NCBI GenBank assembly: GCA_029948255.1
Contig: JALIZF010001748.1
Span: forward strand, 621,289-685,288
Source: Telmatactis stephensoni
Lineage: Eukaryota > Cnidaria > Anthozoa > Actiniaria > Isophelliidae
Length of the DNA stretch: 64,000 bases
Direction of reading: 5' to 3'
Part shown: positions 1 to 64,000 of the stretch, in pieces
How positions within the stretch are numbered: the stretch's first letter is position 1
Layout of the letters: each line of letters begins with the position of its first letter
Program-made: the position numbers and the translations under genes
The notes under the pieces: generated by a model
What the model was told of the DNA's origin: nothing
Database searches by the model: none
What the model saw: the letters and a program-made list of their open reading frames with translations, nothing else

Positions 1-90
1 TTCAATGTATAGTATCCTTAATTAATACTGACATTTGGATGTCAATCTGTTTCTGAATTGCTGTTATTGTGTACAACATGCACCACTCAT

Positions 91-1424
91 AGGTATAGCC
101 ACTCCAGTATACAGTAACAGTACTATTTTTGTTACCAACAACCAGTATAGACAATTAAATTGTCTATAGTGGTTCTTGGTAACAAAAATTGTACTAAAAT
201 CTTTAGCCTGCGTGGCAACTTGGAGATGCTTTTGCCACTCTTGTGAACCAGGCTTTAATACAGGAAGTACTATGAATGGGTATAGCCACTCCTGTATACA
301 GTAACAGTACTATTTTTGTTACCAACAACCAGTATAGACAATTAAATTGTCTATAGTGGTTCTTGGTAACAAAAATTGTACTAAAATCTTTAGCCTGCGT
401 GGCAACTTGGAGATGCTTTTGCCACTCTTGTGAACCAGGCTTTAATACAGGAAGTACTATGAATGGGTATAGCCACTCCTGTATACAGTAACAGTACTAT
501 ATTTTGTTACCAACAACCAGTATAGACAATTAAATTGTCTATAGTGGTTGTTGGTAACAAAAATTGTACTAAAATTTTTAGCCTGCATGGCAACTTGGAG
601 ATGCTTGTGCCACTCTTGTGAACCAGGCTTTAATACAGGAAGTACTCATAGGTATAGCCACTCCTGTATACAGTAACAATACTATATTTTGTTACCAACA
701 ACCAGTATAGACAATTAAATTGTCTATAGTGGTTGTTGGTAACAAAAATTGTACTAAAATGTTTAGCCTGCATGGCAACTTGGAGATGCTTGTGCCACTC
801 TTGTGAACCAGGCTTTAATACAGGAAGTACTCATAGGTATAGCCACTCCTGTATACAGTAACAATACTATATTTTGTTACCAACAACCAGTATAGACAAT
901 TAAATTGTCTATAGTGGTTGTTGGTAACAAAAATTGTACTAAAATGTTTAGCCTGCATGGCAACTTGGAGATGCTTTTGCCACTCTTGTGAACCAGGCTT
1001 AAATACAGGAAGTACTCATGGGAGTTATTAATTTTTTTGGAATTATAGAGTGACGTGTCTATATTAGATTTTATTGCTTAGATATATGGCCTGAAGGTAC
1101 TGAATATAGGTCCACTCTAGTTGTTACAAATTTTATAATCTATATCAATTGCATATAAATTGGTTATTCAGATATTTATACATAAATAGTTTTTATAGAT
1201 CTCTTGTAAATTTTCTTAGTTTTTTTCGGAAGTACTCATGGGTATAGCCACTCCTGTATACAGTAACAGTACTATTTTTTGTTACCAACAACCAGTATAG
1301 ACAATTAAATTGCCTATAGTGGTTGTTGGTAACAAAAATTGTACTAAAATGTTTAGCCTGTGTGGCAACTTGGAGATGCTTGTGTCACTCTTGTGAACCA
1401 GGCTTAAATACAGGAAGTACTGTC
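91..1424. repeat. Tandem array of ~185-bp palindrome-bearing units
   Basis: Five head-to-tail units begin with TATAGCCACTCC near 94, 281, 468, 653 and 838, so the period is 187, 187, 185 and 185 bp. A sixth unit starts near 1243 after about 220 bp of unrelated AT-rich sequence (about 1018-1238). Each unit contains a near-perfect palindrome of about 60 bp: GTTACCAACAACCA, then TATAGACAATT, then the mirror copy. Unit boundaries share GGAAGTACT, mostly as GGAAGTACTCAT. Nearly the same 12-mer recurs at 1541-1552, inside the reading frame of the first recognised exon of the neighbouring gene. This is probably a tandemly amplified MITE or satellite; no coding potential is seen. Confidence 0.9.
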
Positions 1425-1473
1425 AACAAATATTCCTTAACACAATAACAGTCACTCAACATTGAGATATCCA

Positions 1474-3063
1474 ATGGTTTTGTCATTTCTTGGATTGATA
1501 AGTTTGTCAGTGCTTTCAGTTGTTATCATTGCGTTGTCTGGAAGTACTCATAAAATGGCTTTTAATTACTTACTGGTGATGCAATCTGTAGGTAAGAACC
1601 ACTTCAAGCTTATTATGGTTATGTATGGCATGGCTGGCTAAGCATGAAAGCACTGGCCATGCACTGTTGTGGTCCAGGTTTGAGTCCCAGCTCAGGCACT
1701 AGATTATAATGTGAATTGAGTTTGTTTGATGTGTTGTTCTCTACCATGCCATGAGGGTTTTTTCTCTGGGTTGTCCCATTTTTCCTCCCTCAGCAAAAAT
1801 CAACATGTGAGTTTAGCACTGTAGGTAAAATATTTAATGTAGAGGTAGTGAGTGTGAGTGCCAGCAGATGAAGAACCACTATGTGGATATACTGCTGCAA
1901 AAAGATTATTTATTATATTTATTATTTGTATTACCAAGATAGTGCAAGATGTTTTCCAAAAGTAATATGAGATAATATTTTATTTTTTCTTCTCTATTCC
2001 AGGAATGGTTTTATGTGAACATTTATTAATGGACCAAGGAATTTATTCTTTAACCTATTCAACTATATCCTGTGTTATTACTGTATATGTCATGTTTAGG
2101 TAAATCAATTCGATACCTTGATTTCGCCATTTTAAAGCAATTTTCTTATATACATATGTTTGCACCATTGAGTATGAAATTTGCTAGGAAAAAATTGAGC
2201 CCAAAAAGGGGTTTGAACCTGTGACCTAAGCACAGGTTAGACACTCTTACTAACCACTGAGTTACTAGGGCTCCTATTGCAATCAGGACGTAAGCTCGGC
2301 ACAGGAGGTCCAATAGCTCATGCACTGGTTAGAGCATCTGACAGGAACTCAGACGGTTAGAGGTTCAAACCCCACCTGGGCTGGGATTTTTTCCAACCAA
2401 ATTTCAGACTTCAGGCACTATTTCACATATTTAAAATCTTTCCAAGTGATGATTTAAGAGGTCCCTGCCAAAATAGCATAAGCAATCTCTGATGAGACAC
2501 TAACTTCTCCTTAGAAAATTAAAGATTTTTTGGGAGAATGTAAACTTTAGTCAGAGAGCACTTAAATTGTTTCACAGATGTCTTCAATTCCATACTACGT
2601 GTGTGTGTATGTAAATGTGTAACACTGTTCATAATGAAAGTGCCCTTCCATGTATACCTTCGACTCGATCACATTGAGCTGCACCCTTTATAATTCAGCA
2701 ATTGTGCTGCAAGGAAGGAAGATACTTGCAAACTTGGTAGCAATTTTCTTATTGTCAATTTATTTACAGGCTTTATTCAGTCAATATGGTTCAATGGCAA
2801 ACTGCTTGGTTATGTACAAGTCTACATACAAGTAAACTGTCTTTGGTCAGCAGTGCTCATCACCTTTCTCTTCACGAAGGAATTTTATTGCCAAAGGTTC
2901 TGACTGGGTATCCTTCATTGGTTTGTCTTATCTCCAGTTTAATTATCTGGAAGGTTCTTGTATTCTGCAATGAGAAATCTATCAGTGTCTTGAAGGTAAT
3001 CTACCCTTAATCACTATTAACCACAGTTATTATCAATCATCATCATCTCCATCATCATCATTG

Positions 3064-3098
<35 letters not shown>

Positions 3099-6000
3099 GT
3101 TGTTGTCATCATCATACCTCAAACTACCACAAAATCATCATCTTGTCTTCCAGTAGTTTGTATTGGTAAATGTTGATTGTTGGATTTCTGTGCTGTTATA
3201 GGGTGCTAAACTTTGTTGTGCTATAGGAGTAGCCATTCTAGTCATCTATGATAATCTTATTCTTCCACTCTGGATACTATTCCTTAACCATTGGCCTAGT
3301 GGAGCAGATGTGGCAGGTTTGTTAGTACACATTTATAATTGTACTATAACTTGTTATTATGTGACCCACAACTTGGGAATAAATAAAAAATAAACCTTTT
3401 TCTGTACTGCTAACTTTTGTTTGTCTCTCAGCATCAATAGTGCTGTTATGGGGAACTCTATGCCTCAAGATTACTTTAGCTCATCTATCACATAACCTTG
3501 ATGCCAAGAGAATGAATATTGTAGTGCTGTGTACAGGAGTTTTTATAGAATTTTTCCAACCAGAATTCAATCCTGTTAAGGTATTGCCTTATAACATCAG
3601 TTCTAGAGTAATTTTTGTACAACTGTGAAATAGGAAATGGTCCACACCATACTACGACCATACCAGTGCTGTCATGTCTTAAATAACATTTGAAATTCTG
3701 TTGTAGCTGTGACCTACCTTGATTGTGCCATTTTCCACAGTCGTCATGAAAACAGCTCTATTATATAATAAATGATGAAAATGTGTTAACCTTGAAATGA
3801 TTGTGCTCTTTTAGGTTGTCTGGAGTCTTGCTATCTACATCGTCTCTCTTGTTTCAAACTTGATGCTAGTTGGAATGCTGAAATAGCAGAGTAAGATATA
3901 CAGTGTATATTTAAGGAATATAAAACGGGTGCGCATGTCTCTGTACTGTGATATAAACACGATGGGAGATGTAGAGCAAGAGAAAAGCAAGCTTAGGAAC
4001 ACGAGGCGTAGCCGGAGGACAGAGACATGGCCAAATAAATCAATGCTATGATTTCAAATCTTTACTAAACTATTTTATTTATTCCATGTCAGGAACATTT
4101 CACTACCATGGGTACTGATGGTTTCATTCATAACCTGTCTGGTGCTTCTTGTAAAGCTCATCAGAACAGAAAATTTAAGCATTGTTTACCAGGCTTTTGT
4201 GTCATTAGTGATGGGTTTACCTGTTGGTCTTAAAGTAGCGTCATTGGTAAGACGACAATAGCTGGGTACCCTGTGTATAGCTGTTACCCACCCCTCCCCT
4301 CACTGCCCCATCCCACCCCCACCCCCTACCCCCCTAATGGGGAACCAACCTTATTGCACATGTTTCCTTGTTATTGTATCCTGCAAAGACCTCCATTTTC
4401 ACCGTGGGGAGAGGGGTGTGAAATGGCTATACACAGGCTACAGCTGGGTAACATCTTCGTACTTTGATTCAACACATTTGATGTGTTTATTTTTTCAGTT
4501 ATTAGATCGACCTCCATTTTTGTCACTGAGTTATGGTTTGGCATCATTTTTGGTTGTCTTTTTAATCATGTCTTCATGGATTACCCAACAGTCTTCGCAT
4601 GTACATCGTGGGTAGGCGAAAACATATAATAAAATTTTGGTATATTACGCGCGCTCTGATTGGTCGAGATCCGTGGGTTATTACAGCACACACGCATAGA
4701 TGACGTCATTACTTATAATATTACGCATAATCTGATTGGATGGATTGTTTTGATGAATATTATATAAAACAAATAGATTGGGTCTGTACTCTAATTAGAT
4801 GCGCAGAACGTGTCATAATGTTCGTCTTGTGGCGTATTTTGTTTGTTCGCACCACAATGACGTCATCTGTGCGTCTATTAAAGTACAGATTCACGGAAAA
4901 ATGGAATCTATTTCTTAGATATAGCTGTAAAAGTTAGAAACGTGTTGATTCTTACCTTGGATTTTTACTGTTTTAGATACAGTTTTGCAGCGTTAGTATT
5001 TTGTCTGTTACTCTCACTATCACTGGAACCAACAACAAGCAAGAAGTCTTCAGGTAAAGTTATTTGATGGATAAATTTTGATGATGTTATGGCTGTGGTC
5101 ATATCTACAGCAGGAGAGCATGACCAGGAGACTGGAACGGTGCGCGCCTTTATAAAAACCATCGGCAGCCAAATTTGACGTGTCTGCTCGGGCTATTTGG
5201 AACTCCAATTCAGCGAGCACTGGTAGCGAACATATGTAATGCGCGCGGGGCGGTAATACGAGCAACATCGCTCTATAACTTGCAAAAAAATGTTGCGTGA
5301 GAAGTTGCACGATTTTGTTGCTCGTACTACCGCATTTTAATGGATAAATTCTAATGATGTTATGGCTGTGGTCATACTATTCATCTACAGCAGGAGAACA
5401 TAGCCAGGAGATTGAGACTTGGTGCACGCTTTTATAAAAACCTTTTTCAATCGAATTTGACATGTAGCCCTGCATTCGGGCTGTGTTTTGGAACTTGAAT
5501 TCAGCGCCAACTGGTAGTGAACACATGGAATATGTTTAATTTTTTAGCGCGCGCAAGTGGATTGTGATCTAAAAATAGCCCAAAGCGCGGTGAAGCGCGG
5601 TAAAACGCCGCATCACGTGATGCACATGTCGCAGTCTTCTGGCTAGGATCAGTTCTGTCTACAGTTAATAGCCAACTTCCGAGATACACTTCACTTGCCA
5701 CACACAAAGGAATCAAGACGAGGCTACGTGCATAAAGCTGTCTGCTCGGGCTATTTGGAACTCCAATTCAGCGAGCACTGGTAGCGAACATATGTAAAAC
5801 TTTTCAAAAACAAGTGTGCTAAACAAAGATTTGCTTTACTTTAGTTTAGGTCCACCAGTGTTTGTAAGTAATATATCTTTCTCTTATATCTTTCATATCA
5901 GATAAAGATGAACAGAAATTTTCAAGTCTACACTACTATATTATTCTATATATTATACTTGGAATTTGTCTTAAAAAGGAAAGACCTAAAGCTAAGGAAA

Positions 6001-8290
6001 GTCTGGTAATTAATGTCCATATAATGTGTATTTTAAGATGAAATATCGTAATTATAGTCTAACTGTAGAAATATAGGCGCTGTTACAAGGTGCAACGTTT
6101 CTGCGACTCGTCTCGCTATAGTGTTGCAAAACAAGTTGTACGAACCACTACAGTGAGTAATACCCTGCATCGCTCAAAATCATCACGAGAAGACGATTGC
6201 GGCAATGTTTTCCGGCGTTCCTCCGTGTAATAGCCCTGCAGTGGTTTGTTCAACTTGTTTTGCAACGAAATTGCGAGACAAGTTGCAGAAAACATTGCAC
6301 CGTGTACCAAGGTTTTTTAATCTCTATCACTCAGTGCTTACTATAAAAGCTTGGTATTAAACAGCCATAATAAGAATTCCCTTTTTAAAACTGCTGATTT
6401 TTGGAAACAAAACAGTTTGGTAATAAATAATCGTTATTTAATCTGGCTTTCCATAATGTTTTGTAGGAAGACAACAAAGGCAAGCTACCACCTTGGAATA
6501 CAGCTCTTGGTTCTTCCTTTCTTGCCAATATCTCATTAGTAATGGCATGTGTACTCGCACTTATGTGCACTCCAAGGCAATACTGGGAGATTTGGGTAAT
6601 TATAAACACTTTAGCTACTTTTAGGGCCCGTTCACATGAGAGAGGGTGCCCCTATGTAGTAGGGATAACTCTTTTGTTTTCTTTTCCCTGGGGGACACAA
6701 AACAAAAGAGTTATCGCTACAACGTAGGGGCACCCTTTCTCGTGTGAACGGGCCTTTCATCACGTAAACGTAAGTGTCATAGCTACCATTACCACGTACT
6801 CACTTGCGTACCTCGAAAGTTGAGAAAATACTCGTTAACACTGTTAATTAATTGGGCAATCGGGATCAGTACGGCAGTCAATTTTAACTCGTGGATTGCA
6901 AATCCGCGAGTCATTGGGGATTTCAACCGAAAGTGTCACTCACTCATTACTCACTCACTCATTCGAGTATCATTGTAAACTTTTTTAACCCTAAAAGTGT
7001 AATTTCTATTCTCTTCTTTAGGTGTCACTTTGTGCTTGTATCTTGTTACTTTGGAGACCTGAAGGACTGATTGGGTACAGTAGTCATCCCATCGCATCTG
7101 CTTTGCCAGCATTTATCTTTTTATTGGTGTTAATGTACACAAGAACCATTCTTACAGCCTTTCCATTGCACGGTGGGATTTGGTCAAGTATAGGTAAGAC
7201 TATCTTGGGACTGTCAAACACCTACTTCAAAAACATGTGGGTGAAAAGGCTTCCAGGAGGTCGGGGTTCGATTGTCCGGCAGACCAACACCCAGAGATTT
7301 AAATAATTTAGGAGAAAATATTGCTTTTGCAATTACATCTGCAAATGGTTAGACCCAGCGGCGGATCTAGACCTTTTGAAAGGGGGCACCATTTTACAAA
7401 ACACGTTGGTGAGGGCGAAACTTCCTCAAACCCCCTTCTAAAGTAACCTCGCAGGGCTTTAGGAAGCCATAAAATTCTGAGGGGCTAAAACAACCGATAT
7501 CATGATTACCCTTTTGCGCGTGCGTAGCGAGCACGAAATTTGAGCTAAAGGGCATCAATTTGATTAACAATTACGATAAAATCACCAACAAGAAACATTT
7601 AGAATGTAAAGCTTTGGGGAAGTATATTGTCCTACACGTTTAGACAGAAGAGAGAGAGAGAGAGAGAGAGAAAGAAAAAACAAATAGGGCCCTGCTGAAA
7701 AGGGGGACCGTCGGCCTCCCAGTCCCCCTCCTTGGATCCGCCGCTGACCCCCATGTCTTCTTGGATATGGATGTTAGTTAAACCGTAGGCCCCGTCTCAC
7801 CAAAACCACTACACATACCCTTGCATTGGAGGGACGTTAAAGAACCCACAACACTATTCGGGGAGAGTAGGCCATGAAGTTGCCGGTGTGTGATCTGTCC
7901 TACTACACTACAGGGCACACAGTACGTAATTGGCGAAAGTTGTTGTGGTGTCCCTGCCTTCATTGGAAGGGGAAAGCTGTAATTTTTTGAAGTTATTATA
8001 TGATACAGTTTTGAAGTTATTGTTTTGTATTTTTTGTAGTCTTTTCTCTGGAAATGTTCTTCTTGCACTGTTCCTTACCGCCACATCTTGGTCTTATTTA
8101 TTCGCTATGGAAGGAAGAAATCTCACTGACGTTGCAACAATTGACTGTATTTTGTGGTCCTGCAAATGTCGTACTTTTAGTCTACTGTTCAACTTTTGCT
8201 GGTCGAATTATTGGATTTCTTGGAATAGTAGTAACCTATTGGATCTTTTATTACGTAGAATGTCCTGAGTGGAAAAATACTAACAGTTAA
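1474..8290 (+). CDS. Unrecognised polytopic membrane protein (multi-exon)
   Basis: I do not recognise this family. Exons with matching phases are 1474-1591, 2003-2099, 2770-2995, 3202-3316, 3432-3580, 3815-3890 (problem exon), 4093-4246, 4499-4611, 4977-5053, 5902-6005, 6467-6595, 7022-7193 and 8040-8290 (TAA stop). Nearly every exon encodes one or two hydrophobic segments, giving about a dozen predicted membrane helices in roughly 450 residues. The chain includes HEGILLPKVLTGYP, PEGLIGYSSHPIASALP and a C-terminus ending in ECPEWKNTNS. The ATG at 1474 follows an in-frame stop at 1438. An acceptor-like AG at 1450-1451 would let the frame start further upstream, so the true N-terminus may lie outside the window. 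In exon 3815-3890 the frame set by the previous exon reads a hydrophobic stretch and then TAG at 3884. The next exon needs a different phase, so there is either a 1-nt indel or an alternative acceptor (AG 3824-3825), which restores phase but gives a non-hydrophobic sequence. Function unknown; a multi-spanning transporter or ER membrane protein is possible. Confidence 0.75.
1625..1705 (+). repeat. tRNA-derived SINE-like unit
   Basis: The sequence looks like a degenerate tRNA with an A-box-like TGGCTGGCTAAGCATG and a B-box-like GGTTTGAGTCC at 1677-1687. It lies in the intron after the first recognised exon. There is no clean cloverleaf, so it is called a SINE remnant rather than a tRNA gene. 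Confidence 0.5.
2197..2274 (-). repeat. tRNA-like SINE unit, minus strand
   Basis: On the minus strand this reads GGAGCCCTAGTAACTCAGTG, then GGTTAG, and near the end GGTTCAAACC followed by a run of T and GGGCTC. The order A box, B box and a closing acceptor-like stem (GGAGCCC/GGGCTC) is tRNA-like. It sits head-to-head with the plus-strand unit at 2305-2385. Confidence 0.6.
2305..2385 (+). repeat. tRNA-like SINE unit, plus strand
   Basis: AGGTCCAATAGCTCATGCAC with TGGTTAGAGCATC forms an A-box half, and GGTTCAAACCCC at 2362-2373 a B box. It is oriented away from the adjacent minus-strand unit, with about 30 bp between them. Confidence 0.6.
3026..3115. repeat. ATC trinucleotide microsatellite
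   Basis: An impure (ATC)n run, longest uninterrupted near 3065-3098, lies in the intron between exons 2770-2995 and 3202-3316. Confidence 0.95.
3905..4035 (+). repeat. Dispersed repeat shared with 60340-60610
   Basis: TTTAAGGAATATAAAACG, CTGTACTGTGATATAAACAC, ACGAGGCGTAGCCG and a final CAGAGACATGG are shared in order with the longer copy at 60340-60610. It lies in an intron of the membrane-protein gene. Autonomy and class are unknown. Confidence 0.7.
4640..4930 (+). repeat. Dispersed ~290-bp repeat, copy 1
   Basis: Blocks such as GATGAATATTATATAAAACA, AATAGATT, ACGGAAAAATGGAATCTATT and several TGACGTCAT-type motifs recur in inverted orientation at 16630-16935. The two copies are diverged but collinear. 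No coding content; intronic. Confidence 0.75.
5064..5800. repeat. Intronic direct duplications
   Basis: A segment containing GATGTTATGGCTGTGGTCAT, the CTACAGCAGGAGA block and TTTATAAAAACC occurs at about 5064-5242 and again at 5338-5525. A third, shorter copy at about 5740-5797 repeats roughly 57 bases of the first copy (TCTGCTCGGGCTATTTGGAA onward) without visible change. The unit between copies (5663-5742: GAGATACACTTCACTTG, CACA, GAATCAAGAC) recurs at 35610-35685. This accounts for most of the 850-bp intron. Confidence 0.75.
6081..6310. mobile_element. Foldback (MITE-like) element
   Basis: TGTTACAAGGTGCAACGTTT at the left mirrors AACATTGCACCGTGTACCAA at the right. A second inner pair, GTTGCAAAACAAGTTGTACG and CAACTTGTTTTGCAAC, lies inside. 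The arms are imperfect and no ORF is present. Related half-motifs occur at 5290-5335 and 45960-46010. Confidence 0.65.
6623..6755. mobile_element. Foldback MITE family A, copy 1
   Basis: Terminal inverted repeats AGGGCCCGTTCACATGAGAG and CTCGTGTGAACGGGCCT flank inner arms GATAACTCTTTTGTTTTC / GAACAAAACAAAAGAGTTAT-like. The short asymmetric centre reads TTTTCCCTGGGGGACACA. The same design and centre recur at 32461-32583 and 56040-56170, where the centre is in the opposite orientation. Confidence 0.85.
7356..7746. mobile_element. MITE with CAGCGGCGGATC termini (hAT-like TIR)
   Basis: The ends are CAGCGGCGGATCTAGACC and, inverted, TTGGATCCGCCGCTG. The internal sequence carries a (GA)n tract near 7650-7670 and no ORF. 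A copy of its left part lies at 20018-20260. The CAGNGGCGGATCC end is reminiscent of hAT-type MITEs, but no convincing 8-bp target duplication was identified. Confidence 0.7.
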
Positions 8291-8356
8291 TAACACTGAA
8301 GCAATCCACTAGCAATATTTATACGTGTTAGACGATGTATTATATAATAATAATGA

Positions 8357-8362
8357 AATAAA
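8357..8362 (+). terminator. Polyadenylation signal AATAAA
   Basis: A canonical AATAAA lies about 67 bases after the TAA stop of the membrane-protein gene, consistent with a short 3' UTR. Confidence 0.6.
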
Positions 8363-8438
8363 TTCCATTCTACACTATAACTGTGATTCGAACAGTGAAT
8401 CGAGAATTCACAACATGTGGGAGTGGATACTCCTTTAA

Positions 8439-8751
<313 letters not shown>

Positions 8752-9498
8752 TGAGCAACGTTATGATCATTATGAACCATGACGAGCAAAACGAAGACGA
8801 TATTGTCGAGTTTGAGTTGCCACTAATCCTTGGGTTGTTGGGGTTTGGTGGACGATAGCCTTTCTTGTAGAAAATCCTGACAAAACCATATTAATTTTTT
8901 TTAAATCACTTGTTTCTTAGTGATTGGGTGCACGAGTCTGGGACTCGGGCTTTAACTCTGCTTAAATTTAACAGGAAACGACAAAAAACGCGTGCGCCCG
9001 TCTGGATTGTGATACAAAGACCTTGCGAGAACGTTTTCAAGTGAGAATGTACGGAGAGGCATTGCTTGAATTTCAAATGGCGTATTTTCTTTGATGGCAA
9101 GTAGATGTACTAGAAGCAAAAGAATTAATAGTTCAATTCGTTTAGTTTTTAGTACTACTTGTAGTTTCTCTCTTGTAGATAATATAAAATATGTTAAAAG
9201 TGTTAAAATTACCGTGTCCTGGGTTGTTCCATTGAGTACTTCTATCGGTATGCAAGCATCATAAAGACCTGTTTATATAGAGGCGAGTTGTACCTCATAG
9301 CCGGCATAACTTGTTTTTAATATGCCAAGTGAAAAGAAAGCAAAAGAGTTATTCGGCCAGCTACGAGTTGGAAGAAAAACAAATATTTTACGAAGAAAAA
9401 TTCACGCTGACCCCACCCCTCCCCCTCCCTCAAAGTTATGTAACTAGACCGATGTTACTGCGGGCTCAAGGCACGTGTTAAAGTTGACAAAGAAAAAC

Positions 9499-12400
9499 AT
9501 GGCGGACGGTTCAAAACTTGGTGTTGATAAAATACGGACCGCCATTGCAGGTAATATGATGATTTGCGTCTCTACGACATCCTACACATGTTATTTTATA
9601 CAAACTATTACATGTTTGTTCTGTTTTCTCACCAGACATTCTAGAAACAGAGGAATTAGATTCTCTGACTTCGCGAATGGTTAGGAATAACTTGGAGAAG
9701 AGATTCAGCGTTGGGTTGAAAGACAGGTTTGTAGTACTTCGAAAATAGATAAAGTAAGCTCAGTAACCTTTTACTCTTTCGCGTTTTTTTTTTTGCAATT
9801 GAGTTTTGACGAGCTCAAATATCGACCTACTAGTAAACGAGGGACCGGAGCCATGCAAGAAGATTCATGCAGAGTGGTTCGCGGAATCGGAAGAAAAACT
9901 CAAAATCCCGCCTCACTTGCAACCGACTAACTAACATTTCCTCGAATGAAAAGGAAAGATCGTTCGTTGTCGATACACCATATGTGTAGACTTTAAATGT
10001 ATGTTCTGCGAGTCTTTGAGTACATTGAAACTAGAAAACGAAGAAAAACAACTTCATTGACTCTCTTCATCCAAAGGCTCTAGGACAGAACTGACACAAA
10101 TTTATATTTGTTTGTTTATTTGTAATTTTCTCATATCTCCAGAGACCTTTCTTTATGTTATTACAGAGAAAATCATCCCATCATGAACATTTTCCAACTT
10201 TGGTCAGAATTTTGTCATACAACAGTTTTTGCTGTAACTTTAATTAGCATTGTCTATATCTCCAGAGATCTTGCTTGTATGAATACAGTACCTATGTGAA
10301 AAGTTCACCGTGCATGTTTTCTTGTTGAATAGAAAGAAGGAAATAGATGAAATATTGATGTCTATGATCCAAGAGAGGGAAGAGAAAAATGAAGTGAACG
10401 GGACAATTGAAGACAAAAGAAAAGATGAGGAAGGGGTGACGTTATTTACTTTTTTAAATGTGTAGTTGCATAAAATATCCATACTCTACCACAGGGAACT
10501 AGAAATTCCAAGCCATGGGAGGAGTAAAAATCACTAGAAAAATCTGGAAGATGGGGGTGTAAACAGTCAAACAAAATTCTCAGAGGAATGGACTTTCCAT
10601 CTGGCTCACAAATGACTACATATGGAATAACTTTACTCATTCTAATATAAACGTACATGGAAATAATTTAGTTTTAGACATATGCATCAATTTTAAAAGA
10701 ATTTCTTTGCTGTTGTGACCATAAGTTGAAGAAAATGACTCTCTCCACATGAAGACAACGTGGCTGTCAGCTGTTTCCAGTTACCGATAGACAAAATACA
10801 CTACAGGAAACCCATTACTTTTTATTGTCGATTGTTTACATTAATGTTTTAAGCATATTTTCAGTACACTTATTTCCAAAAACATTTGAGTCTAATTTAC
10901 CGTACATATATTTTAGTCCAATGTAATTCAGCCTTCAGGCTGCGAGATTTGGATTTTTAATAAATATTATTATTGTTATTATTATATTATTATAAGGCAA
11001 AACTTACATGAATGCTGGTTTTACAAATGTTGGTTGGTAATGTATTCAAATCAAACATGTTTACCAAAATGTGAGCATTTTTACGTGTTTGTTAGTATAT
11101 CAAACTCAATTCTGTTGATAACAAGTCTGATTTGAATACATTAGCATCACAAACCAGTATTCATTTCAATCTTGGCTTGACGCTTACAAGTTGCTGTCAA
11201 CTGTGACAACATTTTTAATTTAATGAGTGTATAATGATTAAAAACTACCATTTTTTCACAAGGAAAACTTATAAGCATATTTGGAAATGTCTTTTACTCA
11301 ATAATTTTCACAAATAATGTGCTCATACTATTTTATTTTTATCGAATAGGATCCACCTACTAAAAAATCCAAGAAAGAGAAACAAGTAACACAGAAATCT
11401 GATTTAAAGGTAAATTATTAATCTTACAGATTCTGAATTCTCACAACATGATTGAAATCACCAAGTCAACTTTGAAAATTATTTACAATTTAATTCATTA
11501 GTTATCAAACCTAGCTAGTTCCCTGGGGCTAAAAAATACTGCACTGTCTGACAAATTATTGTTGATTGTCTCTTGCTTTTTCTCATAAACCTCTTTCATC
11601 AATCATTTGAAGTTGTAATTTTTTTTATTGTTATTTCTGTTTTTCATTTTCCATTCCTATTAAGTGTGATTTTCTTTTCTTTTCCATTTTTGCTTTCATA
11701 GCATTTATGAATTTGTCTTCCTTTTTATGATTTTAATTTGAAATAATTAAATGGTTTCTTGAATATGGGGTATAGTTCATAATGAGGATTAAGGAGGTTG
11801 GAAAGGGTTCCCATAAAGGAGTGCACACTCATAAAAAATGCCTAAGATTTCTATATCACCAAAAAGGTAATATTAATGTGACATACCATATTAAAGCTTA
11901 TGAAATGGGGAGTTCAATTTTTAAAAAATCATCACGTATGCCGTTGTCATGACAACAACAGATTTTCCGCAAATTGATGTAATATTTCAATATGAAAATT
12001 CATATCTTGATTTCTGTTCGGTGAAAGTTTTTTTAAAACTGCATATGATGAGTTTGCTAGTTGACCTTTCATATGAGAAAAAATTAAAAAATTCTGTAAT
12101 GCAGAATTCATGAAATATTGCAAAAACTGTATTTTAGATATAAAAAGACTTCCCCGTTACATAATTTTTTTCATATTTCATCAACACACTCTTAAACTTA
12201 GTTAGAATAGAATAGCAAAGAAATAAAAAAATTCACCGAGTAGTTTTCGAGATATTTGCTCAAATTTATCGTGTACGTGTCAGAGGGGTCTCGTAAAATT
12301 ACTCAAACTGCGCATGCGTCAGCTTGCCTCAATTGAAGCTCGAGACAAGCAAACAGAACCATTTTGTGCAAAATAATGCAGATTAAATTGATGCTTTTTG

Positions 12401-15250
12401 CTCTCTAAAAAAGCTTTTACGTCAAATATTGAATAGATTCGACTTCCATCCCTTATAAATACAAAAATTTGTCAAAAAAGTGCTTTTGTCTTGTTTAGTC
12501 ACTTCGTATTTCGTCATCAAATTAGCAGTGCGCACTTGGCATGCGCTCAAGAACCATTTGCAGCCTCCTTAAGTTCCTCCCTTCTATAACCATATTATAA
12601 ATTAAATAATAATGCTATTTATTATTATTATTATTACAATAAAGTTATTATATATCAATAGGGTGGTAATGATGATGCAGAAGTGGCAAGAAAGTTACAT
12701 GAAGAAGAGAAGGGCCTTGGCTTAAGAACACGAAAACAGCCAACTAAAAGAGCGCCGGTAAGAATAATGCATGTTTGAATGCACTGCCTTGCAAGGAGCA
12801 ATTGTAACTCAGTTTGTTAGTGCGTGGTGTCCCGAGCAAAAGGTCCAAGTTTGATTCCCAGTATCCTCACACTGACACTTATTTTAACTTCTTTTTATTC
12901 TGTGGAGCTTTAAATACCCTTAAAACAGAGCACTGATGGAGAGAAAGGGTACAGTGAGCACACAGTCTGCCTCACATTTATTAGTCAATTTGTGACTATG
13001 AAAAGAGCTATACCAACAGAAAATAAGGTCCTTTACCTAAGTTCTCTTACCTCTTTACCCTTTTGTGCTTCTCCTCCTGGAGACCTCATTACAAAACTGC
13101 CCAACAGATAAGAGTGGTCAGTGATATTACTGGTAGTATTTACTTGTAGCTGAGAAAACGGTTTGAGAAAACAGCTATGGGGAGTGGGTGAAAACATAGT
13201 GCAATAGGACCTGTAGCTTGTGTTTTTCAGGCAAGTATTTACCTTATCTTGTTTTATTTACAACAGAAAACATCAACAAAGAAGGCTTCATCTGGAGAAA
13301 AGAGTAAAAGTGGTGAATAGTTTTACTGTTCAAATTGAAAAACTGTGGGCATCTAGAAGTATTTCAGAAATGTCTCTTGACCGATCAGAAACATGATTGA
13401 TATCTTAATTTGTGTTTAGAGAACCATTTCTGATTGGCCAAAAAATGACAGGTCCACATTCCTGCAATATTTCTAGGTGGCCCCAGTTTTTTTGATTCAT
13501 TCAATAAATCTCTTAATACTGTAGTATGACTTGATAACTATTTCACAATTTCTCCTGTTTTGAATTGCTTGTTTTCTTCTAGCATTTGGAAAAATGATGG
13601 TCCTGTCTCCAGACCTTGCCAAAATTGTTGGAGCTGACCAGGTTTGATAGACATTTTGTTTTCTTCCTTTGCTCTTCCCATGCACTCACAAAGTGTTAAG
13701 GTGGCTGTTGGCAGCTTTCAAAGCACACCTACCAACATATAATGGCTAGCTTTCTACCACAAGTTAGACAAGGGATGAGCTTTTCAAAACTATCAAGTTG
13801 ACTGAAATTGACTATTGTTGAACATTACATCATGATGACGTCATAGAAATGGTTTACTACTGAATATCTCAAGAAAATGATCGAAACTTTCAAAAGTTTT
13901 AACTAAACTAAACTTTCAAAATTGTGAATTGGAAGTTATTGTTGCTGCACTCTTTGGTTCAAAGAGAAAATAATTAGCCTGCATCATATCTGGAAAAACC
14001 CTCTTGTTTAGTCCGTCTGCATAACAGCAAAATGAATAATGTTCTGAACCCCCAATGGTCTTTCTGGTTTTGAAAAGACACTTGTGATTGGCTAAATCAT
14101 GAAAGTTTTTCCAATGCCATTTCTTATTGGATGTTCTTTTGTGAGTGACTGTATGGAAACACCCAATGACAAGCAGCCTTATTTTACCCAATCATAAGCC
14201 ACTTTTCAAAATCAAAAAGAAGTTGGAACATGATTTGTCACTGTTACGCAGACTGCTAAATGAGCTACCCTGTCATTTACCCATGTTGTGTTTCATTCTG
14301 ATTATATATTAAAATCCTTGTTTTTCCTTTGCCATAGATCTAAGTATATTTTTTATGATGTTCTGATAATATAATCATGCAATGTTAATGGCAACATTAA
14401 ACGGTTTCTTGTATTTTGTAGATGCCGAGATCAGAAGTAGTAAAGAAGATGTGGCAAGTGATTAGAGAGAGAAATCTAACGGTAATGTCCTTGACTTGTA
14501 CGTCTTGGATTCACACTTATTGCTGGCAGTGCATCATTAATTTTGTGATTTTTGAAAGCCTCACAGAAAAAAAATCACGTTCAAAATGTATTACCCTGAT
14601 TATTAGATAAGAAGTTTGTGGTAACAAAACAATTGAATCAACATGATCAATAAATACTATTCATTACAAAATTGCTTTTGCAACTGGAAAATTATTTGTC
14701 TAGCTCTGATGGCCAACACCCCAAATTGAGATTTTGTATTAAAGTTTACATCCTTTCTGTATAAACATTTTTTCAGGATCCCAAAGACAAGAGATTCCAT
14801 ATCTGTGATGATGAGTTATTGAAAGTTTTTGGTAAGTTTGGTGGAGGAGTTTTCTTTTCTAACTGGTAACACCAATGAGGTAGCTATAGCCTCATTTTTA
14901 TCTTGCTAAATTTCTTATCTGACCTCATATTTTAAAGTGACATCATCAATCATGTGAGCTTCACAAATGCATAAATATTAAGAGCTATAATGCAATGGTA
15001 CATTTGCAACCATTCTCAGGAGAGTGGATTGAACAAAAGAATAGGCGGCCATGCTGGTGGACTTGACAAAAGAAACCAGTTACAGTGGCCCTTTTGTTCA
15101 ATTCACTCTCCTGGGAATGGTTGCAAAACAAGAATACCAATCAAAGTTTCATTCTCACTTTCTTTCACTTTAGGAACCAAGAGAGTGAAGACATTCGCTA
15201 TGATGAAGTACCTAAAGCCACACATCAAAGACCCTGAGCTGATCTCCTAA
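9499..15250 (+). CDS. SWIB domain protein with N-terminal DEK_C-like domain
   Basis: The exons are 9499-9550, 9636-9726, 10333-10435, 11350-11409, 12662-12757, 13267-13312, 13583-13641, 14422-14481, 14777-14831 and 15174-15250 (TAA). All junctions are GT/AG and all phases match, giving 232 residues. Residues 8 to about 55 (DKIRTAIADILETEELD, then SRMVRNNLEKRFSVGL) resemble the DEK_C fold found N-terminal to SWIB in yeast UAF30/TRI1-type proteins. The middle, about 55-155, is lysine/glutamate-rich with KKSKKEK and RTRKQPTKR, likely nuclear localisation signals. Residues about 160-230 form the SWIB/MDM2 domain: LSPDLAKIVGADQMPRSEVV, KKMWQVIRERNL, DPKDKRFHICDDELLKVFG, FAMMKYLKPHI. The family is linked to chromatin and rDNA transcription; the exact role here is inferred. 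The start ATGGCGGACGG has a good Kozak-like context. Confidence 0.93.
11793..12568. mobile_element. piggyBac-type MITE (TTAA target site)
   Basis: TTAA at 11789-11792 and 12569-12572 flanks inverted ends GGAGGTTGGAAAGGGTTC and (inverted) GGAGGCTGCAAATGGTTC, matching at 15 of 18 positions. The 776-bp body has no transposase ORF. It lies in the intron between exons 4 and 5 of the SWIB gene. Confidence 0.7.
12797..12865 (+). repeat. tRNA-derived SINE-like fragment
   Basis: AATTGTAACTCAGTTTGTTAG resembles an A box with D-loop, and AAGTTTGATTCCCAGTA a degenerate B box. It is intronic and there is no intact cloverleaf. Confidence 0.45.
15003..15127. repeat. Inverted repeat in last intron of the SWIB gene
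   Basis: TTTGCAACCATTCTCAGGAG followed by AGTGGATTGAACAAAAG is mirrored by CTTTTGTTCAATTCACTCTC and CTGGGAATGGTTGCAAA, with about 50 bp between the arms. It looks like a MITE. It ends about 45 bp before the last exon. Confidence 0.8.
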
Positions 15251-15440
15251 TCTCCCCCCCCCCCCCCCCTCTGTCCCCACCCTCCACCCACCATAAAGAT
15301 ATGACCTGTTTGTTGTAGTTAGATCATTGTAGCAACAATGATGAAGTACCTATATAAAGCCACACTTCAATTACCGTACCTGATGATTTCCTAATCTTCC
15401 TCCTCTGTCCCCACCCCTCCCCCCACATACAGTAAAGACG
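15199..15440 (+). repeat. Tandem partial duplication of the terminal SWIB exon and 3' UTR
   Basis: Sequence at about 15199-15300, including GATGAAGTACCTAAAGCCAC and the stop region, is repeated degenerately at about 15338-15440 (GATGAAGTACCTATATAAAG). The second copy again carries TTTCCTAATCT and CTCTGTCCCCACCC. It lacks intact coding and lies in the 3' UTR. A run of about 16 C residues at 15254-15269 follows the real stop. Confidence 0.75.
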
Positions 15441-15620
15441 TTAAATAATTGTTGTAGTTATATAATTGTAGCACCAAAAGCCTAGATTTGTAAGCATTCC
15501 TTTATAAGCCTAGCATTTAGATTTGTAAGTATTCCTTGCTTCCTATAGTTCATAAAAAATAATTTAAAAAAGAAAAAAGGGTTCCCATGGTCATGGTATT
15601 TGACCAGTATTATTTTCCAT

Positions 15621-15762
15621 AGAGTGATCGCACTTAGCCCGTGAAATTGTACTAGCTAAATAATGCAAAATAGCACTATTAAACAATGGAAAACAAAGGA
15701 TTTTTTACTATTTAGTACAATTTAGATTTTGTACTTTTTCACGGGTTAAGTGTGATCACTCT
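15621..15762. mobile_element. Foldback MITE family B, copy 1
   Basis: AGAGTGATCGCACTTAGCCC with GTGAAATT is mirrored by TTTCACGGGTTAAGTGTGAT and CACTCT. Two relatives lie within 550 bp downstream. No ORF. Confidence 0.8.
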
Positions 15763-15856
15763 ACCGACCTGGAAGAGTTGTAGAAGTTAATATTTTTACT
15801 TAAAGTATTCATTTGAAAGTTAGAGTGCAAACACTAAAACCATAAAACAACTTAGT

Positions 15857-15975
15857 AGAGTGGTTTTCATTAACCCCTTGAAATACACTTTAGCGTATTA
15901 AGCTTTATTACACTTTGGTTATTTTGTTTTTCATTGTGTCTAATTACACTTTGTTTCACAGGTTAATGAAAACCA
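15857..15975. mobile_element. Foldback MITE family B, copy 2
   Basis: AGAGTGGTTTTCATTAACCC with CTTGAAA is mirrored by TTTCACAGGTTAATGAAAAC and CA. The ends resemble copy 1, but the terminal motif reads TTTTCATTAA where copies 1 and 3 read GCACTTAA-like. Confidence 0.75.
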
Positions 15976-16160
15976 TTAATTAATTAGTGCTATATAGTAC
16001 CAAAATCCTTTGTTTCCCATTGTTTAATTAATGCTATTTTGTACTATTTAGTGACTGTTTCATGTTTTTAATGTTTGTGCTATAGAAATGGGAAATTTAG
16101 AAATTCTATGTCAAAAACCAAAATCTTTAGCCAGTTTAAATTTGTAACAGTTTTAGAGAT

Positions 16161-16276
16161 AGACTGATGGCACTTAATCCGTGAAATAGGTATTAGTCTA
16201 ACAGACATTAGTAGACACTATTTCCATTGTTTTCTTTTGATTTGATTTTGTTTTATGGATTAAGTGCCACCACTCT
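16161..16276. mobile_element. Foldback MITE family B, copy 3
   Basis: AGACTGATGGCACTTAATCC with GTGAAAT is mirrored by TTATGGATTAAGTGCCACCA and CTCT. It shares the terminal motif with copy 1. Confidence 0.75.
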
Positions 16277-16629
16277 AATGTAATTTGATAAAAATTCATG
16301 GAATTTTACTAGTTTCTGTGTGAATCCCTGGAGAAAGAAAACTTTATAGTTGTGTTAGGGTATTTTTTGTAGCGAGAGTAGGCCCCCAAGTAGGTGTGCA
16401 AAAAGGTGAATAAATTTGTACAAAATTAAAGAAATTGTATTACCCAACAAGCCTTTTGTCATGAGATCATATATGACTAAGTATTAGAGGGATTCAATAG
16501 AGGACCCCAGCAGCAGCCTTGCTGTTCAGAAGAGGGTAGTGCACTTCATTGCTAACAGCATTGTCAGTGGAAACAAATTGTTTCTTTAATAACCTATTTG
16601 GTAGTGTACTGACACTGGTTCATTTGACA

Positions 16630-16935
16630 AATCTGTACTCCAATAGATGCACAGATGACGTCAAAATGTGGCGGGAATGAAAAAAAGTACACGAGACGAA
16701 GTCGAGTGGCGTGACTTGTTTTCATCACATTTTGACGTCATCTGTGGATCTGTTAGAGTAAATATACAGACCCACGGAAAAATGGAATCTATTTGTTTTA
16801 TATAATATTCATCGAAACATTTCAACCAATCACATCGCGCCTAATATTCATTGACGTCATCTATGTGTGTGTTCTGTTATCACACGGTTCTTCACCAATC
16901 ACAGTGCGCGTCATAACCAAGTCTATAATATAGAA
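16630..16935 (-). repeat. Dispersed ~290-bp repeat, copy 2 (inverted)
   Basis: Read on the minus strand it matches the element at 4640-4930. It contains an inner hairpin, CACAGATGACGTCAAAATGT and its mirror, around 16651-16746. No coding content. Confidence 0.75.
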
Positions 16936-18883
16936 CGTAGGTTTTCTTAATTTATGCACTCTAGTAGTGGCATTGGTTTGTATCTGAGCGTTTACTTAAA
17001 AAGCTGTTCGTTGGAGCACGCGTACATTGCGCGTAACTTTAGTCTGAAAGGTTTGAAATAATTTACATTGATTTGCATATGTGTTGATGTGTTTGTGCTT
17101 TTGCAATGGGAGCTGACATGGAAAAATCTAGTTAGCGATCTTTGCCTCCAGAATGATGTACGATAAATGAATGATAGGAAATGAGCAGTATGCCCCGGGG
17201 ATGCTCATCGTACCTACCGGTTTAGCGCTCTTAATATCTGGACATTTAATCGCAAGGTAGAAACTGTATATGGCAAAATCGTATGGTTCAAAATCCGTCG
17301 AAACAAGGAAGGACTAAACCTAGACTTTCTCAAAGTCGTCAGCCCCGCTTCCGTTTATGTTTGATTTATATGATTTAGTTAGGATTTGTAAATTGAGCTG
17401 AAAAGCCCTGCTGAGGGAGTCTCAATCATGTATGTATCTATGTATCTATGTATCTATGCATGTATCTTAATTTTTGACTTTTGCGGGCGGGACTGGCGAC
17501 TTTTCCTTTCTGCTTCGCGCCAAATTTACCGACGGGTTTTTCAGTCGGTGAATAAATTACGGCAACTAGCCAATCAGAACGTTTTGATGAGGTGACGTCA
17601 ATCATTTATGCAAATTAGTAGAAAATCAGCGCGAACGTACACCGCGAGCGTACAACGCCTAGCGATTCTTATTTGCATAAATTTACATAATTGACTCCGC
17701 CCCCGGCGTGGTTTTGGCGCGAAAAGCAAATGAAAATCCAGCAGGCGAAACAAGTCGTCCTCTCGCGCGTAAAAAAAAAAAAAACCTCGAAGAATAATGA
17801 TTGAAATAAAGATTGAATAAGAGAGGACGACTTGTGGCAAGTCTAGACTAAACCCTAATTCGTAGAAATTGTAAATTGTAAAATTGTACATATATTGTTG
17901 GTGGGATAACATTTTCACGTGTTTAACTGAATTTTACTTAACTTAAAATAGCGTAATATATTTTGAGCATGCAGAACGTACGCAAATGAGTGACAAGGTA
18001 AGCACTACTTTAGGCAACGCCCTGTTCAAACTGAAAAGATAGAAAACCGCTGTTTCACTTGAAAATCCTCTCCAAAAACGTCATTGATTTTACGTGAATT
18101 CCGGTCCAATGTACTTGAAGGAGATATTCACTAAGACGTCTGTTAGGAGCGCAGATGGTTCATTGATAGATAGTTTTAGTGTACGTAAAGGTTTGATTCG
18201 TTTGCTCTTTTGTCAGTCTTAATTCACCTAAACATGCTTCCGGAAACATCATTAACGCGCTTGTTTCGTAAATGCTTCCCTTTAGCCACCCGAGAAATAT
18301 TATTTCTCTGAAACAGAAACATCACACGTTTGTGGAAACACGAGAGAGATGTTTCCCGGTTTAGCCACTATATAATGAAAACATGTTATTCAAAAGCGCT
18401 CGCAATTTCTGCTGGCCTTTTCAACCAAACAAGGCTGATTAAGCCAAACGAGCAAGAGAAATATAAAGGAAAGTCATTTTAGACAAGAAAATGAAAATCT
18501 TATCTGGAAAATTGAAATTTCGTTTGTGTTTCATCGTCACAAATCCTTGCGCACGTGCGACAGTTGATGTTGTGGAAGCATGTTTCCTCAGCTAGTTTAG
18601 CCACCTAGAAAACATTTTACTTTAAAACGTGTTTTCTCGTTTAGCCAGGGTCTTAAAAATGCGGTGTTACTATTTCTAATTCCGTGAGTCGTATTCTACA
18701 ATTCGGTTTTCAAGCACACATTATTCTTCCATTTAGTTGTCACTGAGGACTGACACTTCGTTGCACTGATTTCTAGCTTTGACAGACGATACCAGAGATC
18801 AAGATAATATCTGTTAGCTTATTTCACCCAAGTCTACAATAACATTTCATTTTGACAACTTGTCGAGAATCAAAACCAACATT
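16936..18883. other. Intergenic sequence without a supported gene
   Basis: It holds a TATC/TATG tetranucleotide run (about 17428-17468), an A-run near 17770, and phrases such as GTTTAGCCAC with TGTTTCC repeated at 18290-18370 and 18580-18655, suggesting decayed repeats. No exon chain was found. Confidence 0.6.
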
Positions 18884-19132
18884 TCAACTCCTACTGACGA
18901 TTCTCATTTGGATAAATCTCCTTCCTGAGACGTGAAGATGTTTCTTGTCGTCCTTTGTTTTGCATTGTAGGTAATTTCCATATATTTTTACATCGTTTGT
19001 TTGCGGTGTTTTTGCCCAATCTGTTTTTCGCATTTTCGCCGATTTTCTTCTAGCCAGGCCATCTATAATTTCATACACAAGCGTCAAATATAATAATATC
19101 ACCAAAACCAACACCAAATTAAAATCATCCAT
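18884..19132 (-). CDS. Candidate small signal-bearing protein (82 aa)
   Basis: On the minus strand an ATG at 19132 opens 82 codons beginning MDDFNLVLVLVILLYLTLVY, a good signal peptide or anchor. A basic hydrophilic part follows (ARRKSAKMRKTDW and KTKDDKKHLHVSGRR). A TATAAAG box (plus 19196-19202) lies about 64 bp upstream of the ATG, a promoter spacing like that of the neuropeptide gene in this window. There is a single cysteine. No homologue is recognised and no splice partner was found. It could be a chance ORF. Confidence 0.3.
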   Translation of the reverse strand: MDDFNLVLVLVILLYLTLVYEIIDGLARRKSAKMRKTDWAKTPQTNDVKIYGNYLQCKTKDDKKHLHVSGRRFIQMRIVSRS

Positions 19133-20017
19133 CTCCCGTTTCTTCTCAGTTTTATCGCACGACGACTCAAATTTTCACTCAGAAGGAGTAATCTCCTTTA
19201 TACAGCCCCAGAATGTCGTTTTCGATGAATTTGCTTAGGAAGCGTTGAAGTTCATCTGCAATTAAGATTTTGAGTAAATTGGATTAAACAATTGAGTGAA
19301 GACATCGGCCTCTAGTTGAAGCTTGCATCTGCCCTGATTGTCCGCCGACTATATTGTGATTATGTATTTAACTGCCTGTTACCAATGACGACAATCAATA
19401 ACTGGCTAAAGACTTTTAGTAAATTGATCTTTTTTAACTGATTTGAATGAAACAAGAATCAAATGGACAAGAAACATTCTCCGTTTGTTATTGCCAATGA
19501 ATTGCATTCCGGGTATTCGTATAGTTAATATCCTGCTTATTTTATTATTAAACATGGAAAAGCTACAGAAAATTCTGTACAATCGAGAGAAAAATTACGA
19601 TGTTTTGATCTGTGGTATTTTCTCATTTCATAACAGTAATTGAAATTTGAACCTTCCTGGTTTGAAATTAGTTTTGTTGACCATTATTGAAATTGTTTTG
19701 CATTGTAAAAGACGACAGTAAAACACCCTAGGGGCTCGTTTTTTTGAAAGACCCAAACACGTAAATGTTATCGGTCTTTTAAGAAATAGGCCCTTGTTTA
19801 ATTACTAAGAATATTTCAGACTTCATATTGGGAAGTTAGTTTACGTTAAATACCAAAATTGCTTTTTTAATTAATTTAATTCTAAAGGTATTTTTTAATA
19901 TTGAAAACAAGATGTTCGCATATATATATATATAACATCTTAAAGTAATTAGCCATTTTCTGGAACACTATATCTACAGCAGGGACCGCGGAGCACCTTC
20001 AAAAGTTGGGGGGGCTG

Positions 20018-20260
20018 CAGCGGCGGATCTAGACCTTTTAAAAGGGGGGCACCATTTTACAAAACACGGCGTGGGCGTAACTTCCTCAAATGCTCTTTTA
20101 AAGTAACATCACAAGGCTGTAGCAAGCCATAAAATCCTGAGAGGCTAAAACAATTTATATTATGATTACCCTTTTTCGCGAGCGTAGCGAGCGCGAAATT
20201 TGAACTAAGGCGCGTCAATTTAATTAAGATTTACGATAAAACCAACAAAAACAAAATATG
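20018..20260. mobile_element. Truncated copy of the CAGCGGCGGATC MITE
   Basis: CAGCGGCGGATCTAGACC, then GGGGGGCACCATTTTACAAA, and GAGCGTAGCGAGCGCGAAAT match 7356-7600 in order. The right-hand inverted end is not visible, so this copy is truncated or diverged. Confidence 0.7.
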
Positions 20261-21499
20261 CGAGCGCGAAGCGCGAGTCGGTTTCTGGCAAGAGCTGTTC
20301 ACAAAGGCTACTTCCTAGGGTAAATATTTGTGCGCGTCACTCCCCCACAAAGAATAGCAATGAAAGAAATGGTTCATTTGTAGCTCAGACAGAGAATACA
20401 ATTAGCTCTTAGGAACGTACGCGTAGCGCGAGTCGCTCGGCAAAACTTTTACAGAAAAGTACGTTACGTACAACCTTTCTTTGGTTGACTGACTTGAGAA
20501 TGACAAACTTCATTTTTTCCTCGTGGCGTCCTTTACACGATTTCTTCTGCAGTTTCTGATGTGCAGAATTTTTTTCCACGCATTGCCCAGCTTTTACTTA
20601 AAATATAATGGTCCATTGACTAAGTAGACTATCCGTTCAAAAATACTTATGAAACACAGTATTGCAAGAATTTTAAAAGTGGCGTAACTTATTACATAAA
20701 TATCGACATCATTCAGTGATATTGCAGGTTCTCCTTTTAAAACTGTGGTTTGTACACTAACTTCAACCAATTAATTTTTTTACACAAGTGAAGGGGCGCT
20801 ATACCTAGCTACACTACTGAAAACATTCCAACGATTCCAAAAAATCCAACGATTCCACTAGAAGTTGCCGACGGGTTTCCTGTGGTACACTTTGGCACCA
20901 AAAACACAGGAACTCCATTTGTTCAGGTTAGAATCAAAATGGCGGATCAGACAACATGAAATGACTCGAGTGTAAATGATAAATTTCATGAGGTAAGGTA
21001 AAGAATAAATGATATTGAGGTGCTTTTAATTGTTAGCTTAATATACTCGCTTTGCATTCTATCAGTTCTTTTCTTCAACTTTGGTTTCGTCTATTAAAAA
21101 AAACGAATCTTAAGCTTATGTGAAACGTAAGTCTTACATTAAAAGCTAAAGTTTATCAATGGAAAAATTTGGATTTCTTCGGATTTCTACCAAATAACAT
21201 CCCTTCTTTGAATTCTTAAAGTTTTAAATGCTTATTCTAAACATTTCTCGCGCATTTTGTAGGTTCAATATCACTTTTTGAGACTTGCACAATGAACATC
21301 CAACACAATCCAGTCTGGGAATTGCACCCAGTCCTCAAAACCACTACACAAGATAGAAGTCGAGTGTGCTCTCTTACACCAACTGGATGTTATGTGTGGA
21401 TTGGTATTGTAGAGTTTGCCTCGGTGATGAGGAAAGGGGCTGCGCCGTACTGCAACTGTCAAATTTCCTGCCAAATGAATTTTGATTTACCAATGGTTA

Positions 21500-24400
21500 A
21501 GGTGCCTCTCTGTGTATCTCCACAATAAATTATTTGATATCACCAAGGCAGTTGCTGTAAAATCCATTTGTAACCTCTGTCTCAATTAATCATTGGTGTA
21601 TACCTTCTGGTATCCAAAGGTCTAAGAAACCAGCAAAGGAATATCCAACTTCTTACATAGTCTGAAACATTCTTAGTCCTTGTGGACCTTCATCCTCAAT
21701 ACTACCAGTAAATGTTTGCAGTGTGCCTCATTGCTCAATAAAATGAATGGCCTCCAACCTCCCCTTATAGCCATCCCTTTCCACTCAGTGTTGTTCACAG
21801 TAACAACAAGTTGTGTTTTGAAGTAATTATGAGCTTAGAAATGGGATATAATAATCCCTAACCCCTTGTGTACTGTCTACAATGCTTACATTGCTAGACT
21901 GTGTGAGGTCATAAAGTCTATGCATACTTTAACAAAATGAAGAATTACTGAAGATATAACCATTAAACTTTCCATTTTTACCTGCAACTCGTCATAGTAC
22001 CATATAAAGTGTCTACTGAGCAATTTGGTGTTGTGTACCAGTCAAATACCATCAATTCCTGTTCAAAACCATTTGGTGTCATTTTCTCTAGATGTCAACT
22101 CCATCAAGTATCATTATAGTGAATATTCCATCTATTCCAAGGCACCATGTAAACCTTATCAACCATGAAACCTTAGAAGATATTATTTTTGATACAATAA
22201 TGGACCAAGTACATCATGGGATTGCTGTGGAGTAACGATTATAAACTGTCTTATACCATTACTGTGCCAGCCAAGTATCCCTCGACATCCATGCTATAGA
22301 ATATACATCGACCAGTGTACAATTCAACTTATGGAGCCATATTCTTCTAAGAAGTGCAGTACCACCAATACCATGTTCTGCAATCCAAGTACAGCTTTCA
22401 CACCATAGCTGGACATGAAAACCCCTAAAAAACCACTGTGTGGAAAAAAGGGGAACATGTACCCCCCCAAAATGCAATGGTGCTACCTCTGGGGATTTAA
22501 GATTTAATTTGCAGTGTAATATGTTACAGTCCAGTAAAAGCTTCCTTCTGATATTGCACATTAGTCCCAGAACAATGGTGTCAATGTAACATGTTCCTGT
22601 CTACTGGAATGCTATTCCATCTATATATCACAAATCTGGATCATAGTCCACTGCCCATAGGATTTGCTTCTATTCCATTCCATAGTATCAAGCAAAATAC
22701 CATTTCCAATGAATATCACAGAGTGCTATACCATTTTCCAGTCATTGTCATCAAAGTATTGTCCACTCAGTTACAGTACCATCCCATACCACTGTCTCCC
22801 ACAAATACTTTTTCAAGTGAATTCCAGAGAGTTCTTGGCCATTTCCATCCTTACCATGTAGAATGAGTGAAATACCATGTAGATCGAGTTATTGACCAAT
22901 ACCCATTATCAGGTGAGAGACTGTACTGCTATAGTGTCCTTCAATTGTCATCAGATTCACATTATACAGGGGTCATTTCCTACCATGATACCAAAAAAAT
23001 TGGAAAAGTGCCATTGCTAGTAAATTGCCATCTTCATCTCAGTTTTCCAGTGTCTCACATGGAAGCTTCATCATTTCCTGACAATTTCCCTTATATAATA
23101 CAATGCCAGACAAATACCAGTAAATATGAAAATAAGAGTGCTTTACCAGTTCCATTTTCCAGTCTGCTTTTGAAGTGTTATTCATCATGCTCTGTCCAGG
23201 CAGTTGCTATTTCCTATCTAAATTTACTATCTACATTTACATGTTGTTGGACAAACACACCATTACCAGTAAATATGAACAATTGCTTCACCAGTTCTGA
23301 TTTTCCAGTCTCTAAGCCCTATCCAGTCATTTGCTATTTTCTATTCCATGCATGTCTTATTGGCCACAAGTACCATTACCAGTCAATGCTGCCAGTGCTG
23401 TTTTCCATTCATATTAAATTCCCAGACAAACATTACCAGTTGTTATGACACTATGCAACAGTGCTTACAAGTTCCATTTACATTCCCTGTTCAGTTTTTG
23501 GTTGCCATTTCCCATCCATTTAGCTTTTGTTGGGCAAATACCATTACCAGTGAACATAACAGTGCCTACCAGTTCCAGTCTAGTCAGTTGCCATTCTCCA
23601 TACACATCACACACATTGAAAAAAAAATACCACCATTGCTTACAAGTTTGATTTTCAGTCTACCATTGAAGTGTCATTCACAATTCTCTGTCCACTCGGG
23701 GGTTATTTACGATCCATTTTGCCATTACCACTGAGCACCAGTGCCTTTTTCCAGTCTGCTATAAATTGTTAGTTGTATCAATCACCATTCTGTGTTCAGT
23801 CAGTTGCCATTCCTATCCATGTAACCATTGTTGGATGAATTCAATTACCAGTGAAGAAGCTTGCTAGTTTCTTTTTCCAGTCTGCCGTTGAAATACCATT
23901 TATTATTCTCTGTCCAGTCATTACTTCCATCTACATTACATAGTTAGACAAGTACCATGATTTCTGATGAATACCAGTGTTTATGTCAAGTTCAAGTTTT
24001 CAGTCTGCCATTGAAGTGCCAGTCTTCATTTCCAACCATATTTACATCGGCTAAATGCCATTACAACTGTACCAATGAACATCGTAATGTTTACCACCAC
24101 ATGCCATTTGTCATTTCTCACCGGTCTCTATTTTCTATCCATATTTCAGTTGGATAAATAGGTACCATTACCACTTGGACATCAGTGATACAGGTGTTTA
24201 TCAGACGTTCCATTTTCCAGACTGCCAATGAAGTGTCATTCTCTGGGTGTTGACTAAATCAAGTACTTCAAAATTTGGTTTTGAGAGGACTGGCACTGAC
24301 TCTACAAATATCCGTAAATACAGACTAGGCTTAGACTTATGGTTAGTGGTTAGGTTTAGTGGTCAGGCTTAGGGTTAGTGGTTAGGGAACATTAGGGTTA

Positions 24401-27400
24401 GTGGTTAGAATTTGTATTCAGGGATATTTCTAGTTATCTGTCCTAGTCCTCCAAAATAATTTTGAAGTAATGTCATTCTCTGTCCAGTCAGTTGCCATGT
24501 CATAACTACCAGTAATACCTTGAGTGCTTTACCAGTTCCAGTGAGTCGCCATTTGCCATCCATATTACATGGTCTGAGAGACAAAATGCCATTACCAGTG
24601 GCACTCCATTTTCCAGTCTTCACTATCTTGTCAGTTACCATTTTCTATCCATGACATTGGCCAGACAAATACCATCAGAAGTGACTGTAACTGTGATTTA
24701 CCATGTCCACAATATGGTAATAGCCTGGATGGATTGAATAAATATAAGATGTGCATTGCAGAAGACTACATCTGGCAGTGCATTGTGCCTGTCATAGTGC
24801 GTCACTGTGCACAACTTCATCACTATGCACAACTTGGTTCTGTTGGAACCCCAGCAGGGTCTGGCTTCTGCTTGTGGACAGAGGCCAACATGGACCAAAT
24901 TTGGCACGAGACTGGCTTGTAGCTAGTAGATGAGATCAAGGCCTCTATGCTGTACAGACCATCCTGGCTGGCCATTGCCTCGTATTCACAAAGAGACTTG
25001 ACTTGATGATGACCATTATTTTCCAAGTCTGCTATCGTGGTGTCCTTCATCTCCATCTAGGCAAGTGCTATTTCCCCATCAGTGGTAGACAACTGTTCAG
25101 CAAAGACTAGCAAATAAGACTTCACTATTCACCATCCATGTTGGCCATATACAATTTCCAGGAAATAATATGCTGCTTACCAGTTCCATTTTCCAGTGTG
25201 CTATAGATGGAAGTGTCATCATTCTCTGTTGAGTCAGTCACCATAAACCCATCCACTGTATATCAGACAATTGCCATTACAAGTTCAATCACTAGTTCCA
25301 TTTTTGAGCCATCATTTCCATCCATATAACATGGTCAGGGGTAAATACAATTACCAGTGAACAACTTGGACTGCATCACTAGTTCCAATTCCCATTGTAC
25401 TCCAAGGTATCAATAATTCCCTTTGTCAAGTCAGTTAGCATTTTCCACCCATATTACAAATTGTATGTGGTCGAACAGCCATAACACAACAGTCCCAATT
25501 CCACTCCATATTACAATGTCAGATGACTACCATTACCAGTGAATACAACAGTGAAATTGACACCCCAGTTTCATTTACATTGTACCAGTCTAGTTTTGAA
25601 GTCCATCCAGTTGCATTGGTTGCCATTTTCCTTTGCTTACCCAATGTTGGACACATTTATTTACACGCATGAATACAAGAGTGCTATATACTGGTCAGTA
25701 GATATACCATTTACAGCCAAGTCTCCTTCATGTGCCATGATTGGATCTGTCTGTATTGTTGTTAGTAGTCTTTCCTAATGGTTCAGCAATCCAGGGATTT
25801 CTATTAATACCACTATAATTCCATTGTTTGATATCTTTGATGTTATTTGCCTTGGCATTTACATTTTTGCCTTGGCATTTGCATATTATGTACTCAGATG
25901 AGATCATGTGTTGTCTGTTTGGTATTTTTAAACGTAGTTGAAATCTCGAGTGGACTGCCTTTTATCTCTTTATCCTCTTAAACTTACTAGGTCTTCCCAT
26001 TTTACTGGTGTTATTTTGTTCCATTTCTTTTGGGATTCTTTGCCATCTGATCTCCTGATGAGAAAGGGTTCTTTGGGCATAGTAGCATACAACCATGTTG
26101 GCTGGGTGTGTACTGGCGATATTGATCCTAATACCATTTATTTCCTGGTCATGCTGTAAACTGGATTTTTTTAAAACAACATCCTATGGACTATACCATG
26201 TGGAGTTGGGTCTGTATACTGCCAATATTGATCCCAGTACCATTGATTTCCTGGTCATGGTGTAGACTAGATTTCTAAAAACCATATAGTTGGGTGTGTA
26301 CTGCCAATATAGATCCAAATACCATTGATTTCCAGGTCATGGTGTAGGCTACATTTCTAAAAACCATCCTTTGGACAATACTATGTGAGTTGGGTGTGTA
26401 CTGCCAATATTGATCCTAATACAATTGATTTCCTGGTCGTAATGTAGACTGAATTTCTTAAAAGAAGGTCCTTTGACAATACCATGTTTGTTGAGTGTGT
26501 ACCAGTTGACAGGTCCTTAATTCCACTGATTTCCTGATGAATACCATGGACTGGGTGTGCACTGCAAAATATTCCAGTCATGTTCTGCCAATATCGTACA
26601 TCTATACGTTGGGGGAGTACATACATGTAAGTGTACTGCCATTGCACAAGTCAAAGAGATTTAATCTTGTCCATACCAGTTAGTCTTCAATACCAGGAAA
26701 TCATTTTGTAATGTCATCTTGCCAACAAGAAGTGTGTTATGTTATTACTATGTTGAAAGAAGATGTTTCCACTTATCAGAGAAGGTTCGATATCTGATAA
26801 TTTTCATAACTTACAGAAAGTGCATGTTGCACATTCAACCAAGGATCACCATATAAACACCGATTACTAATAGTAAACAAAGCATTTGCATGTCATTCAA
26901 ACATTTCCTGTTCATATCAAGCAGGCATAATCATAAAACTCTCCACATCAACCACACACATTTCTAGTTGTCATCATACTGGTTGGCAGATTACATACAA
27001 CAGATTTCACCATCCTCAGGCAATTTCCAGAGTGCATTTATTTAACTATTCAATCTTCATAAGCATCATGTATACCAAAGAAAACCATTACCAGTTTTAT
27101 ATTTGCAAGCAAATGTCCTGTTCATATCGTACAACATAAACAAATGCCATCATCAAACAATTTTCACACCTGATAGAATGCATTTGTGCACTTTCACCTT
27201 CCATAAACATGTATACCAAAGTACATGTAAACCATGACAAGTTTTATACATTCAAACAAGTTTTCTGTTCATGTCATTACAGTACCTGGATAATACCTGA
27301 AATCACCATTCAGTCCATTTGTAATCAATGTGCTTTGCAACGAGCATGACAATACATGCATGGTCTTAAGGGGGTAACTTACCAATACTTTATTACCAAA

Positions 27401-29552
27401 CAGAACTCAAAGACATGTCACCCATTTGTCAAGGTTATCTAATCTAGTACTAAATAACTATTTAATGACGTAGTACCCAATTTAATTTATGTACTAATTT
27501 ATTCATGGCTAATTTATTTATAATAACTAAATACTAACTAAAGCTATATATTTTGTTTATTTTATTTTTAAAGTTTACTCTCACTCCACACATTGGTTAC
27601 TAGCTCAGATAACCAAGACAAATGGACAATATGCCCAAAAGCTTTGCTTGATAATATAGTGTTGGTAAACCCACAAGACTGTTATTCAGTAATTTGCAGT
27701 GATAAAACACCATTGCTTAATGGAGACCATAAACAGTCTAAAACCCATAAACTTAACTTCAATATTGATCTCTTCAACTGATCAGTTGGCATAATGCCAC
27801 AACAAATAGTTGATCAACTAACAGTGCATCATTCTGTAAAAATTAGTACAAGGCCAAGAATCAAGCACAGAGCAGAATAAGCCAGTGTTCATGTGCATGG
27901 AATTCAAGCAAAAACAACAACAACAACAACAAAACAAACAAAACAAAACAAAAAACCACAAACCAAAAGTCTTCTCTTCAATGTTTTCCACTACATGTCA
28001 GTAATAGCCCATCAACTAAATAAATGCATTCTGGCCTCCATCCTGTGTCATCACATCGTCAAAGGTCAATATTGTTAAAAGTGGGTCCTATACCACGGAA
28101 TAATATTTTGTCCTCACTGTAATTCATGATCGATCATCATGTGTGCATGTTCTCCAAGTCTGCCATATTAGCCATCATTGGTTGTATTGCATTCTGGTAA
28201 CTATAAGCCACATGTAGGAGTATCATGTCAATATGAGTCCAATCAGTATGTGCTGGAACCACTGGGAAATTAAACCAGACAATTTGAATGTTCAATAAAC
28301 CACAAATCTTTGACAGTGCTCTTCACTAGCCATGGTCGGGATATCACTTCAATACATGTTCAATCGGTATGTGAGAGAGTGACTGGAAAATCAAACCAGA
28401 CATTGTCATTACCTTAAACCATTGATACTAACAGTAAATCTTCTCGGATAAGTCTTCCACATGTACACTAGTTGTCAACAGTTGTATCACAATTTTGTCC
28501 TCTTTCTGGATGCATTTGATAGAACCACTGGGAGATCAAACCAGGCATTATTACCATCAACCACAGGTCTTCAGTGTTCTCCAGTTTTCCACAACTCACA
28601 AGATCAGTTGTATTGCATTCTTGGCCTCTATAGGGATACCTACAATAATTTATGTATAATAGAATGCACCAGGAGACAAGGCTAACATTGTTATTACCAT
28701 AAACCACCAGTCTTCCAGTCTACCACCAGAAGTTGTCAGTTGCATCATTGCATTTTGGTTAATTGCCAAGTCAAGTCATTATTATTCTAAACCATCAGTC
28801 CTCTCTCTCTAGGTCACCTGCAAAAGCAGTCATTGCATTCTGGCACATTTCTGGGAATTGTGTGCATGAAACTCGGTCCAGAAGTCTACCACCACTAGCC
28901 ATTATCAGTAACAGGTTGCAACCCTGACCTTTTAATCTAGAAATGTTGTTTGAATGGAACCATTTTTGAACTTGAAGTCTACCACTACAGTCATAACTCA
29001 ATCTTCAAGTCTATCACCTCTAGCTGACATGAACTTTGAACCATTTTAGATCAGTCTTCCACTAGTTGCATCTCGGTCTACTCTCCACATCAACCACGCA
29101 CATTGCCAGTTGTCATCGTACTGGTTAGCAGATTACATGATTATATTCTTGGCCTCTATCTGGGGGTGTCATCTTGATTGGCTGGCATGTGCATGGAACA
29201 ATTTGAAATTGAAATAAAGCACTAGTCAATAGTCTGCTTTTCAAGTCTTTCACTGGTAGCCGTCACAAGTTGTATATTGCATTTTGACCTCTCTGGAGAT
29301 GTAACCTTGACTAGTCCAATTCTCTATTGTGAATGAATGATGAAGGAAATAGACACCAGTCTTTGTCATAACTTATCCATCTATTGTCATCACTGATCCA
29401 CTGCATTCTGGTCTTCTCACTCTGTACCAACACAATTAAGTCATCATTTTCATCTGCCGTTGCTTGATTACTATACTTTTAAAGTGCTAATTTCTCGGTC
29501 ATGGCTGTTATCATTTGTTTGTTGATTCTCACCGGCCACAGTTAACCATCTG
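21500..29552. repeat. Field of decayed tandem repeats (old satellite)
   Basis: CCATTACCAGT, CCATTTTCCAGTCTG and GTCAGTTGCCATTTCC recur in this order at roughly 110-120 bp spacing across about 22060-25560 (for example ACCATTACCAGT near 23262, 23371, 23549). A different unit with GGTTGGGTGTGTACTGCCAA, CCATTGATTTCCTGGTCATG and TAGACTGGATTTCT repeats about five times in 26090-26530. A third, with GGAAATTAAACCAGACA and CATTGCATTCTGG, recurs in 28190-28760. The strand bias (few stops on plus) produces long open frames without coding character. No gene is supported. Confidence 0.75.
24330..24415 (+). repeat. Degenerate telomere-like GGTTAG repeats
   Basis: GGTTAGTGGTTAGG, TTAGGGTTAGTGGTTAGGG and GGTTAGTGGTTAG occur within 85 bp. 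This is similar to, but not a clean copy of, the TTAGGG telomere repeat. Confidence 0.6.
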
Positions 29553-31860
29553 GTAACCGGTCATTTCGATCCAAAGTCATCTCGATCCAGGTCAATTCGA
29601 TCCACCATCGGTCAATTCGATCCATATGGCAGGTCAATTCGATCCACATGTATATTGAACATAGTAATCAAGTATCTGTAAGTAAGTGTAAGTGTTTTCA
29701 TTGTGTTTTAGTTTAGATAAGCACTTAAGAAGTTTCTAAGAGTTTATAGGAGTGAATTTACTTTTGACGAAGCGGTTACAATTGTTGTCATTACGGACAT
29801 TACGAACGTACGCTTTTAAGCCAAATTCAGTTCTTTTTTCTCGTAAAATACTATATGTACTTGATTTTTTTTCTACTGTCGAATTTTTCTAAGGAACGGA
29901 CCAACACTATTACAGAAATCTTTTTTCGAAGTCAATCCACACAAACCAACTCGACGAGTTGACGTGAGTTGAGTAACACGAACTTCAAGGCGAAACAATG
30001 ACTGATGGATGTAGTATAAACTTCAAACACACTTGTTACCACTAAACATTGCCATTTTTAAAACATTCCGTCTTTCTACAATCAACAGCTTAGTTAACTT
30101 TAAAAGTAACAAAACTTAATCAAGTTTTTAAACACGATCGTGGATGAGAGGTTTTCGCTATTAAACAATGTAGATTTCACGAAACCGATTTCACACCTTG
30201 TTTACACCTATCGGGGTAGAAGCGGACACCTTTTAGATGATTTGAAACTTCATGTTACTGAAGTTCGCTTTTTAAACTGTCCTTTACAATGATCTAAAAC
30301 TTGAAAGAATTAAGACAAAATCTGAAAGTCTGTTGTTTCCAAATCAAGTAATTAATCAAAGCAAGACCACCAAAACCAGTAAAACTCAAAGCCGACAAGA
30401 AAGACGCCGAAGTTTTGTTTACGATACCAATGTGCCAAAGTCAAAGTATCTATGTGATTCGTAGTGCAACTTAAGAAACTCTGACTGTTGATAAATTTCA
30501 TGTATCAAAATAGATTAAACTTTTATTCGAAAATCTTGATTCAGTATCGCCTACAAGGACTTTTCATTTAGCGCGAATAATCTCAAATTACGTTCGAATT
30601 TGTCAACTAAAGTCGAGGTACCTCGTGAAACATGGTAAAACTTTAAAGTCAAGTTTATTATTTTGACGTACACAATTCTAACCAAAGTATTCCTGAACTC
30701 AAGACCTTTGAATTTCTAAGCTTTGAATGGAAGTTAAACAGAAAATCACATTTAAGCCAGGTTACATATAAGACGCTTATCAGTTTTGAAATCTACAACT
30801 AATTGTCTCGTCTGCTTCTGATCTGAAGTGGTTAACATGTATCACTCTGGAATATGGTTATCTAACAAACTCCTTCGTAAACTTCTTCATTTCTTTCAAA
30901 ATACTTTGAATATTGATCTGAAAAATCGACATTTACTTTCAACTTGAAGCAACACTAACGTTTTGCCAGGTTTTGTTCGAATACTTTCATGGTGAAATCA
31001 ACATCTTGTTGGGTGTGTCAAAAATGTCTTTTCAGTCATTTGGTGATTATCGGAATCGCTTGCATACAAGATAACTATAGCAAATGAGGGTTATCTCTTG
31101 TTGTAATTTTACTTTGTAATCCAAGCTGAAATTCTCAACAAGAAAGCAAACATCGTTCGAGTTGTAAACAATGTGTCAATATTTTAGGCTTCGAATTTGT
31201 TTGGGTGGAGCTAGAGACGGCTTCGTTATACTGGTTTAACGGCATCACGTTCGTTAGACTACTTTTGATTTTATTTTTCGGACATCAAAAAACTTAGAAT
31301 GGCTTTTCAATATGAAATTCTCTTTCTAATACTTAAATATATGATTATTGTATTCAATATAAATGTGGAACTTCCAAACTATCTATGAATCAACTAGATA
31401 CTCAACTAAAAGATCGGTCCGCTTCTATCATGCAAAAGATGTAAACAAGGTGTGAAGTCTACAACATTCTCGTCCACGACGATTACTAGGCTTTTATGTC
31501 TTTAGAGTTAAGTAACTTCTTGATTATAGAAATAATGTTTTTAAAAAAGCAAGTAGATCAAGTATGATAAGAAAAATAAGCCAAGAACTAAACAGTTTGG
31601 CTTGTGGCGGGCGTTCGTAATGTCCGACCGTAATGTCAACAACTAACGGTAATCGTTCGCTCGTCAAAAGAAAAAAATCAATCCTTTATAACTCCTACAA
31701 ACTTCTTAGGTGGTTTTCTAGAATAGAATACTTCAAATTACTTAAAAATACATGGTTATTAACTGTGGATCGAATTGACCTGCCATATGGATCGAATTGA
31801 CCGATTGTGGATCGAATTGACCTGGATCGAGATGACTTTGGATCGAAATGACCGGCATTC
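29553..31860. mobile_element. Mutator-like (MULE-type) non-autonomous element
   Basis: The direct repeat AACCATCTG flanks the element exactly (29544-29552 and 31861-31869), a 9-bp target duplication typical of MULEs. Each terminus carries an array of GGTCAATTCGATCC-type 14-mers: five within about 29558-29640 and, inverted, five within 31768-31855. Weaker inverted similarity continues about 250 bp inward, for example GACGAAGCGG with GTCATTACGG and ACATTACGAACG. The remaining ~1.7 kb has no transposase ORF. A neighbouring unit of the same satellite at 31998-32020 reads CAGTTAACCATCTGGGTATT uninterrupted, effectively an empty site. Confidence 0.85.
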
Positions 31861-31869
31861 AACCATCTG

Positions 31870-32240
31870 TGTATTATTTCATTATGAACCACTGTATGCT
31901 GTACACTGGCTGCACCACATTTACTGGCATTGCACTACTCAGTCCAAGTGATTCCTCAATCTTACTGGCATGACATGGCTGGTCTTGGTAGTTTGCCAAT
32001 TCTCACCACAGTTAACCATCTGGGTATTATTGCATTATGAAGCCACTGTATGCTCTACCCTGGTTGTGTGACCACAAGCTATCATTTCGTCATTTGCTGG
32101 TGTTGCTCAATGGCTATATTGTTGAAGTGATTTCTCAATCTTACTGGAATGACATGATATGGCTGTTCTCGGTTGATTGCCGATTCTCACCACAGTGGAC
32201 CTTCCGTGTATTATTGCATTATGAAGCCACTTTTTTCAAA
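31870..32240. repeat. Continuation of decayed tandem repeat (~194-bp unit)
   Basis: CTCACCACAGTTAACC... and GTATTATTGCATTATGAAGC recur near 31994-32044 and 32188-32230. The flank of the MULE-type element belongs to the same array. Confidence 0.75.
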
Positions 32241-32460
32241 ACCTGGTAATGACTGGAAAAATGAATTTCTTAACGACTGGAATGAATTTCTCAATTTGCT
32301 TTCATTTCAAAAGTAAAAATTTTACCATACCATGCACAATTCAGTGATTACGTTTGTACAGCGAAGACATCATGCAACCTGAACAAAAAATAAAAAAGGT
32401 TTGTGATTTTTACACTTTGATTTCTAAAATGATCAAAAATATTGCAGAATTGCAGAAGTA

Positions 32461-32583
32461 AGGGCCCGTTCACTATCTCTAGTAGAAGGGATAACTTTTG
32501 CTTTGTGTCCCCCAGGGAAAATAAAATAAAAGTTATCCCTAATACATAGGGGCCCGCATGTCCTCTCTAATGTGAATGGGCCC
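32461..32583. mobile_element. Foldback MITE family A, copy 2
   Basis: AGGGCCCGTTCACTATCTCT mirrors CTAATGTGAATGGGCCC. Inner arms GGGATAACTTTTGCTTT / AAAAGTTATCCC surround the centre TGTGTCCCCCAGGGAAAA. Confidence 0.85.
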
Positions 32584-35500
32584 AAGACATTTTTGACCTT
32601 ACAGTAATTGATAGCCTTGTTCTATTGTTTGATATTAGTGATATAATTACATGTATATGAAAGATTTCAGAATTTATCACTTCCTGTTTCAACTCGGACA
32701 TCTAAAGATCCAAAATTTCTGGTGTAGATTTCATTGTAGCATTTTGATAGTATTGTTTTATATTCAGTGTTTACCTATGGACAATCTTTCATTTTTTAGC
32801 TTGAAGCAATGTCGGAACTGAAAAAATAGAGAAATAGAAAAATGAGAATTGGGAATCAGGCGAGACCTTACATACTCACCAAAAACCTTATACACAAGCA
32901 TGGTGAGAACCCTTGGAAATGACCTCCATAGCCACAGATGCCATTTGCAAATTTCAGCTTCTAACAATCCTCTTCACTTTGAACTCAATGTTGCCCTAGC
33001 CATGATGCCATTCAGAATTTCAGCTCCAAAAAATCCAGTTAGAATTCAATGTTTTGAAGTGGCAAACTCAGAGTTTTTATTGCTTTATTTATTTAACAAC
33101 TTTTACAACAGTAAACTGCCATTACCTAAATTTAAATCATTACAAAGTGAAATTCATTTAGAAAATTTGCTGCTTCAAATTGAAGACTTAAACCATTTTA
33201 ATTTGTTATTGTTGCTTTAATTGGTTTGTATTGTAAATATATTTACAATCCATTTACAATTTAATTTCTTGGGCTCCTCAAAATTACATGTCATTAAAAA
33301 GAATGCTATCATACAAAAATTGTTTCACCAACTTTGAAAAAAATTAAATTAAATTTGGAGCCCAAAAATTGTAAAAGCTGGTGAAGAAAACACATTGTAG
33401 TTAGTAGTAAGTACACACCGCCATCAAGTGGTTTTTCCTTTTTTATTTATATTGTTCAGAATTTACAATACAATTTCTAACATTTATTTCAAAAAAATGC
33501 AGGCGATTGATGGGACAAAAGGAAAATAAGATGAGTGCAAGAAAATACCATTTGGGCCAAAAGCAGGTTCCTGTCATGGAAGAAAAAAGGCATCAGACAT
33601 TAATGTTAACCAGTTCCACTGATGAAGAGCATCTACCATTAAGAGATGACATCAAGAATGAAGTCTTGTTGGAAAAAAAGCCATCATCAAAAATGAGAAC
33701 ATCTTCATTGGTTTAAAACCCAGACTTTTTCATAGTCCAAGAAAATACTAATGAGCATTCTGCAGGTGGTTTTGTCATTCCTTGAATAGCCTCTTTCACA
33801 AAAAGTCATCAAAAGTGAAAAGTCTTGATGTTGAAAACCCAAAATAAAAGTATCGAAGAATCACGAAGTAGTCAGAGTACTTCTGCCGCAAACATGTTCC
33901 TACCTAATTCCCTGTTTAGGGTGCATGCTGGAGGCCCACCAATCCCACAATCCCAACTAAGCCGGATTAATTTGCCTAACCTACTCATTAGTACTCTGAC
34001 TTGCAGATAAAAACTATTTAACTGTTTATCAAGCCAATATTTGTTTGTTTCGTTTTAAGCCAGATTGCCGGATTTTTTTTAACAACAACATTTCAATTGC
34101 AATACATAATATTCATACTTTTGTCTATTAATTATCTATCTAATGGGAGTTCCTACTCAACATTCCTAAGGCAATATCCTACTAATAATTATTATTCAAA
34201 AGGAGGAATCAACAGGATATCAAATCCATTAAAGAGAAGGTCCAGTATATGGCTTATGGGCTAGTCCCACCATATAAAGGACCCCATATACCAGTTTCTA
34301 CCAATATACGCAAGTTTACACTCACACCCTACATAATGTTGATGCACGCAGATTATATCCACAGGATCTCCATATGTAGGTCAAGTGTAAACACCCTCAA
34401 TGATGGATTGGATAGACATGCAATTCCTCAAAAACTAACAGATTTCACCTTAGCATTGGCAAGACTTACCATCTTACCATACAGCCGCACTAATGCAAAT
34501 CAGAACCTAAGCAAGTGGAAACTTCATTCTACTGAATTTTAGATCACCATGGGGAGCAACAGTAGGCTTGATTTTCAGCCATGAAGGGATCATGTTCCAA
34601 ACCTTTCTTGGAACGGGACCCATTCATGGCTGGAAATGAAGGCTACCAAAAGGACTCTCCTTACCTACCTATTAGGTTGTGCTCAGACCAAATAGAATTT
34701 GCATAAATTTGGGAGGAAAGGGGGTAAATGGACCGAAATGAGCACAAAATTATATCCAAAAAACTAATTGTAAAAAAGGAAGAGTCCTCCATGCCACCAT
34801 AGTGGGATCCTAAATGTTAAGGCAAAATCTCTAGGCTAGTAATTTTCAATAATTTTCCAGTATACTGGTATCCAAATGGTTGCCAATTGATTTGAAAAAT
34901 CTAGGGGAGGGAGAAAAAAGAAAGTTTTCACAACCTTGCAATGTGCCTTCAAAATGTTGCAGATAAAAACGGACAGTTTAGTGAATGTGTAGTTACAAAA
35001 TAACTTTAGTATGCTAAAACACTGACACAGTTCTGCAACACAAGAAGTTACACACGCCCAGTCATCATCTTCATCTGCGTTGTGGCTCTTGTGGTTGTGG
35101 TTGTTATATGATACACTGTGTCATAGTTCTTGTGGTTGTGGTTGTAGTACTTATGGTACACTGCATCTGCTGTTCTTGATCTTGTTTGGTCAGCTTGACT
35201 CATCTATAAAATGATAAATATATGATGAATATTCAAATAAAGGAAAAAATGCATTTAATTTTGTGTCAATATTAAGCAAAGGATGACAAAAACCCTCTCA
35301 ACATGTTAATGCTTAACTTCAGAATACCCAGCCACCTTTTTGAATAACAATAGCTTTTGTATTCTTGCATTGTTTTCAAAGAGTTCTGCTCTAGAATACA
35401 TTATTGGTTGATGGGTATTCTGAAGTTACTCCCATGTTAAATAGTCTATCCATATTGCTCACTGGGCTGATATATGCCCCCTTCTCCCTTTTCATGGTCC

Positions 35501-35753
35501 CCTACACCCTGCCCAGCCCTGCCCTGCCCCTTTGCTGGAAGGAAAAAAAGAAACTATATCTGTTCACTAGTCTGCCAAAACAATGCATTCTGGGACTGTT
35601 CAATTAGTTGTCAACTTGCGAGATACACTTCACTTGTCACATAGAAAAGAATCAAGACAAGGCTACATGCATAAAGCTCATCCATTTGCAACAGAAAAGA
35701 TTTTGTTATAATGGGAGTTCCTACTCCCATTATTATCACCCTTATTCTGGTAA
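32584..35753. other. Long stretch without a supported gene
   Basis: Open frames of 123 codons (32849-33220, +) and 97 codons (34249-34542, +) lack a recognisable family, splice context or promoter, and are left uncalled. A 41-bp tandem duplication around CTTGTGGTTGTGGTTGT lies at 35088-35150. On the minus strand an acceptor-like TTTATAG precedes ATGAGTCAAGCTGACC near 35205, which could be a terminal exon of the minus-strand gene that starts at 38136; this is speculative. Confidence 0.5.
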
Positions 35754-35942
35754 TGTGTGGTTTCAGAAAATATCCATACCCCCACCATGGAAGAATTTGT
35801 AAATGGATCCCCCCTACTCCCTGGAACTTCCAATTTTCTTCCATACAAGCTCTGCAATTTTTTTCTTTTTCTGACCCCCCTCCCCTTCAGAATTTCCAAT
35901 TCCCTCCATGGCGGGGGTATGGATATTTTTGGAACTACACAA
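35754..35942. mobile_element. Foldback MITE with C-rich arms, copy 1
   Basis: TGTGTGGTTTCAGAAAATAT with CCATACCCCCACCATGG mirrors CCATGGCGGGGGTATGG with ATATTTTTGGAACTACACA. A second copy, cut by the window edge, starts at 63844. Confidence 0.85.
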
Positions 35943-36095
35943 CAGAAATTTGTATATCATAAAATTTACCTTGTCACTCCTCTCTATTTGCTAGGCGAAA
36001 ATGTCATATATAAACAAGACATTTCGCCTAATGGTTTTCCGGAATAAATGAAGGCCTGACAAAAAATAATGAGCAAAAACATTAAGTATATGTAA

Positions 36096-36568
36096 TGCAC
36101 CTGTCAATGTTAAGCCCTGGGGGTGGGGGCAAAGTAATAACCCAGGGGATTTCACAAAAACACCTCTCCCTTGGGTGTGGAATTTGACATTGTCAGCATC
36201 TTACAGCCAAAATTGTTGCATCGCGACCAGCAAATTACAAATTTCGTTTTGATTTTGTTTTTTTCTGAGCTGTCAATCAGTTTGGGGGCAGAGCTTCTTT
36301 CAAATCAACCAATCACTGAAAAAGTTCATGAAAGCTTTGCCCCCAAGAATGATGGACAGATCAGAAAAGACCAAAATCTTACCGACGTTGGAGGTAGCGA
36401 TGCAACAATTTTCGCTGTAAATTGGCCAAGACAAAGGAAATGTGCTGGTGGCATTATAGAATTTGACATGCATAAGGCACCCAGGGCTGGGGGAAAAATC
36501 AAAACCCCCTGGGTATGCCTGGCCTGGCACCAGCCTCCCTTCCCTGGGGCTTAATATCAACAGGTGCA
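36096..36568. mobile_element. Outer MITE with a nested insertion
   Basis: TGCACCTGTCAATGTTAAGC with CCTGGGGG mirrors CCCTGGGGCTTAATATCAAC with AGGTGCA. It is interrupted by the TA-flanked element at 36204-36417. Confidence 0.8.
36204..36417. mobile_element. TA-flanked (mariner-like) MITE, copy 1, nested
   Basis: The inverted ends are CAGCCAAAATTGTTGCATCG and (inverted) CAGCGAAAATTGTTGCATCG, bounded by TA on both sides (36202-36203 and 36418-36419). The length, 214 bp, is exactly that of the copy at 54494-54707, and the internal sequence matches throughout. Only CpG-like substitutions are conspicuous. No ORF. Confidence 0.88.
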
Positions 36569-37673
36569 TAAATGGAGTTTTAAGAATGAAATAATATATA
36601 AATATGCTAAAAAAAAAATAAAGAAACACACCCAAAAATATTTTTCGTCCGACATGATCTGTTCGACAACCTATGGGGCCAATAAGTGCAGCTGCTCTGC
36701 CCCCACCCCTGCATTTTGTTGCCCCACCCTGACTAGTTAGAATGATTTGGGGAATGATTATTCCTCAATAATAATAATAATTAATCCTCTAATTTGAGGG
36801 ATAAGCTCAATTGGTAAATAAATGTGGAATGACAAAGGGTTGGCTTTGGTTGACTGAGCTGGATTTGGCTGGTTCAGACGGATCTCCCCACACTAATTCC
36901 GTTCATATAATCAGGCCCCAAGAGGATGAAAGAATCTCAATTCAATCTTTCATAAGTTTGATGGACCATTTGCTCTCCATGTTTACACATCCTAATGTCC
37001 CATGTTCTGAACTGATTTCCCATGTAAACATGCACTTACTAAAAAAAGACCAAAGCCACTGTAATTTTGACCTTTAATCCATAAAAATATAGTTCCAATC
37101 TATTTGGGTAGTAGAAATTTGAAAATTATAACATTTACCTTTGCCACTCATTTCCAATTGCCAGGCAAAAACATCATAACGAAACATTTTGCCCCATGCA
37201 TGGTTTTCCGGAATACATAGCCTCCTGGAAAAATTAATTAAAAATATTTGAAAAAATATTGAAATGAAAGAGAAGGATATCTTGAAACATATCACAAATT
37301 ACCCTGCGAGGAAAAATGTTGTAAACAATTCCTGTTTGGAAAAAAAAGAAAAAAGAACAGAAAGAAAGAAAACAAAAAAATCCTGCAGGAAATACAGGAA
37401 ATATTCCCGCAAAGAACATCCTTGTCTGAAAACTTTCCCGGCCCCACCCCTCCCCCAAGGTTTCTAATAGTCCACCCTAATTTATTCACGAAAAGAAAAA
37501 AAAGGCGCGAAAATACCTCCATGCAATGCACAATTAGTTTGACATAACGAGTTAAAAATATTTAAGAAGAAATTTCGAATTCTTCCAAAAGAGACAGAAG
37601 GCAAAGAAAAGAATTAGCCTTTACATTTATAGTTTATTTTGTAAAGCAGAAACTATTATGAGAGAATATTTAC

Positions 37674-38136
37674 CTCGGTAATGGAATCTTGTTTGGAGGA
37701 GGAACCGTCAGCATGCACTTTGGCGCCCGCCTAAAAGAACTTCAGCTTTTTAAGAAAAAGCTTTTGGTTCTCTTCCTGGATAGAACTTGCTTCTCCTGGA
37801 AAAAAAGAACAAGTTTTAGCTCAATAAATAAAAGTTTTAGAACAGTTTTCCTAACTGGCAACTTTGTTCCGAGGCACGTGTTCAACTTTGCAAACCCTCG
37901 AACTCTCTTCATTTTGTTCGAAAAAGTGCATTTTAAAAACCATATTGAGCTAAAAACACAGCTGTAAGAAAGGAAATTGTTACAGAATGCACAAGAAGAG
38001 TAACTTTTCTTACCGTTATGTTGTTTTTAACGGATAGAACGCGACCCCACAAGAAGCACGGGTTGACAGTCGACCAACTTTTGGCATCAAAAATATCCGT
38101 GAATTCGTCTATAAATTCTTCCTGTAACGTTGCCAT
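37674..38136 (-). CDS. Candidate 5' exons of an unrecognised gene
   Basis: An ATG at 38136 opens 41 codons beginning MATLQEEFIDEFTDIFDAKS and ending KNNIT at 38014, followed by a good donor (ACG then GTAAGA on the minus strand). A phase-0 acceptor (TTCTTTTAG) at 37731 starts a second exon, 37730-37674: 19 codons, AGAKVHADGSSSKQDSITE, ending in a GTAAAT donor. The acidic N-terminus and clean splice sites suggest a real cytosolic protein. Further exons toward lower coordinates could not be chained, and no family is recognised. Confidence 0.42.
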
Positions 38137-38440
38137 TAGGAACTTTCGTCTAAAACTTTTCTAAAAACGGTAGAATTAGATGAAAAAAGTTAATTTTGTG
38201 AAAATTTTCAAACAAGAATCGAAGAGAACTTGCCTCACTCCTTCCAGCTTTGTGTCTTGCCCCAAATGACTAACCGCGCCAACGTGCATACCTTTCAAGT
38301 GCACATTCCTTCGTGGTACAGGGTTTTAACCAATCACAGGCTTAGAAAAATTGGACGTTTCACCAGGAACCAATCAAAATCAAGGACGTGAGATTTGATT
38401 GGCAGGAGAAGTAAATGAAGGGGTGGACGAGGATCTTTAA

Positions 38441-40410
38441 GGTGACTCCCTATAGTAATTTTTGGACCAAACCGTTCACTTTTATTTGCCTTGTTTATAG
38501 CTTTAATCCGCAGCTATCGATTTGATATTGATACCAGCTATAGAGGTAAGATGAAAGTTTTCAATTATGGCAGTTTTAATATGATCAGCGTTACCATGGC
38601 AACGATAAACAATTATCGTTGAAATTGGTTTTTGCTAAATATCTCAAAAACCTGACCTGCTCGGGACAAGCGGTAAACGACATCATTAACTTCAAGCTAA
38701 GGCAAAGCAAATTAGACTATCTTAAAGAAATTCAATCTGTTTGATTTCGAGTAATTTGCAGAAATATTCTGAAGCATTCATTTTTATATGCTAAAAGTCA
38801 CGACCGCCCAAACGTTACTCAGAAGACGTGAAACACCAACAAAACACCGTAAAGAAGCCTTTGCTTGTACACTTCAAAGTGGCGAAATGGTTATTCTTAA
38901 CTCTCTTCCAAAGCGAAGATATCACTTTTTCTTTACAGGCAATTTTTGATAAACATTGCCGTAACATCTATTTCAAAATTATTTCCAAAATATCTCTCAA
39001 ACGACTTAATATTTTTGCTTGATATGCTAGGAGTGTATTTATTATTATCTTCGAAACAACATTTGAAAATCCCATTAAGATTGAAACAGTAAAACATTTT
39101 TAAATTCATCGTTAAAGATGACCTACAAATGAACCACAACTCCAGAATGCAAACGGCCGCAATAGCACTTCATTAGCATACTGACACCACGCGCGAAGCT
39201 TGGAGACTCGTTAGCATAACAAGGCAGGCGATTCACAATTCCCGCCAAAACCATACCAATTTGAAAGTTGTAATAAAGCATAATAGTCTAAGTGTGCATA
39301 TTTAGACTTACCATAGTAAGCGTAATGTAATGGTGAACCGACGTTTATCAAAGTAGCTGATAATTATTATTCAACTTGACATTTTCGATTCGTTCATTTG
39401 CGCGTGCATTCTTTCTCTCACGTGGCGAGTTGGATGTAGCGGTAGTTTTAATCGTGCTGCCAAATAAAAGTTATAGACGAAAAACTAATAGAAAAAATGC
39501 ACTAGAAAGAAATAGAGAGAAACGCTGGCAACAGAAGTCTGAGGCTACTGGTTCAAATATTGAAATAATAAATTATTCTTTTCTTCTTCTCTTTTAATCG
39601 TGACTTTTTGTTTACATTCTTTCGTCTTTCAGCTATTTTCATTGCAAGCTTCGCGCGTGGTGTCAGTATGCTAGCTGATGAAGTGCTATTGCGGCCGTTT
39701 GCATTCTGGAGTTGTGGTTCATTTGTAGGTCATCTTTAACGATGAATTTAAAAATGTTTTACTGTTTCAATCTTAATGGGATTTTCAAATGTTGTTTCGA
39801 AGATGATAATGAATACACTCCTAGCATATCAAGCAAAAATACTAAGTCGTTTGAGAGATATTTTGGAAATAATTTTGAAATAGATGTTACGGCAATGTTT
39901 ATCAAAAATTGCCTGTAAAGAAAAAGTGATATCTTCGCTTTGGAAGAGAGTTAAGAATAACCATTTCGCCACTTTGAAGTGTACAAGCAAAGGCTTCTTT
40001 ACGGTGTTTTGTTGGTGTTTCACGTCTTCTGAGTAACGTTTGGGCGGTCGTGACTTTTAGCATATAAAAATGAATGCTTCAGAATATTTCTGCAAATTAC
40101 TCGAAATCAAACAGATTGAATTTCTTTAAGATAGTCTAATTTGCTTTGCCTTAGCTTGAAGTTAATGATGTCGTTTACCGCTTGTCCCGAGCAGGTCAGG
40201 TTTTTGAGATATTTAGCAAAAACCAATTTCAACGATAATTGTTTATCGTTGCCATGGTAACGCTGATCATATTAAAACTGCCATAATTGAAAACTTTCAT
40301 CTTACCTCTATAGCTGGTATCAATATCAAATCGATAGCTGCGGATTAAAGCTATAAACAAGGCAAATAAAAGTGAACGGTTTGGTCCAAAAATTACTATA
40401 GGGAGTCACC
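38441..40410. mobile_element. Giant foldback element (1.97 kb) with TTAA target site
   Basis: TTAA at 38437-38440 and 40411-40414 bounds inverted ends GGTGACTCCCTATAGTAATT and the mirror AATTACTATAGGGAGTCACC. The arms run about 38441-39201 and 39645-40410, roughly 760 bp each, and differ at only a few visible positions. The same peptides therefore appear on opposite strands, for example MWFICRSSLTMNLKMF at 39139 (-) and 39712 (+). The unique centre is about 440 bp. There is no transposase. The TTAA target suggests mobilisation by a piggyBac-type transposase. Confidence 0.93.
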
Positions 40411-40414
40411 TTAA

Positions 40415-42127
40415 CAGGGACAAACTTTAACACAGGCTACCCGGTGTACAAAGATCCAACAAGTTCTTTCTGTGCATATGCAATTTTCAAATTCATGCGA
40501 ACTCATGATCAGACATCCAAACAATGCCGGATTTTGCTAATGTTGCTTCTCTCTCAATTATGATCAAAATCTGACCTTATTTCCATTGTTTTCTTTTGTG
40601 TCAATTAAATAATTGTACACTAACATTCAATTTTGATTTCACGCGGGATTTTGGAAATCACTCTATAATCTTTCGCGCGCTTTCATTACAATCGTGCCAA
40701 AACAATAATATCCTGTTAAGGCTCCCGGGAAGGCTTCATTTACTTAATACAGTAACAAGTCAAGCAATCGCGTCTTCTTCCCTTAAAAACACAAAATCTA
40801 TTCTCGCTGTACGCGCACGAAGGTTGCACACCGCGCCTAAAATGAGTCCAATTTATTACGCACGATAAAAATTCCATTTCTTCTTCCCTCACTTTGATAA
40901 TTCCATCGTTTTGCCATTTCCGCGGGGAAAAATCTCTTTTTTACGTTGTTGAAGTGAAAGTGAAGGAAAATGGATGAACGCAAATTAGAAAGAAAATTGT
41001 TCAGCAAATGACTCCTATTACGCATGCGCCTACTCATCATCAACCAAAACAAAGATGGCGACGAGTAAAATCAATGTTGTTTATTTTAATTCCTGAAAAT
41101 TGTCTTCAAAACTACCAACAAGTAATATATAAAAATTAGGTACTACCTAATAGCGGAGCTCCCATTTCATTCTAATATTTTTTTATGTTCTTGATTGAAA
41201 TGAATTGGGCTTCCTGTGTTAATTGCCCAATTGTTAAGGGGCTTGGTTGAAATGCATTGCATTTCCCAAAGCAGTCAGTTTGTCCAGGATCGTTGTTGAC
41301 ATCATTCTTTGTCGTTTTTTGCATTTTCGTTTCTTTATCTATGTTTGGATTTGAGGCCAGTAACCACATGGCCTCATAGAGGTCTACATTTTGAATCGGC
41401 TATAATATCTGATTAGTCAATTGTCTGTCAGCAGAGCATGTATACAATTATCCGGAGCTACATCATGCATCAATGAGTTGTCGACCGCTGTATCCGGCTG
41501 AAAAATATACCGACTGATTTGAGGCTTATATTTGACAGCCATAAAATGATTCAATGAATTTGAAAACGCTATATCATATCAACTATTACCTAAACTAAAC
41601 CATATTTAAACAATATTTATAGAAGGGATCTTTAAATATTGCAGTTTATGTAACAATAGAGCAATATATGGGCAACAGAAGCAAATTCAGCATGTCCATC
41701 ATACATGAGTTCGGCTCACTTTTCTCGATATCAATTAATGGGATTTCTCTCGTCTCTTTCAGTAGCCAAATTTGATATCTTTACAACAATTTGAGATCGA
41801 AAATTAACTTAGATGTGCTACTTTCTTTTTAATTGTAGAAGATTCAAAAAGTTGTTTTGTTTACACTCGATTTTTGCAGTTAAAATCTCTCATCAATGAT
41901 ATCTCGAAAACGCTCTCTCAGAATTTGATTTAATTCGCTAGAGCTAAAGGCAATTATGTTAACTACACAAGAATAAGCCTAGAACTCATTAAAATCGAGA
42001 ATATGTAAAAAGGGGAATTCTTTAAGGCGTCGCCATAATAGCGCCAATCTCCATATAACATACGTCATCATAAACTTTGATCATTGTCTGATAAGGGTGT
42101 GATATTTAATTTACTATCAAACAGTTT
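40415..42127. other. Intergenic sequence without a supported gene
   Basis: AT-rich unique sequence. ATGGCGACGAGTAAAATC at 41052 has a start-like context but reaches a stop after 13 codons, and no exon chain follows. Nothing else recognised. Confidence 0.6.
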
Positions 42128-42770
42128 TCACTCAAAGACGACTGGTAGCTCTACTGAAAAACTCGACCGAGCCACCTTAAGGTTGTAACTTGGTGATGTA
42201 AGTAAACACTTGTCAGCAGACCTTAGATGTCGTTTTGGTTTGTAGAGATATAGCAACTCTTTCAGGTAGTGAAAATCCACACGCTTATCACGGCTATTGG
42301 TAGCCAGTGTAATTCCATTAGCAATCAGGTGTAACATGTTTTGACTTTCGTGCATGACAGGGCCGTGATCAGTCTTGCTGCACTGTTTAAGACATACTGG
42401 AGACGTTGTAGTAAGTGTTTGGGTAAGCCATAATACAATGAGTTACAATTGTCAAGCTTCGCTGTGACAAAAGCAGGCACCAAAGTCTTCGTGGCAACAT
42501 AAGAAGAATGCTGATTTACATACTTGAGCTATGTGCTTATCCAGAGAAACAGTAGTGTCGAATATTGTTCCAATATTCCTTGCACAATCAGAGGGTACCA
42601 CAGATGCATTTGCTACTTGGAGACAGTCCAGAAACGGAGCAGGGCGGTGCTTGGCATGGAAGACGAGGATTTCTGTCTTGTCGTCGTGAAGTTTTAAACT
42701 ATTTTCCAACATCCATGTGTCGATGTCACGTACATGCACATTCTTCTAGCTTAGACTTTGCATGTTGAAT
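42128..42770 (-). pseudogene. Non-LTR retrotransposon reverse transcriptase remnant
   Basis: On the minus strand the conceptual product carries DIDTWMLENSLKLHDDKTEI, then NIGTIFDTTVSLDKHIAQVC with KSAFF, then after a frame change TAKLDNCNSLYYGLPKHLLQ with RLQYVLNSAARLI. After another frame change it shows LKELLYLYKPKRHLRSADK. This is the standard order of the reverse-transcriptase thumb/C-terminal region of CR1/L2-like LINEs. At least two frameshifts and the absence of the catalytic core and endonuclease make it a dead 5'-truncated fragment. Confidence 0.88.
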
Positions 42771-43175
42771 ATCATTTGCGATAGAGGTCTCAAAGGTCTC
42801 AAATTAAAAATAAAAAATGAAAATGAAATTTATCAGAAAAAAAATTTAAAAACACCAAACATTTAAAAACAAGTTCAAAAAGATGTCATTTTAACTTAAA
42901 GCTTGGGAAAGAACGAAAAAAATGAAGAAAAAAAGAAGTCAGAAAAGAACCCGGTGTCGACGAGGATCGAACCTGTAACCCCTTAAAGAGACCCCCCGGA
43001 AATAAAATAACAGACTGAATGAGTAATCGTAAAAAGAAAAAAAGAAAATGAAATTTTGGGACGATTCTCCCGAGACATTCTGAGAAGCTGAGACATCGAA
43101 TCGACTTACGTTACGGATGAAGATTTCGGCCCCATCCACGCTATCCCGGTGCTACATATTACAGTTATCTTAGCC

Positions 43176-43258
43176 CGAAGGCCAGGGAGGGAGACGATAT
43201 CCGGACCCTAATCCATACCTTTAGATATCACCTTAGACCGCTGCGCTACCTAGACACT
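43176..43258 (-). repeat. tRNA-like SINE fragment
   Basis: On the minus strand it reads AAGTGTCTAGGTAGCGCAGC with GGTCTAAGGTG (A-box-like), then a weak B box (GGGTCCGGATATC). The adjacent 42951-42985 contains GAGGATCGAACCTGTAACCC, a reverse B box of another tRNA-like unit. Confidence 0.5.
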
Positions 43259-43476
43259 TAATAAATTTAATGACTAATCGGGGTAGTCTAATGCTAATTA
43301 GAATATATTAATGCTTGTAATATAGCCAACTGGTTCGCCTCCTTGCCAGTTGGGATTTTTAAAACACTTTATGTTTACCGATTATCAGTGTGTATTTATT
43401 TCAGGATTTGAGGACCAGTTTGGAAAAAAGCCTTGCTTTACCTGTTATATCCTCGTTAAAACAAAGAGTTGTTGTT

Positions 43477-43478
<2 letters not shown>

Positions 43479-43521
<43 letters not shown>
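43479..43521 (+). repeat. Poly-T tract (~43 nt)
   Basis: An uninterrupted T run, possibly the poly-A tail of a minus-strand retro-insert. Frames through it are artefacts. Confidence 0.95.
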
Positions 43522-43649
43522 CCTATTCGGCGAAGTTTCATTGTAATGCTAATACTCCCCAGGGAAAGGAATGAACCAATCAGAGTCCAGCTATCAAAAA
43601 ATAGCTGTTTTGTAAATAAATAGAAAGAAAAAATAAAAGAATAAGTTTT

Positions 43650-44800
43650 CGGGAACATCGAGCTTGTCTGCATTGTTTTACTCCATCATTTCCCTAGGGA
43701 GATAGAAGAACCAATCAAAATCTAGTCGATTGAAGAGGGATCAATAGATTTCCATGATTATTTTAAGTACAGCAAGCTTCAAGCCGTTACGTACGCTTTA
43801 ACTTATGGATTTTTATTTCCGTTCCAAAGTGAAATGATCGGCCTCACTGAAGATGTTCAGTTGGAATCCACGTTTCTTATATTTCAGGAATATCCCTAGA
43901 GCTAATCAGATTAAGACATCAGCAAAGGTAAGTTATTTTATAAGTTAAGGTGATTTAAAATTTGGATTGATATTTTAGCTCATCGTTTTAAAACAAAGCT
44001 CGTAGTTGTAATTGTTTACATGTACACGTTTGTTCTTCAATATTAACACCAAATTTGTTAGTTACATGGTCGATTTGAGTTTAATTGTGTAAGTAGACGA
44101 GAAATTAAATTATAACCGATCTCGTCAAAATGTATCCCCAAAAACTCCACAGAGAATCTCGTGATGCAGAATGCCAAACTCGCGCAAGTTTATATATTGT
44201 CGTATTCAAAATATTGGGAAATACCATTTCTGCCTAGAAACTTAATAACACAAAAAAGTAAACCTTTTAAATCTTTCATAGTGCTTTCATTACATAATGA
44301 AATCTTTCAAGTCAGTTCACTGCTCTGCCTGACGAATTATCCTATACATAGTCTCATGCGACCTGCGCTGGGGCTATTGTTAATGGGGCTTGTTGCTTAA
44401 TTTGTAGAAACCCAGAACACAAGATGTTATTTTCCCTGTAGCTTGTAACATTGTACATAACATGCATCGTGCGTGTGTCCGACCCTGCAACAGGTGCGCG
44501 CAACAGTTAAGGTGGCGAAATACGAGACATAAAAACCCTCAACTTGTCGCGCTTTCCTTTGCATTTTCTTTTGAAAACCTAAGTAAATCAGCGTCCGAAA
44601 CCTCGACGAAAATTAAGTCGAGAAGTCGCCATTTGCTTGTAATATAACATGATATAAGAACAAATGACAAGAAGCATGAAACCGAATGGCGGGAAAAGGT
44701 GAGCGCAGCGCACATCCGGGATCTGCAGTACATAATATTTTCATACCTCTTTGTCAGTCGTTGATGAATTTCACAAATACGAGGTTTTCCAAGCGACGCC
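43650..44800. other. Intergenic sequence without a supported gene
   Basis: An isolated exon-like block at about 43890-43928 has a good acceptor (CTTATATTTCAG) and donor (AAAG then GTAAGT), but no partners were found. Otherwise nothing recognised. Confidence 0.5.
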
Positions 44801-45063
44801 AACACGGGTGAAAACGTACGCATTGCGCATACTCGGAAATATTAGAGGTTTAGTAAACCTTAAGGCTGTCCGTAAAAAGTTAGTGGTTATTTTTTTCCTA
44901 AAACATCGCTTTAGTTTTTCTCTTTCCCTGGTCAAATAATACACGAGAAATTCGCGTAATACACTCCAGTTGAATCGACGGTACTTTTATTTGTAAACAC
45001 GAACGCGTCCACGAATTCCCGCCGAATTTTCGAGCATACGCAATGCGTTTTTCACTCGTGTCA
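44801..45063 (-). mobile_element. Foldback element family C, short copy
   Basis: ACACGGGTGAAAACGTACGC with ATTGCGCATACTCGG mirrors CGAGCATACGCAATGCGTTT with TTCACTCGTGT. The right-hand half (44896-45063) is the inverse of 49788-49960, inside the larger member of the family. Confidence 0.75.
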
Positions 45064-45812
45064 GCGACGCCTAGGTGCATTAGTCCAGCTATATCGACCA
45101 ATTTTTTAATGATAAAACTAGCATGAGTCTTTGCAACTGACTACCCTGTTCAGCACTGGGGAGGGAGGGGAGGAAGGCACTGGGGAAGGGGGAAAGGGGA
45201 GGGAGAGCCTATATAAAGTCCATCCTTAACCATGACATTTTGCCAAGAAAAGCTTAAAACCCTTTAACAGTTAATATTTGAGATTCATCCACTTTCTGCA
45301 TGCAATGAATGTATATCATGTGATCTATCAGGCGATTCAGCATTGAAACAATGTACGTTTGGTAAGCTACGGCAATACTAAATTATAGGTTTTTCCAGTC
45401 CTTACTGAGTTTATGTTTCATACATTATAGCTTCGTCCTCGGAGACGTCCTTTTACCTCCGCTCCCCTCCCCCCTCCTTGACGCCCTGGGTCAGTCCGAG
45501 GTCGTTAGGCTGTTGCGTGGGCGACTGCTTCGGAGAGCGTGACCACAGACCATTTCAAAAATGACATTTTTTCAGAATCGTTAATAATTAAAGTTTTTCA
45601 GGGTCAACAATCAATCAGTTCGTTGCTTCAGCCGCGAATCGAAAGCATAGGCTCGCTCATTAAAAAGTTATTGAAATTGTATCAAAAATTACATGTAAAA
45701 ACTTTGTTCCCAAGATGTATAGTACAGCCTTCAAAATTGTGAAGAAATGAGTGAGAAATGGAGTGGTAAATAGCTCAGCGTTTTATCCGCGCTGATAGCC
45801 TGCGTACTGACT

Positions 45813-45937
45813 AGCCTGCGTTGCTGGCGGTCTGCAGTTTTTGGGCGGAGGAAGAAATGAAAGGGTCTGCATGCGGTTTTTGGGCGCTTTCATTTCTTCC
45901 TCCCCCCAAAAACTACAGACCCCCAGCAACGCAAGCT
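45813..45937. mobile_element. Long-arm hairpin MITE
   Basis: AGCCTGCGTTGCTGGCGGTC with TGCAGTTTTTGGGCGGAGGA and AGAAATGAAAG is mirrored by CTTTCATTTCTTCCTCCCCC with CAAAAACTACAGACCCCCAG and CAACGCAAGCT. The arms are about 50 bp and the loop about 22 bp. Confidence 0.88.
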
Positions 45938-46382
45938 AAGCTTTTACACGCTGAAACTTTTTTCTGAAACTTGCGAGACAAATTTCACAACGCATTGCAC
46001 CGTGTAACATAGTCATTTAGCTGAAACTTTCTCCGGGTCGGTTTCACGAGACGGTTTCACGAAAAGTAGAACTGCTTTCTACTGCTGCAATATTAAATTA
46101 GTTTCAGGACGAAATTTCGGCGTGTAACACCCCTTATGAAACTCGTCTCGCATCGGCAATCGAGCCGACAAGTTTCAGACTTACCGCTAGGTCATGAACC
46201 TTGAGAGATTTGTCGTTAGGTAGTTTTCTGTTTTATTTCACAACGACAGATAATTTAACAGGATACAAAGATCATTTCTTGAACAAATGTGTCGAAAGAC
46301 AGATACTTGATTAGGTCGGCAATGAAATCTAAGAGTTAGGAGACTAGTGAGGGCTGCGTCTTGTATAACGAACAAAATACAA

Positions 46383-46507
46383 GGGATAAATAATTAGGAA
46401 TTTGTAACACATTACTGAAAAAGAGAGATAACTTACTAAGTTAGTAAGTTAGTTAATAAGTCATCTCTCTGTTTTACACGGTGTTACAAATTCCCATTCA
46501 TCCCTTG
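46383..46507. repeat. Inverted repeat
   Basis: AAGGGATAAATAATTAGGAA with TTTGTAACAC and GAGAGATAACTTA mirrors TAAGTCATCTCTCT with GTGTTACAAATTCCCATTCA and TCCCTT. MITE-like, no ORF. It lies about 590 bp upstream of the neuropeptide gene. Confidence 0.75.
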
Positions 46508-47043
46508 AGAGCTGTAGAACGATCCAAAACTGCTTCTGTACACCATTGGAGTTTGGGGTCATATATTCAAAAAGATCAAGCAAATACAAGCTGTATGAGT
46601 GAAAATATACAAACAACACATCGTCAACAAATCCGAAAAGCAAACTATAGTATCAACACGAAGCGGTCGATCTATCTTTAATTTTTCACAACGAATCTAG
46701 CTTTTATAGCGCAGTTATCTTAATCCTTTAATGATTAGGTCCATTTGGCACAGTATGTTGCTATAGTTACATTTTACGAAGCCTCTACATATTTCCGACC
46801 CCCTATAAATGTAAATACCAAACAACGCGTTATAAAGCCTAGTTTGTTTGCTCGTGGGTAGCGTCAAGCAAAACTTAACAAAAGAAAAGTTTTTGAAACT
46901 TCAGCATCAGTTGTCGACCGAAAGACTCGGAAGTCACGCGTTGTATTCTGCATTTTCCTGAGTTGATCTATTCTATAGTCCTCGGGACAGATCGTTATCA
47001 TAAGCGCTAGCATTGACAACTGTTCTCGAATTTCTATCCGGCT

Positions 47044-47050
47044 TATAAAA
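47044..47050 (+). promoter_or_regulatory. TATA box of the neuropeptide gene
   Basis: TATAAAA ends 46 bp before the ATG at 47097. A start about 25-30 bp downstream would leave a 5' UTR of only 20 nt or so. Confidence 0.6.
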
Positions 47051-47096
47051 GCAACACTAACCGTTGGTTTGAATTTAGAGCGCGTAAACCAGCAAG

Positions 47097-50000
47097 ATGG
47101 AATCAACGAGTTTGTCTCTACTGTTGTTCTTTTTCTTTCTCTGCAGCTCTTCAGCTAAACCAAGTAAGTTTGCTTCATGAAATTCACTCCGAGAAACTTT
47201 TCTTAAGTTTTTTTTACTTGCTTTCTCTCAACAGTTTATAAATCATTTAATATTCCGGAGGAGTGGCGGACCAGTGTTGTGGAGAGAAGCCCTAACATCA
47301 ACGTAAGCAAAAATACATTTAAAATCGAGTTCTAGATCCGTAGTCCTTGAACTTTATTTGGTGTAGGGATATGATATTTGTTAATTTTTGAGCCGAAATT
47401 TGTTTAATTAAATTCTCATTAGAATTCAGTTGCTAATAGAGGAAAGAATGCTTTCAGTAGACAGAGTAGAATTCTCTGGTCGGTTAAGACGAGAAATCAC
47501 TTGGATTCGAACACTTATCTGACGCATTCTTTGTTTTCCTTCAGTGCAGCTCGAGGGGTCTGTGTTGTTTGCTTGTCTGTTGTTTGTAAGCGTCGCGATT
47601 GGCAGTCTCCTTTACAACGGACAACGCGATTGGAGGCATTTTAAAACAAATTGAGATTACTGTTTGCTTGTGTTGAATTCTCTAACGAACTATTTTCCTT
47701 TCTCAAAATCAAAGCAATTGAATGTTTTTATAGATTGATTTTAATTCTATGAATGATCTTAATTGAAATTATAAAAGAGCGGGAAATGTTCGGTGTATGA
47801 AATTTGATAACGGTAGAAATTTGATGTCATACAGATCAGACCCATTTATAAGAACATATCAGTATGCCGATCAAAATCATATTTCTGCGTATATTTTTTC
47901 TAATTTTCAATTTTTAATGCAACAAGCGAATTTCCCCATGACAATTTATTTAGAAAATTATATGACTTTAATAATATCAATTTATATAAATATCGCGTTC
48001 ATTATCTTTATTTGAGGTCACAAATGCATATTTCAAAAAACCGCCCAAAAATTCAAAACTTTTTCATCTTTGAACCGTAGAAAATGAATTGAATTTATCA
48101 CGGCGGGGATGCTCAATGCCCTTAGCGAAATCATTTAGGCGTATCAGTGTATATCAAACGACGATTAATTAGGAACATACTCCAGCGCTTTCCCGCTCTC
48201 TGTTTGCAATTGACTGGTTGACCTCATGTTATATAACACCAATGACTCAATGCTTGTATGTAATAGGTCTTCTTTTGGCGCCAAAAGTGAATTAAGCTTA
48301 GGATAAGTTAAAATAGCTAAACATGTTTTCTGAAGTGACCTCATTAAACTTAATTATTTAAATTAATAGTACTATTTTCTTAATTAATGTACATCAAATA
48401 CAAAAATGGGGGAAAAAAAAAAAAAGAAACAAGCAAACAAAAGAAATTGTAACTGCCTAAAAATTACATTATATACGAATCTTTGTATTCCTTAGGTTTT
48501 TTTAATTCTTCAGTTAAACATGCGCTCTTTCCTAGCTGACTAGCTTTCTATACGCCTACACACATTCTTAAGAATTCGTTACTGAGTTTAATGTAAATAT
48601 ACTTTAATAGATTATGAAAGCGCGCGGCGTCCTGCCAAAATCAATGAACATGATATGTCTCAAATGTCGAAATGCTGGCCACCCGGGGTTGCAGGCCGGT
48701 TAATTGAATTTTGACTTCGACAATTTATATTTGCTGTCGGGTGAAGGGTAGTAGGGTGAGTAGAGTAGGTAAGGTATATAGGTTAGGGAAAAAGGGGCAT
48801 AAAAATTTGTTTGCCAAAGATGAAAATCAAAGAGAAATATTGTTGATTCACTTCTTTATCGAATTATTTAATTTTATTTGTTATGTAAAATGACAATCGA
48901 TTTGAAAGTGTAGTTTTGAGACGACGCAGGACTACAGCGTGACGTCATCAGACCACTCCCTTATTTGTATGTTTTTAATCAGGACAGTGAATATAAAAAG
49001 TCAAATTAGATTAACTTCTTGATCGAATTTGTTCATTTTATTTGTTTGTTGTGTAAAATGACAATCGATTTGAAAGTGTAGTTTTGAGACGACGCAGGAC
49101 TACAGCGTGACGTCATCAGACCACTCCCTTATTTGTATGCTTAATGTTTTTAATCAGAACAGTGAACATAAATTGTCGCAAGTCGAATTAGATTAACTTC
49201 TTGTATGGTCAAATTATTTCATTCCATTTAGCCACATAAAGACGATTGATTTGAAAGTCCAGGGGCCGGTTGTACGAAGGGTGAATAGCGCTATCCAGCG
49301 GATAAATCCTTATCCAGCGGATAAAATCTATACAGTGAATAACTCTTATCCGGTGGATAACTTTATCCAACCTTCGTACAACCGGGCCCAGTTCGGTTAT
49401 GACACGGCGCAGGATTACTGCGTGATGCTATAAAACCAATCACGCTTTCTCCCACTCACTCCGAACTCATCACGTAGGCGTTACGAGGCTAAGATCGAAT
49501 GTCATACGTTTTACAATCCGAACAAGGAGGTGGACAGAACCATTTATATGTTTTTTCAGATGAACCCCGTAGAGAACTGGACATGTGTCGCAGGTTCGAG
49601 GCGCCCGGATTTTCATGTTGTTGCGAACCGAAAAGACTCACGTAAACGTATAAATAGCCTGCGTAGCAAACGTTTTTTATGTGAAAGGGAGATTGGGTTT
49701 CCTGTGTATCCAAACCCTGCTTTTCGTAACACAGGAAACCCAATCCCCTTTAAACCCCATTTTCTCAAAGAAACGCTTCCTACGCAGGCTGACACGAGCG
49801 AAAAACGTATTGCGCATGCTCGAAAATTCGGCGGGAATTTGTGGACGCGTTCGAGTTTACAAATAAAAGTACCGTCGATTCAACTGTCGTGTATTATGCG
49901 AATTTCTCGTGTATTGTTTCACCAGGGAAAGAGAACAACTAAAGCATTGTTTTAGGAAAAAAAACATTTAGTCAAGGCGCATTTTCGAAAAATCAGATAC

Positions 50001-53000
50001 CTGGAGGCATTTTGGGGTAGAGGCTGGTAACATAACTATTCTAAACCGATTTTTCATGCTGAATGCGAATATGACTGTTACCAAGACGTATTCTGCAATC
50101 TTATACGTGTAAATGACGTATTTTGTGAATTGCTACAGTCATTTCTACTAACGGCTTTTTCATGTAATTCCAAAAGCTCCCAAACTTAAAAACAATTACC
50201 ATAGCTGGAAAGAGCATATCAAAATCAGCAAAACTGTGAAGTTTAAAGGATATCAGTTGAAAAATCAAGGAGATACGAATTTTCAAAAAACGAAATTTTG
50301 TATGAAAACACTTACAGTTATGCAAGAGATACTAACAAATTTCGATTTTTGAAAATTCGTATCTCCTTCAGTTTTCAACTGATATCCTTCAAACTTCACA
50401 GTTTTGCTGATTTTGATATGCTCTTTCCAGCTATGGTAATTGTTTTTAAGTTTGGGAACTTTTGAAATTACATGAAAAAGCCGTTAGTATGAAATGACTG
50501 TAGCAATTCACAAAATACGTCATTTACACGTATAAGATTGCAGAATACGTCTTGGTAACAGTCATATTCGCATTCAGCATGAAAAATCGGTTTAGAATAG
50601 TTATGTTACCAGCCTCTACCCCAAAATGCCTTCTGCACTTTTTGCGATCGACTTTTTCAGTTTTGCGCCTTGTCTAATTAACTTCTCACGGACAACATCA
50701 ACTTTCAAGATTTACTAAACCTCCAATAGTTTTTATCAAGAGACCATAATACTAAGAGAGCGAAACTCAGTATTGATGTCTGTGCGATGTTCGTGGCGGC
50801 TAAGGCTGTTTTTAGTAACTTCGCCATCGCGCGCGCAAGGTTCTTAAACAATAGAATTCAAAGCCGAAACCAAGGAGGGGCCGAAACCAAACAGTCCCGT
50901 CCGCGCGCACGTCAAAAATCAAATTCTATTGGTTGAGGGCCTTGCGCGCGCGATGGCGAAGTTACTAAAAATAGGCTTAGTCGCCGCGAACATCGCACAG
51001 ACATCAATGCTGAGTTTCGCTCTCTTAGTATTATGGTCTCTTGATTTTATTTAAAACCTCCGAGCATGCGCAATGCATTTTTCAGCCCTGTCACGCAGGC
51101 TAATTAACGTATAAATGCATTCTCATCGCGATCTCCATGTAAACGTTACTACCCGAAAATAAAGTATACCGTCGGCCCTTAATGGACTGCAGTCCAGGAA
51201 ACAATCGCTTATGATAAAACAGCCTCAATTTTCTTAATTCTCTCTAAAATTACCACTAGCTTTACTGGTGATTCTTGAAGTGCGCGCAATTTTCAATTTC
51301 TAGAATCCATGTTTTTGTCTTAGTTTATTCGATATACGTAGCCTGCGTAATGGGCTCTAATGGGGGAGAGGGGAGGGAAGGGACTGGATACTCCCTTCCA
51401 TTCCCCTCCCCTCCCCTCTCCCCACCCTCAGAGTTTGATGACCACGTACGGTTCGTTATTGGCGTGACGTTGCGTTATTAATCACTATCTGGGAGCCAAA
51501 TCTCTGGCACCCAGGATAAGACTGAGTACGTACGTGCGCTCTCGTACGTCTGTACGTTTTTCCATCTGGACTCGATATATACATATGTATGGAAAAACAG
51601 GCCCTAGGAATACGCGGTATGATAAATTTCACATACCCCTGGAGTAATGTTTCGTTGGTGTGTCTGAAAAAAGAGTTTTACTTGTTATTTTCAGAATGAC
51701 GTTAACTATGAAGAAAACCCCTTTGATGAACATGAAATACAAAAGAGATTTGTTTATGGAAATGGTAAGCGATCCCGCCATGCTTCCACGGAAAACCATG
51801 AAATGACCACGGAAAACGATCTTGTAAAAAGACTTGTATATGAACTAAAGGGGAAACGGTCGCCCAGTACTGCAAAGAAAGTTCAAGAATGGATAACAAA
51901 TGATCTAGAAAAGAGGTTTGTTTATGGAAATGGAAAACGATCCCGCCATGCTGCCACAGAAAACCATGAAACGGTTGCAGACGATCTTGTAAAAAGATTT
52001 GTGTACGGAAATGGAAAACGATCGCCCTTCCCTGCTACTGAAGACGACGATGATCTGGAAAAGAGATTTGTCTACGGAAATGGGAAACGATCTCACCAAA
52101 TTGCCACGGAAAACCAAGATGAAATGGAAAAGAGATTTGTCTACGGAAATGGAAAACGATCTTATCATCCTGCCACGGAAAACCAAGATGAAATCGAAAA
52201 GAGATTTGTCTACGGAAATGGAAAACGATCTTACCATGCTGCCACGGAAAACCAAGATGAAATGGAAAAGAGATTTGTCTACGGAAATGGAAAACGCTCC
52301 CACCAAGTTGCCACGGAAAACCAAGATGGAATGGAAAAGAGATTTGTCTACGGAAATGGAAAACGATCTTACCATGCTGCCACGGAAAACCAAGATGGAA
52401 TGGAAAAGAGATTTGTCTACGGAAATGGAAAACGATCTCGCCATGCTGCCACGGAAAACCAAGATGGAATGGAAAAGAGATTTGTCTACGGAAATGGAAA
52501 ACGATCTCGCCATGCTGCCACGGAAAACCAAGATGGAATGGAAAAGAGATTTGTCTACGGAAATGGAAAACGATCTCGCCATGCTGCAACGGAAAACCAA
52601 GATGAAATGGAAAAGAGATTTGTCTACGGAAATGGAAAACGATCTCGCCACGCTGCCACGGAAAACCACGATGAAATCGAAAAGCGATTTGTCTACGGAA
52701 ATGGGAAACGATCTCACCATGCTGCCACGGAAAACCAAGATGGAATGGAAAAGAGATTTGTCTACGGAAATGGAAAACGATCCAACCACGCTGCCACGGA
52801 AAACCACGATGAAATCGAAAAGCGATTTGTCTACGGAAATGGGAAACGATCTCACCATGCTGCCACGGAAAACCAAGATGGAATGGAAAAGAGATTTGTC
52901 TACGGAAATGGAAAACGATCCAACCATGCTGCCACGGAAAACCAAGATGGAATGGAAAAGAGATTTGTCTACGGAAATGGAAAACGATCCAACCATGCTG

Positions 53001-53251
53001 CCACGGAAAACCAAGATGAAATCGAAAAGAGATTTGTCTATGGAAATGGAAAACGATCTCACCATGCTGCCACGGAAGATGGAATGGAAAAGAGATTTGT
53101 CTACGGAAATGGAAAACGATCTAACCATGCTGCCACGGAAAACCAAGATGGGATGGAAAAGAGATTTGTCTACGGAAATGGAAAACGCTCCCATCTGTTA
53201 TCCACTGATAACCACAATACGTTACTGGACATTTCTACAAGGTACGTATAA
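47097..53251 (+). CDS. Neuropeptide precursor, 20 copies of FVYGNGKR (predicts FVYGN-amide)
   Basis: The exons are 47097-47163, 47235-47302 and 51695-53251, with GT/AG junctions and matching phases, giving about 563 residues. Residues 1-20 (MESTSLSLLLFFFFLCSSSA) are a clear signal peptide. A short propeptide follows, then 20 intact FVYGNGKR units and one divergent LVYELKGKR. Each is preceded by KR and followed by KR, with 13-residue acidic spacers of the type SRHAATENQDGME. Known logic of prohormone processing (cleavage at KR, C-terminal glycine as amide donor) predicts FVYGN-NH2, and possibly free spacer peptides. The core FVYGNG is invariant in all 20 while the spacers vary, so the peptide appears selected. 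AG at 53240-53241 followed by GTACGT is a good donor and AG at 53762-53763 an acceptor; splicing there would end the protein at ...ISTR instead of ...ISTRYV. I do not recognise this as one of the named cnidarian families (RFamide, GLWamide, PRGamide). Confidence 0.93.
48843..49450 (+). repeat. Three direct repeats in intron 2 of the neuropeptide gene
   Basis: GACAATCGATTTGAAAGTGT with AGTTTTGAGACGACGCAGGA and CTACAGCGTGACGTCATCAG occurs at 48891 and 49059, period 168. A third, diverged copy from about 49190 is interrupted after GATTTGAAAGT by the MITE at 49262-49389. It resumes with TATGACACGGCGCAGGATTA. Confidence 0.85.
49262..49389. mobile_element. MITE with GGGCCGGTTGTACGAAGG ends
   Basis: GGGGCCGGTTGTACGAAGG mirrors CCTTCGTACAACCGGGCCC, with internal TTATCC(A/G)G(C/T)GGATAA palindromes. 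It sits inside the third copy of a tandem duplication, so the two intact copies show the pre-insertion sequence. Confidence 0.88.
49655..49790. mobile_element. Foldback MITE
   Basis: AGCCTGCGTAGCAAACG and CGCTTCCTACGCAGGCT form the ends. Inside, GGGAGATTGGGTTTCCTGTG mirrors ACACAGGAAACCCAATCCC. It abuts the family C element. Confidence 0.8.
50004..50632. repeat. Near-perfect 300-bp-arm hairpin
   Basis: AGGCATTTTGGGGTAGAGGC at the left mirrors GCCTCTACCCCAAAATGCCT at the right. The arms (50004-50300 and 50335-50632) have few visible mismatches and a loop of about 35 bp. Confidence 0.92.
50735..51045. repeat. Second long hairpin (130-bp arms)
   Basis: ATCAAGAGACCATAATACTA with AGAGAGCGAAACTCAG mirrors CTGAGTTTCGCTCTCTTAGT with ATTATGGTCTCTTGAT. 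The arms include CGCGCGCGATGGCGAAGTTA-type sequence near the loop. Confidence 0.9.
51340..51432. repeat. G-rich/C-rich hairpin
   Basis: GGGGGAGAGGGGAGGGAAGG faces CCCTTCCATTCCCCTCCCCT with CCCCTCTCCCC. It lies about 260 bp before the large neuropeptide exon. Confidence 0.75.
52067..53188 (+). repeat. Coding 69-bp minisatellite in the neuropeptide exon
   Basis: TTTGTCTACGGAAATGG starts at 52067 and every 69 bp thereafter through 53033, then after one 63-bp unit at 53096 and again at 53165: 17 homogenised copies. The three earlier copies (near 51746, 51916 and 52000) have irregular spacing and more divergent spacers. The period is a multiple of 3, so frames on both strands stay open, but only the plus frame with KR sites is meaningful. 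Confidence 0.95.
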
Positions 53252-54052
53252 GAACTGGAAACTCATTACACTGTGACATGCACATTCAACCAAGACCACC
53301 CAAACAATCAAGTTCCCTAGGTACGTCCTAAACAACAGAATGATGGCGAATTTCTTCGTCTTCTTGTCAATCGCGGATGTATAGAGCAAACTTCATGAAC
53401 ATTTGTTTGGGTGCATGGTCTCGAATGGTGTAGTCGCATTGTAATCCTCACCCCCACCCCCCTGAAATTCTGTTTGGACTTGATAAGTTCTCCATTTGGA
53501 CTTAATTTAAAACAAGCGCGTGTTCCGATTTCTAACAATTAAAGCTGAAAAACGAACGAAGTCTTTAACAAAAGTGCAAAAATTAAGCCCGTTTCTGAAA
53601 AGTCAAGGAAAAAACACAAAGTATCTGAATTAAAAGTTGTAGGTTACTGGTTCTATCGCTTGTACCAAAGTTATTTTTTCTTTCAAAATTATGATCTTTT
53701 GAGGACGTACGGTCGTTTTCCATCCTTGTTGCGATTACTAAGTATAACTTATTTATTTTTTAGGTAGACGTAATATCAAATAGCTATGCATACTCCACGC
53801 TTTACGTTACAAGAGACATAGGAGATTATAGAGATTATCAAGCAGCAAATACTAGTTGTAGTTAACCATTCATCGTCAAATGACTGTGATTCAAAATGTA
53901 TGCAAACATTTTTCCGAAGAAAAAATAGCTTCATCTTGATGTAAAAAGATTAGAGGTTAGATCTTTTTTGGGGGAGAGGAATTGACCACACCCCCTATAT
54001 TTCTGAAGTAAATTGACAACGTGAGGGCTAGGGAGTTAGAACAGAAAACCCC
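53252..54052 (+). other. 3' flank of the neuropeptide gene
   Basis: An acceptor (TTATTTTTTAG) at 53753-53763 could open a mostly untranslated last exon from 53764. No clear AATAAA was seen. No other gene. Confidence 0.4.
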
Positions 54053-54285
54053 CTTAGACCTAATTCAGACACGCCGTACCAGACATGCATACTGTACCAA
54101 ACTGTTGCCATGAAATACAAGGACGGCCTTGGCGTCTGGATAGATTTGGAACTGCATGCTGGTTCGATTTAGAACGCCTAGGCGATATATTCAGCACACC
54201 AGAGCCAGCTAATAATATGGCTTTGACTAGAATTTGAATTGAGAACGGCACGCATGGAAAGTATGGCGTCTGAAGTAGGTCTTAG
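54053..54285. mobile_element. MITE with TTAGACCTAATTCAGAC ends
   Basis: TTAGACCTAATTCAGACACG with CCGTAC mirrors GTATGGCGTCTGAAGTAGGT with CTTA. No ORF. Confidence 0.8.
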
Positions 54286-54307
54286 GAATCAGACCTTGTG
54301 AATTGTA

Positions 54308-54807
54308 TATATAGCTATTTCAAAAAGGTTGACGGGGCGAATGGCGATTGGTAACTGCATGCACGACCGAAAGGGACTGTGGTCACGCTATTAGATCGCT
54401 ATTCGGTCGGCGGGAGATATGAATCGCCTATCGACCACTTTGTCCAATAAGGTCTTAACTGCATGATACCGGCATTGCTTGTGTATTTAATTACAGCCAA
54501 AATCGTTGCATCGCGACCAGCAAATTACAAATTTTGTTTTGAATTTGGGTTTTTCTGAGCCGTCAATCAGTTTGGGGGCGGAGCTTCTTTCAAATCAACC
54601 AATCACTGAACGAGTTCGTGAAAGCTCCGCCCCCAAGAATGATGGACGGATCAGAAAAGACCAAAATCTTACCGACGTTGGAGGTCGCGATGCAACGATT
54701 TTCGCTGTAATGAAAATGAAGCAATTCTTGTTCCCCCAAATTTTCTTTCGGTCGTGCAATTGCTATTCGCCATTCGCCTCGTCAACCTTTTTCGAAATAG
54801 CTATATA
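54308..54807. mobile_element. Outer MITE with a nested TA-flanked MITE
   Basis: TATATAGCTATTTCAAAAAG with GTTGACGGGGCGAATGGCGA is mirrored by TCGCCATTCGCCTCGTCAAC with CTTTTTCGAAATAGCTATAT. Arms are about 65 bp. The element at 54494-54707 is inserted inside. Confidence 0.88.
54494..54707. mobile_element. TA-flanked (mariner-like) MITE, copy 2, nested
   Basis: The ends are CAGCCAAAATCGTTGCATCG and (inverted) CAGCGAAAATCGTTGCATCG, bounded by TA (54492-54493 and 54708-54709). It is 214 bp long, collinear with copy 1 at 36204. Confidence 0.9.
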
Positions 54808-56039
54808 CAACTAGGGCTCAGTTTTATCGAAAGCGCGTTAGTCGTAACTCAGAGTTACCATTGATTTAACCCAGGGTTTGTGCTAACCCACACGTGTGCA
54901 AAACGTTCAAACGAAAGTAAAGGAATCCTTTAAGTGTCAAACGTTCATCTTTGGTGGACTTCGCAGCACTTTGTATGCCTCAACTGCCTTTAGTTTTCAC
55001 TCTCAGTTTTTCTTATACTCTGAGAAAAACAGTGTGAAAGCTAAGGAATATTTCCATAGATTCATTCGGTAAACCTCAGGGAGCCCAAGCTGTACAATTT
55101 TTGTATTTAAAATATATACCTGATTTATCCCAGGTTTATAGGGTTTCACGATGATCGCGTTTTGTAAAATTAGTAAATTACACTCGGGAACAGTTTTGAC
55201 ATACAATGCTATTAGGTTTGATTTTCTGTGCAATTTTGCTTTGGAAAATTTACGCATGCGCAGTTGTTTTGCACGCGTGTGGCGCTTACCCGCTTTCGAA
55301 CAACCTAACCCGCGGGTCGGGAAGAGCATAAACAGGAGGAGACTCCGCGCGCGCCTGGATAAATTTTTCGGTCAACGAATTATTCGGCAAGTGGCTTTTC
55401 GGTCACATCACGTGACGCGAGTGTCTCCTGATTAAACTCTCCTGATACAATTCACAATATCGTTTCCTTGGGTATATGCGCAAGTGGAGAAATGTACCGC
55501 GTCGCGGAAGCAAAATGTCTCTTGGAAGCCAAATATTCCAGCTTCCACATGGTACTACCTACGCCGCGACGCGCAAACGACTCGACTCGTTTGCACATGA
55601 ATTTTGACTTGTTTGCACATATAAATTTTGAATTAGCCTGCGTGGCCAGCCCTGGGCAAGATTGAAGGGTATGGAAGGAGAAGGGGGACTTTCCTAACCC
55701 TTCCCCTCCCCCCTCGATCTCCAAGGACCAATCACGGGGGCTAATATGAATGGATGAAGTAAGAATAGACTTGTTTTCGCAAAAGAAAACGACGCTATAC
55801 AAGCTGCACCATTCAAACTTAATATGCGCAGAAATAGTAAGAAGCATAAATACATGTACGGTTGGAGGTCTGAAGAACTCCTTGCCCAATGAAATACAAT
55901 TAGGTCTCATACGCAATTCTATTATAGAATGTACAGTGTGTGTATATGGGTTTTATGAATAAACATTTGATTTGGAATTTCGTCATATACCTTGTATCGA
56001 TTCTAGATCTTCGTTGCTACTTGTAGCTTGTCGCGTTTT
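54808..56039. other. Intergenic sequence without a supported gene
   Basis: It contains short repeat-like phrases (AGCCTGCGTGGCCAGCCCTG near 55635; C-rich and G-rich tracts) but no exon chain. Open frames near 55150-55435 and 55452-55916 lack coding character. Confidence 0.55.
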
Positions 56040-56170
56040 AGGGCCCGTTCAAATGAAGGCGAGTTGTCCCTGGTAGCAGGGATAACGCTTTTGTTTTGTG
56101 TCCCCCAGGGAAGAGAAAACAAGGGTTATCCCTGCTACCGGGGACAACTCGCCTTCATGTAAACGAGCCT
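56040..56170. mobile_element. Foldback MITE family A, copy 3
   Basis: AGGGCCCGTTCAAATGAAGG with CGAGTTGTCCCTGGTAGCAG is mirrored by CTGCTACCGGGGACAACTCG with CCTTCATGTAAACGAGCCT. The centre is TGTGTCCCCCAGGGAA. Confidence 0.88.
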
Positions 56171-56507
56171 TTACTCCACTACGCACTCTTCAGTCTATTT
56201 CTTTTTCGAAAATATTTCCGTCGCCTAATTGATTACCAAATCCACTTTTGCGAAAATCACAAATTGAGGCAATATTTATATATATTTGGAAATTCCTCGC
56301 TTCTAATTTGCTTTTGTCTGCTCTCTGTTACTGATAAACCCTCACCCTCCCACTTTTTAAAGGATATTTGCTTTTGGCTTTAAAAAAAGAAAACCACCGC
56401 AAAACAATAGCTTTTGTCATGGTTTATTTTTCCCTGTTTAAGAATTATTTAAAACCCATTAGTGCCGTATTGGCGACTAAATGACGCGACTATACAAGAT
56501 TGTGATA

Positions 56508-56642
56508 CAACAGTTTTCGTATGACTGTGACAACAGCACCGTCAAGGCATGGCACAGTCACAGCAGGAATTTCGAATGTTTTATAGACACCGAACTGTCA
56601 CGGCACGGCACGGCGCGTTTCACACTCATACGAAAACTGTTC
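56508..56642. mobile_element. Foldback MITE
   Basis: AACAGTTTTCGTATGACTGT mirrors ACTCATACGAAAACTGTT, with inner GGCATGGCACAGTCACAG / CTGTCACGGCACGGCACGG. Confidence 0.75.
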
Positions 56643-56917
56643 TTTGGTTAAGACACTATACGAAGTAGAGAAATAGTCAAGTGGGGAGAGCTTGGTCACA
56701 AGATATGTTGTAGTCTGAAATTATCCACTGGTTGAAATTCTCAAAGAATGTTTTTTCTATCCACATGCAATTCTTTCAATTTACTTTCAATTTAATCCTC
56801 AAAAGCTACCTCAAATAGCTACCAATTCTAACCTAACCCTTAAAAACCGATTAAGTGGAAAATATCGAACTACAACATGTTAAAGACCGTATGTCATATG
56901 CAGGGTGAAGAGTTGTG

Positions 56918-57008
56918 TCCCTCGCAGCCGCTACCAGTGTCGTCACGCAACGCTTTCTCCCCTAAGCAGAAAGCGTTGCGTGACGACACTGGTAGCGACC
57001 GCAAGGGA
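56918..57008. repeat. Near-perfect 91-bp hairpin
   Basis: TCCCTCGCAGCCGCTACCAG with TGTCGTCACGCAACGCTTTC is mirrored by GAAAGCGTTGCGTGACGACA with CTGGTAGCGACCGCAAGGGA. The loop is about 10 nt. Confidence 0.92.
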
Positions 57009-57290
57009 GACTAGGTGAAAAGTCTATTGGGACTGGATACGAGAATGGACGTTGAAAAATGGCTGAGTACAGTTTCGTGTCTTAACCTTCCCTAATACAT
57101 TTGAATTCAAAAAATAAAGTTGACTTTGCATCACATAATCCCATTACAATAAATATTTTTCTATTTCATTTAATACTCGTTCAGTACTTCTGAGTAATCG
57201 CTGTTTAGAAAAACGGCTGTAAATTTTCCCAACTCCTTTACGAACTCCAGTGCAGCTAACTTGAGTCTTCCAGCTAAATAGTATGGTAAA

Positions 57291-57509
57291 CAATAGTCCC
57301 CTTCACAGTTCCCTGCTCCATCTTGAAAGGAAGCCGTGCCGTTGCATCGAAGCGAGACGAACGGTGAGCGTGCAATGATAGATACCTTTTTTAACACCTA
57401 GGACAATTCTCAGGTCTCTATCAAGGCAAGCTCACCGTTCGTCTCGATTCGATGCAAAGGCATGGCTACCTTTCAAGATGGCACAGAGAACTGTGAAGGG
57501 AACTATTGC
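57291..57509. mobile_element. Foldback MITE
   Basis: CAATAGTCCCCTTCACAGTT with CCATCTTGAAAGGAAGCC and ATCGAAGCGAGACGAACGGT is mirrored in the right half, which ends AACTGTGAAGGGAACTATTG. Arms are about 85 bp. Confidence 0.85.
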
Positions 57510-58658
57510 GTAATTGCGCGAAGGTCAATGGGAAATACAACCATTTTTATACCTTGAGTTCCGAAAGGACCGTATTTTCCGCCATGCAAAGGCAAAGCGA
57601 GCCCTTTGTGAGAAAAAAATCTCCCTCTGGAACCCATAAGAAATGTCAAATTTCAAACTAAGCGAAACAGACGCTGAGACGACAAAGATTTATAGAGAAA
57701 GTTCTTGAGCGTCATACAAAAATAAAACAAGCATGAAGTTTTTTTCATATTTCTACTTGAAGGTAAGGGATAATAGCATATTATTTTGGATAATGCAATA
57801 GGACGTAATAAGTTATTTTTTGTAAAAGTTCTTTTCGTTCTCAGCGACGTCATTCGAGGGCTCCGTTTTTAACTTATTAAATAAATAGGAATTGTGAATT
57901 TTACTTTATCATATAATTTTTACCATTGTGCTTAGTAATAGATAAATGTATATTTGTGCATGATACCAATGAGCTTATTTTTCCTTCAGATTTTTTGTAC
58001 GTATTAGCAATCAATAACGATTGCTTTAAAATTGTGTTGCGTTTAAACCCGTGATGTCCTTGATATTTTTCTGCTTGATTTTTGAGTATTTGTTAAATAA
58101 GCAGGAAGAAAAACTATTTCTGGCATAAAATAGGGAAAGAGTTACATCAAGGGGAACATACAACCCCACCCAAATGTTCGGAAAGTACTCCCTCACCCGA
58201 AAATGGATGAACGAATACAAAATGAGAATGAAACAAGGGAAGGGAAGAGAAATTCTCTGATTCAAATGACGTGTAAGCATTATTATATCAAGCAGTATAG
58301 AATCTCAAGGCATATGGTGGCATTAGCTTGTTTTGTAGACTCAATTTTCACCACGCTCGGAAATCTCGCCAAAGAAATTTTGGCAAGATTTTCGTTCGAG
58401 CGTAGAAAATTTGACTCTGCAAACCAGGCTAACGTGGCACTCCTTACGATTTGTACACATTCTAGTTCTGTAATTCCCCATGCTAACAACTCTCATTTTC
58501 CAAAATTTATCATTTTTTCTACAATTCAAACTGACTCCTAGTCAAATCAAGATCATAAATGCTGATCCAGTGGATACATGTATTAGATAATGACACCACC
58601 CCAGTAAAACCCCAATAAAACTATGTGAGACTCTGGTTTTTGAAGGAAACCATGCTCC
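57510..58658. other. Intergenic sequence without a supported gene
   Basis: A partial palindrome around GAAATCTCGCCAAAGAAATTTTGGCAAGATTTTCG lies at 58360-58395. No exon chain found. Confidence 0.55.
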
Positions 58659-58977
58659 AATGGCCTTTTGGCAGGTCTTGCGTGACATTTTAAATTTTAA
58701 TCCACCAAAAACAAAAATATAACATTTGAAAAGAAAACACCAAAATTAGTAAAAGTTGAGATTTTGAAGTAGTTTCGATGAATAGCGCCAAAGTTATGGG
58801 CGGCTGAAGTTTGCTTTATTTGTATAGAAACGTTCATTGGTGAACCAACTTCGGCCATCGATAATTTTGGCGCCATTTATCGAAACTGCTTCAAAATCTC
58901 AACTTTTACTAATTTTGGTGTGTTCTTTTCAAATATTACATTTTTGTTTGTCACGAAAGACCTGCCAAAAGGCCATT
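58659..58977. mobile_element. Foldback element family D, copy 1
   Basis: AATGGCCTTTTGGCAGGTCT with TGCGTGACATTTTAAATTTT is mirrored on the right by GACCTGCCAAAAGGCCATT. Inner arms contain AGTAAAAGTTGAGATTTTGA. Its relative is at 63394-63789. Confidence 0.85.
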
Positions 58978-59268
58978 CTCCTATAACCCACAGAAGAGGA
59001 CAAAATGTACTTAAATTTCAGCCCAAGAGTTCCACAGGCAAATGAGAAACACTCTCTATTGATCAACAGGCACGTATCTTGGGATTTGACTAGAAATGAG
59101 TAAATATTGACTGACTGAATGCTGATTGGTTTAGATTTGAGAACACCTCCAGGGTGTCTATGTTAAACCTGACCAGCATCAAATAAAAAATGGTGGACAG
59201 ATATTTAAACCCTTTTTGAAGCAAAACAACAAAAAATACACACTAGAGGTGTATCTTACACTACAATT

Positions 59269-59420
59269 CAGTGGTGGATCCAGGGGGTCGAAGGGGTCCA
59301 CGGAACCCCCCTTGAAGGTTTTAAGCCATTTTTTGTCAAACATCGACCAAAGAATAGAGTATTATACAGCTGACTTTAAGAAATGGAACCCCCCTTGACA
59401 AAATCCTGGATCCGCCACTG
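59269..59420. mobile_element. MITE with CAGTGGTGGATCC ends (hAT-like)
   Basis: CAGTGGTGGATCCAGGGGGT mirrors CCTGGATCCGCCACTG. Inner arms are GGAACCCCCCTTGA on both sides. Related in terminal sequence to 7356-7746. Confidence 0.8.
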
Positions 59421-59938
59421 CAGTTAAGTGACAATTTGTAGTTAATGTGCACCAGATTATTATAATTTAATATCGGAATTAGAATTTGTAATCCCTTTTA
59501 AATAAAAAAACCCTGTAAAATTTGTTTAAGCATTGGTAGAAGTATTTATATTAATATGATATTATTAAGGTAAAAAGCGGACCAAAACTAACAAGTACAT
59601 CGTTAAGCCTGGCCTTCATGACAGACGGAAGCTATATACAGACTCACTAGTCACTCACAGGTGAGAAATGTAACACTAAGTTTGTGTATTTTGCTGCTGC
59701 TGACTGCTTTCGTCGATGTGAAAACCAGGCATATACGCACGTTTACTTTAATTTGTGTACCACAAGAAGTCCAATGAACTCAATTGATAAATAAATTAAG
59801 AATAGTTTATATAGGGATCACTGACTGACATATCAGGTATTCAATGTAAAGTGATACACCATGGCATAATTTAAACTGGAGCTTGCATAATTATGTTTAA
59901 ATCAGTTAATTGGGCTTCCTGTGGTTTAAATCCCCTCG

Positions 59939-62613
59939 TTAACGATATTCATAGTAGTCACCATTCTCCCTTGAATCTCGGAAATAATCGTCACTATCGT
60001 ACCTGGGCTCCTCTTGGGTATGCTGGTAGTAGTAGTTGCGTTCATAAGGATTATCTTGTCTGTCTTCTGGATACTTTCTCTCTTGTCTGTTATCATACGG
60101 TTGCTCACGAGCCAGGTCTTGTATTTCTTGTAGAGTTTCGTCAACAAGAGTTTCTTCGACAAGTGCACTAGGTTGTTTGTTTGTGTGGTCCCTCAACCAT
60201 TCGATAGCACCTTGTTTGTTAACTTTCATCCAATCTATGTTTGCCTTAATGCTCTCAAAGGCTTGTTCTCCTGCACGTTTGGCAGAGCCAAGGGGACGAG
60301 CATGGAAAAACTCTTTAACCTATGGATTTTGGAATTAATATTTATAATATATTTAAGGAATATAAAACGCGCGCGCACTGTCCCTGTACTGTGATAGTAC
60401 GAGGCGTAGCCGAGTGTTTCTCTTGCTTTTGAAGTGCTCTACATCTTCCAGAGTGTTTATATCACAGTACAGAGACATAAGCAATCGTTTTATATTGCTT
60501 TTATAAAATATTTTCGACGTTTTTTGAGCGAGCCATGTCTCTGTCCTCTGATATAAACATGGAAGCCAGCCAATCAGCGCGCGCGTTATATCTCAAATAT
60601 TTTATAAAAATATTTAAAGTTTTCAGTGCCCACAAGTGATTTGTCTGATTTGTGGTTTAAGGACAGGACATCCAATCACATCAACTGAAATACAAACACA
60701 TTCTAACCTCTTGAAACATGACCTCCGTATTAAAGTGCGATGTGGTTCTCAAGACCAAACGACTGAAGTCAAAGGATCCAGAAGAATATCTGAAAGTTGT
60801 AAAGAATCGAGGCACTCAATTCTATTTCTACACAAGAGTACATATGAAAATCATAAGAGGGAGAAAAGAAAATAATGTGTCACCGGAAAGTGGTACTTTT
60901 TTAGGCTAGAGGTACAGAAAAGGGGAGGAAATTCACGACTTTGGGTATAGGAAAAGAATTTTCAGCAAAGCGTATCACTCAAGCCGAATGCGCATGTACG
61001 TAGTGAGAAATGATTTAAAGTGAGCACGCCTTGCTCGGACTGTAGAATTGTTTTAAATAAACACTCTAAAGATGTTTGAACAATGATTAACCACGATTTA
61101 TTTGGGAGTTTTTAACAGACAATTCAAGACCAGAAACAAAAGTTCATTTTAGCGAATTTTTAGGGACGAAAAATCGTGCATATTTGTCTTGCAAATAATC
61201 GCTTCAAACAAACCGGCTTTTTTGTTAAGTAATTTTCATTTCAACATTTGGCAATGCGATTAACCCGACATAACAAACAATGGCATATAAAAATATTATG
61301 CTGTAAGGGATCTACAGAATGAATTCTATTAGATAGGATAGCTCAAGACGAAGCCAATATGAGCAGCTCCAAGGGCAGAATACCCCATGCACCAAAAATT
61401 TTGAAACCGTTTAATATCCACCTCTTCCATCGAAAAACCAACATGGAGTAATATACAATTGTAAGCTATTACCTGTTAAATAATATTGTCCAATGCTTCT
61501 TAAGAAATTCCCAAGCCAAATCACGCCCATGACAGTTTCCAGCGACTGAATTGATAACAGCCACCGAGTCTTGCGAACGAATTATTGAGTTATTCAAACT
61601 CATGTCCAATATCCTGGGAAAAGATTTGATAGGAATTGAATTACCAATAAAAATGGCTAAAGTGATTTTCCTGACAATATTTTCAAGTTAAAATAACAAA
61701 ACTTGTGTCAGGCTCATAACATGGTATATTTTCGTCTCACTGATCCCGGGTTTTTACAGAAATTTTGATTCCTGAGCCCATATTTTTAGACATTTTTGAT
61801 CCCTGATCCTGGGTGCAAAAAACTGAGCTGATCCCTGATCTTGACCCAATGTCCCTGATCCTCGATCCCACCCATTTGATCCTTGAGCCCTGGCCTCTGA
61901 TCCCTGATCCTGGCCATAATTTGGAGCTTGATCCCTGATCCCATATACCATGTTACGACCCTGTTGTGTATAAATAACAAGAAAATTCACTTGGACCATT
62001 TTTTTGGCCTTCTCTCAATCAGTTCGAAATAGAGTGATCTATAACAGTGATTGCCCACTAGCTTCTTTCCACTGCAATCTAAAATCTTTGAAAACTGTTA
62101 ACCACATGAGATCAGTTCTCTATTTCACTAGTTTGTAAATTTAAACGATAACTGGAATTATGGAAAGACTTTTCTAGTTTATTTTTAAGTTTGGGTTTCT
62201 TACTAAGGTAAAATTTGTGAATAGGCTTTCTGGTATAATCATTCGTCAGAAAACCATGTCTTTACCGGTGAAATAGAGCATAGATTTTGTTGGTCTCTCA
62301 GCCAATCAGAGCGTGTCTTATAATTGAACTATATTATAAATGTACATAGAAAAGGTAACATACCATTATTGAAGGGGTCAAATAGAGAATTGGTAAATGC
62401 AGGGTCATAGTCAACTTGTTTTACGATAAACAAACTATTGAGTACCTTTTAAGTATCCTTAGGTCTTTGGCAGAGGTCAATGCATACATTAGCTTCTTTT
62501 TCTCAGCTGCTACTGTAGCTTTGCGAAATTGTTCCAGGACAAAATCAAAGTTTTCTTCACCACCTTCTTGCACGCCCATAGAGTAGATGGTACCTCGTAG
62601 GTTTGGAGGAACT
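59939..62613 (-). CDS. M1-family aminopeptidase, C-terminal exons (partial)
   Basis: Four phase-matched exons on the minus strand: 62613-62446 (VPPNLRGTIYSMGVQEGGEE... EKKKLMYALTSAKDLRILK), 61613-61473 (ILDMSLNNSIIRSQDSVAVI... WEFLKKHW), 60789-60708 (YSSGSFDFSRLVLRTTSHFN, TEVMFQE) and 60319-59939 (VKEFFHARPLGSAKRAGEQA, FESIKANIDWM, stop). The motifs VPPNLR, GGEE, EKKKL(M/L)YAL, RSQD, and the final FF.ARP.GSAKRA..Q..E.I..NI.W run are the helical ERAP1_C region of alanyl/aminopeptidase-N-like enzymes. The Zn-binding HExxH domain would be encoded by upstream exons beyond the window. After the usual family end the protein runs on about 85 residues, rich in Glu, Asp, Arg, Gln and Tyr, ending DYYEYR. 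Upstream exons between 62614 and 64000 could not be assigned. Confidence 0.92.
60340..60610. repeat. Dispersed repeat with inverted structure
   Basis: AATATATTTAAGGAATATAA with AACGCGCGCGC on the left and GCGCGCGCGTTATATCTCAA with ATATTTTATAAA on the right. It contains ACGAGGCGTAGCCGAG and CTGTACTGTGAT / ATCACAGTACAGAGACAT. A shorter copy lies at 3905-4035. It is in the last intron of the aminopeptidase gene. Confidence 0.7.
61750..61945. repeat. Degenerate TGATCCCTGATCCTGG tandem repeats
   Basis: TGATCCCTGATCC or close variants occur at least six times in about 200 bp, in an aminopeptidase intron. The repeated GIRDQ-like translation on the minus strand is a consequence of the repeat. Confidence 0.85.
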
Positions 62614-63393
62614 CTAATGAAGCAATACAACAATACAAGTTGTTGGTTACAGACACATTCAAACATGTCAAGAAACCTTTAACTTAATAATTAAGAAGGC
62701 CATACAGCAACCACTCATAAGATGAGTTCCCTTCATGGGAAATGCACCAACAACAAGAAATCCTGAGAAAACTTGGAAAATCCAAAATGCCATAATAGGC
62801 CTTTGCAGGACTTGGTTACATGACACAAGACAGAAATATCAGCTTTGATCATAAAATGGACAGCAACATCAGAAAAAGCACCTTCAAATTAACATTTTTC
62901 ATGAGTCTGAGTTCTTCCCCAATACGTCAAAGAAGGCTCAAACCCAGCAAAAACACTGAGTTAAAGATGCTCTTTATCATCATGTCAACCATTTTGCCAT
63001 CAGAGTTGATATTTCAATGACATATCACACGAACTGGTCCTGCAAAGGGCCCATTAAAGCTACAAGTAGCTTACTGAGGCATATGCTCAGGGCTATTTTA
63101 CAAAACTAGTACATAGAGGGAACAAACGTGCTCAATTTTGTTTGATTTGCTTCCAGATCATGATCCCTAATTTCAAATTTCGCATAGCATTTCACAGGGT
63201 CAAAATTCTGCTCCTGAGGAGGAATTATATCGATTACATCTTTGATACACATGAGGAAGCTTTGCTTCAGGAGTATGACCTTAGCGCATGCCCTGAGAGC
63301 AAAACCTTTCATGTATTCTGGCCTTCACTTAAATTCATCGCTGGGCGGCATGTACATGCACATAATGTTGCAGAATGCAGAATCCAACACTGT

Positions 63394-63789
63394 CAATGGG
63401 CGGCTGGCAGGTGTCGCGTGACATCACCGTGACATTTTAAACTTTAATCCAACAAAAAGAAAAATATAATAATTGAAAAGAACACACTAAAATTAGTAAA
63501 AGTTGAGATTTTGAAGCAGTTTCGAAAAATGGCGCCAAAGTTATTGGTGGCCAAAGTTAGTTCTTTTTCTATAGAAACGTTCGGTGGTGCGCTTGCCCAC
63601 CAATGAACGTTTCTATACAAATAAAGCAAACTTCAGCCGCCCATAACTTTGGCGCTATTCATCCAAACTACTTCAAAATCTCAACTTTTACAAACTTTGG
63701 TGAGCTCTTTTCAAATATTATTTTTATAATTTTTGTTTTTGTTGGATTAAAGTTTAAAATGTCACGCAAGACCTGCCAGCCGCCCATTG
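63394..63789. mobile_element. Foldback element family D, copy 2
   Basis: CAATGGGCGGCTGGCAGGT with GTGACATTTTAAACTTTAAT is mirrored by ATTAAAGTTTAAAATGTCAC with CTGCCAGCCGCCCATTG. It shares the interior AGTAAAAGTTGAGATTTTGA and TATAGAAACGTTC with copy 1. Confidence 0.87.
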
Positions 63790-63843
63790 TCTGGCACAAG
63801 TAGTAACAAATCATTCTGAAGACTGACAGTAGAAATGATATTG

Positions 63844-64000
63844 TGTAGTTCCAAAAAATATCCATACCCCCACCAAGGAGGGAATTTGTAAATGGACCCC
63901 CTACCCTCCGGAACTTCCATTTTTCTTCCATACAAACTCTGTAATTTTGTTTTTCTGACCCCCTCCCTCCCCTCCGGAATTTCCAATTCCCTCCACGGTG
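63844..64000. mobile_element. C-rich foldback MITE, copy 2 (cut by window end)
   Basis: TGTGTAGTTCCAAAAAATAT with CCATACCCCCACCA matches the right-hand end of the 35754-35942 element. The opposite end lies beyond the window. Confidence 0.8.

Follow-up and report, generated by a model that had tools for sequence, protein, structure and literature searches.

The window, by which we mean the whole stretch of 64 kb of DNA that was analysed, carries on its + strand a three-exon gene with an array of short repeated peptide cassettes, and on its - strand the exons of an M1 aminopeptidase (aminopeptidase N-like, 59939-62678), which stand tail to tail with the peptide gene. The features of the peptide gene are listed below.

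47044-47049, + strand: TATAAA resembling a TATA box, 53 bp before the ATG (consensus match only)
47097-47163, + strand: coding part of exon 1, 67 bp, with the start codon and the signal peptide; donor CCAA/GTAAGT
47097-47156, + strand: signal peptide as predicted from hydropathy and sequence, residues 1-20 (MESTSLSLLLFFFFLCSSSA), with the cut expected after Ala20
47235-47302, + strand: exon 2, 68 bp; acceptor CTCTCAACAG/TTTA; donor CAAC/GTAAGC
51695-53251, + strand: exon 3, 1557 bp including the stop codon, holding all peptide cassettes; acceptor TTATTTTCAG/AATG
51743-53188, + strand: array of 21 cassettes with KR on both sides, of which 20 are KRFVYGNGKR and one is divergent; the period is 69 bp for the most part
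51827-51859, + strand: divergent second cassette KR-LVYELKG-KR, predicted product LVYELK-NH2 (coordinates read off the sequence)
53538-53543, with a second at 53629, + strand: possible poly-A signal ATTAAA (consensus match only)

The frame starts with the ATG at 47097 and its stop codon ends at 53251 on the + strand. Intron 1 (47164-47234, 71 bp) and intron 2 (47303-51694, 4392 bp) both have GT/AG ends, and with the exon junctions predicted from the sequence the three exons join into a frame that is open over 563 codons plus stop and would encode a 563-residue protein. The three-exon structure proposed in the preliminary description of this DNA was found again in its exons, introns and open joined frame, and the signal peptide proposed there is present as a hydrophobic N-terminus, as judged from hydropathy and sequence. 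The Kyte-Doolittle mean over 11 residues rises up to 2.9 within residues 1-20 and is at most 0.45 beyond residue 25. The cut after Ala20 was placed by the (-3,-1) rule, with Ser at -3 and Ala at -1 of a plausible signal peptidase site. The only Cys of the protein lies inside the signal peptide.

Cassettes, spacers and constancy of the peptide core

Splitting the predicted protein at KR gave 43 segments, in which 21 cassettes alternate with 22 other segments. Every KR site (42/42) lies next to a cassette, and Gly is the last residue in all 21 cassettes and in none of the 22 other segments. In 2000 shuffles of the protein KR was found 4.2 times on average and at most 11 times, as against 42 in the actual order of residues. 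The first cassette begins at residue 62, behind KR. KRFVYGNGKR occurs exactly 20 times, a copy number that can reflect the assembly or the allele, as the copies form an array. The preliminary description had counted these 20 cassettes correctly and had missed the 21st, KR-LVYELKG-KR.

The segments between the cassettes are regular. Ser is the first residue in 21 of the 21 segments that follow a cassette, and the 20 internal spacers all have a net charge of -1 to -6 (K, R, D and E only), with Asp or Glu as the last residue in 18 of them. The single dibasic site besides KR is one KK, located in the spacer after the divergent LVYELKG cassette. The spacers had been described as variable and acidic; their acidity holds throughout the 20 internal ones, but 16 of these are 13 residues long and most follow one common pattern, which we take as a sign of homogenisation by duplication. 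At the DNA level the array repeats in tandem with a period of 69 bp for the most part (23 residues; 17.4 copies, 91% matches), and its most diverged units are the first ones. The cassettes start 168, 81, 69 or 63 bp apart, each of these spacings being divisible by three.

When the 64 kb were searched with a degenerate pattern of the core allowing up to 2 mismatches, 20 sites were obtained, all with 0 mismatches and all inside the peptide gene on the + strand, compared with a mean of 0.02 sites in 100 dinucleotide-preserving shuffles. An origin of the cassettes as a chance repeat is excluded by the shuffles of the window DNA and of the protein. Other open frames of 427, 430 and 361 residues (antisense or in other frames) were also found over the array. 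They were rejected as genes, since with a period of 69 bp (3 × 23) any frame free of stops stays open from copy to copy, so that no gene is needed to explain them.

Codon changes were counted in the 20 KRFVYGNGKRS units (11 codons), picked by exact protein match, and in 16 of the 19 intervals between FVYGN cassettes, i.e. the spacers of 13 residues, the three of other length being dropped. The count is the minimal number of changes, obtained column by column by comparing distinct codons with distinct residues. In the core units at least 12 synonymous changes and no replacement were counted, while the spacers have 8 synonymous and 16 replacement changes (Fisher p 0.00017). When the LVYELKG cassette was included by hand count (3 further replacement and 2 further synonymous changes, its one-codon insertion left out), the core had 14 synonymous and 3 replacement changes (Fisher p 0.0037). 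A simple neutral figure for the core, 2.5e-8, takes account of neither transition bias nor gene conversion and is not to be relied upon. The core departs from FVYGN in one of the 21 cassettes, and a large part of the array has arisen by recent duplication; both points, like the choice of units by exact match, tell against the constancy as evidence.

Predicted processing and stability of the peptide

Taken together with its cassette anatomy, the gene is very probably that of a secreted multi-copy neuropeptide preprohormone with FVYGN-NH2 as the main product, and on sequence grounds it is a genuine, well-formed precursor of amidated peptides, most likely a neural one. FVYGN-NH2 had been named as the product in the preliminary description, and the KR flanks and the terminal Gly of the cassettes support this well. 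Peptides of this kind are made by signal peptidase, prohormone convertase, carboxypeptidase and peptidylglycine amidating monooxygenase. In the present case signal peptidase would take off the 20-residue signal peptide, prohormone convertase would cleave the 42 Lys-Arg sites, carboxypeptidase would then remove Lys-Arg and expose the glycine, and the monooxygenase would turn this glycine into an amide. Each precursor would yield 20 FVYGN-NH2 and possibly one LVYELK-NH2, and the Ser-initiated acidic spacers would be discarded. Released from vesicles, FVYGN-NH2 would most likely act on a peptide GPCR of nearby cells. The calculated [M+H]+ is 598.298 for FVYGN-NH2, 599.282 for a phenyllactyl form and 763.471 for LVYELK-NH2; the first two lie roughly one 13C isotope step apart.

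Mass spectrometry in Nematostella, as reported in the main text of PMC11087051, backs N-terminal cuts of the KR-x type, C-terminal cuts of the x-KR type and the conversion of Gly to an amide. Acidic residues also serve as cleavage sites in cnidarians according to the main text of PMC9525235, and the LVYELKG cassette includes a Glu, so the predicted LVYELK product may not arise as written. The survey of hexacorals and ceriantharians in 20 species (PMC7523074), as its main text describes it, asked for a signal peptide, at least 3 GKR, GRR or GR processing sites and at least 3 highly similar peptides before such sites. The predicted protein has 21 GKR sites and 20 identical FVYGNG sequences in front of them, and its signal peptide is recognized on hydropathy and sequence only.

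The N-terminal Phe of FVYGN is neither a pyroglutamate nor protected by proline. It departs in this from most hexacoral and anthozoan neuropeptides, the N-terminus of which is protected by pQ or Pro according to the main text of PMC7523074, and N-termini in cnidarians are often set by a trimming that halts at Q or Pro (main text of PMC6909153). Unprotected anthozoan neuropeptides do exist, e.g. YRPamide (PMC7523074, main text). By analogy, FVYGN-NH2 without such protection should be a short-lived local signal unless its Phe is modified.

Comparison with known peptide families and alternative explanations

The survey in PMC7523074 reports ten peptide families in its main text, seven of which (1-6 and 10) occur in stony corals. 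None of the ten is a YGN-amide in that text, though the present gene fits the criteria of the survey. The string VYGN is absent from the main texts of PMC7523074, PMC6756747, PMC6909153, PMC6402141, PMC9525235, PMC7042181 and PMC11087051, and YGN, GNamide and FVY were not found in the main text of PMC7523074. This search covered the running main texts and as such is weak evidence of absence, and the novelty of the peptide is provisional.

One of the closest known peptides is Antho-RNamide, L-3-phenyllactyl-LRN-amide, described from sea anemones in 1990, whose precursors carry Phe-LRN (PMC7523074, main text); four Nematostella receptors (R26, R187, R197 and R230) are activated by its unmodified form FLRNamide, the EC50 ranging from 4.7E-9 to 7.4E-8 (PMC11087051, main text). 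As in these peptides, the immature FVYGN peptide starts with Phe and would give an Asn-amide. An Asn-amide C-terminus, which had been called unusual in the preliminary description, is thus already known in anthozoans, and of its suggestion that the peptide may be undescribed only the absence of the peptide from the neuropeptide main texts stands. Antho-RNamide lies as a single copy of F-L-R-N directly after the signal peptide, whereas the present precursor has 20 internal copies of F-V-Y-G-N without Arg. Before the amidation and cleavage site we found FVYGN in 20 of the 21 cassettes and LVYELK in one, never F-L-R-N, and the cassettes begin at residue 62, not right behind the signal peptide.

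With the precursors of Antho-RFamide, GPRGamide, GLWamide and QITRFamide, as described in the source texts, the protein shares a signal peptide, many near-identical short peptides and Gly before basic sites; unlike them it has the YGN-amide end and no pQ or Pro start. The FVYGN precursor has regular spacers (16/20 of 13 residues); the comparison with these families draws on their published descriptions. FHIRamides are likewise amidated hexacoral peptides with several copies per precursor, but they are 14-19 residues long, often with internal acidic residues, and end in HIR-amide (PMC7523074, main text), a length and an end that FVYGN does not have. More generally, the residues before Gly are YGN (20) or ELK (1), and not the C-terminal motif of an RFamide, GLWamide, PRXamide, RPamide, RWamide or HIRamide.

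With the exon 3 frame as query, Pfam gave nothing above cut-off and five weak matches at E up to 0.1, none of which passed as a single stretch; PDB likewise gave no match up to E 0.1. The best of the weak Pfam matches, adipokinetic hormone, was rejected at 18.5 bits, below the cut-off of 22.9. The cassette pattern had no match in viral contigs and 4 matches in prokaryote genomes, none of them confirmed; both collections are a poor place for an animal gene. The string YGNG also resembles the pediocin box of bacteriocins; the Cys of that box is absent here, and the likeness was set aside as coincidence.

The type of gene is ordinary and well known, and the peptide FVYGN-amide may be new. We propose, at somewhat less than even chance, that FVYGN-amide is either an undescribed lineage-restricted YGN-amide family with its own GPCR, acting as an unprotected, quickly degraded short-range signal, or the first case in which a Phe-initiated, Asn-amidated and possibly phenyllactyl peptide comes from many internal copies. 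Provided that the peptide is produced, it is a further candidate transmitter that falls outside the anthozoan classes with a name, and its N-terminus is of interest for the question of how such peptides are protected. If the gene comes from a hexacoral, that the survey lacks it although it fits the criteria used there would point to a lineage-restricted origin, or to peptides without pQ or Pro having been set aside.

Among the alternatives, the one to be taken most seriously, though we consider it unlikely, is that the family has already been described, be it in the lists of 33 Nematostella proneuropeptides, in coral datasets after 2020 or in another phylum. Fifteen new Nematostella precursors were added in 2024 (PMC11087051, main text), and against this stands the lack of any VYGN in neuropeptide main texts such as PMC7523074 and PMC11087051. 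Another alternative is that non-neural cells secrete the amidated peptide (as a gland, epithelial or defence peptide) and make it by the same processing route, as the processing anatomy tells of secretion and amidation and not of cell type. This explanation appears improbable: many defence peptides and toxins are disulphide-rich, whereas the present protein has 0 cysteines after the signal peptide. Furthermore, RPamide, RNamide, RIamide and RWamide were located in neurons by antibody, only RPamide among them being multi-copy (PMC7523074, main text).

A multi-copy counterpart of Antho-RNamide or FLRNamide, possibly with an N-terminal phenyllactyl and acting on the same receptor class, is slightly more improbable still. 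The initial Phe and the Asn-amide common to both immature peptides argue for it, and phenyllactyl peptides derive from Phe-peptides, none having been found in the scleractinians surveyed (PMC7523074, main text). In the phenyllactyl precursors described in the same text, however, a single Phe-peptide comes directly after the signal peptide; the present precursor has 20 internal copies behind KR, lacks the Arg of LRN and differs in the middle residues. A secreted structural protein of repetitive make-up (matrix or adhesive) with uncut KR would agree with the tandem 69-bp repeat and its 23-residue period, but is very improbable. No KR lies away from the edge of a cassette, and a final Gly stands only in front of the closing KR. 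The replacement changes affect the spacers and spare the 20 matching cores, and the KR...GKR frame is kept even in the divergent LVYELKG cassette.

Neighbouring aminopeptidase gene, intron 2 and the wider window

In the aminopeptidase gene, the frame at 62424-62678 matched Pfam ERAP1_C above cut-off (E 4.7e-14), and the frame at 61472-61687 matched the adjoining part of ERAP1_C with E 2.7e-09 and 37.3 bits, just below the cut-off of 38.2. The frame at 59942-60319 had no Pfam match to E 0.1 and a weak PDB match to the C-terminal end of aminopeptidase N (best E 7.9e-05). The last aminopeptidase frame continues past the PDB matches with a tail of 72-80 residues rich in Tyr, Arg and Asp before it stops. 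A functional link between the aminopeptidase and the peptide gene was considered and dropped, as nothing beyond adjacency speaks for it and we see no reason to link the two.

On the - strand at 42455-42745, a frame resembles by eye a fragment of a retrotransposon reverse transcriptase, with no Pfam match to E 0.01. Intron 2 of the peptide gene contains nested and simple inverted repeats of the hairpin type at 50005-50631 and 50735-51045, with arms of 124-153 nt that are 93-100% complementary. A short repeat array of TATCCAGCGGATAA-like units is located at 49292-49369 in the same intron, within an element at around 49260-49390 that is palindromic by eye. This element may resemble coral genome repeats, which is a lead and not evidence. 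Further upstream, a large inverted repeat (38437-39177 and 39674-40414) has arms of 741 nt that are 99% complementary and 496 nt apart, and is likely a mobile or palindromic element. Near the start of the window, a 185-bp tandem repeat is present in five copies (85-1019, 97% matches), among which lie inverted repeats of 61-77 nt, and a CTCTG pentanucleotide array of 32.8 copies extends over 8488-8651.
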